Source of the DNA: Fibrobacterota bacterium
Lineage (GTDB): Bacteria > Fibrobacterota > Fibrobacteria > UBA11236
Assembly (NCBI GenBank): GCA_028287505.1
Contig: JAQBPN010000070.1
Coordinates: 67,671 to 115,364 of the forward strand
DNA: 47,694 bases
Reading direction: 5' to 3'
Of the stretch, positions 1 to 47,694 are shown in pieces. The stretch's first letter is position 1; each line of letters begins with the position of its first letter. The notes beneath the pieces were generated by a model that was not told the origin of the DNA, ran no database searches, and saw only the letters and a program-made list of their open reading frames with translations. The position numbers were made by a program, and so were the translations under genes.

Positions 1-424
1 CGCCGTCCTTGGGCCAGGACACTATTTGGGGAAGCCGGTCCACGGTGGTTTCGCAAGCGGCGACGGCGGGATTGGAAACCTTGCGCGGCAAAGCATGCAA
101 AGCCGTGAGCGGCAGGCCCGCATAGCTCAGCGGCTTCCGCAACCAGGCCATGGGATCGGCTTTGAGGGCGAGCAGGGCCTTCACCCCCGCCAGGGTGTTC
201 CGGAAAAGATAATGCGTACGTTCCCGGGTTCCGTACAGATTGGAAAGGCAGGGGAAAGCCGTGCCTTTGACCCGGGTGAAGAGAAGGGCCGGCCCGCGGG
301 CCGCATACACGCGCCGTTGGATTTCCGCCATCTCCAGCCGGGGCTCCACCTCCTCCGTGACGCGGCGCAATCGACCGGTCCGTTCCAGGTCGTCGACGCA
401 CTCCTTCAGACTGGAATAGGACAT
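1..424 (-). CDS. UbiD family decarboxylase, N-terminal part
   Basis: Reading the minus strand from the ATG at 424 gives about 141 residues that run off the left edge without a stop. The N-terminus (MSYSSLKECVDDLERTGRLR), the segment EMAEIQRRVYAARGPALLF and the later PLTALHALPRK match the start of UbiD-like prenylated-FMN decarboxylases as I know them. Members remove aromatic or acrylic carboxyl groups, for example in ubiquinone or futalosine-type menaquinone synthesis. The catalytic Glu/Arg region lies outside the window, so the substrate cannot be judged. A plus-strand reading frame at 26-481 lies opposite and is a shadow. Confidence 0.82.
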   Translation of the reverse strand, partial: MSYSSLKECVDDLERTGRLRRVTEEVEPRLEMAEIQRRVYAARGPALLFTRVKGTAFPCLSNLYGTRERTHYLFRNTLAGVKALLALKADPMAWLRKPLSYAGLPLTALHALPRKVSNPAVAACETTVDRLPQIVSWPKDG

Positions 425-442
425 GTCAGGGGGTCCTGGGGT

Positions 443-479
443 AAAGTGACTGAGTCTTCAATTTCGCACTTTGCACTTT
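443..479. repeat. Short heptamer repeat (GCACTTT x2) with inverted copy
   Basis: GCACTTT occurs twice in tandem at 466-479, and AAAGTG at 443-448 is its inverted partner. It sits in the 71-bp gap between the UbiD gene and the ABC permease. It has the same design as the larger heptamer inverted repeats near 33100 and 37040. Function unknown; it could form a weak hairpin. Confidence 0.45.
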
Positions 480-495
480 GAATTTTGACTTCTCT

Positions 496-1284
496 TCATG
501 AAGATGCCGAAGAATATGCCTTGAGTCCCGCATTCCAAATCACCAGGAGAACCGCGAAAAGCACCGCGATCACGGCCATGAAATGCGCCAGCACGTCCCA
601 GCGCAATCCCTCCAGGAACATCCTGGCCGGAAAGGAGGCCATCAGACAGAAGGGAAAAGCCGTGACGAGCGCCTTGCGCACCCACCCCGTGAAAATCCTG
701 TCCGGCCGTTCCATGAAGCGCGACATGCTGTAGAAAATACCGTGCAGACCGGATCCGGACTGCAACCAGAAAACCGGCAGGATGATGATCAGGTGCATCA
801 TGTAATGCAGAAACGCTCCCAACATCAGCATGGCTGCGTAAAGCGAAACCGACCCGACGGTCAACGGGATGGATGAGCGCGCCAGAGCCCAGGCGAAAAT
901 CCCCATCGCGAAGAGCAGGTTCAGGAAGGAATTGGCCGCGAAGTCCCTCAGACTCAGGAAGAAAAGCGAAGACACGGGACGGACCAGGTAATAGTCCAGG
1001 TCCCCCCGGTTGACTGCCACCGGGAAGAACCAGAGATTGTTGGAAACCACCGTCATCGTGATCGCGTCGACCACCAGGAATCCCGCCATGAACACCAGGG
1101 TCTGATCCCGGTTCCATCCGCCCAGCAACGGCGTCTGCAGGAAAATCACCTGGTAGAAGGCGATCTGGATGCCGTAATAGGCCAGGTCCATGAAAACGCG
1201 GAAGAAGAAATCGATCCGGAACTCCAACGCGCGGCTGATGGAAAAGCGCATGAAATGCCCATACAGCCGCAGGTACCGGAGCAT
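496..1284 (-). CDS. ABC-2 type permease, second subunit
   Basis: This is an integral membrane protein of about 262 residues with six probable membrane segments. It begins MLRYLRLYGHFMRFSISRAL. It resembles the COG3694 permeases (ABC2_membrane_6 type) that pair with a COG4587 permease and a COG4586 ATPase, an uncharacterised bacterial exporter class. The ATG overlaps the stop of the upstream permease in the sequence TGATG, so the two are translationally coupled. The longer frame reaching back to 1962 is an artefact of overlap with that upstream gene. Substrate unknown. Confidence 0.85.
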   Translation of the reverse strand: MLRYLRLYGHFMRFSISRALEFRIDFFFRVFMDLAYYGIQIAFYQVIFLQTPLLGGWNRDQTLVFMAGFLVVDAITMTVVSNNLWFFPVAVNRGDLDYYLVRPVSSLFFLSLRDFAANSFLNLLFAMGIFAWALARSSIPLTVGSVSLYAAMLMLGAFLHYMMHLIIILPVFWLQSGSGLHGIFYSMSRFMERPDRIFTGWVRKALVTAFPFCLMASFPARMFLEGLRWDVLAHFMAVIAVLFAVLLVIWNAGLKAYSSASS

Positions 1285-2081
1285 CAGATCCCCACTCCGT
1301 TGTAGCCCTTCAGACCTTTGCGCCAAAGCAGGGATCCGGATATCGCGAAAATCCCCGCCCACGCCGCGGTCAGGCCCAGGCCCCGGATCCATTCCAGGTT
1401 CCCCACCTGCCCCAACAGGCAGCGGATGGGAAAGGAAACCAGGCGCGTGAAGGGCAGCCAATCCAATACCGTTTGCGCCCACTTGGGAAAGAAGGCAAGG
1501 GGAATCAGGCCTCCGCCCAGGAGATGGGTGGCCAGACGGTTCAGCACCGTGATGCTCCAGACATTGTCCGCCCAGAAGGCGAACATTTCCAGGTTGATGG
1601 CGAAGATGAAAAAAAGCATGCCGGAACAGAACAGCACGGGCAGGGTTTTGCCGATGGCGGGCCAGGTCAGGGAAAAGGGCGAATGGAATACGGCCAGGAA
1701 CAGCGCCAGGCCCAGCATCAATTGGATCAGGAACACGGAGGACTGGGCCAGGTGGGCCAGATACTTGATGCGGAAATAGGAAACCGGGTAGATGAGATAA
1801 CGGCTCAGGCCCCCGTCGTAGATCTCCCCCGAAATGTATCCCATTTCCTGCCCGTATACCACGCGCTCCACCAGGGGGACCAGCAGGTAATAGAGCATCA
1901 GGGCCCCGAAGGTGTAGCCTTGGATGCTTTCCCCGCCGCGCGCGGCGAAGATCGCCTTCCACAGGAAAAAAGCCACGCCGAACTGGCTGAGTACGTTCCC
2001 GAGGAATCCCAGCCAGAACTCGGCCCGGTAGGAAATGATCTTCTTCAACTCCATCAGGTAGAAACTCAGGGCCACGTTCAT
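1284..2081 (-). CDS. ABC-2 type permease, first subunit
   Basis: A 265-residue inner-membrane protein with six hydrophobic stretches, starting MNVALSFYLMELKKIISYRA. The opening amphipathic segment followed by SYRAEFWLGFLGNVL is typical of COG4587 ABC-2 permeases. It overlaps the upstream ATPase by 4 nt (ATGA) and the downstream permease by 1 nt, giving a three-gene ATPase-permease-permease operon read right to left. The two different permeases probably form a heterodimer in the membrane. Substrate unknown; drug or lipid-like exporters are common relatives. Confidence 0.88.
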   Translation of the reverse strand: MNVALSFYLMELKKIISYRAEFWLGFLGNVLSQFGVAFFLWKAIFAARGGESIQGYTFGALMLYYLLVPLVERVVYGQEMGYISGEIYDGGLSRYLIYPVSYFRIKYLAHLAQSSVFLIQLMLGLALFLAVFHSPFSLTWPAIGKTLPVLFCSGMLFFIFAINLEMFAFWADNVWSITVLNRLATHLLGGGLIPLAFFPKWAQTVLDWLPFTRLVSFPIRCLLGQVGNLEWIRGLGLTAAWAGIFAISGSLLWRKGLKGYNGVGI

Positions 2082-3070
2082 GGAGACGGCCCCTTGCCCA
2101 ACATCGCTTCGATCACGGTTCCGATATCCTCTTCATCGATGCTCAGGTCCGCCACCGGATAGGTTTGCAGCAGATGGGAGGCGACCGCCGCAGCCTGGGC
2201 GCGGTCCACCTTCAGCTTCAGGGAAGCGCCGCTCCACTCCAGGATCTCTCCCGGCGCGGAGTCCGGCCTGGCGGGCCCGTCCGGTCCGGTCTCCCCCGCG
2301 CGCAGATGCGCGGTCAGAACCTTGTGGCGCGCGAAGGAGGAAACCATCTTCGCCACCGGTCCGTCGTACACGAGTTCGCCGTCGCGCATCAGCACGATGC
2401 GTTCGCACAGCTTCTCGATGTCCTCCATGTAATGGGAAGTGAGGATCATGGCCGGATTCTCCTTCCGGCGGTATTCCAGGATGAACTCGCGGATGGCCCT
2501 CTGCGCGGCCAGGTCCAGGCCGATGGTGGGTTCATCCAGGAATACGACCCGGGGTTGGTGCAGCAGGGCCGCGATCAACTCCATCTTCATCCGCTCGCCC
2601 AGGCTGAGGCGGCGGATCTGGATGTTCAGTTTGTCTTCCACCCGCAAAGCCGCCGCCAGCACGGCGAGGTTGGCTTTGAAGGTATCATTGGGGATCTGGT
2701 AGATCTCCCGCAGCAACAGGAAGCCGTCTCCGGCGGGAAGATCCCACCAAAGCTGGGCCTTCTGTCCCATGATCAAGGCGATTTGCTTCCGGAATCCGTT
2801 TTTGCGCTGCCAAGGCACGAAGCCAAGCACCTCCGCCGTCCCCGATGTGGGATGGATGATGCCCGCCAGGGCTTTCACCAAGGTGGTCTTCCCCGCCCCG
2901 TTGGCGCCCACCAATCCCACGATCTCCCCGGCCCCCACATCCAGGTCCAGGCCCTTGAGCGCGTGCACCTGCTGCCATTTCCGGGAAAACAGGGAACGCA
3001 CCGAACCCATAAGGCCCGGTTCCTTGCGATGGACGCGGAAGGTCTTGGAAAGCCCGCGGGCCCTGATCAT
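2078..3070 (-). CDS. ABC exporter ATP-binding protein
   Basis: An ATPase of about 330 residues. It shows Walker A GANGAGKTT, the ABC signature LSLGERMKME, Walker B VVFLDEPT and a switch His in LTSHYMED. The Q-loop region ends in MGQKAQLWWDLP, a COG4586 feature. After the ATPase core, a C-terminal tail of roughly 80 residues is typical of ABC-2 exporters. I chose the ATG at 3070 (MIRARGLSKTF), where homology begins. A GTG or ATG further upstream would run into the 60-bp repeat block. No clear Shine-Dalgarno sequence precedes 3070. It drives the two permeases downstream. Confidence 0.88.
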   Translation of the reverse strand: MIRARGLSKTFRVHRKEPGLMGSVRSLFSRKWQQVHALKGLDLDVGAGEIVGLVGANGAGKTTLVKALAGIIHPTSGTAEVLGFVPWQRKNGFRKQIALIMGQKAQLWWDLPAGDGFLLLREIYQIPNDTFKANLAVLAAALRVEDKLNIQIRRLSLGERMKMELIAALLHQPRVVFLDEPTIGLDLAAQRAIREFILEYRRKENPAMILTSHYMEDIEKLCERIVLMRDGELVYDGPVAKMVSSFARHKVLTAHLRAGETGPDGPARPDSAPGEILEWSGASLKLKVDRAQAAAVASHLLQTYPVADLSIDEEDIGTVIEAMLGKGPSP

Positions 3071-3076
3071 ACGTAG

Positions 3077-3300
3077 TGTGGCTCGTCGCTCAGGAGTTCG
3101 CGAGGCGAGCTCCACGCTCCTCGCTTTTCAAATGTTGTTGCCTCGTCGCTCAGGAGTTCGCAAAGCGAACTCCACGCTCCTTGCTTTTCAAATGTTGTTG
3201 CCTCGTCGCTCAGAAGTTCGCATTTGTAGCGGTCACTTGGGTGGCTCACAGCCCTTGCTGGGCTGTTCGCAGGCGAACTCCACGCTCCTCGCTCTTCAGG
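3077..3300. repeat. 60-bp tandem repeats with internal hairpins
   Basis: Two near-identical 60-bp units (3081-3140 and 3141-3200) and a third that starts at 3201 share GCTCAGGAGTTCGC, then a partner GCGAACTCC, then ACGCTCC-TGCTTTTCAAATG. Unit 2 contains a perfect 9-bp stem (GGAGTTCGC-AAA-GCGAACTCC); unit 1 has the same stem with one G-U-type change. The third unit is interrupted after 3221 by about 49 bp that carries its own CAGCCC/GGGCTG stem, then repeat sequence resumes to about 3299. The block fills the gap between ridA and the ABC ATPase and overlaps the last codons of ridA. Confidence 0.85.
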
Positions 3301-3676
3301 CGATGACGGCATCGGCCTCTATCTCCACCAGCATTTCCGGGGCGATGAGTTTCTTCACCTCCACCATGGTGGTGGCGGGACGTATCTCGCCGAATACCTC
3401 GCCATGGGCCTTGCCCGCCGCTTCCCATGCGGTGATGTCGGTCATGAAAATGCGCGTGCGGACCACGTTCGAGAGCGAGGCTCCGGCCTGGGTCAGCGCG
3501 GAAGCGATGTTCTCAAGGGCTTGTTTGGTCTGGGCGTAGGTATCCCCCGCCACTTTTCCGGCCGCGTCCGAACCGGTGGTGCCGGACACGAAAACCTGAT
3601 TGCCCACCCGCACCGCGCGGGAATAACCGATGATGGGTTCCCATTTGGAACCGGTGGATATGTTCTTTCTTTCCAT
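3296..3676 (-). CDS. RidA/YjgF family deaminase
   Basis: A 126-residue protein of normal RidA length. RidA proteins hydrolyse reactive enamine/imine intermediates released by PLP enzymes such as threonine dehydratase. Family features include the segment NVVRTRIFMTD, whose Arg corresponds to the substrate-carboxylate-binding Arg, and the closing EIEADAVIA. The start has CGGAG about 8 nt upstream. The stop codon lies inside the distal end of the 60-bp repeat block. It stands downstream of a GH84 enzyme but a terminator-like hairpin separates them. Cytoplasmic. The exact Rid subfamily is uncertain. Confidence 0.9.
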   Translation of the reverse strand: MERKNISTGSKWEPIIGYSRAVRVGNQVFVSGTTGSDAAGKVAGDTYAQTKQALENIASALTQAGASLSNVVRTRIFMTDITAWEAAGKAHGEVFGEIRPATTMVEVKKLIAPEMLVEIEADAVIA

Positions 3677-3707
3677 AAGACGCTCCGCTGGATTGTGGAA
3701 CCGGGAA

Positions 3708-3768
3708 AATAGTAAAAGGGAGGCTTTGCCTCCCCGGGAAGCCCTGCTTCCCCGGAGGCGGCGCCTCC
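3708..3768 (-). terminator. Three tandem triloop hairpins; terminator of the GH84 gene
   Basis: Three perfect stems with 3-nt loops follow one another: GGGAGGC-TTT-GCCTCCC (3718-3734), GGGAAGC-CCT-GCTTCCC (3736-3752) and GGAGGC-GGC-GCCTCC (3754-3768). On the minus strand the last stem is followed by TTTTACTATTTT, so a factor-independent terminator for the GH84 gene is likely. The array also precedes ridA. Confidence 0.7.
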
Positions 3769-3769
3769 T

Positions 3770-4972
3770 TCAGCCCTTGGCCAGAAGCAGCCTGGCCAAC
3801 AGCGGCGGATAGCGTTTGCGCACCCAGCCTTCGTCCGGCTTGTCCTTGCCGGTGGCGGAAGCCTTGAGGTCGGCGTCCAGCATGAACAGATAGGGGTACC
3901 ATTCCTGATGCAAAACGCCTTTCCAATCCCAGATCAGGGTCTTCAGGGCCTTATGCAGGGCCGTGACGCGGGCAGGCGCCAGATCCTTGGGACCGGGACG
4001 GTAGAAAGGCGAAGCCAGATAGGGGGCCACGGCACGGAAGGCCTTGGGAAGCGCATACCTGTCCATGACTTCGCGCCAGGCCGCCTGGGCCGGCTTGCCT
4101 TCCCGGAAAGCCGCCAGCAGGTCCAACAAGAGGCGGTCCGTCATGGGCAATCCCGTGGGATTCAAAAGCACGCCGCGCGTCAGGCGCCAGATGTCGCGCG
4201 TGCGGCCGTGGTACGGTCCCAGGAAAATCTTGTTGGGGCAATAGTCGTTGGCGTAAAGGTTGTCCCAAAGCAGGACATTGCCTTGGAAGATCCGCGAAAG
4301 GCCGGCCAGCGCCTTCCCATCCAGGCGTTCGGCGATGATGCGCGGGCCCGTCCACAGCACCGTGACCTCCTTGGGCATTTTCGCGGCCAGGTCCAGAAGA
4401 TAAGGGTCCCGTTCCACCGGTCCCGAGGCGAATTGATCGGTATAGACGGTCGGGCAGAACCAAAGCCGGCAATCCGGGCCCGTGACCTTGAGATCCGCAA
4501 GCAGCCTGGCGAGCAGAAGGCCGTGCGCCTCGCCCAAGGTGCGGAAAGACTTGGCGCAATTCGCGGGAAGCACCGGAGGGATATCGTCCATCAGCAGCGC
4601 CAGAGTGCGGCAGCCCAGTTTCTGGAAGTCCCGGAATTTGCTGAGAAGCACGCGGTAATCGTCGGCCGCCAGATAGTCGAAGGAAAGGCCCGGAGCCATG
4701 CCGGGAACCACATCCACTCCGCGCTTGGCGCCCCGGACCGCCAAATCCCGGAAACGCTTGCGCCATTCGGCCGGGTAGCGGATCCGCCAGTCCCGGCGAT
4801 GGAGGGAGTCTTCCTTGGGGGCGTATAGATAGGCCCCATCGCATGCGTGATCGAAGCGTTTGTCGCAAAGATGGTCGACAAGGGAGGTTCTTTCCGCCCA
4901 ACCGAAAAGCCGGCCGTAATACCCTTCGATGTATCCCCATACCGCGGGGCGGTCGGCTTCCGGTTTCGCCAT
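3770..4972 (-). CDS. GH84 family beta-N-acetylglucosaminidase (O-GlcNAcase-like)
   Basis: A 400-residue protein covering just the GH84 catalytic domain. GH84 enzymes remove N-acetylglucosamine by substrate-assisted catalysis. Visible family features are GYIEGYYG (residues 13-20), the catalytic Asp-Asp pair in LLMDDIP (129-130) and LWDNLYANDY followed by LGPYHGR (235-257), very close to human OGA. There is no signal peptide, carbohydrate-binding module or HAT-like domain, so it probably works in the cytoplasm on muropeptide, chitin-derived or glycoprotein GlcNAc. Start chosen for GGGAGG upstream of the ATG. A receiver-domain gene lies 148 bp upstream on the same strand. Confidence 0.9.
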   Translation of the reverse strand: MAKPEADRPAVWGYIEGYYGRLFGWAERTSLVDHLCDKRFDHACDGAYLYAPKEDSLHRRDWRIRYPAEWRKRFRDLAVRGAKRGVDVVPGMAPGLSFDYLAADDYRVLLSKFRDFQKLGCRTLALLMDDIPPVLPANCAKSFRTLGEAHGLLLARLLADLKVTGPDCRLWFCPTVYTDQFASGPVERDPYLLDLAAKMPKEVTVLWTGPRIIAERLDGKALAGLSRIFQGNVLLWDNLYANDYCPNKIFLGPYHGRTRDIWRLTRGVLLNPTGLPMTDRLLLDLLAAFREGKPAQAAWREVMDRYALPKAFRAVAPYLASPFYRPGPKDLAPARVTALHKALKTLIWDWKGVLHQEWYPYLFMLDADLKASATGKDKPDEGWVRKRYPPLLARLLLAKG

Positions 4973-5120
4973 TTCCTATTCCTCCCTGGACGGTTCACAT
5001 TCCGGATTAAACATAATTCATGTCCGGAAACGACCGTTGCATTTTCGGAATCGGAAACCGGCAGGGGAAAGACCGGCGGGCTGATGCCGGATCCGGAGGG
5101 CGGAAGCGGGGAGCGCCGCC

Positions 5121-5543
5121 TTAAGCCTGGACGGTCACCGCGTCCAGGATGGAACGGATCTTTTGGATCAATACCTTGGGGGTGAAGGGCTTGGGCAGGA
5201 AGGAAACCTTCGCTTGGTGGATGCCGAATTGGACGATGGCGTCGTCGGGAAACCCGGAAATATACAGCACCTTCATGTCCGGCCGGATAGGAGAGATCTG
5301 CTTCACCAACTCGCTGCCGCTCATCGGGCTCATCACCACATCGGTAAGCAAAAGATGGATCTTGCCCTCGAATTCGCCGGCCACTTTGAGCGCTTGCGGC
5401 CCGCTGGAGGCTTCCAAAACGTTGTATCCCTCGATGGCGAGAATGGCGCTAACCAATTCCCGGATGTAGTCCTCATCGTCCACCAGTAGGATGGTTTCCA
5501 GGGTGTTGGCCACATCGCTCTGTCTTGCTTTGATAATCGCCAT
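5121..5543 (-). CDS. Single-domain response regulator (receiver)
   Basis: About 140 residues forming one CheY-like receiver. It shows the acidic pair in LLVDDED, the phospho-acceptor Asp in LLLTDVV, the Thr/Ser position in LYISGF and the conserved Lys in LPKPFTP. No output domain follows, so it must act through a partner protein or in a phosphorelay. I used the ATG at 5543 because the receiver begins soon after; the open frame extends to 5780, and an ATG near 5576 is an alternative. It is transcribed away from the HigBA-like module and could share its divergent control region. No histidine kinase is in the window. Confidence 0.82.
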   Translation of the reverse strand: MAIIKARQSDVANTLETILLVDDEDYIRELVSAILAIEGYNVLEASSGPQALKVAGEFEGKIHLLLTDVVMSPMSGSELVKQISPIRPDMKVLYISGFPDDAIVQFGIHQAKVSFLPKPFTPKVLIQKIRSILDAVTVQA

Positions 5544-5896
5544 CCCTTCACGGAGCGCACGGTGCGCGTAACCCATCGGTCCGGACCTTGGCGGCCCGGG
5601 CATCTTGCCGATATTTCTTAAATAAAATTCTTCTCCGGCGGAATACAAATTCCGTATTTGCGGCCGGCCCGGGCCGGAAAAAGCGGTTTCGGAACTTTTG
5701 AGCCCAAGGTTCCCAAAACCCGCGGGCTCCTGAACCGCCCGATTCTCCAACCGGGACTCCGGTCCCTTAGGAGAGGCCATCCCGCTTGCCGCAAACGGAA
5801 CCTTGGGCTTTCCCCGCCCGCACCCCCCAAAAAAGCATTGACCCGTTTACCGGGAATCGTATTTCAAGGGAATGCCAACCGCTTACCAACGGTTGT

Positions 5897-5902
5897 TATA
5901 TT
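5897..5902 (+). promoter_or_regulatory. Putative -10 box of the higBA-like operon
   Basis: TATATT in the context GTTGTTATATTTAC matches the TTTGCTAnnTT pattern seen before other genes here. The 17-bp palindrome begins 7 nt downstream, at the expected transcription start, which suits repression. Confidence 0.5.
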
Positions 5903-5909
5903 TACATTA

Positions 5910-5926
5910 TTAACCCTAAGGGTTAA
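5910..5926. promoter_or_regulatory. 17-bp palindromic operator, copy 1
   Basis: TTAACCCTAAGGGTTAA is a perfect palindrome of two 8-bp arms around one base. It lies between the -10 box and the toxin ATG. A matching palindrome occurs at 7840-7856, so it is probably the binding site of the HigA-like antitoxin. Confidence 0.7.
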
Positions 5927-5938
5927 CAAAATAAATAT

Positions 5939-6280
5939 ATGAAAATCGTATTCGCAAACGAAGACTTGAGGAATGAGTGCAACAACCAGGACCTCCTGGT
6001 CAAACGCTACGGCGCGGAGCTCGCCAGACTGCTGAGACAAAGGCTGGACGAGCTTTTCAACGCGGAAGTGCTGGAGGACATGCGGTCCCTGCCCCACGTT
6101 TCCATATCGGGTTCCGTCCAGGGCGGCCCTGATCTGTCCCTGGATTTGGGGGGCCCTTACCGCCTGGTTTTCCGCCCCTACCCCCACGCCAAATTCAGTA
6201 ATGGCGGAATGGATTGGAATAAGATAGATTCGATTTTTATTTTGGGATTGTTCAAACAAAATGCCGAACCGAAGCCATAA
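5939..6280 (+). CDS. HigB-like toxin (RelE/ParE fold mRNA interferase)
   Basis: A 113-residue protein. The pattern CNNQDLLVKRYGAELARLLR, then LRQRLDEL, MRSLPHV and DLGGPYRLVF is typical of HigB/host-inhibition toxins, which cut mRNA on the ribosome. It precedes its antitoxin, the usual higBA order, and overlaps it by 20 nt. The C-terminal tail is somewhat longer than in E. coli-type HigB. The 17-bp palindrome just upstream suggests autoregulation. The region is AT-richer than its surroundings, as is common for mobile toxin modules. Cytoplasmic. Confidence 0.85.
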   Translation: MKIVFANEDLRNECNNQDLLVKRYGAELARLLRQRLDELFNAEVLEDMRSLPHVSISGSVQGGPDLSLDLGGPYRLVFRPYPHAKFSNGGMDWNKIDSIFILGLFKQNAEPKP

Positions 6281-7349
6281 CCAGTACTACCCCGACGTCG
6301 TTTCCCCTCCGGGAGAAACCCTGCGGGAAACCCTCGAGGCCCTTGGCATGTCCCAGGTGGAGCTTGCCGAGCGTATGGGGCGTCCCAAGAAGACCATCAA
6401 CGAAATCATCAAAGGCAAAGCCGCCCTTACTCCGGACACGGCATTGCAGCTGGAACGCGTGCTGGGCATCTCGGCGGGATTCTGGAACAATCGCGATTAC
6501 CACTTCCGCGAGTACCAGGCCGGGCGGCAGGAACGCGAGCGCCTGCGCCACAAAGTGGACTGGCTGGATGAAATGCCCGTGCGCGACATGGTCAAGCTGG
6601 GCTGGATCGTCGCCTACGCGGACAAGGTAAGGCAATTGCAGGAGGTCCTCAACTTTTTCGGGGTAGCCTCGCCGGAAGTCTGGAAGCGCATCTGGTGCGG
6701 TCCCAAAATCGCCTTCCGCCGGTCCAAGGCCTTCCGGAACGATCCGGGTCTCCTGGCCGCCTGGCTGCGGGTCGGTGAAATCCAGGCCCGCAGCCTGGAT
6801 TGCGGGGACTTTCACCCGGCCCGCTTCGCCAAGGCCCTGGAACAGGTCCGCAAGCTGACCCTGAAACCGCCCACCAAATACGCCAAGGAACTCACCCGCT
6901 TGTGCGCGGAGGCCGGCGTGGCCCTGGTGTTCCTTCCCGAGCCGCCCCGCTTGAGCATCAGCGGAGCCACCCGATGGCTCACCCCCGCCAAGGCATTGAT
7001 GCAGATCAGCTTGCGGTATACCACCGACGATCAGTTCTGGCTGACCTTTTTCCACGAAGCCGGGCACATCCTGTTGCATGGAAAGCGCGATGTCTTCCTG
7101 GAAACCAACGGCCATCCCCGTAGCAAGGAAGAAGCGGCCGATCAATTCGCCATGCAGTACCTTCTCCCCAAAGAAGCCTTGGACCGCTTCCTGGCCGCGG
7201 GACCGCCCACCAGAGACGCGGTGAAGCGTTTCGCGGAAAAGATAGAGTTGGCCCCCGGGGTGCTGGTGGGCCTGCTGCAGCATCGCGGCGCCGTGGCCGA
7301 TTCGCAATTCAACGATTTGAAAAAGCTTTTCAAGCTCAGGACTGCATGA
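6261..7349 (+). CDS. HigA-like antitoxin fused to an ImmA/IrrE metallopeptidase
   Basis: A 362-residue two-domain protein. Residues 18-75 form an XRE helix-turn-helix (SQVELAERMGRPKKTINEII) of HigA type. Residues about 200-310 form an ImmA/IrrE (COG2856) zinc peptidase with HEAGH at 265-269 and the acidic third-ligand region EEAADQFA near 290. The first domain would neutralise the toxin and bind the operator; the second may cleave the protein itself or a partner when a signal arrives. Such fusions are known. Its stop overlaps the start of the next receiver gene (ATGA), tying a signalling protein to the module. Confidence 0.88.
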   Translation: MPNRSHNQYYPDVVSPPGETLRETLEALGMSQVELAERMGRPKKTINEIIKGKAALTPDTALQLERVLGISAGFWNNRDYHFREYQAGRQERERLRHKVDWLDEMPVRDMVKLGWIVAYADKVRQLQEVLNFFGVASPEVWKRIWCGPKIAFRRSKAFRNDPGLLAAWLRVGEIQARSLDCGDFHPARFAKALEQVRKLTLKPPTKYAKELTRLCAEAGVALVFLPEPPRLSISGATRWLTPAKALMQISLRYTTDDQFWLTFFHEAGHILLHGKRDVFLETNGHPRSKEEAADQFAMQYLLPKEALDRFLAAGPPTRDAVKRFAEKIELAPGVLVGLLQHRGAVADSQFNDLKKLFKLRTA

Positions 7350-7789
7350 GCGGACCCGTGCGCATCCTCAAACCCAAGCCGCGGCCCGCCCAGCCCCGCC
7401 GGCATCCGGCGCGGGAGACCATCCTGCTGGTGGATGACGAAAAGATCATGTGCAACTATCTGGCCGAGCTCCTCGGCAACGAAGGGTACCGCGTGCTGGT
7501 GGCCGGCGACGGTGAGGAGGCCCTCGTCAAGAGCGAAAAGTACGGTGCGGTCATCCACCTCCTCATCACCGATGTCATGATGCCCGTGATGAACGGCAAG
7601 GAACTGGCCGACCGGTTGTGCGCGCTCCGGCCCGAAATCAAGGTCCTCTTCATTTCAGGTTACCGGCGTACCGACGTTTGGCCGCTCGACGCCTGCGAAG
7701 ACCAGACCGACTGGCTGCCGAAACCCTTCACCGCTCCCATGTTCCACGCCAAGGTCCGGGCTATCCTGGGCTCGGTCGCGGAGCCCTGA
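7346..7789 (+). CDS. Single-domain response regulator coupled to the HigBA-like module
   Basis: A 147-residue CheY-like receiver after an Arg/Pro-rich leader of about 25 residues. Key residues are visible: LLVDDEK, the phospho-Asp in LLITDVMMP, the Ser in LFISGY and the Lys in LPKPFTA. There is no output domain. Its ATG overlaps the antitoxin stop by 4 nt, so it should be made in proportion to the antitoxin. A role as a sensor input to the toxin module is an inference from this coupling; it could also be a bystander. Confidence 0.87.
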   Translation: MSGPVRILKPKPRPAQPRRHPARETILLVDDEKIMCNYLAELLGNEGYRVLVAGDGEEALVKSEKYGAVIHLLITDVMMPVMNGKELADRLCALRPEIKVLFISGYRRTDVWPLDACEDQTDWLPKPFTAPMFHAKVRAILGSVAEP

Positions 7790-7817
7790 TCCCCGGAGAA
7801 GAGCGGATGATGCGTGC

Positions 7818-7823
7818 TATTTC
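7818..7823 (+). promoter_or_regulatory. Putative -10 box before the third receiver
   Basis: TATTTC in GTGCTATTTCC resembles the hcp promoter GTGCTATATTTCC at 37275. The palindromic operator follows 16 nt downstream. Weak on its own. Confidence 0.35.
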
Positions 7824-7839
7824 CGTCCTGTTTTTTTTA

Positions 7840-7856
7840 TTAACCTTTAAGGTTAA
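7840..7856. promoter_or_regulatory. 17-bp palindromic operator, copy 2
   Basis: TTAACCTTTAAGGTTAA is a perfect palindrome with 8-bp arms and one central base, differing from copy 1 at only three bases. Its last base is the A of the receiver start codon. A protein bound here would block both transcription and, at DNA level, the start region. Confidence 0.7.
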
Positions 7857-8248
7857 TGCAAATGCAACCTAGCAGAACCATCCTCCTGGTGGAGGATGAG
7901 GGACCGGTCCGCAGACTGATCGCCCGCATCCTCGAGCTGGCGAAATACAACATCCTGGAAGCGATCCATGGGGAGGATGCGCTTTCCGTGAGCGATGCCT
8001 TTTCCGGGGAAATCCATCTGCTGGTCACGGACATCATGATGCCGGTAATGAACGGCCAGGAACTCGCGACCAGGCTATCCGCCCTGCGGCCCGGCCTGGG
8101 AATCCTGTTCATCAGCGGATATCCCGGCAAGCACATACCGGAAGGCCTGGAAAACAGGGCCAAGGTGGAATACCTGGCCAAACCCTTCAAAGCGGATGTG
8201 TTGTTGGCGAAGGTGAAGACACTGCTTTTCGAAAGCGGCTTCGCATAG
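7856..8248 (+). CDS. Single-domain response regulator under the shared operator
   Basis: A receiver of 130 residues: LLVEDEG, phospho-Asp in LLVTDIMMP, LFISGY and LAKPFKA. It has no output domain. Two ATGs are possible (7856 or 7862). The first overlaps the palindrome, and neither has a good ribosome site, so translation may be leaderless or weak. It is 66 bp after the preceding receiver, to which it is clearly related (shared TD(V/I)MMPVMNG). The duplicate operator suggests control by the same antitoxin. It converges on the pspC-like gene. Confidence 0.86.
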   Translation: MQMQPSRTILLVEDEGPVRRLIARILELAKYNILEAIHGEDALSVSDAFSGEIHLLVTDIMMPVMNGQELATRLSALRPGLGILFISGYPGKHIPEGLENRAKVEYLAKPFKADVLLAKVKTLLFESGFA

Positions 8249-8257
8249 GCTCCGGGA

Positions 8258-8530
8258 TCAGGTCCCTTCCCGTCCGGGACCGGGGGATCCGGACGGCGAA
8301 ACGCCGGCAGGCGCTTCCGCGCCCGATGGGTCTTTGGCGGGACCCTCCGTGGTAATCGCCCACCCGATGGCATAAGCGATGAGGGCGGGGAAGACGCCGG
8401 TTATCAGCGCCAGTAGCACGAATCCCAGCCTGAGGTAGGTCGGGTCGATTCCGAAGGCATCGCCCAGGCCTCCGAAGATACCGGCGATTTTCCTGTCGGA
8501 TCGGGAACGGCGGAATTTCGGCAACGACAT
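8258..8530 (-). CDS. PspC domain membrane protein
   Basis: A 90-residue protein with the PspC motif: a basic N-terminus, IAGIFGGLGDAFGIDPTYLR, then one hydrophobic helix (about residues 33-62) and a Pro/Gly-rich tail. PspC proteins sense or respond to inner-membrane stress. GGAGGAG precedes the ATG. It is the last gene of the minus-strand folate-like operon, 21 bp after the reductase, though a functional link is not evident. Confidence 0.85.
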   Translation of the reverse strand: MSLPKFRRSRSDRKIAGIFGGLGDAFGIDPTYLRLGFVLLALITGVFPALIAYAIGWAITTEGPAKDPSGAEAPAGVSPSGSPGPGREGT

Positions 8531-8551
8531 AAGACTCCTCCTGATCGCGGG

Positions 8552-9433
8552 TCAGGTCCCGCGCCCAACGTCCAATTCTTTGAGACCCAACATGTATCCG
8601 CCGGCCACGTCGAGATTGACGCCGGTAATGTACCCGGCCTTGTCCCCCGCCAGGAATTCCACCGCGTTGCAAATGTCTTCGCAGCCACCCAGGCGGCCCA
8701 AGGGAATATAGTCTCCGGGACGTTTGGGCAGTTCCACGCTGTTGGCGAGAATGCCGGGGGAAACCATGTTGACGCGGATCTTGCGCGGCCCCAGCGCCTG
8801 GGCCAGGGACTTGGTCAGCACCAGCAGACCGGTTTTGGAAATCAGGTAGGCCGTATTGTGGGTGGAAGCCGTAAGACTGCCGACCCCGGAATACCCGATG
8901 TTGACGATGGCGCCGCCCGCCGCGGGGAACAAATCCAGGGTCTGGTTGATCAAATGGTAGACGCCCACCAGGTTGGTCCGCAGGGTGGTTTCGAAATCCT
9001 CCACCGGGTAATCGAGCAGATCTCCGGTGCGGTAGATCCCGACATTGTTGACCAGCACGTCCAGGCGCCCCGATTCCTTCTTCAGCCTGGCCGCCATGGC
9101 GGTGATATCGCGCTTGGAAGCCATATCGCCTTTGATCAAAGCGCCGCGCCCGCCCCGCGAGACGATCTCCGCCAGCACCGATTCCGCTTCCGGCCGCGAG
9201 GTGAGGTAATGGACCCAGGTGAAATATCCGGCGGACCCCAGCCGGATGGCCAGTTCCCGGCCCAGGCGTTTGGCGGACCCGGTAACGAGGGCCACCGCGT
9301 CTTTGCCTCCGGCATTGCGGGTTTCCGTGGCGGCGAAGGCCGAGGTCCTGGACGCGGCCGCTGCGCGCATGCGCCGGCGCGAAGGCTCCGCCTCCTTTTT
9401 CTTCCCGGCGTTTTTCTTCCCGGCGGCCTTCAT
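8552..9433 (-). CDS. Short-chain reductase, FolM/pteridine reductase-like
   Basis: A 293-residue SDR. After a basic Ala/Lys-rich extension of about 42 residues come the cofactor motif TGSAKRLGREL (51-61), NNVG (129-132) and the catalytic Tyr-x3-Lys (196-200). An Arg in the TGxxxR loop is typical of FolM and PTR1, which reduce dihydrobiopterin, dihydromonapterin or dihydrofolate with NADPH. The ATG overlaps the folB stop by 4 nt, which supports a pterin substrate. The start at 9433 is preferred over the longer frame to 9604, which lies within folB. A 3-oxoacyl-ACP reductase role is possible but less likely here. Confidence 0.8.
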   Translation of the reverse strand: MKAAGKKNAGKKKEAEPSRRRMRAAAASRTSAFAATETRNAGGKDAVALVTGSAKRLGRELAIRLGSAGYFTWVHYLTSRPEAESVLAEIVSRGGRGALIKGDMASKRDITAMAARLKKESGRLDVLVNNVGIYRTGDLLDYPVEDFETTLRTNLVGVYHLINQTLDLFPAAGGAIVNIGYSGVGSLTASTHNTAYLISKTGLLVLTKSLAQALGPRKIRVNMVSPGILANSVELPKRPGDYIPLGRLGGCEDICNAVEFLAGDKAGYITGVNLDVAGGYMLGLKELDVGRGT

Positions 9434-9789
9434 CGATGCACCGTGAGTTCGGAGGTGACCGAGGCGTAACGCGCGGCCGGGAGGGCCGCGGGTTTTTTGA
9501 TGGTGACGCGGCATTGGCGGATTTCCGGAAACGCGTCGGTGATCAGCACGCAGGCCCTTTCCGCCAGCGTCTCGATCAATTGGAACTTCTCCCGCTGCAT
9601 CCATTCTTCCAGCATCGCCGCAAGACGGGTGTAGTCGAGGGTATGGTCGATCTGGTCCGTACGGGCGGCTTCGCTGAAATCGAACTCCAACCGCACGTCC
9701 ACGAACAGATCCTGTTCCACTTTGCGCTCATGCTTGTAAACGCCCACGATGCAGCGGATGCGCAAGTCGTCGATGTTCAGGACTCCCAT
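9430..9789 (-). CDS. folB: Dihydroneopterin aldolase
   Basis: A 119-residue protein of usual FolB length. It begins IDDLRIRCIVGVYKHERKVE, with DYTRLAAMLEEW, FQLIETLAERAC (the Glu that binds the pterin) and VTIKKPAAL with the catalytic Lys. FolB converts dihydroneopterin to 6-hydroxymethyl-dihydropterin and glycolaldehyde in folate synthesis. The ATG overlaps the stop of the HAD-Nudix gene (TGATG), and the stop overlaps the reductase start, so the three proteins are translationally coupled. Cytoplasmic. Confidence 0.92.
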   Translation of the reverse strand: MGVLNIDDLRIRCIVGVYKHERKVEQDLFVDVRLEFDFSEAARTDQIDHTLDYTRLAAMLEEWMQREKFQLIETLAERACVLITDAFPEIRQCRVTIKKPAALPAARYASVTSELTVHR

Positions 9790-10847
9790 CAGGCTTCTCC
9801 CACGTTGCGGCCTTGCGCCAGAATATGTTCTATCAGGACCCGGGTCGGACCGTTCAACGGCATTTCCAAAGCCCGTTTCGGATCGGTCCAGACATAAGCG
9901 TCGGATTCATGGTTCAGTTTCACGGGCGGGCGCAGGCCCGGCGCCTTGGCGGTGTAGTTCACCAGGATGTAATGCCTGGGCCGGTAGAATTCCGGATGTT
10001 CCACGCAATCCTGGTTCAATACGAAAGCCAGTCCGCCGATTTCCAGGCCGGTCTCTTCCTTCGCCTCACGGATGAAGGCTTTTTCCATGGTCTCGCCGTA
10101 ATCGATCTTGCCTCCCGGAACGCCGTACAAGCCCGACCATTTGCGGGTCCGCACCAGCAGCACGTCGCCGGCCTGATCGTAAATGAGCCCGCCCACGGTG
10201 GCCACGGGAAAATGCCGGCTTTCCGCGCAAGCCATCTTGTCCAGATACCGGAGCACGTCCTTGAACGCCGGAAAGCAGATTTCCGCTCCGGCTTCCGCCA
10301 GGGCCGCGGCGGAGGAATAACCGTAGGCCACCGCCATGGGCTCGATGCCCGCGGCCAAAGCCGCCTTCATGTCATGGGGCGTATCGCCGATGGCGGCGGT
10401 TTCATCCTGCGCCATCCCGCGGGTCCGCAGCAGATCCGGAAGCGCCAGGGTTTTGTCTTCCACCGATCCGAGCACGACCCGGAAACAATCCCTCAACTCC
10501 ATCAGCTCCAGGATTTCTTCCAGCATGGCCTGATCCAGGGTCGACATCAGGTAGAGATCATGCCGGCACTTGAGGCAGGCCAGACCTTCGCGCACTCCCG
10601 GCCAGAGCTTCACGGCCGCGGGATATTGCTTCCGGCATAGATCGGAAAAAACGGCTTCGATTTCCTCCCAAGAGGTTCCCGGACAATATTTGCGGTAGAA
10701 CCCGATGGCGGGCAAAGTGAATTCGCGCTTGTAGGTTTCGAAATCCACGGAAGGATGCCCGAAGGAACGGATCGCCTGATCGGTCAGACGCCAGGTAAGC
10801 TCCTGGTCGTCGGCCAGCGTGCCGGCCCAGTCGAAAACGATGTTCAT
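9789..10847 (-). CDS. HAD hydrolase-Nudix hydrolase fusion
   Basis: A 352-residue bifunctional protein. Residues 1-210 are a HAD hydrolase with nucleophile Asp6 in FDWAGTLAD, Ser/Thr motif MSTLDQ (101-106), Lys132 and the acidic motif GDTPHD (154-159). Residues 215-350 are a Nudix domain with a complete box from Gly246 to Leu268 (GKIDYGE...REAKEETGL). Placed directly before folB, the pair could remove pyrophosphate from dihydroneopterin triphosphate and then the last phosphate, the two steps before FolB. A caution: the residue two after the nucleophile is Ala, as in phosphonatases, not the Asp usual in phosphatases. The start at 10847 overlaps the upstream stop by 4 nt. Confidence 0.85.
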   Translation of the reverse strand: MNIVFDWAGTLADDQELTWRLTDQAIRSFGHPSVDFETYKREFTLPAIGFYRKYCPGTSWEEIEAVFSDLCRKQYPAAVKLWPGVREGLACLKCRHDLYLMSTLDQAMLEEILELMELRDCFRVVLGSVEDKTLALPDLLRTRGMAQDETAAIGDTPHDMKAALAAGIEPMAVAYGYSSAAALAEAGAEICFPAFKDVLRYLDKMACAESRHFPVATVGGLIYDQAGDVLLVRTRKWSGLYGVPGGKIDYGETMEKAFIREAKEETGLEIGGLAFVLNQDCVEHPEFYRPRHYILVNYTAKAPGLRPPVKLNHESDAYVWTDPKRALEMPLNGPTRVLIEHILAQGRNVGEA

Positions 10848-11446
10848 TCGCGCTGGGAAAGGAGGTTCAAGGCGTTCTCCATCCGGTACGGCAGGGAACG
10901 GGACTCCAACAACCGTTGCAGGTAGATGGGAGGCAGGTGCAGGCAGCCGCATAGAAAGAGCGAGAAGTTCTCCCGATCCATATCGGTGCGGACGCCTTCC
11001 ATCACATCGCGGATGCCGCGGCTTTCCTCCGGTCCCAGTACGGTGACCATTTTCAGGATGGTGGCTTCCAATTCGGGAAGCCTGTCCACGGCTACCGGGT
11101 CCGCGGGAGACTCATCTCCGTATGCGACGCACGACGCGGTCAGATAGGGCTTGGATTCCCGATCGAGCTTTTCCAGGTAAACGCGCTGACGCCCCTTGGG
11201 CCGGATAAGCTGGAAATCCCCCTGCCTGTCTATCGCATCAAACTCCACCAAAGTCCCGATACGGTAGGGCGTGGCCGTCCCCCCTACTTCGTCTCCGGAA
11301 CTGATCATGGAAACCACGAAAAAAGGCTTATCCGCGATATCCTTGAGCATTTGGATATAGCGATCCTCAAAGACACGCAAGGGGATCTTGTGTCCGGGAA
11401 AGCAGGGATTGCGCAATGGAAAAACGGGATAGCTCCCAGGTATCAT
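10844..11446 (-). CDS. LON N-terminal-like substrate-binding domain protein
   Basis: A 200-residue protein that is just the LON substrate-binding domain. It opens with FPLRNPCFPGHKIPLRVFED, the PUA-like fold of Lon N-termini, and ends with a helical part (LHLPPIYLQRLLES). There is no AAA+ or protease domain. Stand-alone members occur widely with unknown function. It is the first gene of the operon that leads into the HAD-Nudix and folB genes. A TATATT box ends only 6 nt before the ATG, so the mRNA is probably leaderless. Confidence 0.87.
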   Translation of the reverse strand: MIPGSYPVFPLRNPCFPGHKIPLRVFEDRYIQMLKDIADKPFFVVSMISSGDEVGGTATPYRIGTLVEFDAIDRQGDFQLIRPKGRQRVYLEKLDRESKPYLTASCVAYGDESPADPVAVDRLPELEATILKMVTVLGPEESRGIRDVMEGVRTDMDRENFSLFLCGCLHLPPIYLQRLLESRSLPYRMENALNLLSQRE

Positions 11447-11452
11447 CGCCTA

Positions 11453-11458
11453 AATATA
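11453..11458 (-). promoter_or_regulatory. -10 box of the LON-HAD-Nudix-folB operon, leaderless
   Basis: On the minus strand TATATT lies 6 nt before the ATG at 11446 (TCTTATATTTAGGCGATG). Transcription should start at or within a base or two of the ATG. Confidence 0.55.
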
Positions 11459-11503
11459 AGAACAAACAATCCCCGGAAAAGCGACGGGCTTGTCTTGACC
11501 TTC

Positions 11504-11513
11504 TTGCTATAAT
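11504..11513 (+). promoter_or_regulatory. Extended -10 promoter (TTGCTATAAT), near-leaderless
   Basis: TTGCTATAAT ends 8 nt before the ATG at 11522, with no Shine-Dalgarno between. It stands back to back with the minus-strand -10 box at 11453-11458. Confidence 0.6.
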
Positions 11514-11521
11514 ATGCCCTG

Positions 11522-12829
11522 ATGTCGCCGCGAATCTGGATTTGGCTGGTACTGGTTCCCGCTTGGAGTCGCTCCCATGCGGACAATTTCGACGGGTTGA
11601 ACGAAGCCGTCGGAGTCAACCAGACCTTGGAGCAGGGTTTCGGCGCCCGCCAATCCGGTATGGCCATTACCTTCCCCTCCTTTCAGCGGGATGCGGACGC
11701 GGTGGCCAACTCCCCCGCCGCCATGAACGATGTGGATGACTTCACCTTTTCCACCGCCCATTCCGAAAAGTTCGGCGTAGCCAAATTCGACAACTTCGCG
11801 TTCCTCTTTCCATTCGAATCCAACAGCACCATGGGCTTGGGCCTATCCCGGTATGGCGTCAGCGGAATCGATTCGCGTCCAGCCGACGGCGACCCTTTCC
11901 AATCGGAACCGGATGGAGTGTTTTCCATAGCCGATTACCTGTTGGTGGGGTCTTTCGCGCGGCGCTGGGGCGGATTGGACATGGGCGTCAATCTCAACCT
12001 GCTCTATCGCCATCTCGATCAGGAAGGTCTGGGCATGCGCGGGGACGCCCAAGCCCAGTATACCTGGGACGGGCGTTTCCGGGTCGGAGCCCTATTGAAA
12101 GGCCTGGTTCCATCTTCCGCCCGCTGGGAATCCGGTTACGCCGAATACGAGGCGCCGGAGCTATACCTTGGCGGAGCGGCGCGCTTTCCGGCCCCGTATT
12201 TTTACGGCAATCTGGAAGCGGCCTGGCAGAGCGAAGGGGTGTTCCACCAAGGCGCCAAGTCCGCCACCAATCTGAACGGGGGCACGGCCTTCAAGAATCC
12301 GTCCGATTTCCTGGCGGCCAGCAATCTGGGCCTGGAATTCCTGTTCGACTTCGGAATGGCCGTCCGCTTCGGCGTGAACGAGTTCTCGAAGAAGTCATTC
12401 ACCGACGTGGCCACCTTCGGCATCGGCTATAATTGGCGCCATATCCTGGGGTTGGACTACAGCTTTTCACCCCACCCGGGCCTGCTTTCCACCCATCAAG
12501 TGTCCCTGCAATTCACTCCCGCCTTCCCCAAGTTCAATGGACGCGACTTCCGCAACCGGTATGCGCGTGGCAATGGTTCCGCCAATCCAGCCACCGGCAG
12601 CGCGCCATCCGGAAGTGAGCCGGAAACCGCCCCGGAGCCATCGGCGCCGCAATCCGAATCCCCGGCCGTTCCCGAATCCCCCGCCCCGGAAGCCAAACCG
12701 GCCCAGACACCGGCCAATCCCGTCACGGTCCCAAAACCTGCGGCGGTCCCGGAAAAAGCCAAGGCCCCGGCTGCGGGAGCTCCGGCAGGAGACAAGGAAA
12801 TCCTGGATAACGAGGATGAAGGGCAGTAA
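11522..12829 (+). CDS. Outer-membrane beta-barrel protein with Pro/Ala-rich tail
   Basis: A 435-residue exported protein. Residues 1-20 form a signal peptide (cut after SRSHA). Residues 25-335 have alternating strands and aromatic-rich turns, including NSPAAMNDVDD, as in PorV/OmpP1/UPF0164-type barrels. Residues 345-425 are a Pro/Glu/Ala-rich low-complexity tail ending in an acidic patch. It probably sits in the outer membrane with the tail in the periplasm. Specific function not recognised. No Shine-Dalgarno; the start follows a strong -10 box closely. Confidence 0.78.
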   Translation: MSPRIWIWLVLVPAWSRSHADNFDGLNEAVGVNQTLEQGFGARQSGMAITFPSFQRDADAVANSPAAMNDVDDFTFSTAHSEKFGVAKFDNFAFLFPFESNSTMGLGLSRYGVSGIDSRPADGDPFQSEPDGVFSIADYLLVGSFARRWGGLDMGVNLNLLYRHLDQEGLGMRGDAQAQYTWDGRFRVGALLKGLVPSSARWESGYAEYEAPELYLGGAARFPAPYFYGNLEAAWQSEGVFHQGAKSATNLNGGTAFKNPSDFLAASNLGLEFLFDFGMAVRFGVNEFSKKSFTDVATFGIGYNWRHILGLDYSFSPHPGLLSTHQVSLQFTPAFPKFNGRDFRNRYARGNGSANPATGSAPSGSEPETAPEPSAPQSESPAVPESPAPEAKPAQTPANPVTVPKPAAVPEKAKAPAAGAPAGDKEILDNEDEGQ

Positions 12830-12870
12830 AAAAGGCGCTCCGGCAGGGTGCCGATCAGCCTCTGGTAGAG

Positions 12871-13347
12871 TCAGCCAAGGGCTGTCTTGTACGCTTCCAG
12901 ATCCGGCAGAATCCGCATCACCCGGTCCAAGTCCATAATCTCAAGACTTTCCAAAACCTCCTCGTCATTGGTGATGATGAAGGTGGGTTTGCCGCGAACG
13001 GAGAGGGTCTGCATGGTTTTGACCAGCAGATTGATGGTGCTGCTATTGAGGAAAGAGGATTTTTCGAAAGCGAAGGCGATGGAATCCACTTCCTGGGCCA
13101 CCACCTCGGTTATCTGGGACCTGAGTTCTTCCAGTTCCTGGATTTTATAGACATTGCCGGTAATCGTGAAGAGGGAGTGGGTTCCAAACAGTTGCCTGCT
13201 GATTTGCCCGCCGGGAGGTTCTTCCTTATGGGCGGGGATGTGACAGGCAGGGCAGGCATCATCGCCGGTCAATGAACCGGTATAGACATTGCCGCAAGCT
13301 CTGCACTTGTGAAAGCGAACCGTGGGAAACTTGTCTTCATCGCGCAA
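12871..13347 (-). CDS. Zinc-ribbon plus STAS-like domain protein
   Basis: About 158 residues from a TTG at 13347, which has AAAGGA 7 nt upstream; no ATG fits. The first part has two Cys pairs (CRACGNVY and CPACH), a small zinc ribbon. The remainder resembles a STAS (anti-sigma-antagonist) fold with FEKSSFLNSSTINLLV, where the Ser-Ser lies at the usual phospho-site, and a closing LDRVMRILPDLEAY. It is divergent from the STAS-PEGA gene, whose STAS domain shows the matching YSDTINAF. It may be a switch partner of that protein; this is inference. Confidence 0.68.
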   Translation of the reverse strand: MRDEDKFPTVRFHKCRACGNVYTGSLTGDDACPACHIPAHKEEPPGGQISRQLFGTHSLFTITGNVYKIQELEELRSQITEVVAQEVDSIAFAFEKSSFLNSSTINLLVKTMQTLSVRGKPTFIITNDEEVLESLEIMDLDRVMRILPDLEAYKTALG

Positions 13348-13520
13348 TGGGGATTCCTTTCCGCTTGCAAGATTATAGCCCTCATCACGCGGAAAGCCGA
13401 GCCCTGATTCGGACCCCGGTTCATCTTGGACTTGTCTCGGCCCACCCCTTGGGACGGTTTTGGGCCCTCGCCTCCAAGGTCGCAAAAACAGGCTAAAAAG
13501 CCGAAATTTTTCCGTAAATA

Positions 13521-13553
13521 TACTTTTGCCGGGCAGAATTTTTGTAACTTTTG
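13521..13553 (+). promoter_or_regulatory. Bacteroidetes-like promoter of the STAS-PEGA gene
   Basis: TACTTTTG (13521-13528) and TTTGTAACTTTTG (13541-13553) both resemble the TAnnTTTG box. The TTTG within the first lies about 16 nt before the second and may act as its upstream element. The gene start follows about 80 nt later. Confidence 0.45.
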
Positions 13554-13634
13554 TGGGAGCTTATCATGGGTCATTCCCCGAAAAGGGGACGGGTGTAATT
13601 TACCCGAGGTGCCGGGTATCACCGGGAGGTAGTT

Positions 13635-15797
13635 ATCAAGTTCGACATCCGCTCCGTTGGAATTTTCGATGTGGTGTCCGCCCGCTTGGCCGATGGAGAG
13701 GTATTCGATTCGGCTAAGCTGAAAAACACGGTCCGATTCCTCATCGAGAACGACATGCGTAATGTCGTGATCGATCTCGGCAACCTTGAATATCTCTACA
13801 GCGACACCATCAACGCATTCATCGCTTCCAATCGGCACATGCTGGAAGTGAGCGGACGGATCGCCATCCTAACCGAGCATCCCAAAGTCCAGGACATCCT
13901 GAAACGGGCCGGCCTCGACAACATCATGCGCATCTATCGCTCGGAAGCGGAGATGATCGCGGATTCAAAAGAGATCCTGCGCCAGACCTCGAGCTATCGC
14001 ATTGAGGAACTGCAAAAGATTTCCACCCAGCCTCCCGAAGCGCCTCCCATTCCCAAAACGGAATTCGACGAGTTCAAGGCCGAGATGGGCCAGCGCCTGG
14101 GCTCCAAGCTGGACAACAACGAACTGCCGCAATACCAATTGGGAGTTCCCGCGCCCGCCGCGCCGACTTTCAATCCCGCGCCCAATCCGCGCGATCCGGA
14201 AACCGCCTATCCTTCCTTCAATCCTCCCGGCTTCGGCTCACAGCAGGTTCCCGAAGCTCCGGCCCAGGGATTTCCCCAGCCCCAACCGGCTCCCGCCTAC
14301 AACTTCAACAACCAGGCCTTCGGCGGGATGGCAAACACCACGCCCACCTTCCCGGGACAAAACCCGCAGAACTTCAATCAGGCTCCGCCCAACTTCGACT
14401 TCCCCACCGTGCAATTGCCGGTCGGCCAGTTCGGAAACCTGAGCCAGCCCCAAGCGCCCGTCGCGCCCCAGGGCGGCGACCGCAACGGCACCCCTTCCCA
14501 GGATGCCATGGACGCGGACAATCTCGCGGATCCGCGCCAGCGCAAACCTTCGCAGGAACGCATGCGCAGCCCCAACGCCCGCAAGCAACAGGGCCGCCGC
14601 GTCGGCGGCCGTGAGTTCCCCGGACAGGACGAAGAATCCTCGCAGCAGGAACGTCCCATCTATTCCGAGGAAAGGATGCCCGAGCCTCCTTCCCGGGACA
14701 ACGACAAATACGCGGCCTATGGCAACCTTCCGCCGGCGAATCCGAACAGCCTTGCCGAAGAAGCCCGCACTCCCGCCAAACTGTTCATCCTGGTGTTCCT
14801 GATTGGCCTTGGCGTGGCAGCGTACTACTTCCTTTCCAAGAAGAGCGCCGAAAAGCCCGTGCTGGACAATCCGACCACCCAAGAACAGCCCGTGGTACCC
14901 GCTCCCGAAACGCCGTCCACGCCTCCCGCCGCGCAAGCGCCCGTCGCGCCGACTACGCCTCAAGCCACGCCGGCCGCACCCGCCGCGCCTGCGGCTCCGG
15001 AAGCCGTTCCGGCAAAGCCTCCCGTGGCGGAAGTCCCCAAGCCCCCGGCTCCTACGCCCAAGCCGGCACCCGAACCCAAGCCCAAACTCGGCGCGCATAA
15101 GGTCCCGAAGAAAGAGCGGATCGAAAAACCCGCCCCGGCCCCTGCGCCCTCGGAAGAGCCCACCGCCACCCAGGCCAAGTCCGGCCTGCACATCACCAGC
15201 AATCCCCCCGGGGCCGATGTGTTGATCAACTTCTCCAAGAAGGGTACTACGCCCATCGACGTGAACCTGGCCAACAACTCCAACAAGATCATCGTGCGTC
15301 TGCAGGGGTACAAACGCTTTGAGACCACCTTGCCTAAGAATCATCCCGATCATGAATTGGAAGTGAACCTGGAAAAGGAAGATGGCTCCGAGCCCGCCAA
15401 GCCCGTTGCGGCCAAGCCGGCCCCGGAACCGGAACGCGTGCAGCCCAAGCCCGAAGCCAGGCCCGCACCGGACGAAGATCCGGAAGACCTGCCCATGAAG
15501 GCCCAGGCGCCCGTCCGCGCCCGGGATCCCGAGCCTGAAGTGGCCGCGCCCAAGCCCAGGGCTTCGGAAGCTCCGGCTCCCGGCGATGGACCGATCGGCA
15601 TCATATTCCTGTCCAGCAGCCCCGCCCGCGCCGATATCATTATCGATGGCAAGAACACTGGCAAGAAGACTCCCGCCAAGCTGGAGCTGCCTTCCGGTCA
15701 GCATCGCATCGAAATGAGCAAGAGCGGGCAGAAGTCCACCGTTGACCAGTTGGTAAACGAGGGCAAGAACAAGGCTCTGCATCTGACCTTGCAATAA
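13635..15797 (+). CDS. STAS domain-transmembrane-double PEGA protein
   Basis: About 720 residues. Residues 1-115 form a STAS domain (IKFDIRSVGIFDVVSARLAD to LEYLYSDTINAF and beyond). A long Pro/Gln/Asn-rich linker follows, then one membrane helix (about 380-400, LFILVFLIGLGVAAYYF), a Pro/Ala-rich periplasmic linker, PEGA repeat 1 (about 516-585, ITSNPPGADVLIN) and PEGA repeat 2 (about 652-720). The first STAS strand requires starting before the GTG at 13671. The only site with a ribosome-binding match (GGGAGG, 5 nt upstream) is ATC at 13635, so a rare start is likely. It may link the cell surface to a cytoplasmic partner switch. An Asp occupies the usual phospho-Ser position. Confidence 0.75.
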   Translation: MKFDIRSVGIFDVVSARLADGEVFDSAKLKNTVRFLIENDMRNVVIDLGNLEYLYSDTINAFIASNRHMLEVSGRIAILTEHPKVQDILKRAGLDNIMRIYRSEAEMIADSKEILRQTSSYRIEELQKISTQPPEAPPIPKTEFDEFKAEMGQRLGSKLDNNELPQYQLGVPAPAAPTFNPAPNPRDPETAYPSFNPPGFGSQQVPEAPAQGFPQPQPAPAYNFNNQAFGGMANTTPTFPGQNPQNFNQAPPNFDFPTVQLPVGQFGNLSQPQAPVAPQGGDRNGTPSQDAMDADNLADPRQRKPSQERMRSPNARKQQGRRVGGREFPGQDEESSQQERPIYSEERMPEPPSRDNDKYAAYGNLPPANPNSLAEEARTPAKLFILVFLIGLGVAAYYFLSKKSAEKPVLDNPTTQEQPVVPAPETPSTPPAAQAPVAPTTPQATPAAPAAPAAPEAVPAKPPVAEVPKPPAPTPKPAPEPKPKLGAHKVPKKERIEKPAPAPAPSEEPTATQAKSGLHITSNPPGADVLINFSKKGTTPIDVNLANNSNKIIVRLQGYKRFETTLPKNHPDHELEVNLEKEDGSEPAKPVAAKPAPEPERVQPKPEARPAPDEDPEDLPMKAQAPVRARDPEPEVAAPKPRASEAPAPGDGPIGIIFLSSSPARADIIIDGKNTGKKTPAKLELPSGQHRIEMSKSGQKSTVDQLVNEGKNKALHLTLQ

Positions 15798-15798
15798 G

Positions 15799-16794
15799 GT
15801 GAAGATTTCCCACCGGGATTTCCGGCCGCCGCGGCGTTCCAAATACGTCGCCCAGCCTCTCAAGCGGCGGCCCACCCTGCGAATCCTCCTGCTGGCCGCC
15901 ATCGGAATGGCGGTCTACCTCAAGTTCGACACCGTCGTTTCTTCCCGCGCGTTCCAGAGCCTACGCAAACCCGGCGGCCCGTTCGCGGCTTTTTTCCAAA
16001 AGGGAAAACCGCCCGTGGAAACGGTCGCCGCGCCCACCGGACTGCGATGGGCGCTCGATTCCAGCGCGGTGGAAGGGGAATGCACCGGTCCGCAAATAGA
16101 CTCCTGCCTGGATCGCTGGAACGGCTTGGGATCGGATGCGGTGGGAACCCTCCGCGCCGCGATTTATAAGGCCAAGGCGCAATGGGAGGCGGACGCGACG
16201 GGCGGCTTCACGGCCCGCTTCCTTCGCGTGGCCAAGGAAGCGGATCTTCTGAATCCGAACCGATCCGTGCTTGAGTTGGCCCGCCTGGACTTGCGCGGCG
16301 CCAAGGCAACCGTCTCGCTCTCCCGCGACCCGGGGAAAAACCCTTCTCCGCTTTGCGCGCAGGACCGTTGCCTCGATGCGCTTCACCCCCAACCGCCCTT
16401 CGCCCGCTACAAGCCGGTCAGGTCAGCGCATCCGGACAATACCGCCGAAGCCCGCATCCCGGAAGCCGCTTTCATTTCCCTGGACGGAGGAGCCGCCAAG
16501 CCCATTATGCCCGGCCGCGTGATGGAAATGCCCGCCCCCGGCGAAGCATGGATGAAGATATATCATGGAGAGAATATTTTTTCCTATTACCGGGGCTTCG
16601 CGCAGGTCCGGCCCGGCCTGAAAAACGGATCCCGTGTCGGCACGGATGATACCCTGGGCCTGGTAGCCGCGGGAGGGGACTCCCTGGAAGGGTTGCAGGT
16701 GCGGATTGAAAAAGACGGTCTGATGGTGGATCCCCTGGCCTACCTGGGTTTGCCGCCGATCATGGATACCGTGGCGGTCCGACATGTCCGTTGA
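15799..16794 (+). CDS. Membrane-anchored protein with degenerate LytM (M23-like) domain
   Basis: 331 residues from a GTG one base after the STAS-PEGA stop. A basic N-terminus and one helix (about 28-42, ILLLAAIGMAVYL) anchor it in the inner membrane. The C-terminal part (about 240-325) follows the LytM pattern: KIYHGENIFSYYRGF, VRPGLKNGSRVGTDDTLGLV, LQVRIEKDGLMVDPLAYLG. The metal-binding His positions are lost; LQVRI replaces the HLHFEI segment, so it cannot be a normal peptidase. Degenerate LytM proteins such as EnvC activate amidases. The middle part is not recognised. Confidence 0.65.
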   Translation: MKISHRDFRPPRRSKYVAQPLKRRPTLRILLLAAIGMAVYLKFDTVVSSRAFQSLRKPGGPFAAFFQKGKPPVETVAAPTGLRWALDSSAVEGECTGPQIDSCLDRWNGLGSDAVGTLRAAIYKAKAQWEADATGGFTARFLRVAKEADLLNPNRSVLELARLDLRGAKATVSLSRDPGKNPSPLCAQDRCLDALHPQPPFARYKPVRSAHPDNTAEARIPEAAFISLDGGAAKPIMPGRVMEMPAPGEAWMKIYHGENIFSYYRGFAQVRPGLKNGSRVGTDDTLGLVAAGGDSLEGLQVRIEKDGLMVDPLAYLGLPPIMDTVAVRHVR

Positions 16795-17134
16795 TATCCG
16801 CGCCGCCCACCTGGCCATGCGCCGATCCGGGTCGGATGTCTTCCCGCCCGAATGCCTGGAATACCTGCTTCACCTCGTCTTCCGCGCATCCTTCCAAGGC
16901 AAGGGGTTCCGGGATTTGCCGGCCGCGGAGCTGTGCCGGATTCTCCGCCAACAAGCCGCCGAGGATTTCGGGACCTTCGCGGAGATGACCTTGGACCGTT
17001 TCGGATTGAAAACCTTCGACGATGTGGGACGCGCGGTTTTCCTGCTGGCGGAACACGGTTGCCTGACTCTCCGGGACGGCGAAACCCGCGCGGACTATGC
17101 CGCGGCCGGCCCCATCCGTTTCCCTCAAGGATAA
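16784..17134 (+). CDS. Minf_1886-like conserved protein
   Basis: 116 residues, overlapping the LytM-like gene by 11 nt. The pattern FRDLPAAELCRILRQQAAEDFG, then RFGLKTFDDVGRAVFLLAEHG matches my recollection of the Minf_1886 family, small uncharacterised proteins found in Planctomycetes, Verrucomicrobia and relatives. No signal or membrane segment. Function unknown. Confidence 0.72.
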   Translation: MSVDIRAAHLAMRRSGSDVFPPECLEYLLHLVFRASFQGKGFRDLPAAELCRILRQQAAEDFGTFAEMTLDRFGLKTFDDVGRAVFLLAEHGCLTLRDGETRADYAAAGPIRFPQG

Positions 17135-17135
17135 A

Positions 17136-17894
17136 ATGAGATTTACCAGCTTGGCCCCTTCAAGGTTGATCCGCATCGCCGCCGCGATTTCCGCGATCGC
17201 CGGCCTTTCGACGCTGCTTGGATGCGGCGTGGGGACTTCCATAGAACGGGATCCGCAAACCGTGGAAGGCATCCGCATCGACAGCCTTAAATTCTTCCGC
17301 GCGGGCCTCTACATCCTGGCGGATTCGGCGACCCCGATCCTGTTCAAGGGATTCCATCCGGGATACACGTGCTCCCAGATCCTGGAAATGGGTCTCGATT
17401 CCGTCGCCATCGGAAATCCTCCCGCCTTTTCCCCCAGGTCCACTTTGCGTCTGCCCGGCGGGGCCGATTGTCCCCTGGATACCACCGGCTCCGATCGCGG
17501 ACGCGACACCGTCATCACCCGGGCCTTCGGCGCGGCTCCGGGTCTGGTCCGGTTGGCCAACTCCAGCGGGAAGATTACGGATTCCGCCACGGTGGTTCGC
17601 GGAGTATTTTCCTTCGATAGTCTGCAGGGGAAATTCGACCCGGCATCCATCTTGCACATTTTTACGGTGGGACACTTTTCGGTGACGGATTCAAGCGGCG
17701 GGCGTCCTCGTTCCCTTTTCGCGGACACGCTGGCTTGCGGACAATTCCTGAACCACGCGGACTTCACGGCCAAAGCGGATTCTTCCCTGGTGGTGCGCTA
17801 TTCCATCGTAACCCTGGATTCCGCGGCGGCACCGGACAGTTGCCGGGGCCAAACGCATTCGGATACGATTTCCATTTTCAAAGCCCCGCTCTGA
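17136..17894 (+). CDS. Putative lipoprotein
   Basis: 252 residues. The N-terminus has Arg residues, a hydrophobic stretch and the lipobox LSTLLGC, so the mature protein starts at Cys29 and is lipidated. The rest is rich in beta-forming Ser/Thr/Asp segments and has several Cys residues that could form disulfides (YTCSQ, GADCPL, ACGQF, DSCRG). I recognise no domain. It starts one base after the Minf_1886-like stop, so it is in the same operon as the envelope genes upstream. I use the ATG at 17136 over an upstream GTG-type start because the signal peptide begins there. Confidence 0.72.
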   Translation: MRFTSLAPSRLIRIAAAISAIAGLSTLLGCGVGTSIERDPQTVEGIRIDSLKFFRAGLYILADSATPILFKGFHPGYTCSQILEMGLDSVAIGNPPAFSPRSTLRLPGGADCPLDTTGSDRGRDTVITRAFGAAPGLVRLANSSGKITDSATVVRGVFSFDSLQGKFDPASILHIFTVGHFSVTDSSGGRPRSLFADTLACGQFLNHADFTAKADSSLVVRYSIVTLDSAAAPDSCRGQTHSDTISIFKAPL

Positions 17895-17898
17895 AGCC

Positions 17899-18999
17899 TC
17901 AGGACAACAGGGGAAGCAGAGCGGCGCGCAGCGCGCCTTCCAAATCGTAAGCCTGGATTTCCGGGAACCGGATCGCCACTTCGTCCCGCAAACGTTTGCG
18001 TTCCGCTTCATCGCACCATAAGGTTTCCATGGCTGTGGCGAGCGCGGCGGGATCGCGGCAATCGACGGACAGGGCCGCCCCCCGGGCGAATTCCTCCTGG
18101 CTGGAGCCCTCGTGATAGATGGCCGGTTTGCCCTGCGCCAGGGCTTCGAACAGGGGCAGCCCCCAGCCTTCATACAGCGAACTGGAAACATACACCAGGC
18201 AATGGGCCAGATGGGCTTCGGCATCCGCGTCCGACAGGTAACCGGTGAGGTACACGCTGTCGGCCATGCCGTGCTTGGCCACGGCCGCGATGGTTTCGGA
18301 ATAACCCCAGGCCCTGTGCCCGGCGATATACAGGGGCGGCGCATCGGGACGCCGGTTCTTCAGCGCCGCATACGCCGCAATCAGGCCCGGAAAATTCTTG
18401 CGCGGTTCGATGTTGCCGAGGGAAAGGAAGTATTCGCCCGGAGGATGCTTCCCCGCGCCCGGGTTGGAAACGACCCGCTCCGGCCAATGGGAAGGACGGA
18501 TGGGAAGCGCCACCTTGATGCGATTCCCGGGCAGGCCCAGAAGCGCCGTCAGCCGGGCCTTGGTGAATTCGGATATGGTCACGATGGCATCGGCGCGCGG
18601 AGCCATGCGCCTGAGCCATCCGCGATTGTACGGATCATGGGAAGACGTGGGCCACCCCAGATCCTCCAAGGGTCCCGCGTCCGGAATGGCCAAGACGTAG
18701 CGGGAGACAGGCCTCCACCAGGGAAGGTTCTGGCCCAGGCAGAAGACGGCATCCGGTTTCAGGCTGCGGATGAGCAGAGGGAAGGATGCCTGGATCCAAA
18801 GGCGCAAGGGGTTGGGTTCGACCGGAATCACCGTGCAATGCGCGCCCGGCCGGTAGGCGCCCGAGCGCGGGACAATAACGTGGATGTCCGCATCCCGGGC
18901 GAGTCCGCGCAGGCCTTCCACGAAAAGGCGGACCATGTTCCCCAGCCCGGAATCGTTGCGGGAGGCCAGGGCTTCAACCAGGAGCAGGGGTCTCTTCAC
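17899..18999 (-). CDS. GT4 family glycosyltransferase
   Basis: 366 residues with the GT-B fold of family 4. Visible are an N-terminal donor-side Gly loop (SGLGNMVRLF), the mid-region LSLGNIEPRKNF that starts the nucleotide-sugar domain, and the E-x7-E motif in SLYEGWGLPLFEALA. Such enzymes transfer sugars in envelope polysaccharide or glycolipid synthesis. It is alone on its strand and converges on the lipoprotein gene with 4 bp between the stops. Donor and acceptor cannot be told. Confidence 0.88.
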   Translation of the reverse strand: MKRPLLLVEALASRNDSGLGNMVRLFVEGLRGLARDADIHVIVPRSGAYRPGAHCTVIPVEPNPLRLWIQASFPLLIRSLKPDAVFCLGQNLPWWRPVSRYVLAIPDAGPLEDLGWPTSSHDPYNRGWLRRMAPRADAIVTISEFTKARLTALLGLPGNRIKVALPIRPSHWPERVVSNPGAGKHPPGEYFLSLGNIEPRKNFPGLIAAYAALKNRRPDAPPLYIAGHRAWGYSETIAAVAKHGMADSVYLTGYLSDADAEAHLAHCLVYVSSSLYEGWGLPLFEALAQGKPAIYHEGSSQEEFARGAALSVDCRDPAALATAMETLWCDEAERKRLRDEVAIRFPEIQAYDLEGALRAALLPLLS

Positions 19000-19081
19000 G
19001 GTTTTCCCTTCTTTACCCGAAAGCCCGTTTTAGGATACTATTATTGTTCCCGGGATGTAAACGCTTGGCGGCCGGGACGCC

Positions 19082-19117
19082 GGGCGCCTAACCCCCGCTG
19101 CGCGGGGTCCGGCGCCC
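19082..19117 (+). promoter_or_regulatory. GC-rich hairpin in the 5' leader of the amidohydrolase
   Basis: Outer stem GGGCGCC/GGCGCCC (19082-19088, 19111-19117) encloses inner stem CCCCGC-TGC-GCGGGG (19093-19107). No U-tract follows. It lies 20 bp before the TTG start and may affect translation or mRNA stability. Confidence 0.5.
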
Positions 19118-19137
19118 CTCCAGAGAAAGAACGACCC

Positions 19138-20361
19138 TTGATCTATCGAGCCCGATACCTGGTGACCATGGATGGGCCGCCTATCGCCGGAGGATGCGTG
19201 CGCGTCTCGGGCGATCGCGTAGTGCAAACGGGAACCCTGCAGGAACTGGGCCCGGAAGCCGCCGGAGACACCCTGCGGGACATTCCCGATGCCGTCATCA
19301 TGCCCGGGCTCATCAACGCCCATTGCCACCTGGAGCTGGGAATGGCCCGCGGCATGCTTCCCCGTTGCGAGGCCTTTCCCATGTGGGTCTCCCGCCTGCG
19401 CAAATCCCTGGATGGCGCCGGACCCTTGCAATACCGCGAGGCCGCGCGCTTGGGCGCGCTGGAATGCCTCAAGCACGGCACCACCACGGTGGTGGACGTG
19501 GGCAACACCGGCGAGTCCCTGGCCGAGCTGGCCGGCATTCCCATCCGTTCCTACCCGCACCTTGAACTCATCGGCCTGGATCCGGAAGTCGCCGCCCAGC
19601 GGGTGTCGGCCGCCCTGGAAAGACTTGCCGGCCTGCCGCCCGCAACCCAGCGCTATCACCCCGGGGTCACGTGCCATGCCCCGTATTCCTGTTCGCCGGA
19701 ACTGTTGCGCAAGGTGGCGGAAACCGCGGGCCTGCGCGCCGGTCCCTACACCCTGCATGTGGCCGAAAGCGCGGAAGAGACGGCCATGTTCCGGGAAGGC
19801 CGCGGCGCCCTTTTCGAATTCTGCCGACGCATCCATCCGGGCCTTCGCATGCAGCAACGGGAAAGCCCCGTCTCCTTCCTGAACCGCAACGGGCTCATCC
19901 CCAAGGGTTCGCTTTTCGCCCATTGCAACCATGTGGATGCCGAAGACATACGTATCCTGGCCGAGACGGAAACATCCGTGGTACATTGCCCCCGCAGCCG
20001 CGCGTTCTTCAACCACGGAGGCTTTCCGCTGGAGCTCCTCCGCCGGGCCGGGGTGAACCTCTGCCTGGGCACGGACAGCCTGGCCTCCAACGAGGGTTTG
20101 AGCCTGTTCGACGAGATGGCCGAATTCCACCGGGAGCATCCCGCCGTTCCCAGCCGCGAGATCCTGGCCATGGCCACCGTGAACGCCGCCAAGGCCCTGG
20201 GACTTGCCGGCGCGCTGGGGTGCCTGCGGCCCGGCGCCCAGGCCGATTTCATCGCCATCGAAATGCGCCACCACCCCGAATACGATCTTTACGAGGAAAT
20301 CGTCAGCGAAGCCCACGATGTGCTGTTGGTGGCCGTCGGGGGCGAGGAAGTGGTTTCCTGA
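19138..20361 (+). CDS. Amidohydrolase, possible aminodeoxyfutalosine deaminase
   Basis: 407 residues from a TTG start (IYRARYLVTMDG), with AGAAAGA upstream. Metal-binding motifs of the amidohydrolase superfamily are present: NAHCHLELG, HVAESAEET, HCNHVD and GTDSLASNE. GTDSLASNEGLSLFDEM is close to that of the HP0267/Nis_0429 group, which deaminates 6-amino-6-deoxyfutalosine in menaquinone synthesis. The UbiD relative at the left edge could belong to the same pathway, but lies far away. The open frame continues upstream to 18112 only because it runs opposite the glycosyltransferase. Other TRZ/ATZ-type deaminases remain possible. Confidence 0.8.
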   Translation: MIYRARYLVTMDGPPIAGGCVRVSGDRVVQTGTLQELGPEAAGDTLRDIPDAVIMPGLINAHCHLELGMARGMLPRCEAFPMWVSRLRKSLDGAGPLQYREAARLGALECLKHGTTTVVDVGNTGESLAELAGIPIRSYPHLELIGLDPEVAAQRVSAALERLAGLPPATQRYHPGVTCHAPYSCSPELLRKVAETAGLRAGPYTLHVAESAEETAMFREGRGALFEFCRRIHPGLRMQQRESPVSFLNRNGLIPKGSLFAHCNHVDAEDIRILAETETSVVHCPRSRAFFNHGGFPLELLRRAGVNLCLGTDSLASNEGLSLFDEMAEFHREHPAVPSREILAMATVNAAKALGLAGALGCLRPGAQADFIAIEMRHHPEYDLYEEIVSEAHDVLLVAVGGEEVVS

Positions 20362-20375
20362 TGGGGAAAAATGGG

Positions 20376-20381
20376 TATCTT
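20376..20381 (+). promoter_or_regulatory. -10 box, leaderless start of the secreted protein
   Basis: TATCTT in GGGTATCTTAACCCCATG ends 6 nt before the ATG at 20388, with no Shine-Dalgarno in the gap. It closely matches the tssE start at 37891-37904. Confidence 0.5.
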
Positions 20382-20387
20382 AACCCC

Positions 20388-21680
20388 ATGCCATTCCCCT
20401 CCCGACCCATTCCGGCCTTCCGGCTTCCAGCCGTCCTGGCCATTGCGCTCTGCCTGATTGTCTCCGCCGTCCGCGCCGACAAACTCCTCATCCCCATGGA
20501 CCCGTCCCAGACGGACCATCTCAAGGCCTACGGCATCGCCTATCTCTCCGTGGCGGGAGGGCATCCCGTGGAATGGCTGCTCAACTATCGCGGCGGCAGT
20601 TTCCTGATGGAAGACCTGCCCACCCTGAAACGGGAAGCCGCCAAGCGCGGGGTGTTGTTCGAAACCGCCGGCGACGCGGAAGTGGAACGCATCTACCTGG
20701 AAATCGAATCCAACAACATGGACAAGGTGCTTTTGGAAAAGGCCCCGCGCATAGCCGTCTACACGCCGCTCACCAAACAGCCCTGGGACGACGCCGTGAC
20801 GCTGGCCATGACGTATTCGGAAATCCCCTATACCAAGATCTACGATAAGGAGATCATCGAGGGGAAGCTGTCCCAATACGATTGGCTGCATCTGCACCAT
20901 GAGGATTTCACCGGCCAGTATTCCAAATTCTACTCGTCCTTCCGGACCGCTCCCTGGTACATCAACAACGTGGCGTCGGGCGAGAAGACCGCGGCTGAAA
21001 TGGGGTTCAAGAACAATGTCGTCCTCAAGAAGGCCGTGGTGCTGGCCATCCGCGACTACGTGGAGAAGGGCGGCTTCCTGTTCGCCATGTGCCTGGCCTG
21101 CAATACCCTGGACATGGCGCTGGCCTCCGTCAAGACCGATGCCGTGGACGCCGTATTCGACGGCACCCCGCCCAGCCCCCATCTCAACAAGGAATTGGAC
21201 TACAATCTGTCGCTTGCCTTCACCGGCTTCACCATCGACCCCGATCCCATGTCCTCCTCCCACGGGGACCTGGACTACAACCAGGTCAATGCGGGACCTC
21301 TCAAGCGCAAACCCGCCAACGATTTCGTGCTCTTCGATTTCTCCCCCAAGTACGATCCGGTGCCGGCCATGCTGTGCCAGAACCACACCGATCTCATCAA
21401 GGGTTTCTTCGGGCTGGCCACCTCGTTTCCCAAGGGCATGGTCAAGAAATCCATCACCATCCTGGGCCAGGCCAACGGCCAGGACGCGGTCCGCTATCTG
21501 CATGGCAACCTGGGGCAGGGTCAATTCACCTATTACGGCGGCCATGATCCGGAAGACTATTCCCATGCCGTCGGCGACTCCCCCACGGACCTGAGCCTGC
21601 ACAAGAATTCCCCCGGCTACCGGCTCATCCTCAACAACGTCCTGTATCCCGCCGCGCGCCAGAAAAAGCGCAAGACATGA
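20388..21680 (+). CDS. Conserved secreted protein, function unknown
   Basis: 430 residues with a signal peptide (about 1-29, ending SAVRA). The opening of the mature part, LLIPMDPSQTDHLKAYGIAY followed by VEWLLNYRGGSF, recalls proteins in Bacteroidetes genomes often mislabelled asparagine synthetase B. No amidotransferase or synthetase motif is present. The later part has a Rossmann-like pattern (APRIAVYTPLTKQPWDDAV, DYVEKGGFLFAMC) and ends in ordered loops rich in His/Asp (YYGGHDPEDY), perhaps a glutamine-amidotransferase-like fold without catalysis. It overlaps queG by 4 nt. Periplasmic or outer-membrane-associated. Confidence 0.7.
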   Translation: MPFPSRPIPAFRLPAVLAIALCLIVSAVRADKLLIPMDPSQTDHLKAYGIAYLSVAGGHPVEWLLNYRGGSFLMEDLPTLKREAAKRGVLFETAGDAEVERIYLEIESNNMDKVLLEKAPRIAVYTPLTKQPWDDAVTLAMTYSEIPYTKIYDKEIIEGKLSQYDWLHLHHEDFTGQYSKFYSSFRTAPWYINNVASGEKTAAEMGFKNNVVLKKAVVLAIRDYVEKGGFLFAMCLACNTLDMALASVKTDAVDAVFDGTPPSPHLNKELDYNLSLAFTGFTIDPDPMSSSHGDLDYNQVNAGPLKRKPANDFVLFDFSPKYDPVPAMLCQNHTDLIKGFFGLATSFPKGMVKKSITILGQANGQDAVRYLHGNLGQGQFTYYGGHDPEDYSHAVGDSPTDLSLHKNSPGYRLILNNVLYPAARQKKRKT

Positions 21681-22732
21681 CCCCGCGCATCGAGGCCTGT
21701 CTCGCCTCCCTGCGGTCCTTCTTCTCCCACGACCCGCGCGCCCTCGAATGGGGAATCGCCCCCGCCAGGCCCACGCCCAACGCGGAACTGTTGCGCGCCT
21801 GGGTCCAGCAGAAACACCATGCGGGCATGGACTACATGGCCGCCCGCTTGGCCGAGCGCATGGACCCGAAGTCGTTCCACCCGTGGGCTGAATCCGCCAT
21901 CGTCTTCGCGTTTCCCTATGGACATCCCCTGGGCGCTTCCCAGGACAAGTACAGGGTCGCCGCCTATGCCCGCAGCCGGGACTATCACGAAGTGGCCCGC
22001 GGCATCCTCCGCGACGCGGAAGCGCATCTCAAATCCCAGCCCCTGCTGGCCGATATCCGCTTCTACGGATTCACGGACACGGCTCCCGTCTTCGAACGCG
22101 ACCTCGCTTCCGAGGCCGGTCTGGGATGGCGCGGCAAGAACTGCTGCACCCTGAACCGCAAACATGGATCCGGCTTCCACCTGGGAGGCTTCTTCCTGGA
22201 CCTGGCCCTGCCCGCCTCCGCGCCGGTCGAGGATTTCTGCGGCGGCTGCACCCGCTGCATCGATGAATGCCCCACGGAAGCGTTCATCGCCCCGGGGAAA
22301 CTGGACGCCAACAAGTGCATTTCCTATTGGACCATCGAGGCCAAGGGCCCGGTGCCGGAAGGATTGTCGGACCGTTTCGGCGGCTGGATTTTCGGGTGCG
22401 ACGTTTGCCAGGAAGTCTGCCCCTGGAACCACAAGCATATCAAGGACGCGGAGGAACGGGGCGCGCCGGAATCTCCCGCCCGGTTTCCCGACACCGGCCC
22501 GGCCTGGGTGGAATTGCTGCGCAAAGGCGGCGGCTTCCGCAGCCGCTTCCGGAAAAGCCCGCTCGACCGCGCGGGCCGCAGAAGCCTGATGCGGAACGCG
22601 GCGATAGCCGCTCGTAACCTGGGGGATGCCTCGGCGGCAGGGCCTCTGAGGGCCGCGCTGTCGGAGGAAACGGATCCGGTGGTCCGGAAGGAAATCGAAA
22701 AAGCGCTTTTGGATTTGGATAGGGCCGCTTAG
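21677..22732 (+). CDS. queG: Epoxyqueuosine reductase
   Basis: 351 residues. QueG reduces epoxyqueuosine to queuosine in tRNA anticodons using cobalamin and two [4Fe-4S] clusters. Both ferredoxin-like motifs are present: CGGCTRCIDECPTEAF and FGCDVCQEVCPWN. Upstream, GLGWRGKNCCTLN and the Asp in FTDTAPVFERD fit the family. The C-terminus carries short HEAT-like repeats (NLGDASAAGPLRAAL), as in E. coli QueG. The ATG overlaps the stop of the secreted protein (ATGA). Cytoplasmic. Confidence 0.95.
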   Translation: MTPRIEACLASLRSFFSHDPRALEWGIAPARPTPNAELLRAWVQQKHHAGMDYMAARLAERMDPKSFHPWAESAIVFAFPYGHPLGASQDKYRVAAYARSRDYHEVARGILRDAEAHLKSQPLLADIRFYGFTDTAPVFERDLASEAGLGWRGKNCCTLNRKHGSGFHLGGFFLDLALPASAPVEDFCGGCTRCIDECPTEAFIAPGKLDANKCISYWTIEAKGPVPEGLSDRFGGWIFGCDVCQEVCPWNHKHIKDAEERGAPESPARFPDTGPAWVELLRKGGGFRSRFRKSPLDRAGRRSLMRNAAIAARNLGDASAAGPLRAALSEETDPVVRKEIEKALLDLDRAA

Positions 22733-22744
22733 CGGCGCTCCCGG

Positions 22745-23560
22745 CTACTCTTCCGTGGTTTCCCGCGCTTCCAGCTTTTTGCGCGGGACCTGCTTGCCCA
22801 GGGAAATGAACTCGTATTGGACGTCGAGAGTCTCGTCCTTGATCTGCGGCGGGAACGCGGGCAGGCGCTTGATGCGCTTGAAGGTATTCTGGGCCAGGGT
22901 GTTGAAGGCGGCGGAGGGGCTTTTTTCCGACCAGACCACGCCCAGGATCTTTCCATCCTTCCCCACCTTGATCTTGGCCACGGCGCGATAGGGGCGATCT
23001 TTTTCGAATTGCTTGGGAAGCACCCAGAAACCCTCCACGGTCCGCCTCACGCGCATGGACCATATCTGCAGGCTGGCCTTGCGCAAGCGGGTAACCTCGC
23101 CGGCATTCACCGCTTCGTCGTCCAGAGAGGGGGTGATTTCCGGGCTCGCCTGCACCTTGGGCGACAGCAACTTTCCCTCTTCATCGTAATCCCGGCGCTC
23201 CAGCTGGATCCCGTCCCGGAACAAAGCCTCGCTTTTCATATTGCCGTTCGGATGCCAATAGGTCAGGGTGCTTTCGGGCTTGCCGTGGTACTCGTACCCT
23301 TCGTACCAGAGCTTTCCATCCGGGTACCAGGCCGCGTATTTCCCTTCCCGGATGCCGGCGACATTGGCCGCCTCGTATTTCCTGAGGCCGGTGGGATACC
23401 ACCAGGTTTCAAGGCCGTGCTTGCGGCCCTCCTTGTCCAAGGCGATGGAATACTTGGGCTGACCCTTGGGGTAAAAATCCTCCTGCACCTTGCGGGTGGA
23501 ACCGCACCCGCTCAGCAACAGGGCGATGGCCAGGAATGGAAGCAGGAAGGCTCGTCTCAT
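22745..23560 (-). CDS. Lipoprotein with MORN-like repeats and TonB C-terminal-like domain
   Basis: About 271 residues from MRRAFLLPFL; an ATG 9 nt upstream (23569) is the alternative. The lipobox LLLSGC makes it lipidated. Residues about 30-130 carry repeats of the type GKYAAWYPDGKLWYEGYE and TYWHPNGNMKSE, the YwqK/MORN-variant pattern. Residues about 165-260 resemble a TonB C-terminal domain (YRAVAKIKVGKDGKILGV, AAFNTLAQNTFKRIK, FPPQIKDETLDVQYEF). The mix of a surface-binding repeat and a TonB-like end is unusual. The predicted -10 (TATAGT, 23571-23576) is 10 nt before 23560. Confidence 0.72.
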   Translation of the reverse strand: MRRAFLLPFLAIALLLSGCGSTRKVQEDFYPKGQPKYSIALDKEGRKHGLETWWYPTGLRKYEAANVAGIREGKYAAWYPDGKLWYEGYEYHGKPESTLTYWHPNGNMKSEALFRDGIQLERRDYDEEGKLLSPKVQASPEITPSLDDEAVNAGEVTRLRKASLQIWSMRVRRTVEGFWVLPKQFEKDRPYRAVAKIKVGKDGKILGVVWSEKSPSAAFNTLAQNTFKRIKRLPAFPPQIKDETLDVQYEFISLGKQVPRKKLEARETTEE

Positions 23561-23613
23561 ACGAGCCATAACTATAGCCAATTTACCGGGAAAAGGCCCG
23601 CGGAGTCCCGACT

Positions 23614-24285
23614 TCAATATCGGCGCATGACGCCGATAATCCGCCCGAGAACGGAAAAGTCCGGCGTGGAATTGTCGACGATAATGGGACCGAAGGCTTC
23701 GTTCGCCGGTTCCAAGCGGACACGGCCCGCCTCCGGGAAATAATATTTCACCGTGGTTTCCTCACCGATCAGGGCCACCACGATTTGTCCGCGCTCGGCC
23801 GTGTTCTGCTGGCGGGCGAAGACAAGGTCTCCATGATGGATTCCCGCATCCTTCATGCTGTCCCCGTGCACGCGCAACGCGAAGACGTTCTGCTGTCTCA
23901 TGAGGAATTCCCGGTCCACGACCACGGTGCCTTCCAGGTTCTCGACGGCCAGGATGGGGGCGCCGGCGGCCACGCGGCCCACGATGGGGATTTCCATGAC
24001 CTTGGATTCGTCGTCGGAAAAGTCTCCGGGAATCCTGGGTTCGCGGGTGGTTTGCGGCAGGTCGATTCCCCGGGAAAGCTTGGGAGAGCGGGCGATGAAG
24101 TTCTTTTTCACCAAGGCCGCCAGGATGCTGCGCACCCCGTTGGTTGAGGATATTTCGAATCGCAAACCGATTTCCCGCAGGGTAGGCGGCCGGTTTGTCT
24201 GTTCGATACGCTCTTTTATGAACTCAAATACCTCACGCTGTCTGGGGGTGAGGGCTTTCCGGTCTTTTTTGACTTGAGTTTCCAA
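23614..24285 (-). CDS. lexA: SOS repressor LexA
   Basis: 223 residues, full length. The winged HTH occupies residues 10-70 ([32 protein letters not shown]). The self-cleavage site Ala107-Gly108 is in VGRVAAGAP. The catalytic Ser143 (GDSM) and Lys180 (TTVKYYF) are intact. LexA represses DNA-damage genes until RecA filaments trigger cleavage. The start is TTG with GGAGG 5 nt upstream. It probably regulates itself and perhaps the small membrane gene divergent from it, through the sites at 24314-24349. Confidence 0.95.
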
Positions 24286-24313
24286 AGGAGCCTCCGCTGT
24301 TTATCCTTAGAAG

Positions 24314-24349
24314 ATACTGCACAAATAGTTAGGTGTCAAGACGTGCAGT
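24314..24349. promoter_or_regulatory. Candidate LexA operator region
   Basis: ACTGCAC (24316-24322) and GTGCAGT (24343-24349) form a perfect inverted pair 20 bp apart. The second half-site lies in TGTCAAGACGTGCA, a degenerate match to the Fibrobacter succinogenes LexA box TGCNC-N4-GTGCA. It lies about 30-70 bp upstream of lexA. Confidence 0.45.
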
Positions 24350-24382
24350 AGTATATTGATTGAACCAAAAGTTTCCTTTTGT

Positions 24383-24388
24383 TACCTT
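24383..24388 (+). promoter_or_regulatory. -10 box of the small membrane protein, leaderless
   Basis: TACCTT in TTTTGTTACCTTAT ends 6 nt before the GTG at 24395. Same spacing as the 20388 and 37904 starts. Confidence 0.45.
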
Positions 24389-24394
24389 ATCTGT

Positions 24395-24586
24395 GTGGTA
24401 CTTCTTAATTTATTGCTGAGTTTGGGGTTTTTGATATTCCTTGCCTTGGTTCTGTCATTGATCAGCCGAGTGAACAGCTTGACACGACAGGCCAACAGGC
24501 TGCTTCTGGTTTTAAACAAAGCCGAAGAAGCGGAACATACCCTCTCCACTGGTTCGCCCGTGCAGAAAAGCCCCAAAACCCAGTGA
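24395..24586 (+). CDS. Small single-pass membrane protein
   Basis: 63 residues from a GTG start: one hydrophobic helix (VLLNLLLSLGFLIFLALVLSLI) followed by a basic amphipathic stretch (SRVNSLTRQANRLLLVLNKA) and a polar tail. No family recognised. Evidence for reality is the membrane/amphipathic pattern and the well-placed -10 box. It is divergent from lexA and followed by the Arg/Gly-rich membrane protein gene. The sequence here is AT-richer than its flanks. Confidence 0.5.
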   Translation: MVLLNLLLSLGFLIFLALVLSLISRVNSLTRQANRLLLVLNKAEEAEHTLSTGSPVQKSPKTQ

Positions 24587-24639
24587 AAAGTGCCACCTCC
24601 GTTCGGTCTGGGAAAAGTCATTTTACAGACGGAAAAGGG

Positions 24640-24690
24640 TATAATAAAACCAAGGTGAATCAGGCAATGCTTTCTTATCTGCCTGTTTTT
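24640..24690 (+). promoter_or_regulatory. TATAAT promoter and hairpin-U-tract leader (attenuator-like)
   Basis: TATAAT (24640-24645) is followed 15 nt later by the stem CAGGCA/TGCCTG (24661-24666, 24680-24685) and a T5 run. Either it ends transcripts from upstream or it attenuates the next gene, whose ATG is at 24756. Confidence 0.45.
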
Positions 24691-24755
24691 CTGGCTTAAC
24701 ATTGTTAGCCGCGCCTTAACCAACCTCATTAGAAAGAAGAAAGAATACACAATCC

Positions 24756-25613
24756 ATGGAAACTGCACAGTTTGCTATCCTGGCTGGCTTATCGGCTCTT
24801 AGCTTAGCCATATGCGCCTACTTGCTACTCAAAGTACGCACCATCACTTATTTGCTGGAACAACCCGTCGTCAAGAAGATGTCCCCGCAACTGAAGCTGA
24901 AGCCCGTCAAGATCGATGAAATCGATGGTGAAGCCCGCCCCAACCAGGCCCGTAACGCCACCGCCAACGGCGCCGCGCCCGCGCGCAGCCCTCGTCCCGC
25001 CTTCGAAGGCGGCGAACGTCCTCCCCGCGATCAGAACCGCGACCGTGGCCCTCGTCCGGAACGCACCGAAGGCGGAGATCGTCCTCCCCGTGAAGGCGGC
25101 TTCGACCGCAACGGCGGCGACCGCGCCCCCCGCAATGACCGCGGCGATCGCGGAGACCGTTTCGGCGGCGGACGTGATCGCGGAGAACGCGGCGGACGCG
25201 GCGGACATGATCGTCATGAACGCGGCGATCGCCCTCCCCGTGAAGGCATGGGCGGCGGACGCGACGGCGGCGATCGCAATCGCAACCGTTCCGAATCCTT
25301 CGGCAACAGCGAAGCCGCTCCTGCCGAAGGCGTGACGAGCCGTCCCGCTCCCGTCGCCTCTGAAAGCGCCCCGTCCCATAGCGCTCCCGCCCTATCCCCC
25401 CGCCGGCCCCTGCCCTCCACGGTGGATCACGAAGTCGAACGCAAGGAAATCCCCGCGGCCGATTCCGCAGCGGCCACCGCCGCGGCCGAAGACGCACTGT
25501 TCGCCCGGGACGAATCCGACATGCAGCATGGCCGTCGCAATCAGCTGAAGAAGAAGCCCCGCTTCGAAGTGGCCGATGAAGAAGCGAAGACCACGGAAGA
25601 GACCAAAGCCTGA
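24756..25613 (+). CDS. Membrane-anchored Arg/Gly/Asp-rich disordered protein
   Basis: 285 residues. Residues 5-26 form a membrane helix (FAILAGLSALSLAICAYLLL) with a coiled segment after it. Residues about 65-190 are low complexity with repeated GDRPPRE, DRGDRGDR and GGRDGGDRN units, like RGG-box RNA-binding tails but with many Asp. The end is Ala/Pro-rich, then charged. The topology places the repeats in the cytoplasm if the N-terminus is outside. No family recognised; RNA binding or clustering at the membrane is possible. Two hairpins follow the stop. Confidence 0.68.
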   Translation: METAQFAILAGLSALSLAICAYLLLKVRTITYLLEQPVVKKMSPQLKLKPVKIDEIDGEARPNQARNATANGAAPARSPRPAFEGGERPPRDQNRDRGPRPERTEGGDRPPREGGFDRNGGDRAPRNDRGDRGDRFGGGRDRGERGGRGGHDRHERGDRPPREGMGGGRDGGDRNRNRSESFGNSEAAPAEGVTSRPAPVASESAPSHSAPALSPRRPLPSTVDHEVERKEIPAADSAAATAAAEDALFARDESDMQHGRRNQLKKKPRFEVADEEAKTTEETKA

Positions 25614-25616
25614 TTC

Positions 25617-25643
25617 AGCGGCCGGTGTCCTTCACCGGCCGCT
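25617..25643 (+). terminator. GC-rich hairpin after the Arg/Gly-rich gene
   Basis: GCGGCCGGTG-TCCTT-CACCGGCCGC (25618-25642), a perfect 10-bp stem directly after the stop codon. A true U-tract is lacking, so it may protect the mRNA 3' end or pause polymerase. Confidence 0.6.
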
Positions 25644-25671
25644 TCGTTCACGAAAAGGTTCCATACAACGA

Positions 25672-25705
25672 GAAGGGCGGGTGTCAAACCCGCCCTTTTC
25701 TTTTT
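25672..25705 (+). terminator. Factor-independent terminator
   Basis: AAGGGCGGG (25673-25681), loop TGTCAAA, CCCGCCCTT (25689-25697), then TTTTCTTTTT. A strong stem and U-tract, about 60 bp after the stop of the Arg/Gly-rich gene. Confidence 0.88.
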
Positions 25706-25757
25706 GCCCTGAATCCAAATCCGCCGGCGCCCCGATTGGCGCGGGACGGAACCGGGA

Positions 25758-27041
25758 CTACATGAGCGGGAGGCCCACGCTCGCGGAAAGATGGATGCCC
25801 CAATAGGAAGAAGCGCTCTTGCCGACGATGGTGAAGGGCACTCCGAACTGGAGGGAGAGGAGGTCCGCCACGTCCACAATCAATCCCGGTTCGGGGATCA
25901 ACAGGTAGCCGTCCGAGTTTGTGACCGCTTTGCCGTTGTAATCATCCTGCAATTTGAATTTCCCCGAAACTCCAAGGTAAGGGGTGAGCGGATCCAACAA
26001 ATATCCGGCTTGCGCATGCACGAAAGCCATGTCTCCCGGATCAAGTTTGTTATCCGCTTTGGACGAGAAATGGAATTCGAAACCAGCCTGCGCCTCTCCC
26101 AGGATTTTGCCCTTGGAGGCCATGCCAATCAGGGTCAGGGCCAGGAAATCATGGTCGAGAGCGACCGTGCTCTTGTCGAAACCGAGGCCGTAGGTCATGT
26201 CGAACCCTACGTTAAGAGGACGATAGGTGTACTTCACGCCGGCGCGCATATTGGCCGGGAAAACCGAAATCGTGTCCGTCTTGAACCTGGGGTCCTTGTG
26301 GGCGTTGAACGGCAATTGAAGATGTATTTCAAATCCCTGGGGCAGGCCCAGCCGCGCCATCACCGGGAAATCCCACTGGTAGGGCAAGCTGTCGCTGGAA
26401 AATTTGACCTTCTTGCCCGCCGTATCGTAGAACCCCGTGTTGGAACGGTATTGCACGCCCGCTTCCAGCTGGAAGCGCCAGGTGGGCAATGACAGGTTTT
26501 CCTGGAAAAAGGACTTGTCCCGGTAAGGGGCCGCAAGGACCAGGCGGATGGAGTCGCCCTTGCCTACGTTGAGGTTGCGGGTGGTGTTCTTGAAAATGGC
26601 CTCGCGCGGCATCACCTTGAGCTGCGACACGCCTGGCAGCACCAGATTGTTCACGTAGGGCGAGGGACCGATACGGACGCCGTCCAGCCAGATTTCCGAG
26701 CTGTCCGGATCGGTATTGACCTCCAGATAGCCGTAGTGGGTGGGGATTTCCCGGTTCATCTGGGTCACCTGGCCTTCGGCGATGTAGACGTCGGGAATGG
26801 CCAGGGTGTCATGGCTGGCGAGGATGAGCCAGAGGTTGTAGCGGCCCACGGGAAGCTCGCGATTGTCCAGGGGCGTGTCCCCGAGATATTTCTTGTCGGG
26901 ATCGTCCGGACCGGTATACCAGACTTCCGCGCCGGTGGGGCTCGACTCCAGGGTCAGAAACCCGGTAGCCCTGACGGTCACGGCCGCGGCGAGCAGAATC
27001 AGGGCGGCAAGGCCAAATGCGTTTTTTCCAAGGCGGTTCAT
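25758..27041 (-). CDS. PEGA-repeat protein with outer-membrane barrel-like C-terminus
   Basis: About 427 residues from the ATG at 27041, which has AAGGGG upstream; a GTG at 27047 is the alternative. A signal peptide (about 1-25) precedes two PEGA repeats (FLTLESSPTGAEVWYTG, then YLEVNTDPDSSEIWLDG) over about residues 27-165. The second half alternates polar and aromatic residues and resembles a beta-barrel of a porin-like type (QLEAGVQYRSNTGFYD, MRAGVKYTYRPLNVGFDMTY), ending without Phe but hydrophobic (GLPLM). PEGA domains may bind surface polymers. It is divergent from tssK across 115 bp and could share control with the T6SS, though no T6SS role is known for it. Confidence 0.75.
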   Translation of the reverse strand: MNRLGKNAFGLAALILLAAAVTVRATGFLTLESSPTGAEVWYTGPDDPDKKYLGDTPLDNRELPVGRYNLWLILASHDTLAIPDVYIAEGQVTQMNREIPTHYGYLEVNTDPDSSEIWLDGVRIGPSPYVNNLVLPGVSQLKVMPREAIFKNTTRNLNVGKGDSIRLVLAAPYRDKSFFQENLSLPTWRFQLEAGVQYRSNTGFYDTAGKKVKFSSDSLPYQWDFPVMARLGLPQGFEIHLQLPFNAHKDPRFKTDTISVFPANMRAGVKYTYRPLNVGFDMTYGLGFDKSTVALDHDFLALTLIGMASKGKILGEAQAGFEFHFSSKADNKLDPGDMAFVHAQAGYLLDPLTPYLGVSGKFKLQDDYNGKAVTNSDGYLLIPEPGLIVDVADLLSLQFGVPFTIVGKSASSYWGIHLSASVGLPLM

Positions 27042-27114
27042 CCTCACCCCTTTTCCCAGTCTTAAAGCACGGAATTTAGATTTTTCTAAAATGCATTAAT
27101 ATGCTAGATTTTCG

Positions 27115-27120
27115 GGCTGG
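27115..27120 (+). promoter_or_regulatory. -10 box before tssK
   Basis: TAGATT in ATATGCTAGATTTTC fits the TTTGCTAnnTT pattern, 36 nt before the tssK ATG. The gap is shared with the divergent PEGA protein gene. Confidence 0.4.
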
Positions 27121-27156
27121 AAATGCAAGCCCAACCTCGACTTCCGGGAAAAATCC

Positions 27157-28500
27157 ATGAGCGATAAGGTGATTTGGTTGGAGGGAATGGTTCTTTCCCC
27201 CCACCACTTGCAACAGTCCGATATCCTCGCGGATGCTTCGGTCAACGCAAGGCTGCAATTCCTTTCCCCATTCTATTACGGACTCGCATCCCTGGAAATC
27301 GACCGGGATTCCCTCGACAACGGTTTCTTCGCCGTGCGCGACTGTTCCGGGATTTTCCCAGACGGCACGCACTTTTCCTCCCCGCGCACGGATCCCCTTC
27401 CGGATCAGCGTCCTTTCGAAGCCTTTTTCCCCGCCGCCAAGGAATCCTTGGGCGTGCATATCGCTCTGGCGGCCTACGGGGCCGGCAACACCAACCTGGC
27501 ATTCCAAGGCGCGGAAAGTAAACCGGCGCGTTACCTGGGCCAGGGCCGGGACGTGACCGACGGGAACTCGGGCGGGAACGCGAAGGAAATAGTCTTCGGC
27601 CGCCTGAACATGCGTCTGCTTTTCGACGGCGAGTCGCCCACGGGTTTCCAGACCCTCAAGATCGCCGAACTGGTGCGGGACGGCCAGGGCCGGGTGCATG
27701 CCAGCGATCTGTTCTTCCCCACTTCCGTAAGGACCATCGCCGCCCAGGGACTGATGGGGCAGATGAAAAAGCTGATGGAAAGCTGCCTCCAGAAAAGCAA
27801 TTACCTGATGGGCCAGCGCGCCCAGAAAAGCACCGGCATCGCCCAGTTCAACGCCGAGGCCATCACCAATTATCTCCTGCTCTCCGCCATCAACGGAGCG
27901 CTGCCGGAGATCATCCATTTCTACAACAATCCTTTTTCGCATCCCGAAGTCCTCTTCCGCCGCCTGCTGGGTTTCGCGGGAAGCCTCATCAGTTTCGGCC
28001 AGGACACCAAGGCCGCGGACATGCCCAAGTACGTGCATGGGGATCTGCAGGGCTGCTTCCGCCCCCTGTTCCAGATGCTGGACACCTTGCTGGGCGTGAC
28101 GGTGCCCACCGGCTATCGCATCTTCCCTTTGACCAAGACCAGCCCCATCCAATACTCCGCGAACATGAAGGACGCGGACTTCAACACCCTCAAGCAATTC
28201 TACCTGGGCGTATCCGCCCAGGCATCGGAAGTGGAAATCATCACCACCGTGCAGCGCAAAACCAAGCTGGGTCCCGTAGGCCGCTTGGAGATGATGGTCA
28301 ACGCGGCCCTGCCCGGCATCCCCTTGGTGCCGGAGACGAGCGCGCCGCAGTCCATACCCGCCAAGGCGGGCTACAAGTATTTCCGCCTGCAACAGGGCGG
28401 GGACCTGTGGGATCAGGTGATGCAGACCAAGGCCATGGCCATCCATATGCCGTCGGATCTGCCGAGCACGAAGTTGGAACTGGTGGCTACGACGGAGTGA
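27157..28500 (+). CDS. tssK: T6SS baseplate protein TssK
   Basis: 447 residues, normal for TssK (ImpJ/VasE). The opening VIWLEGMVLSPHHLQQSD is the family hallmark (pattern W..G..L.P.HLQ). TssK trimers join the TssFG baseplate wedges to the TssLM membrane complex. Inner part with LIRLLGFAG-like helices (FRRLLGFAGSLISFGQD) is the neck that contacts the membrane complex. First gene of the T6SS locus. The next gene follows after a 105-bp gap holding an inverted repeat. Confidence 0.93.
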   Translation: MSDKVIWLEGMVLSPHHLQQSDILADASVNARLQFLSPFYYGLASLEIDRDSLDNGFFAVRDCSGIFPDGTHFSSPRTDPLPDQRPFEAFFPAAKESLGVHIALAAYGAGNTNLAFQGAESKPARYLGQGRDVTDGNSGGNAKEIVFGRLNMRLLFDGESPTGFQTLKIAELVRDGQGRVHASDLFFPTSVRTIAAQGLMGQMKKLMESCLQKSNYLMGQRAQKSTGIAQFNAEAITNYLLLSAINGALPEIIHFYNNPFSHPEVLFRRLLGFAGSLISFGQDTKAADMPKYVHGDLQGCFRPLFQMLDTLLGVTVPTGYRIFPLTKTSPIQYSANMKDADFNTLKQFYLGVSAQASEVEIITTVQRKTKLGPVGRLEMMVNAALPGIPLVPETSAPQSIPAKAGYKYFRLQQGGDLWDQVMQTKAMAIHMPSDLPSTKLELVATTE

Positions 28501-28605
28501 GAGAAAAAGGGATTAGGGGTTAGGAAAACCGAAATGAAGAAGCCCTTTCCCGAGTTTTCCCTAACCCCTGGCCCCTAAACAAGAATAGACCACAGCGGAA
28601 TTCCC
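28501..28605. repeat. Inverted repeat between tssK and tssL
   Basis: TTAGGGGTTAGGAAAAC (28513-28529) pairs imperfectly with GTTTTCCCTAACCCC (28554-28568), which carries one extra C; a further CCCCTAA follows at about 28572. Loop of about 24 nt. The arms contain the heptamer TTAGGGG. Likely a transcribed hairpin. Confidence 0.7.
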
Positions 28606-29466
28606 ATGATGCAACCCGGACAGAAAAAAGTCCTGCAACAACCCATCCAGCCCGCCATGCGGACGGCCTTCGGACAAGGGCACGGAATGGACTGGGCCGA
28701 CGGCGCCGTCCAGACCATGTTCGGCAGCAACGGCGCGAGCGCGGGCCAGACCCTGTTCGGGACCGGAACCGGCGCCAACAAGGAAGTGCCCAGCCTGGCG
28801 ATCCTGGCCACGGACGTGTTGTTGATCGGGGTGAAAATCCGCGAGACCCCCAATCTCGGCCAGGCCGAGCAGCTCAAGAAGCTCCTCACCTCCTACATCA
28901 AGGACTTCGAACGCACCTGTCTTTCCCACGGCAAGCCGGCGGAAAGCACCGAGCAGGCCAAGTACGCCCTGGCCGCATTCATCGACGAGACCGTCATCAA
29001 TTCCGAAAACAATTGCCGCGAGACCTGGATCGCGGATCCGCTGGCGACTTCGTTTTTCAACGACAGCCTGGCGGGCGAGAATTTCTTCAAGCGCCTGGAA
29101 GCGCTGTTGCCCGATCTCAAGCGGAACCTGGAAGTGGTGGAGGTCTACTACTTCGCCCTGGCCCTGGGGTTCCAGGGACGTTACCGCCTCTCGGGACCGG
29201 AAGTGCTTCCCAACGTGGTCCGCAACCTGCTCAAGCGCGTGGAAGGCCTGAAGGGCGCGCCCGCCAAGGCCGTCTCCCCCGCCGCGTACGTGCATCCGGG
29301 AGTCAAGGGCCGCGAAAAAAGCGGGCGGCCCCTGGTCATCGGCTCCGCGATATTCCTGGTCGTGTCCGCCCTGCTGTACGTGCTGCTGATGTTCGCCAGC
29401 GACGGCGCCCTTGACCCGGCCCGCGCCACCATAGAAAGCCTGCAAAGCCGCGTTCCCAACCCATGA
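28606..29466 (+). CDS. tssL: T6SS membrane complex protein TssL (DotU/IcmH)
   Basis: 286 residues. A Gln-rich polar N-terminus leads into the DotU domain (about 60-215): LLSYIKDFER-type helices (LLTSYIKDFERTC), YALAAFIDETVIN, FFKRLEALLPDLKRNLEVVE and YFALALGFQGRYRL. A single C-terminal helix (about 247-265) anchors it in the inner membrane. There is no peptidoglycan-binding OmpA domain, so wall anchoring must come from another protein. It binds TssM and TssK. The tssM start overlaps by 4 nt. Confidence 0.92.
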   Translation: MMQPGQKKVLQQPIQPAMRTAFGQGHGMDWADGAVQTMFGSNGASAGQTLFGTGTGANKEVPSLAILATDVLLIGVKIRETPNLGQAEQLKKLLTSYIKDFERTCLSHGKPAESTEQAKYALAAFIDETVINSENNCRETWIADPLATSFFNDSLAGENFFKRLEALLPDLKRNLEVVEVYYFALALGFQGRYRLSGPEVLPNVVRNLLKRVEGLKGAPAKAVSPAAYVHPGVKGREKSGRPLVIGSAIFLVVSALLYVLLMFASDGALDPARATIESLQSRVPNP

Positions 29467-32400
29467 GCAAAATCTTCAAATCCGCGACCTTTTGGATCCT
29501 CCTTTCCGGCATCCTGCTGGCCGTCCTGTTGTTCTTCCTGCTTCCCCTGATGGGCGTGACCACCATGGGAGCCCGATTCCTGTGGGCCTCGGGGCCGTTG
29601 CTGCTGGCCGCCCTGATCACCTTGATCCTGAGCATCTTCCGCCTCAAGAAGGCGCTCAAGGGGCAGGAACAGACGCAGGCCAATCCCTTCGAAATGGACT
29701 TGGCCGTGAAGCCCTGGCTGGAGCCGTTGAAGGCGGAAACGAAGAACGCCCTGGATATCCTAAAGCAATCGGGCAAGGGCAAGGTGAAGATGGGGCAGGA
29801 CCCCCTCGACATCTTCCGCTTCTACCTGGTGCTTGGAAATCCGGGCGCGGGCAAGACCAGCCTGTTGGAGCATTCCGGCATCCATTTTCCCCGCCGCTAT
29901 CCTTCCGCCGCGGACTTGGCCAAGCAGACCCAGCACTTCAGCCAATGGTGGTTCTCCAACCAGGGCATTTTCCTGGAAGCGCCCACGCGTTACGCGACGG
30001 GTGAGGAAGGCGACGACGAGTTCCAATACTGGCTGACGCAGCTGGAAAAGGAAGGCAAACGCACCGCCCTCGACGGCGTGTTGCTGGTCGTGAGCCTGCG
30101 GGAACTGCTGGACGGCGGCTCCGGGGTCACCGAACTTGCCTCCCGCTACCGGGAAAAGATCGCCCTGGCCATGAGCACCTTGCGCCTGGAATTGCCCGTC
30201 TACCTGGTGTTCACCCACGCGGATCTGCTGCCCGGCTTCCGGGAATTCTTCGAGAACATGCAGGAGCCGGAAAGCCATCAGGTGTTCGGCGCCACCTTCG
30301 CCTTGCGCGGCAACCTCGCGCCCGCTCGCCAGCGCTTCGAGCGCGAATACAAGAAAATCTGGGAATCGCTCCAGAGCCGGACCGCCCAGCGCCTTTCGCA
30401 ACTGACCGACGCGGCGCACAAGAAGCAGATCTTCCTCTTCCCCAACGAGTTCGGCGCGGCCCAGGAACGCATCGCCTCCTTCGTGGAACATCTCTTCAAG
30501 GACACCATGCGCCGCGAGCGCGCGCTGTTCCGCGGATTCTTCCTGACCAGCGTTCTGCCCTCGGAAGCTTCCGATTTCTCCCGCGCCAGCGACCCCTTCC
30601 AGGATGCCGGCGGCGAGGCCGCCCATTTCCTGGACCACAAGGCCAAGCTGCGCGGGCCGTCCGCGTCCTCTTCCAAACCGGATCCCATAAGCCGGCCGAG
30701 ATCCCTGTTCACCTTCCTCCTGTTCGGCGGTGTGCTCAAGAACGACAAGTCCCTGGCGCAAATCCCCGGATACCGCCTGGGCAGCCTTTCCCGCCAGTCC
30801 CTGATAGCATCGGCCCTGATGGCCGTCGCCGGCCTGGCCATCACCATTTACGGACTCATCGGATTCATCGGCAGCCGTTCTTATCTCAACAGCGTGTCCA
30901 AAGCCGTTACCGAAGCCGGCCGCCTGCGCTGGAGAGCGCCGGGCGAATTCCGGACCGAGTACGAAGTCCTCAACACCCTGCTGGCCAAGATCAAGGACAT
31001 CCAGGCCGGGGGCGGCGGTCATCTGCCTCCCGGATTCCGCCATTCCTCGGAAGCCCTGGAGCTGGCGAGCAAGGCCCACTCCATCGAGGTGGGCCGCATG
31101 GCCGCCGCGGACGGCTTGCGCAGCCTGGCCGCCACCCTGGAAGTGGCGTCCAAGTTCTACAACCCTTCCGAGCACGCCAAGCTGCGCGAGAACCTGAAGC
31201 TGTATCTGATGCTCACCGGCGAGGGCCAGAAACATCTGAAGGAAATGAAACCGGTCGAACTCGCCTCGCAACTGGCCCCCCTGTGGGCGCAGGAAGCATC
31301 CCACAAGTTCGGCATCGAAAACCTTCCCAACAATCTGGAAACCGCCCTGGAAGACCATGCGGCCTTTTTCTCGGAGCGCTTCCTGGACGGAGACATCGCG
31401 CCCTTGGACCGCGGGGACGCGAACCTGGTCCAGACCGCGCGCCAGAGCCTGATGGGAACGCCCAGCATCGAAGGGCTGTACGCATCCATCGAGGGAGGCG
31501 AAGACGCGGCCCGGGACCTGGGCATCACCGATATGGGCGTACCCGCCGACGCGGCCCTGAAAAGCAGCGCCAAGGTGCGCGGCTTCTACACCAAGGCGGC
31601 ATTCGACGATGACGCCATGGACCGCCTGGCGCAAGGCGCGGAAGAACCGCACCAGCACGATTGGGTGCTGGGCGAAGGCGCCGTGGCCACCTTGCCCCCG
31701 GAGATGCAGGACCAGAAGCAGCTCTATCGCGCCCTGGTGGACAGGTATTACCAGGCCTACGCGGAAGAATGGATGCGCTTTTTGCAAAGCCTGTCCGTGC
31801 GTCTGCCCGGAGAACCCGGCCAGGCCGCGGGCAAACTCAGCGGATTCGCATCGGCCACCCAGGGTCTGCCGGCGGTGCTGGCGCGGCTCCTGGTAGAGAC
31901 CAATCTCTTGGCCCCGCCCCCCGCGGGCCAGGGAGCCCTGGAAAAGAAGCTGGGCAAGGGCGCCAAACTGCTTTCCATGGCATTGGAGGCGCGGGACGCG
32001 GACAAGAAGAAGCTCAAAGAGCAGTTCAAGTTCGTGGAAGAGCTGAACGGCGGTCCCGGCGGCGCGGGATTGTTGCAGGATTATTTCACTTCCGCGCGCG
32101 GCCTCTCGGAGGTCCTGAGCAAATTGTCCCTGGCCGGCGACAACGGCGCCGACGTGATGGACGCGGCCCAGGCCCTTTACGCGGGCAAATCGGAAAGTCC
32201 GCTCAACACCTGCTGGAACGAGGCCAACAAAATCCGCAGCCGCTATGAAGGCCAGACCTGGCTGCCGCCTTTGCTGGAGAATCCCGTGCGGGACGTGGCC
32301 GGCTACCTGGCATCGGCGGCCGGAAACCAGCTGGAAGCCGCCTACAAGTCCAAGGTTTTCTCCTCCTACAGCCAGAACCTGCGCGGCCGCTATCCCCTGG

Positions 32401-33074
32401 TCAAAGCGGGTTCGCAAGAGGTCAACCTGGAGGACCTGAAAGCCTTTTTCGGTCCCGACAAAGGCGCCTTCACGGTTTTCTTCACCACCAAGCTGGCTCC
32501 GTTCGTCAAGGTCGAGGATGACGTCATTTCGCCCAAGCATTGGAACGGCATCCGCATCAAGTTCAGCCCCTCGGCCCTGGAAGGGATCGCCAAGGCCTAC
32601 GCGGTGGGCAAACGCATGTACGCGGACGCCGGCCTGCGGGTCTACAACATCAACATCACCCTGGCGGAAACCCGCAACACCGCCAAGGTCACCTTCCGCA
32701 TGGGCGAGGACAAGATTTCCGTGAAGCCCGGCGAAGTCCAGATGCGCCAGACTTTCCGCTGGCCCAACGAAAACAGTTACAAGGGCGCGGAGATAATGGT
32801 CGATAACGTGAACGGCGGATCGCAAGGCCGGCGCGTGGACGGGACCTGGGGCTTCTTCAAGCTCCTGGACGGCGCGCGGGCGCTGAACGTGCGCACGGGC
32901 GGATTGACGGCCAAGTGGCGTTTCAACGTTGCCCAGAAATACGACGTGGACGTGTCCATAGAAGGAAACATCCCGGACCGGGAGAATCCGTTCACGATGC
33001 CGGAGTATTTCAAGTTCGACTTGCCGGCGACGTTGATTGCGGAAGATGGCAGAGTAAGCATGGCGGGGAATTGA
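29463..33074 (+). CDS. tssM: T6SS inner-membrane ATPase-like protein TssM (IcmF)
   Basis: 1203 residues, full length. Two N-terminal helices (about 10-30 and 42-60), then a cytoplasmic NTPase domain with Walker A GNPGAGKTS (125-133), hydrophobic strand DGVLLVVSL (204-212) and THAD (251-254) in place of the G4 box. The third helix (446-468) leads to a large periplasmic part with IcmF-related and DUF1215-like regions ending in a beta-rich domain that normally binds TssJ. No TssJ lipoprotein is in the window. The very long frame on the other strand is a shadow. Confidence 0.95.
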   Translation: MSKIFKSATFWILLSGILLAVLLFFLLPLMGVTTMGARFLWASGPLLLAALITLILSIFRLKKALKGQEQTQANPFEMDLAVKPWLEPLKAETKNALDILKQSGKGKVKMGQDPLDIFRFYLVLGNPGAGKTSLLEHSGIHFPRRYPSAADLAKQTQHFSQWWFSNQGIFLEAPTRYATGEEGDDEFQYWLTQLEKEGKRTALDGVLLVVSLRELLDGGSGVTELASRYREKIALAMSTLRLELPVYLVFTHADLLPGFREFFENMQEPESHQVFGATFALRGNLAPARQRFEREYKKIWESLQSRTAQRLSQLTDAAHKKQIFLFPNEFGAAQERIASFVEHLFKDTMRRERALFRGFFLTSVLPSEASDFSRASDPFQDAGGEAAHFLDHKAKLRGPSASSSKPDPISRPRSLFTFLLFGGVLKNDKSLAQIPGYRLGSLSRQSLIASALMAVAGLAITIYGLIGFIGSRSYLNSVSKAVTEAGRLRWRAPGEFRTEYEVLNTLLAKIKDIQAGGGGHLPPGFRHSSEALELASKAHSIEVGRMAAADGLRSLAATLEVASKFYNPSEHAKLRENLKLYLMLTGEGQKHLKEMKPVELASQLAPLWAQEASHKFGIENLPNNLETALEDHAAFFSERFLDGDIAPLDRGDANLVQTARQSLMGTPSIEGLYASIEGGEDAARDLGITDMGVPADAALKSSAKVRGFYTKAAFDDDAMDRLAQGAEEPHQHDWVLGEGAVATLPPEMQDQKQLYRALVDRYYQAYAEEWMRFLQSLSVRLPGEPGQAAGKLSGFASATQGLPAVLARLLVETNLLAPPPAGQGALEKKLGKGAKLLSMALEARDADKKKLKEQFKFVEELNGGPGGAGLLQDYFTSARGLSEVLSKLSLAGDNGADVMDAAQALYAGKSESPLNTCWNEANKIRSRYEGQTWLPPLLENPVRDVAGYLASAAGNQLEAAYKSKVFSSYSQNLRGRYPLVKAGSQEVNLEDLKAFFGPDKGAFTVFFTTKLAPFVKVEDDVISPKHWNGIRIKFSPSALEGIAKAYAVGKRMYADAGLRVYNINITLAETRNTAKVTFRMGEDKISVKPGEVQMRQTFRWPNENSYKGAEIMVDNVNGGSQGRRVDGTWGFFKLLDGARALNVRTGGLTAKWRFNVAQKYDVDVSIEGNIPDRENPFTMPEYFKFDLPATLIAEDGRVSMAGN

Positions 33075-33098
33075 GAATGCAGAGGGTTGTAGTGGGCT

Positions 33099-33245
33099 TT
33101 TCGTCGGGCGTCGGGCGTCGGGCGTCGGGCGTAAAAACCGAAGAGCGGTTTTATACACCTTTGCTTCGGGCGCTCTTTAAGACCTTTCCCATTTTGTCTT
33201 TCCTTAATTCTTCGCGCCCGACGCCCGACGCCCGACGCCCGACGG
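33099..33245. repeat. Long heptamer inverted repeat between tssM and tssA
   Basis: Four copies of GTCGGGC plus one base (33103-33131) pair perfectly with four CGCCCGA units (33215-33243): 29 bp, extended by several flanking pairs. The loop of about 83 nt holds its own hairpin AAAACCG-AAGAG-CGGTTTT. It occupies most of the 257-bp gene-free gap (33075-33331), in which I see no gene. Confidence 0.92.
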
Positions 33246-33331
33246 AATCTTTCCCCGAGGGCCGTAGCCTCATAATCCGCACTCTCTCCCGATCACTCTT
33301 CATCCCCGCGCACAGCCAACGGAGGTCCTGA

Positions 33332-34834
33332 ATGGCTCTTCTCGACGATCTCCTCAAGCCCATAAGCGACGCGTCCTTTTGCGGCGAAGACGGCAGTTAC
33401 GATCCGGATTTCGAAGCGGCCCGCATGGAAGCGGACAAAAGCACGGAAAACGATTACGCGGTGATGGAAGAAACCTCCAAACGCTTCCTCCTGAAAAAAT
33501 CCAAGGACATGCGCGCCCTGGGTTATCTGACCTTGGCTTCGGCCATGAACACGGGCCTGGACGACTTCGCCGAAGCCATCCAGGGCTACTGCAAACTGGT
33601 GATGGAACATTGGGACGACATCCATCCCAAGCGCCCCACCGCGCGCGCCAACGCCCTCAAGTGGCTGAACGGCGAACGCATCGTCTCCCTGCTGGGCGGC
33701 CTGGGCGGAAGCGGGACCTACGAGACGCTTTTGGCCGCCAGCGATTCGCTGACGGAACTGCGCACCTTTTGCGACCAGAAATTCCCGGAGAGCCCTCCCT
33801 CCTTCGGCGGATTCGCCAAGGTGGTGAAGGACTTCGCGGACAAGAACAAACCCAAGCCTGTCGAGGAGGCCAGAGAATCGGCCGCCGCTGCTCCCTCCGG
33901 GCCCGCGGGCATCGCCTCGGTCGACGACGCGTTCATGTCCATCCAGAACGGCGCCTTTTTCCTGCTGGAAGACAGCCGGACCGGCGCCATGTCCTATCGC
34001 CTCATCCGCATGCTCAAGTGGGAACCCCTGCGCGAGGCCCCGCCGGCCACGGGCGGCAAGACCATGGTGCCGGCCCCGTATCCCACCACTCTGGAAGCCT
34101 ATCGGAACATGTTCCAGAACTCCGAATGGCCCGACCTGGCCAAGAACGGCGAGGAGGCATTCTCCGGGGACGGCATGCTTTTCTGGCTGGACCTGCAGCG
34201 TTACATCTGCTCCGCCCTGGTGGCCCTGGGTCCGGAATACGCCGCCTGCTCCAAAGCCGTCCGCATGGAATTGGCCCTGCTCCTAAGCCGGATTCCCAAT
34301 TTGGCGAATCTCAGCTTTGACGATGGAACGCCTTTCGCCGACCCGCTCACCCAGGAATGGATCCAGACCGACGTACTTTCGGCCTTGGGCGGCGGCGGAG
34401 GCGGCGGACCCGCCCCCATCAAGAAAAAAGGGGATGTAGGGGAGGAACAGAAACTGGCCAACGGTCTATTGGGCGAGGGCAAGTTGGAACCCGCTTTGCA
34501 AGTGCTGCGCACCGGCTTGGCCAATGATTCCAGCGAAAAGAACAATTTCGATCGCAAGCTGATCATGGCGGAATTGCTTTTTAAAGGCAATAAACCCCAT
34601 GTAGCCCGGTCCCTTCTGGAAGATCTGAAACATTCCATCGAAAGGTATTCCCTGGTGCGCTGGGACCCGGAGCTTTGCGTTTCCGTGTACTACCTGTCCC
34701 AAAAAGTTTACCTCACTTTGATGGCCTCGGCGGACGACGGGTTGAAGCCGATGTTGTACGAGAAAGCGCTTGAGATGCATACCCAAATTTCTAAATTGGA
34801 CCCGGTATTAGCCATCAGCGCGGACATCAAATAA
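33332..34834 (+). CDS. tssA: T6SS cap/baseplate protein TssA
   Basis: 500 residues. An ImpA_N domain covers about residues 5-115 (LLKPISDASFCGEDGSYD, FAEAIQGYCKLVMEHWDDIH). The central part has LIRMLKWEPLREAPPATGG, and a Gly-rich break (GGGGGGGPAPIKKKGD) precedes a C-terminal helical domain ending in VLAISADIK. TssA starts sheath polymerisation from the baseplate and may cap the far end. GGAGG stands 7 nt before the ATG. It follows the long inverted repeat, so its level may differ from tssM. Confidence 0.9.
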   Translation: MALLDDLLKPISDASFCGEDGSYDPDFEAARMEADKSTENDYAVMEETSKRFLLKKSKDMRALGYLTLASAMNTGLDDFAEAIQGYCKLVMEHWDDIHPKRPTARANALKWLNGERIVSLLGGLGGSGTYETLLAASDSLTELRTFCDQKFPESPPSFGGFAKVVKDFADKNKPKPVEEARESAAAAPSGPAGIASVDDAFMSIQNGAFFLLEDSRTGAMSYRLIRMLKWEPLREAPPATGGKTMVPAPYPTTLEAYRNMFQNSEWPDLAKNGEEAFSGDGMLFWLDLQRYICSALVALGPEYAACSKAVRMELALLLSRIPNLANLSFDDGTPFADPLTQEWIQTDVLSALGGGGGGGPAPIKKKGDVGEEQKLANGLLGEGKLEPALQVLRTGLANDSSEKNNFDRKLIMAELLFKGNKPHVARSLLEDLKHSIERYSLVRWDPELCVSVYYLSQKVYLTLMASADDGLKPMLYEKALEMHTQISKLDPVLAISADIK

Positions 34835-34840
34835 GTTTGC

Positions 34841-34846
34841 TACTTT
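34841..34846 (+). promoter_or_regulatory. -10 box before tssB
   Basis: TACTTT in AGTTTGCTACTTTAGC, 43 nt before the tssB ATG. It could raise sheath gene expression over that of the membrane complex. Confidence 0.5.
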
Positions 34847-34889
34847 AGCGGATCCATACTCTAAGCCCAAAAAAACCAGGAGACCAATC

Positions 34890-35405
34890 ATGGCCGGCAG
34901 TTTCCAAAACGAAATCCCCCCAGCGCGGGTCAATATCAAGCTGGATATCGATAAGGGCGGCGCCCAGAAAAAAATCGAACTCCCGTTCAAAATGTTGGTA
35001 ATGGGCGACTTCTCCCAGAAGGGCGACTCCGGCCGCCTTGTCGACAAGGAAAAGATCAACATCAACAAAGACAACTTCAATCAGGTGATGGAGTCTATGG
35101 ATCTCGGCCTCAACCTCAGCGTCGAGAACAAGATCAATCCGGGCGGCGGCGACATGAAGGTCGACCTGAAGTTCAAGAACATGAAGTCCTTCGATCCTCT
35201 CGAGATCGTCAAGCAGGTCCCGCAGCTTTCCAAGCTCCTGGCCGCGCGCAACCTGGTCAAGGATTTGAAATCCAACCTGATGGACAACAAAGAGTTCCGC
35301 AAGAAGCTCGAAGGCATCATGGCCGACAAGACCGCCATGGACAGCCTGGTGGCCGAGCTCGACAAGATCGTACCCATGGGCGACGACGATAAACCCGCCG
35401 CGTAA
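34890..35405 (+). CDS. tssB: T6SS contractile sheath small subunit TssB
   Basis: 171 residues, family length (VipA/ImpB). It has the typical start QNEIPPARVNIKLDI, then LPFKMLVMGDFSQK and the TssC-binding helix region (NLSVENKINPGG, FKNMKSFDPLEIVKQVPQL). TssB and TssC build the sheath that contracts around the Hcp tube. CAGGAG precedes the ATG. tssC follows after 30 bp. Confidence 0.95.
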   Translation: MAGSFQNEIPPARVNIKLDIDKGGAQKKIELPFKMLVMGDFSQKGDSGRLVDKEKININKDNFNQVMESMDLGLNLSVENKINPGGGDMKVDLKFKNMKSFDPLEIVKQVPQLSKLLAARNLVKDLKSNLMDNKEFRKKLEGIMADKTAMDSLVAELDKIVPMGDDDKPAA

Positions 35406-35435
35406 ACATCCAGGAATAAGGAAGTAGGAGCACAC

Positions 35436-36929
35436 ATGGCAGAGGAAAAGAAATCCCTAGTCAACGAAATCCTGGAGTTCATGGATATCAAGGCGGCGCC
35501 CGATAAGCCCGTCGATCTCCTCCAGTTCCGCGAAGAATCCGACATCGCCGAGGTGGAAGCCAACAAGCGCATCACCGCGGCCCTGCGCGTCTTCATCGGC
35601 GCCGTTTCCGAAGGCACCCAGTCCTTCGACAAGATCGACAAGACCATGCTGGACCAGCAGATCGCCGTCATCGACGAAAAGATCTCGGCCCAGCTGGACG
35701 CGATCCTGCACCATCCCGAATTGCAGAAGCTGGAATCGGCCTGGAAGGGCCTGAAGTTCCTGGTCGACAGGACCGACTTCCGCAAGAACATCAAGATCGA
35801 GGTTCTGGATATCTCCAAGCAGGCCCTGCTGGAAGACTTCGAGGATTCCCCCGAGACCATCCAGACGGGTATGTACAAGCATATCTACACCCAGGAATAC
35901 GACACCCCGGGCGGCGAGCCCGTCGGCGCCATCATTTCCAACTACGAGTTCACGTCCAAGCCGCAGGACATCAGCCTGCTCCAGAACGTGTCCAAGATCT
36001 CCGCTTCCGCGCATTGCCCCTTCATCGGGTCGGTGGGCGCCCAGTTCTTCAACCGCAAGACGGCGCAGGAACTGCCCGCCATCGAGGATCTGGCCAACTA
36101 CATGGAACGCGCCGAGTACCTGAAGTGGAAAGCTTTCCGCGAATCGGAAGACGCCCGCTACGTAGGCCTGGTGCTTCCCCGCTTCCTGCTCCGCCTCCCG
36201 TACGGTCCGGACACCATTCCCGTCAAGGAATTCGTGTACAAGGAAAAGGTCACGGGCGATCAGCATGACAAGTATCTCTGGGGCAACGCCACGTTCTCCA
36301 TGGCCGCCAACCTGTCCCGCGCCTTCGCCGAAAACGGCTGGTGCGTAGGCATCCGCGGCCCGGAGGCCGGAGGCAAGGTCGAGGATCTGCCCATCCATCT
36401 GTACGATGTGGGCAAGGGGAACCAGATGAAGATTCCCACGGAAATCCTCATCCCGGAAACCCGCGAGTTCGAGTTCGCGAACCAGGGCTTCATCCCCCTG
36501 AGCTTCTACAAGAACCGCAACTACGCTTGCTTCTTCTCGGCCAACTCGTCCCAGAAGCCGCAGCTGTACGATGACCCCAACGTCACCGCCAACAGCCGCA
36601 TCAACTCGCGCCTGCCGTACATCTTCCTGAGTTCCCGCGTCGCGCATTACCTCAAGGTCATCCAACGCGAGAATATCGGCGCCACCAAGAACGCCGCCGT
36701 GCTCCAGGACGAGTTGAACAACTGGATCAAGGGTCTGGTTACGGAAATGAAGAACCCCAGCCCGGCAGTCGCCGCCCAGCGTCCGCTGAGCGCCGCCGAA
36801 GTCAAGGTCAGCGAAATCGCCGACAATCCCGGTTTCTATCGGGTTACGATGGCGATCAGCCCCCATTTCCAGGTCGAAGGCATCGACGTCAATCTGCAGA
36901 TGGTTTCCCAGATGCCGAAAGGCAAGTAA
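35436..36929 (+). CDS. tssC: T6SS contractile sheath large subunit TssC
   Basis: 497 residues, normal for TssC (VipB/ImpC). Hallmarks are LDAILHHPELQKLESAWKGL, GEPVGAIISNYEF, RFLLRLPYG and FCVGI-type WCVGIRGPEAGGKVEDLP, with the C-terminal MVSQMPK. It pairs with TssB to form the sheath. GGAAGTAGGAG lies just upstream. A strong terminator follows the stop at 36956, so the hcp gene needs its own promoter. Confidence 0.96.
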   Translation: MAEEKKSLVNEILEFMDIKAAPDKPVDLLQFREESDIAEVEANKRITAALRVFIGAVSEGTQSFDKIDKTMLDQQIAVIDEKISAQLDAILHHPELQKLESAWKGLKFLVDRTDFRKNIKIEVLDISKQALLEDFEDSPETIQTGMYKHIYTQEYDTPGGEPVGAIISNYEFTSKPQDISLLQNVSKISASAHCPFIGSVGAQFFNRKTAQELPAIEDLANYMERAEYLKWKAFRESEDARYVGLVLPRFLLRLPYGPDTIPVKEFVYKEKVTGDQHDKYLWGNATFSMAANLSRAFAENGWCVGIRGPEAGGKVEDLPIHLYDVGKGNQMKIPTEILIPETREFEFANQGFIPLSFYKNRNYACFFSANSSQKPQLYDDPNVTANSRINSRLPYIFLSSRVAHYLKVIQRENIGATKNAAVLQDELNNWIKGLVTEMKNPSPAVAAQRPLSAAEVKVSEIADNPGFYRVTMAISPHFQVEGIDVNLQMVSQMPKGK

Positions 36930-36955
36930 GACCTTTCAGGATCTCTGTTTTCTCG

Positions 36956-36979
36956 GGCGCCCCAAAAGGGCGCCTTTTT
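36956..36979 (+). terminator. Terminator after tssC
   Basis: GGCGCCC-CAAAA-GGGCGCC followed by TTTTT, 27 nt after the tssC stop. It ends the tssK-tssC unit or lowers read-through. Confidence 0.88.
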
Positions 36980-36992
36980 CTTTGCCCTGTTT

Positions 36993-37147
36993 CGTCGGGC
37001 GTACAGGCGGCCCTCCTGGAGCCGCTGCTGCGCCCTTCGGCGTCGGGTGTCGGGCGCAAATCAAAGAAAATGCACACATTTTCCCATATTTACGCCCGAC
37101 ACCCGACGGAGACTATGCGGTATGGAACCAACGGTCTACGCCCGACG
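36993..37147. repeat. Nested inverted repeats between tssC and hcp
   Basis: Inner arms CGTCGGGTGTCGGGCG (37041-37056) and CGCCCGACACCCGACG (37093-37108) pair perfectly over 16 bp. Outer arms CGTCGGGCGTA (36993-37003) and TACGCCCGACG (37137-37147) pair perfectly over 11 bp. The core heptamer GTCGGGC is the same as in the tssM-tssA gap. The gap of 399 bp (36930-37328) otherwise holds the terminator and the hcp promoter. Confidence 0.9.
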
Positions 37148-37278
37148 GAGACCCAATGAAAAAGGACCTCTGACACATCCCCGGGGATCATTCGTCACAC
37201 TGAGGGTGCCCGTGTGAGCCTCCTCACAGACTCTGATTCGCCGAAGGATTAACTTATAAGCGTATGACAAGGAAGTGC

Positions 37279-37284
37279 TATATT
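37279..37284 (+). promoter_or_regulatory. -10 box of hcp
   Basis: TATATT in AAGTGCTATATTTCC, 45 nt before the ATG. It gives hcp its own transcript after the terminator and inverted repeats. Confidence 0.55.
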
Positions 37285-37328
37285 TCCACATACGAGAAAC
37301 CCTCTCACTCACTACAAGGAGTAGTAAC

Positions 37329-37817
37329 ATGGCGTTGAATGCATACCTCAAACTCAAGGGACAGAAATCGGGCGACATCAAGGGCTCGGTCACGCAAAAG
37401 GGACGCGAAGACAGCGTCATGGTGATCGCCGTGTCCCATGAAATCATCTCCCCCCGCGATGCCGCATCCGGCCTGCCCACGGGCAAGCGCATGCACAAGC
37501 CTTTCATCATCACCAAGGAAATGGACAAGGCGACCCCGCTCTTGTACAACGTTCTCACCAAGAACGAGAACATCACGGAAATGCACGTGGACTTCTTCCG
37601 CCCGGACAAGGGTGGCGTGGAAACCAAGGCTTACACCATCAAGCTGACCAACGCCAACATCTCCTCCATCGACTTCCGCATGGCCAACAACAAGCATCCG
37701 GATCTGATGAAGTTCGCCGAATACGAAGAAGTGGCCTTCACGTACCAGAAAATCGAATGGACCTGGCACGCCGGCAACATCATGGCGGACGACGACTGGG
37801 AAGCCCCGGCGACCTGA
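37329..37817 (+). CDS. hcp: T6SS tube protein Hcp (TssD)
   Basis: 162 residues, the usual Hcp length. Pattern LNAYLKLKGQKSGDIKGSV, EDSVMVIAVSHEIISPRDA, HKPFIITKEMDKATPLL, FFRPDKGGVETKAYTIKLTN and FTYQKIEWTWHAG. Hexamers of Hcp form the tube driven out by sheath contraction, and carry small effectors. AAGGAG stands 9 nt before the ATG. It lies in its own transcription unit after a terminator, so high output independent of the structural genes is plausible. No C-terminal effector extension is seen. Confidence 0.96.
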   Translation: MALNAYLKLKGQKSGDIKGSVTQKGREDSVMVIAVSHEIISPRDAASGLPTGKRMHKPFIITKEMDKATPLLYNVLTKNENITEMHVDFFRPDKGGVETKAYTIKLTNANISSIDFRMANNKHPDLMKFAEYEEVAFTYQKIEWTWHAGNIMADDDWEAPAT

Positions 37818-37890
37818 TTTCCGACGCATTTTGACTTCAACGCCAGGGCCGGAGGGACTTCCTTCCGGCCTTAGCTTTTCCGGTATTTGC

Positions 37891-37896
37891 TACCTT
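37891..37896 (+). promoter_or_regulatory. -10 box, leaderless start of tssE
   Basis: TACCTT in TATTTGCTACCTTAATCCCCATG ends 7 nt before the tssE ATG; no Shine-Dalgarno lies between. Confidence 0.55.
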
Positions 37897-37903
37897 AATC
37901 CCC

Positions 37904-38344
37904 ATGGCGGGAACCCCTTCATTTCTCCCCGAAAGCCTGTTCGAGAAACTCGCGGACCAATACGCGGACGGAACCGCCATCAGCGCCGTTCCCCAGGCCT
38001 ATCGCCGGGCGAAAAGCATCGCCGACCATCTCTGGCGCATGTTCAACACCCGCCAGGGTTCCATCCCCCACATGGCCGACTACGGGCTTCCCGACATCAC
38101 GGAAATCTACCGCAAGCTTCCGGCCAGCCTCAAGGAGCTGGAAACCACCCTGCTGACCCTGGTCACCAAGTACGAGCCCCGCCTGGAACGGGTGCGCATC
38201 CGTCCCCTGCCCACGGCGCCCACCGATTTCCGCCTCAGCTTCGAACTGAGCGCCACCGTGCGCGGCGGCGAACGCATTTCCTTCCAGACCAACTTCCATA
38301 CCAGCGGTGAAACCAACGTCCAGCCCTTGAAGGCGAGGACCTGA
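37904..38344 (+). CDS. tssE: T6SS baseplate gp25-like protein TssE
   Basis: 146 residues, homologous to phage gp25 lysozyme-like wedge proteins. It begins GTPSFLPESLFEKLADQY, then HLWRMFNTRQGSIPHMADYGLPDI, the gp25 core, and closes with the beta pattern RVRIRPLPTAPTDFRLSFEL. TssE fixes the first sheath ring on the baseplate. It starts without a ribosome site just after a -10 box, so tssE-tssF-tssG probably form a separate unit. Confidence 0.93.
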   Translation: MAGTPSFLPESLFEKLADQYADGTAISAVPQAYRRAKSIADHLWRMFNTRQGSIPHMADYGLPDITEIYRKLPASLKELETTLLTLVTKYEPRLERVRIRPLPTAPTDFRLSFELSATVRGGERISFQTNFHTSGETNVQPLKART

Positions 38345-38366
38345 GGCCCACCGGCCCGGAGGCGCC

Positions 38367-40118
38367 ATGTCCGATTTCGAAAAGTTCTACGACGAGGAAC
38401 TCCGCTTCCTGATGGAAGGGGGCCAGGAATTCGCCGAGGCCTTCCCGGAACGTGCGCGTTACCTGAACATCACCACCATCGAGGACCGCGACCCGTATGT
38501 CGAGCGGCTCTTCGAAGGTTTCGCCTTCCTTACCGGCCGCATCCGCCAGAAGCTCGAGGACGATTTCCCCGAGTTCTCGCAGAACCTGATGGAAATGGTG
38601 GATCCGGCCTTTCTGCGCTGCATCCCGTCCCTGGCCATGCTGCAAATCGCCTTCCGCGCGAACATGCTGCCCAAGCCGTACGTGATCCCGCGCGGCACCA
38701 TTTTCCTTTCCAATCCGGTGGGAGCGGAAATGGCCATCTGCCGTTTCCAGAGCACCCAGGATGTCACCGTCTATCCCTTTACCCTGTCCGGCGCGGACGC
38801 CTTGCATCACCCCGTCTGGGGCGAAGGCTTCAAGCTGTCCTTCCAGATGGATCCGGGGGCCGATCCCGCGCAATTGGACATTCCCGATTTGGCCATCTTC
38901 CTGCACGGCGAGCGCTCCCTGGGTTATTTCCTGCACCATTTTTTCACCGACAAGATTTCCAAGGTCGTGCTGGAGGGCGAAGGCTATTCCCAGGTCCTGG
39001 GCGGCCAGGAGCTGGTGGAACCCGGCGGCTTCGGCGAGAACGAAAGCCTGCTGCCGCATCTGGATAATTCCTTCGAAGGCAGCCGCTTCCTCCAGGAGTT
39101 TTTCGCCTTCGAGGAAAAATTCCGCTTCATCCGCATCAAGGGCCTCAACCGCGTCACGGAGATGCCGGACAACAGCCGCTTCTCGGTGAGCTTTTTCTTC
39201 AAGGAAGCCGTGCCGGAAGGCAAGCGCGTCAAGCCCGAGAACTTCCGCCTGTTCGCGACGCCGGTGGTGAACCTGTACCAGACCCAGGCGGAACCGGTCA
39301 ATCTGAACCACAAGCATTTCGAATATCCCCTCTACGCGGATTCCCGCCGCAAGATGGAGATTTACGAAGTGCAAACCGTGACCGGTATCGACAAGAACAC
39401 CGGGGCCCAGCGGCCTTTCCACAAGTTCAACGAGTTCCGCCACCAGCTGCTGGCCAAGGGCGGCGAGGCGGAGGACTCCTTTTTCCAGGTGCGCCAGGAA
39501 ATGCAGGGCAAGAACCGCTTCCAGACATACCTGTCGGTGGGCACCCACAAGAAGGTCGAGGAATTGACGGAAGAATTCCTCTCCGTGACCATCCTGGCCA
39601 CCAACGGAACCATCCCGCGCGAGGATATCCTGGAAAACGGAATCGTGAATCCGGCCGCGGGTTTCCCCACCTTTTGCAGCTTCAGCAATTTCACCCGGCC
39701 CACGGTGCCGGTCTACCCGCCCAAGTCCGAACATTACCTGTGGTACGTGCTTTCCCATATGAACATGAACTACCGGTCCCTGTGCCAGAAGGGGAACCTG
39801 AAAGAGGTGCTTTCCCTCTACGATTGGACCCATAGCGCGGTGAACAAGAAGCTTATCGACGGCGTGGTGGGCGCGACCGCGGGCAAGCGGAATTTCCTGC
39901 TGGAATCCCAGCTGGTCTCCGGAGCCGAAATCACGGTCGAGATCCGCGACGGCGCCTTTTCCGAACAGGGCGAACTGCATATCTTCGCCCGGGTGATGCT
40001 GGAGTTCTTCACGCAATACGCGTCCATCAACCATCTGGTTTCCCTCAAGGTGATGCTGCAGCCTTCGGGGAAAAGTTTCACCTTGGCGCCGCGTGAAGGC
40101 CGATGCCACTTAATCTGA
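38367..40118 (+). CDS. tssF: T6SS baseplate protein TssF
   Basis: 583 residues, full length (ImpG/VasA). The start FEKFYDEELRFLMEGGQEFA and the following ARYLNI and DPYVERLFEGFAFLTGRIRQ are diagnostic. Later EFPLYADSRRKMEIYEV-like (FEYPLYADSRRKMEIYEVQ) and the C-terminal ITVEIRDGAFSEQGELHIFA match. TssF forms the wedge with TssG and TssE around VgrG. GGAGG precedes the ATG. It overlaps tssG by 16 nt. Confidence 0.95.
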   Translation: MSDFEKFYDEELRFLMEGGQEFAEAFPERARYLNITTIEDRDPYVERLFEGFAFLTGRIRQKLEDDFPEFSQNLMEMVDPAFLRCIPSLAMLQIAFRANMLPKPYVIPRGTIFLSNPVGAEMAICRFQSTQDVTVYPFTLSGADALHHPVWGEGFKLSFQMDPGADPAQLDIPDLAIFLHGERSLGYFLHHFFTDKISKVVLEGEGYSQVLGGQELVEPGGFGENESLLPHLDNSFEGSRFLQEFFAFEEKFRFIRIKGLNRVTEMPDNSRFSVSFFFKEAVPEGKRVKPENFRLFATPVVNLYQTQAEPVNLNHKHFEYPLYADSRRKMEIYEVQTVTGIDKNTGAQRPFHKFNEFRHQLLAKGGEAEDSFFQVRQEMQGKNRFQTYLSVGTHKKVEELTEEFLSVTILATNGTIPREDILENGIVNPAAGFPTFCSFSNFTRPTVPVYPPKSEHYLWYVLSHMNMNYRSLCQKGNLKEVLSLYDWTHSAVNKKLIDGVVGATAGKRNFLLESQLVSGAEITVEIRDGAFSEQGELHIFARVMLEFFTQYASINHLVSLKVMLQPSGKSFTLAPREGRCHLI

Positions 40119-41260
40119 ACCGGTTCCTCCTCAAGGACGGGACCGAACTCAACTTCTTCCAGGCCGTGCACCTGCTGGAACGCCTGTTCCAGGATCAAGG
40201 CAAGCTGGGCACCGGGGACGACATGCGTTCGGAACCCGTGCGCTTCGAAACCCTGAACAGCCTGTCTTTTCCGCCCGGGGACGTGGCCGCGGTGCTGCCT
40301 CCCCTGTCCTTCCGCAACCAGGCCCTGGAACTGGATACCGCCAAGCGCGGGGATGAGCCTCCCCCGGACCCGGACGCCTTGCCTCCCGTCAAGGACCTGC
40401 TCAAGGCCGGCAACGGCCCTTTGCGGATGTCCCTCACGTTCATGGGCCTCTATGGGGTATCTTCGCCGCTACCCTCGTATTTCACCGATCCCATCACCCT
40501 GCGCAAGATCGAATATTTCGAACTGAAGAAGTTCCTGGACATCTTCACCCACCGGCTGTATTCCCTGTTCTACCGCTCCTGGAAGAAGTACCGCCACTAC
40601 GCGCAATACGATCCGAAGCGTCCCGACGACTATACGCTCCGCCTCTTGGCCTTGACCGGCCAATGGCCGCGCCGCAAAGGCAAGGCCCATGTCCAGGGCG
40701 AGTCCGCGGAATTCAACCTGCGGCGCATCCCTTACGCCCGCTTCCTGGGCAACCGGGTCCGCTCCGCCAAGGGGTTGCAGCAATTGCTGCGCGGGTACTT
40801 CGGCTTCGAGAAGGTGACGATCCGCCAGTTCGAATCGTCCTGGGTGGAGATCCCCGTCAAGGCCCGGTTGGGCGACGGCCTGGTGACCTTGGGCAAATCC
40901 ACCCGCCTGGGGGACCGCATGCAGGATCGCCTGTCCCGCTTCACCGTGGAGATAGGCCCCCTTCCCCGTTCCACCTTCAACTCCTTTCTCCCTTCCGAAC
41001 GCGAGATGCTGGGCGACAGCCTGGGGCGGAAACGAGGGGAAGGCGCCGCTGCCGCGCCCAAAGGCGCGGAGACGGGACTGCTCTCCCAGGTCCGCGAGAT
41101 CATCGACGCTTATTTGCGCGATCCGCTGGACTATCAGGTGAAGGTGATCCTGCAACCCGAACAGGACGAGATTCCCGCGCTGGGTTCCGAGCATGCCCGC
41201 ATGGGGATGGGAATCTGGCTGGGCGAGCGGCCCACGGGTGAAATCGCCTGCAGGCTTTAG
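40103..41260 (+). CDS. tssG: T6SS baseplate protein TssG
   Basis: 385 residues, slightly longer than many TssG (ImpH/VasB). It begins FFQAVHLLERLFQ and shows SLSFPPGDVAAV, MSLTFMGLYGVSSPLPSYFTD and HRLYSLFYRSWKKYR, all family marks. TssG dimerises and embraces TssF in the wedge. Coupled to tssF by overlap. It is the last T6SS gene; ClpV, VgrG, PAAR and effectors must lie elsewhere. Confidence 0.94.
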   Translation: MPLNLNRFLLKDGTELNFFQAVHLLERLFQDQGKLGTGDDMRSEPVRFETLNSLSFPPGDVAAVLPPLSFRNQALELDTAKRGDEPPPDPDALPPVKDLLKAGNGPLRMSLTFMGLYGVSSPLPSYFTDPITLRKIEYFELKKFLDIFTHRLYSLFYRSWKKYRHYAQYDPKRPDDYTLRLLALTGQWPRRKGKAHVQGESAEFNLRRIPYARFLGNRVRSAKGLQQLLRGYFGFEKVTIRQFESSWVEIPVKARLGDGLVTLGKSTRLGDRMQDRLSRFTVEIGPLPRSTFNSFLPSEREMLGDSLGRKRGEGAAAAPKGAETGLLSQVREIIDAYLRDPLDYQVKVILQPEQDEIPALGSEHARMGMGIWLGERPTGEIACRL

Positions 41261-41292
41261 TAAGTAGAGAATGGATTTTCCGATTTTCCTAG

Positions 41293-41298
41293 TATATT
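41293..41298 (+). promoter_or_regulatory. -10 box of the sugar ABC importer operon
   Basis: TATATT in CCTAGTATATTAGC, 32 nt before the ATG of the binding protein, which also has a CTGGAG ribosome site. Confidence 0.5.
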
Positions 41299-41330
41299 AG
41301 CACCGTTTCAACGCTCTGGAGACCATAGGC

Positions 41331-42677
41331 ATGCGCGTTCCCTTCTCATCGATTTTCCTGGCCGGAATCCTGGCCGCCTCCGCCGTCGCCTCACAAGCCG
41401 CCGCCGCGGCCAAGCCCATCGAGTTCTGGGTGAACTCGCAGAGCGACGAGAAGTATTACCTCAACATGATCCAGGTCTACAAGACCAAGGTGGATCCGAC
41501 TTTCGAAGCGAACGTGCGCTCCTACGGATTCACCGAGATGCCGGACAAGCTGGCCATCGCCATCAAGAGCGGGGTGAATCCGCCGGACATCGTGCAGCTG
41601 GACGAGATCTATTTCAGCCTGTACTTGCGGGGCACCATCCCCTTCGTGGACATCACGGGGCGGGTCAAGAAATCGGGATTGGACGAGGGCATCCTGCCCC
41701 AGCGCATGGGCCTGTTCACCTGGAAGGACAAGATCTACGGCTTGCCGCAGAGCGTCAGCAACGTGGTCCTCTATTACCGCGACGACGTGTTCAAGGATCT
41801 GGGCATCACCCCCAAGAGCATCGACACGTGGCCCAAGCTCGAAGCCGTGGCCAAGAAAATCCATACCGACGCGCGCAGCATGCTGGCGCTGGACTGGTCC
41901 TATTTCGAAATCCTGATGCGCCAGCGCGGCTATGAACTCTTCGACGCGGCGGGCAATCCCCTGCCGGACTCGGTGGTGGCGGTGGAAACCATGAAGAAGA
42001 TCCTTTCCTGGAAGACCGACGGCATCGGCATCCTGCCCGACCGGGGATCCATGTTCGAAGCGGAGTTCTTCAACGCGTACGTGGCTACCAACGGCGTGTT
42101 GGCCGTGGTGGGCGCGGATTGGTACGGACTGGACATGATCCAGGGCTTCGATCCCAAGCATGCCGGCAAATGGAAAGCCATGGCCATGCCGGTGTGGACG
42201 GACTCCCTTTCCAAAGGACAGAATCCCACTTCCAGCTTTTCCGGACAGGGCCTGGTCATCTTCAAGAAAAGCAAACAGGTGGACCGCGCCTGGAAGTTCA
42301 TCGAATGGGTGATGAAGGACGTGGACGCCAACGTGGAACGCTATCTCCAGGGGAACTGCTTCACCCCCTACCGCCCGGCCTGGACGGATCTGCGCTTCAA
42401 CCGCACGGACGCGTATTTCGGCAACCAGTCCCTGGCCAGCCTGCTGATGGAGCTCGCCCCCCGCGTGCCCACCGTGGTGCAGTCCCCCTATCGCGCCGAA
42501 TTCGTGCAGTTGTTCCGGGAGAAATATTGGAGCTCCATGATGATGGGAACCACCCCTCCGGACTCCGTGTATCACCAGCTTAAGGCGGAACTGCTGAAGG
42601 GCGCGACGGCCAAAGCCGTCACCGCAAAGACCGAGGCCCCCAAAGGCGCGCCGGCCAAAGGCGGGGCCAAGCCCTGA
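41331..42677 (+). CDS. Sugar ABC transporter substrate-binding protein
   Basis: 448 residues. The signal peptide (about 1-26, ending SQAAAA) sends it to the periplasm. It has the family 1 extracellular binding protein pattern (MalE/UgpB group): IEFWVNSQSDEKYY, PPDIVQLDEIYFSLYLRG, KIYGLPQSVSNVVLYYRDDVF and FSGQGLVIFKKSKQVDRAWKF. Those features fit oligosaccharide or glycerol-phosphate uptake. The last 25 residues are an Ala/Lys-rich tail. No lipobox. First gene of a four-gene importer operon; its stop overlaps the next start. Confidence 0.9.
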   Translation: MRVPFSSIFLAGILAASAVASQAAAAAKPIEFWVNSQSDEKYYLNMIQVYKTKVDPTFEANVRSYGFTEMPDKLAIAIKSGVNPPDIVQLDEIYFSLYLRGTIPFVDITGRVKKSGLDEGILPQRMGLFTWKDKIYGLPQSVSNVVLYYRDDVFKDLGITPKSIDTWPKLEAVAKKIHTDARSMLALDWSYFEILMRQRGYELFDAAGNPLPDSVVAVETMKKILSWKTDGIGILPDRGSMFEAEFFNAYVATNGVLAVVGADWYGLDMIQGFDPKHAGKWKAMAMPVWTDSLSKGQNPTSSFSGQGLVIFKKSKQVDRAWKFIEWVMKDVDANVERYLQGNCFTPYRPAWTDLRFNRTDAYFGNQSLASLLMELAPRVPTVVQSPYRAEFVQLFREKYWSSMMMGTTPPDSVYHQLKAELLKGATAKAVTAKTEAPKGAPAKGGAKP

Positions 42678-43603
42678 AGAAGCGTCGGGTCAAGCCTTTA
42701 CCGGTCTTCCTGCTGGCCCCCTTCTTTTCCGTCCTGTCCGTTTTCTGGCTGATTCCCATCCTCAAGGGGTTCCATCTCAGCCTGCAATCGGACACGCTCT
42801 TCGACGAGCCCGTGTTCATCGGGTTCGCGCATTATTCCGAACTCTTGTCCGACGCGCGCTTCTTCCACGCCCTGCGCAACACTTTCGCCTATGCGGCCAT
42901 GACCATCACGCTGGTGACCGCCTTTTCCCTGGGACTGGCGCATCTTCTGCGCCGCATCTACGCGGGCCTGCGCGGCCCCGTCCTCTTCTGCCTGATGCTC
43001 CCCGGCCTGACGCCCCCGGCGGTGCTGGCCTTCCTGTACCTGCTGGTTTTCAACGGGCCGCACGGCATGCTCAACGGGCTCATCGCCGCGCCCTTGGGAT
43101 TGCCCATGGTGGATTGGATCCGGGACCCGCGGGTGATCAAATTCTCCCTGGTGCTGCTGACCCTGTGGCGCTGGTCCGGCTTCACCACCTTGATCCTGCT
43201 TTCCGGCATGGAAGGCATCCCCAAGGCCTATTATGATCTGGCCCGCGCGGAAGGGGCCGGTTCCTGGCAGGCGTTCCGGCACGTCACCCTTCCCATGCTG
43301 TCCCACGTGCTCGCGTTCACGGCCGTGTTCCTGTTCCTGGACGCCTTCGTGCTGTTCGAAGGCGCTTATATCCTGCTCGGCGGATCCGGAGGCACCCTGG
43401 ACGCGGGATTGCTGCTGGTGGCCTATACCTATCAGACGGCATTCACTTTCGGGAAGTTCGGAACCGCGGCGGCGATGGGTTTCTCCATGGTCCCTTTGCT
43501 GATGTTCATCGTCTGGCTGCTGTTGCTGCGCGGTCGCGGACGCGCGCGCGAGGCACGGGAGCCGGAAACGGCGCAGGCCCTGGTCGGAGGAACCCATGGC
43601 TGA
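42674..43603 (+). CDS. Sugar ABC transporter permease, MalF-type
   Basis: About 309 residues if translation begins at CTG 42674 (KKRRVKPLPVFLLAPFFSVL), which restores the first membrane helix. The first ATG-like start at 42812 would remove it. CTG shares four bases with the upstream stop (CTGA), the normal coupling geometry. Six helices and the EAA loop (YYDLARAEGAGSWQAFRHVTLP) that meets the ATPase are visible. It forms the channel with the second permease. It overlaps that gene by 8 nt. Confidence 0.85.
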   Translation: MKKRRVKPLPVFLLAPFFSVLSVFWLIPILKGFHLSLQSDTLFDEPVFIGFAHYSELLSDARFFHALRNTFAYAAMTITLVTAFSLGLAHLLRRIYAGLRGPVLFCLMLPGLTPPAVLAFLYLLVFNGPHGMLNGLIAAPLGLPMVDWIRDPRVIKFSLVLLTLWRWSGFTTLILLSGMEGIPKAYYDLARAEGAGSWQAFRHVTLPMLSHVLAFTAVFLFLDAFVLFEGAYILLGGSGGTLDAGLLLVAYTYQTAFTFGKFGTAAAMGFSMVPLLMFIVWLLLLRGRGRAREAREPETAQALVGGTHG

Positions 43604-44450
43604 CGCGTCTTCCCGGCGGCGGAGCTTGCCGCGCGGAACAACCCTGACCGCCTTGGCTTCCGGATTCCTCCTGTTGCTGTGCGCGCTGTTCGCATTCCCT
43701 TTTCTCTGGATGATCCTGGCCACCTTCAAGGCCAATCCCCAGATCTTCAGTCCCTTTCCCCTGCTCCCGGAGGAGTTCCATCTCCGCCATTACCGCGCCC
43801 TGCTTTCCGGGGAATGGATCCCCTATCCCCGCCAGTTCCTGAACTCCCTGTTCATAGCCGGCGTCCAGACCCTGCTGGCGGTGGGCTTGTCGGCGGCGGC
43901 GGGATTCGCCTTCGCCAAACATTCCTTCCGCGGCAAACGCGCCCTTTTCGCATTGGCCGTGCTGGTGGTTCTCATCCCGCGCCAGGTGATGGTGCTGCCC
44001 TTGTTCACCTGGATGAACGATCTCAGCCTGCTGGACGGCCCCTGGTCCGTGATCTGGCCGGGAGCCGTGTCCGGCATCGGGGTCATCTATTTCACCCAGG
44101 TCTGCAAACGCCTCCCCGATGAATTGCTGGACATGGCGCGCAGCGAGGGGGCCTCGGAATACCGCGTCTTCATTTCCATCCTGCCCTTGATCAAACCGGC
44201 CCTGATCGCATACGGCCTCATCCACTTCATCCTGGCCTGGCACGAACATCTGATCCCATTGGTCATGTTGAGCACGCCCGAACACATGACCGCGGGGGTG
44301 GCTTTGAGCAGCCTGTATGGCAGCAGCCTGCGCATTCCTTACGGCCTGTTGATGGCGGGGTCGGCCATGACGGTGGCGCCCACGGCCCTGTTGTACTTGT
44401 TGGTCCAGAAGCATTTCAAATCCTCCCTCGCGGAACTCACGCTGCAGTAG
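43596..44450 (+). CDS. Sugar ABC transporter permease, MalG-type
   Basis: 284 residues with six helices, starting at an ATG overlapping the first permease. The EAA loop is LLDMARSEGASEYRVFISILP. N-terminal helix LLLLCALFAFPFLWMILATFK and PLFTWMNDLSLLDGPWSVIW are typical of the CUT1 sugar importer family. It probably makes a heterodimer with the MalF-type permease. Confidence 0.92.
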   Translation: MADASSRRRSLPRGTTLTALASGFLLLLCALFAFPFLWMILATFKANPQIFSPFPLLPEEFHLRHYRALLSGEWIPYPRQFLNSLFIAGVQTLLAVGLSAAAGFAFAKHSFRGKRALFALAVLVVLIPRQVMVLPLFTWMNDLSLLDGPWSVIWPGAVSGIGVIYFTQVCKRLPDELLDMARSEGASEYRVFISILPLIKPALIAYGLIHFILAWHEHLIPLVMLSTPEHMTAGVALSSLYGSSLRIPYGLLMAGSAMTVAPTALLYLLVQKHFKSSLAELTLQ

Positions 44451-44496
44451 CCGCGGAGAGCCCAGGGACCGGAACAATCGAAACGAGGGAGACTGC

Positions 44497-45630
44497 GTGC
44501 CGCGTTTGAAACTTGAAGGGTTGTCCAAGATTTATCCGGGCGGGGTGAAGGCTCTGGATGGATTTTCCTTGGATATCGCCGAGCGGGAGTTCATCGCGGT
44601 GGTGGGTCCGTCGGGGTGCGGCAAGTCCACGTTGTTGCGTTTGATCGCGGGGTTGGACGAGGAGTCCGGCGGGAAGATGATCCTGGACGGGTTGGAGCTG
44701 AACGGGCTGCCGCCGCGGGAGCGGGACATGGCCATCATGTTCCAGAACTACGCTTTGTTTCCGCACATGACCGTTGCCGAGAACATGGCGTTCGGGCTCA
44801 AGTTGCGCGGGACCCCGCGGGCGGAAATCGCGGCGCGGGTGGAGGAAGCCGCGCGCATGCTCGGCATCGGAGAATTGCTGGGGCGTTTTCCCGGAGAGAT
44901 GAGCGGCGGACAGCGCCAGCGGGCGGCCCTGGGAAGGGCCATCCTCCGCAGGCCGAAGGTATTCCTGTTCGACGAACCGCTTTCCAACCTGGATGCCAAG
45001 ATGCGGGCCCAGATGCGGGTGGAGATTTCGCGATTGCACCAGTCGCTGCCCTCGACCATGATCTTCGTGACCCATGACCAGGTGGAAGCCATGACCATGG
45101 GCGACCGGGTGGTGGTCCTCAAGGACGGCCTCATCCAGCAGGCCGCCGATCCGGACACGCTGTATCGCAATCCGGCCAACGCCTTCGTCGCTTCTTTCAT
45201 CGGATCACCGGGAATGAACCTGTTCCCGGGACGGATCGGCGAGGTCGACGGGTCGCCGGCGTTCCTCCATCCCCTTTTCTCCTGGAAGCTGCCGGAGGCG
45301 AGCCGGCCCAAGTCGGCGGCCTATGCGGGCAAAGCCATCCTGTTCGGTTTGCGGCCCGAGGATATCGGATCCGCGGCGGCCCGGCGCCTGGAAGGCGCCC
45401 CGACCGTCAAAGCCGTGATCGGCGTGGTGGAACGCCTGGGCGGGCAGGCCTGCCTGTACTTGCAGTCCGGAGCGGACGGATTCGCCGGCAGTGAAGCCAA
45501 ACATGAAATCGCCTTCGCGGCCCGGCCGGACGATGCCCAGGGATGCCATTCCGGACAGGCGGTTGAGCTTCCCCTATTCGCCCCCAACGGGAAATTCTTC
45601 GACCCCGCCTCGGGTATCTCGGTTTTTTGA
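44497..45630 (+). CDS. Sugar ABC transporter ATPase (MsmK/UgpC/MalK-type)
   Basis: 377 residues from a GTG. Walker A GPSGCGKST, Q-loop (MFQNYALFPHMTVAENM), signature MSGGQRQRAALGRAI, Walker B VFLFDEPLSNLDAKMRA and switch His (FVTHDQVEAMT) are all present. Residues about 235-375 form a MalK-type regulatory OB/TOBE domain. CUT1 ATPases often serve several importers. It lies 46 bp after the permease; GAGGGAG stands 5 nt before the GTG. Confidence 0.95.
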   Translation: MPRLKLEGLSKIYPGGVKALDGFSLDIAEREFIAVVGPSGCGKSTLLRLIAGLDEESGGKMILDGLELNGLPPRERDMAIMFQNYALFPHMTVAENMAFGLKLRGTPRAEIAARVEEAARMLGIGELLGRFPGEMSGGQRQRAALGRAILRRPKVFLFDEPLSNLDAKMRAQMRVEISRLHQSLPSTMIFVTHDQVEAMTMGDRVVVLKDGLIQQAADPDTLYRNPANAFVASFIGSPGMNLFPGRIGEVDGSPAFLHPLFSWKLPEASRPKSAAYAGKAILFGLRPEDIGSAAARRLEGAPTVKAVIGVVERLGGQACLYLQSGADGFAGSEAKHEIAFAARPDDAQGCHSGQAVELPLFAPNGKFFDPASGISVF

Positions 45631-45740
45631 GGGTTTGGCCCGTCCATATAGCCCAACCAACCCGCATTCACAAAAGTATTTTATGAGTGACGACAAGCCC
45701 CCGAATCCAGGGGCTACGGGCTTCCCGCAAGGAGGACGGT

Positions 45741-46511
45741 ATGTTGCGATCCGCGAAGAAAATGAAAGACCTGGCCTTGGGCGCGCGCGACGGGCGCATC
45801 GGGCACGTGGAAGAATTCTATTTCGACGATACCCACTGGACCATCCGCTATCTGGTGGGCCAGGCGGGCAATTGGCTCACCGGACGCATGGTATTGCTTT
45901 CCCCCCATACCCTGGGCAAACCCGACGAAGACCATAAGCTCATGCCGGTCGACCTGACCCGGGAACAGATCCGCAACAGCCCTTCGCCGGAAACGGACCG
46001 GCCCGTGTCCCGTCAATTCGAAGAAGACTACTACAAGTATTTCGGGTGGCCTTATTATTGGACGGGACCTTATCTGTGGGGCCCCAGCCCTTTTCCCGTG
46101 CTTCCCGGAGGTCCCACCCCCCCTTGGGAAGGCTCCGGCCAGAGCGATGCGGAAAAAACCCAGGAAAAACCCAAAGGGGATCCGCATCTGCGCAGTACGG
46201 ACGAGGTGACGGGATACCACATCCGCGCCCAGGACGGCGAGATCGGCCACGTGGAGGATTTCCTTTACGACGACAACAATTGGGCCATCCGCTACCTGGT
46301 GGTGGACACGCGCAATTGGTGGCCGGGAAAAAAGGTGCTGATCCCTCCCTCCTGGATCGGCGAGATCCGCTGGGTGGACCGCGCCGTGGACGTGGACGCG
46401 ATGCGCGAAGACATCCGCCAGTCTCCCGCCTACGATCCTTCCCATCCTATCACCCTTGATTTCGAGATGCAGCTCGCGCGCTACTACGAAACCGATCTCC
46501 ACAGGGTGTGA
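45741..46511 (+). CDS. Protein with two PRC-barrel domains
   Basis: 256 residues from the ATG at 45741, which has AAGGAGG 5 nt upstream. Two PRC-barrel-like copies, about residues 5-75 (ARDGRIGHVEEFYFDDTHW) and 155-220 (AQDGEIGHVEDFLYDDNNW), are joined by an aromatic/Pro-rich linker (YYKYFGWPYYWTGPYLWGP). PRC barrels occur in photosynthetic reaction centre H and RimM. Stand-alone pairs of this kind are found in many soil bacteria, with unknown roles, perhaps in stress. No signal peptide. Confidence 0.85.
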   Translation: MLRSAKKMKDLALGARDGRIGHVEEFYFDDTHWTIRYLVGQAGNWLTGRMVLLSPHTLGKPDEDHKLMPVDLTREQIRNSPSPETDRPVSRQFEEDYYKYFGWPYYWTGPYLWGPSPFPVLPGGPTPPWEGSGQSDAEKTQEKPKGDPHLRSTDEVTGYHIRAQDGEIGHVEDFLYDDNNWAIRYLVVDTRNWWPGKKVLIPPSWIGEIRWVDRAVDVDAMREDIRQSPAYDPSHPITLDFEMQLARYYETDLHRV

Positions 46512-46762
46512 ACCGGTCCGAGCCTGGATAGGCCGAAAATATCCTTCCCCGGTCCTTGCTTACCTCCGCTTACCTGCATAATTTCAAGCGATCCATTTTT
46601 CGCAGTCACAGGCGGAATTCCGGCCTAAAAAGGCATCACGCTCAAAAAGCAGCGGAGTACGCACAAAGTGCCAGTATCCCGCGGCCGGATCCGTTTGAAT
46701 GGCTTGCTTCGATTTCCGTTCGATCGGAAGATCTGAAGTGCACGAAGCAAAGGGACAAATCG

Positions 46763-47176
46763 GTGGAAACGATATTGGTAGTTGAAGATGAGGAGAACGT
46801 ACGCCGTTTGGTGCGCCTGGTGCTTGAAGCCCAAGGGTACAGGGTACTGGATGCCAGCGGCGCCAGGGAAGCTCTCTACATCCACGAAAACCATTCCGCC
46901 CCAATCGACCTGCTGTTGACCGACATCGTGTTGTCGGGAAAAAGCGGCCGCGAAGTGGCCAGGGAACTGCAGGAGCTCCGACCGGGCATCCGCGTCATAT
47001 TCATGTCAGGTTACACGGACGATACCGTCATGCGCAGTGAACTGGAAAAATCCAATGCGCTGTTCATGGCCAAGCCGTTCACGCCCACGCGCCTTCTCCA
47101 GAAGGTGCGGAGCGCTTTGGACGGAGTGGACGCGGCGGCGGAAATTCCCCATTACCCGGAACGGTGGCGCGACTAG
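46763..47176 (+). CDS. Single-domain response regulator
   Basis: 137 residues from a GTG with AAGGGA 7 nt upstream. The open frame reaches back to 46556, but that part has no family match. Receiver motifs: LVVEDEE, phospho-Asp in LLLTDIV, the Ser in FMSGY and the Lys in MAKPFTP. The last 12 residues extend past the fold. No output domain. It is the fourth stand-alone receiver in the window; it converges on the Omp85-like gene with a 4-bp overlap. Confidence 0.82.
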   Translation: METILVVEDEENVRRLVRLVLEAQGYRVLDASGAREALYIHENHSAPIDLLLTDIVLSGKSGREVARELQELRPGIRVIFMSGYTDDTVMRSELEKSNALFMAKPFTPTRLLQKVRSALDGVDAAAEIPHYPERWRD

Positions 47177-47694
47177 AACTCGCCTCCCAGGGACCAGTAC
47201 GATCGGAAATCCCCTTTGCCGGGACCGATGCCGTCCACGGTATGGGCCCGCGTGTACCTGAGCACGAAAATCCCCAGGTTCAACCGGAATCCGTATCCGT
47301 AGCCCATTCCCAGACTGTTGATGGCCGCGTTGAATTCGTCGTTGTCCAAGGGGCTTTGCCAGGCGCCGCCGTAGTCCAGGAACAAAGTCCCCATCAGATA
47401 CTTCAGGGTGATGGGCAGCGGCCAGATCACGCGGAAGGTTTCCACGAAGGGAAAGCGGAATTCCAGGTTGCTGACGAATTTCCGGTTGCCGCGGAACTCG
47501 TAATAGCGGAACCCGCGCACGGGCACGGCCAGTTGCGAGAAGACCACCTCCGGCAGGCTCCCGGGCCCGTTCCCGGGCTTTGTCCTGGCCACGAACGGGA
47601 TCAGATCGTCTCCGCCGCCCAGGTAAAGCTGCGGATTGGATTTGCCGCCCACGGCCTCGGAAGCTCCGGCGGAAATGCGCGCGGCCACGGAATA
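47173..47694 (-). CDS. Omp85/BamA-like surface antigen, C-terminal part
   Basis: At least 172 residues running off the right edge. The pattern PVRGFRYYEFRGNRKFVSNLE followed by FRFPF, FLDYGGAW, GYGYGFRLNLGIFVLRY and a final Phe matches the last beta strands of D15/Omp85 barrels. The R-G-F/Y-type motif is GFRYYEFRGN. Such proteins insert outer-membrane proteins or act as transporters. Whether it has POTRA or other periplasmic domains cannot be seen. Confidence 0.83.
   Translation of the reverse strand, partial: YSVAARISAGASEAVGGKSNPQLYLGGGDDLIPFVARTKPGNGPGSLPEVVFSQLAVPVRGFRYYEFRGNRKFVSNLEFRFPFVETFRVIWPLPITLKYLMGTLFLDYGGAWQSPLDNDEFNAAINSLGMGYGYGFRLNLGIFVLRYTRAHTVDGIGPGKGDFRSYWSLGGEF

Follow-up and report, generated by a model that had tools for sequence, protein, structure and literature searches.

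The route from dihydroneopterin triphosphate to the aldolase FolB runs through two phosphate-removing steps, in which a Nudix enzyme yields the monophosphate and a phosphatase then yields dihydroneopterin (PMC1971073). The Nudix FolQ is established at the first of these steps in Lactococcus lactis and plants, whereas most bacteria have no enzyme assigned to it, and removal of the last phosphate is ascribed to a non-specific phosphatase (PMC1971073). In Parachlamydia UWE25, FolQ and FolB are both flagged as fused, apparently in one chain; that entry marks no HAD or other phosphatase, and a HAD-Nudix joint is not mentioned in it (PMC1971073, Table 2).

The locus described here lies in a 47,694-nucleotide stretch of DNA, called the window below, from a Fibrobacterota genome of 6.07 Mb that is 98.7% complete. 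It encodes a HAD-Nudix fusion that is probably a bifunctional dihydroneopterin triphosphate diphosphatase and dihydroneopterin monophosphate phosphatase, with activity, substrates and reaction order inferred. To our knowledge, bacteria are not generally known to have an enzyme dedicated to the dephosphorylation of dihydroneopterin monophosphate. Like FolQ of L. lactis and plants and the E. coli DHNTPase NudB, the Nudix domain of the fusion is clustered with folate genes and would act at the same pathway step (PMC1971073, PMC5526541). Unlike either, it bears an N-terminal HAD domain, and by the NCBIfam cut-off it is not a NudB ortholog. The features are:

10844-11446, minus strand: LON substrate-binding-domain protein, first in the overlapping run (PF02190, 4.1e-21; synteny)
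9789-10847, minus strand: HAD-Nudix fusion, 352 amino acids, ATG at 10847 (translation; adjacency of fusion and folB conserved across phyla)
10239-10847, minus strand: HAD domain of the fusion, residues 1-203, C1-cap type with a phosphoglycolate-phosphatase-like fold (Pfam HAD_2; AlphaFold2; VIA-align; motifs)
9813-10214, minus strand: Nudix domain of the fusion, residues 212-345 (Pfam NUDIX; box regular expression)
9430-9789, minus strand: folB, dihydroneopterin aldolase, 119 amino acids (PF02152, 3.5e-32; TIGR00525 above cut-off; catalytic Glu, Tyr and Lys found as E21, Y53, E73 and K98/K99-P)
8552-9433, minus strand: SDR reductase, FolM/PTR1-like (adh_short_C2, 4.9e-44; TGSAKRLG, matching TGX3RXG, and YLISK)

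The four genes follow each other on the minus strand in the order LON-domain protein, fusion, folB and SDR, with overlaps of 4, 1 and 4 bases. The LON-domain gene and the fusion share positions 10844-10847, the stop of the fusion and the start of folB share a single base (TGATG), and folB and the SDR gene share positions 9430-9433. The span 9430-10847 consists of two minus-strand genes, the fusion and folB, and the initial annotation was right to place a HAD-Nudix fusion directly before folB, coupled by overlap to folB and a FolM-like reductase. FolB passes the folB equivalog model TIGR00525 (92.2 vs a cut-off of 72.15). The SDR resembles the FolM and PTR1 pteridine reductases in its pteridine reductase motif, TGX3RXG, which starts at residue 51, and its best NCBIfam match is the TmpR dihydropteridine reductase (3.8e-55); it differs in missing the cut-off of the TmpR dihydropteridine/dihydrofolate reductase equivalog (NF012208, 187 bits vs 325). 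FolE was not found in a search of this genome. FolE2, FolK and DHFR are present, so that the substrate of the proposed steps is made and their product used.

Several features surround this run. The LON-domain gene that heads it is kept upstream of the fusion throughout the genus, and only in the genus. At 3770-4972 the window encodes a protein starting WGYIEGYYGRLF, glucosaminidase-like by eye, which comes after the SDR gene in a sister genus as well (L010, L011 and L012), so that synteny reaches past the folate genes. Three short, receiver-domain-like response regulators are clustered near the operon end (5121-8248) and flank a gene whose product looks HTH-like at its N-terminus.

Both halves of the fusion are recognised by Pfam, with HAD_2 at residues 3-173 (6.7e-17) and NUDIX at residues 216-334 (6.8e-19). 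The complete Nudix box that had been read from the sequence was confirmed: the pattern Gx5Ex7REUxEExGU is met at residues 246-268, GKIDYGETMEKAFIREAKEETGL, and none of 20,000 shuffles gave one. An AlphaFold2 model built from a 23-row alignment has a mean pLDDT of 92.3 and a pTM of 0.78. Residues 1-206 of the model align by VIA-align to C1-cap HAD phosphatases with Z scores of about 19-25, the match to 3mc1 reaching 25.3. HAD entries filled the VIA-align listing, and the Nudix half was matched with Foldseek instead, where it resembles Nudix hydrolases (1vc8, 6.5e-10). The best general model matches of the fusion are phosphoglycolate phosphatase and MutT-type, and the equivalog models of these kinds all score far under their cut-offs. 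Orthology to phosphoglycolate phosphatase was rejected (NF009695, 56.5 bits vs 225), as was orthology of the Nudix half to NudB, given that it falls far under the NudB model (NF006961, 22.9 bits vs 103). The component domains are of known kinds.

The fusion is present in all six genomes of the window's genus, and the order LON, fusion, folB and SDR is intact in five. In the sixth, a contig end cuts the fusion before folB, and the folB of that genome starts another contig. The fusions of the other genomes are 62-76% identical and hold the same position, which rules out an artefact of assembly. The taxa with full-length fusions are Fibrobacterota, Gammaproteobacteria, Planctomycetota, Verrucomicrobiota and a Nitrospirota MAG. 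The genome scan, which covered 84,980 species, used only two peptide patterns, both from the Fibrobacterota alignment, and its list of taxa is therefore a lower bound. Outside Fibrobacterota it gave 20 loci at which the fusion is full-length or nearly so (Gammaproteobacteria, Planctomycetota, Verrucomicrobiota, Nitrospirota and unclassified), one of which, L046, is broken by a run of N. At 19 of the 20, folB lies directly downstream on the same strand, usually 4-60 bp from the Nudix domain; the lone exception, L057, has its folB elsewhere in the genome. In one Verrucomicrobiota order, the fusion model was matched in 173 of 196 genomes, about 150 at full length, and folB is next in line at each of the 30 best loci. 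The fusion is rare in the rest of that phylum (four of 195 genomes drawn from it, one being the query genome). In Planctomycetota, a full fusion was found in 5 of 294 genomes, always with folB directly downstream (5/5). Had the fusion been found mostly away from folate genes, its proposed role would have been refuted, and these counts show the opposite. Two control sets came from the same searches, 32 loci with a weakly related Nudix and 27 with a HAD only, and folB was found at none of either.

Co-occurrence was assessed in the same Verrucomicrobiota order with 20 genomes that carry the fusion and 20 that lack it, picked before the search for FolB. FolB was found in 20/20 of the former and 4/20 of the latter (Fisher 1.5e-7, uncorrected for relatedness), and it lies within 400 bp downstream of the fusion in 18 of the 20 carriers. 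Of the four others, from the set without the fusion, two are fragments at contig ends. In one genome, G179, folB is on another contig.

Two further observations concern the neighbourhood of the fusion in other taxa. Contigs binned to an archaeal (Poseidoniaceae) MAG bear a Verrucomicrobiota-type fusion with folB (L038 and L039) and are probably mis-binned. In four gammaproteobacterial loci (L025, L027, L029 and L030), one gene family lies directly before, or overlaps, the start of the fusion; Pfam, applied to L025 only, assigns it to Vut_1, the queuosine-precursor/vitamin transporter type, which hints at a pterin or deazaguanine link.

The halves also occur apart. Four Planctomycetota genomes (L202-L205) encode a Nudix of the fusion type and FolB in a single unbroken reading frame that lacks a HAD domain, apparently the same arrangement as in Parachlamydia UWE25. 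Another Planctomycetota locus, L201, shows the reverse: a HAD protein with the motif DWSGTL is encoded by itself, 45 bp before folB, and Nudix is missing. In a HAD tree this protein groups inside the fusion clade, so that the Nudix domain was probably lost there. In a sister genus within Fibrobacterota, the Nudix gene precedes folB and the SDR gene without any HAD in three genomes (L010-L012) and with a degenerate HAD in the fourth (L009). One MAG of the Parachlamydiales (L062) has a HAD gene of the unrelated Cof type that overlaps a Nudix gene, followed by FolB and an SDR. By these Rosetta ARRANGEMENTS, HAD, Nudix and FolB behave like separable components of a single pathway, and their order matches that of the known chemistry, in which Nudix, phosphatase and FolB act in turn (PMC1971073). 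The HAD half is degenerate in L009, L043 and family f5 (L013 and L014) and absent from L010-L012 and L202-L205, so that some lineages manage without it; this is the chief doubt about the bifunctional reading. In the simplest view, a general phosphatase can replace the HAD half where it was lost, as is assumed for E. coli. Although there are no enzyme activity data, the adjacency, the co-occurrence and the occurrence of either half beside folB support, well beyond the window, the earlier suggestion that the fusion may fill the missing folate steps.

Related Nudix genes are found in other surroundings too. The f5 proteins of Fibrobacterota (L013, L014, L049 and L050) carry an N-terminal pseudo-HAD that has lost the catalytic motifs; their genes adjoin tadA-like and DUF502-like genes, so named by sequence appearance, and folB lies elsewhere in the genome. 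In L051-L056 and L058-L068 except L062, mostly from Deinococci, Trueperaceae and Thermaceae, a Nudix of the same subfamily stands directly before an SDR gene. No folB was found near these Nudix-SDR loci; it lies elsewhere or was not found. The one SDR inspected among them, that of L052, has TGX3GXG rather than the pteridine reductase motif, and several of the loci have a CDP-alcohol phosphatidyltransferase just upstream.

The aspartate two residues after the nucleophile is the near-universal acid/base of HAD phosphatases and matters in canonical members. The fusion shares with the C1-cap HAD phosphatases (phosphoglycolate phosphatase, AlnB and the beta-phosphoglucomutase group) the fold, the nucleophile, the Lys and motif IV. 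It differs from them in lacking the +2 Asp, in having an invariant Asp at +8 and in the Nudix domain joined behind. Across 85 scored copies, which include duplicates of the same gene from different searches, the residues of motifs I-IV (D6 as nucleophile, S102, K132, D155 and D159) are invariant. The +2 position is Ser in 73 copies, Ala in 11, Cys in one and Asp in none, and the canonical DxD criterion of HAD phosphatases is not met. The Ala at +2 reported earlier (DWAGT, Ala8) is indeed there and fixed in 6/6 genomes of the genus; it recurs in L057. At +8, all 85 copies have Asp (D14).

This pattern extends to HAD-only relatives. Wherever +2 is Asp (25 proteins), +8 is Ser, Pro or Thr, and wherever +2 is Asn or Ser (eight proteins), +8 is always Asp (Fisher 7e-8, uncorrected for relatedness). 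L201 and a fragment of the interrupted fusion L046 are two of these eight. The HAD tree places the group with Asn at +2 as the sister of the fusion clade (support 94-98), so that the association reflects few independent events. This sister group consists of standalone HADs (L016-L019, L145 and L149) with the motif D[WF]NGT[LI]xDD, in which +2 is Asn and +8 is Asp. In beta-phosphoglucomutase, D10 is the general acid/base and T16 is a core-cap hinge residue whose rearrangement accompanies the engagement of D10 (PMC9171722, PMC6713671). Motif I aligns without gaps, D8/D10/D15/T16 of that enzyme corresponding to D6/A8/D13/D14 of the fusion, which places the +8 Asp beside the site of action of the +2 carboxylate. 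The hinge residue Asp14, between core and cap, may stand in for the missing acid/base, an inference from sequence without activity data on the role of this residue.

The proposed function rests on direct observations: the domains of the protein, the order and co-occurrence of the genes, the Rosetta-type arrangements and the residues that are conserved. FolE2 would make 7,8-dihydroneopterin triphosphate, from which the Nudix domain would strip pyrophosphate to leave the monophosphate. The HAD domain would then take the last phosphate, and FolB, encoded by the next, overlapping gene, would cleave the resulting 7,8-dihydroneopterin to 6-hydroxymethyl-dihydropterin for FolK. The HAD reaction is predicted to go through a phospho-enzyme at Asp6, with Mg held by Asp6 and Asp155/159, Ser102 and Lys132 contacting the phosphate, and the invariant Asp14 taking over from the usual +2 acid/base, which is replaced by Ala or Ser. 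That the Nudix part is a folate enzyme, taken by itself, is very probable, although its activity is inferred. The further idea that there is a dedicated dihydroneopterin monophosphate phosphatase, which forms a HAD family of its own (DW[SA]GTLx[DN]D), is joined to Nudix for both steps and has the +8 Asp replacing the one at +2, is evenly poised between right and wrong.

It is possible, but rather unlikely, that the role in folate synthesis is confined to the Nudix half, as an analogue of FolQ, with the HAD half merely carried along, serving in regulation or pterin binding or catalysing some other reaction, and a non-specific phosphatase finishing the job. This would agree with the accepted view of the last step (PMC1971073), with the replaced +2 Asp and with the several relatives that keep Nudix and folB while the HAD is lost or degenerate. 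It does not account for the conservation of the HAD nucleophile, Ser102, Lys132 and Asp155/159 in every scored copy across phyla, for L201, which retains a fusion-type HAD beside folB without any Nudix, or for the unrelated HAD that fills the same place in Parachlamydiales. A different product is a good deal less likely still: the cluster could make tetrahydromonapterin instead of, or besides, folate, such that the fusion dephosphorylates the triphosphate of dihydroneopterin or dihydromonapterin, FolB acts as an epimerase and the SDR reduces the product. An SDR with TGX3RXG follows folB in Fibrobacterota, an SDR follows it in Gammaproteobacteria and Planctomycetota, and the genome has a DHFR, so that this activity need not come from the SDR alone. 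However, no such SDR lies beside the fusion-folB pair in the Verrucomicrobiota order, folate needs FolB as well, and the two phosphate steps are the same chemistry in both cases. With an SDR next to folB, tetrahydromonapterin could still be an additional product.

Little weight is given to a house-cleaning enzyme, a nucleotide diphosphatase joined to a nucleotidase or phosphoglycolate-type phosphatase, that sits beside folB by chance or for expression; the best general matches point that way, but none of those models comes near its cut-off, and the adjacency, the co-occurrence and the fusion of Nudix to FolB hold across phyla. The least credible reading, to the point of being nearly dismissed, is a phosphonatase-type enzyme that cleaves a C-P bond. 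The initial annotation had raised it as a caution because phosphonatases also have Ala at +2; the fusion does resemble phosphonoacetaldehyde hydrolase (PhnX) in the Ala of the window's genus and of L057 and in the shared fold (1rql, Z 19.9 by VIA-align). Unlike PhnX, most other members of the family have Ser at this position, which makes up 73 of the 85 copies, and there is no conserved cap Lys: none is among the invariant columns of residues 14-80, the cap, which makes the mechanism unlikely. The score to TIGR01422 is 20.2 bits vs a cut-off of 220. The caution was not borne out, and the phosphonatase reading was rejected.

No HAD-Nudix fusion in folate synthesis was found described in the open-licence literature searched, which is weak evidence of absence; within it, both the fusion and a folate-linked HAD family with a possibly moved acid/base appear to be undescribed. 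With the bifunctional reading preferred, the fusion family is a concrete, conserved candidate for both phosphate steps in several phyla and in most of one Verrucomicrobiota order, and a single purified protein makes the open dihydroneopterin monophosphate step testable. The HAD clade, with another residue in place of the supposedly essential Asp at +2 and an Asp at the hinge, would also provide a clean case for the moving of HAD acid/base chemistry.
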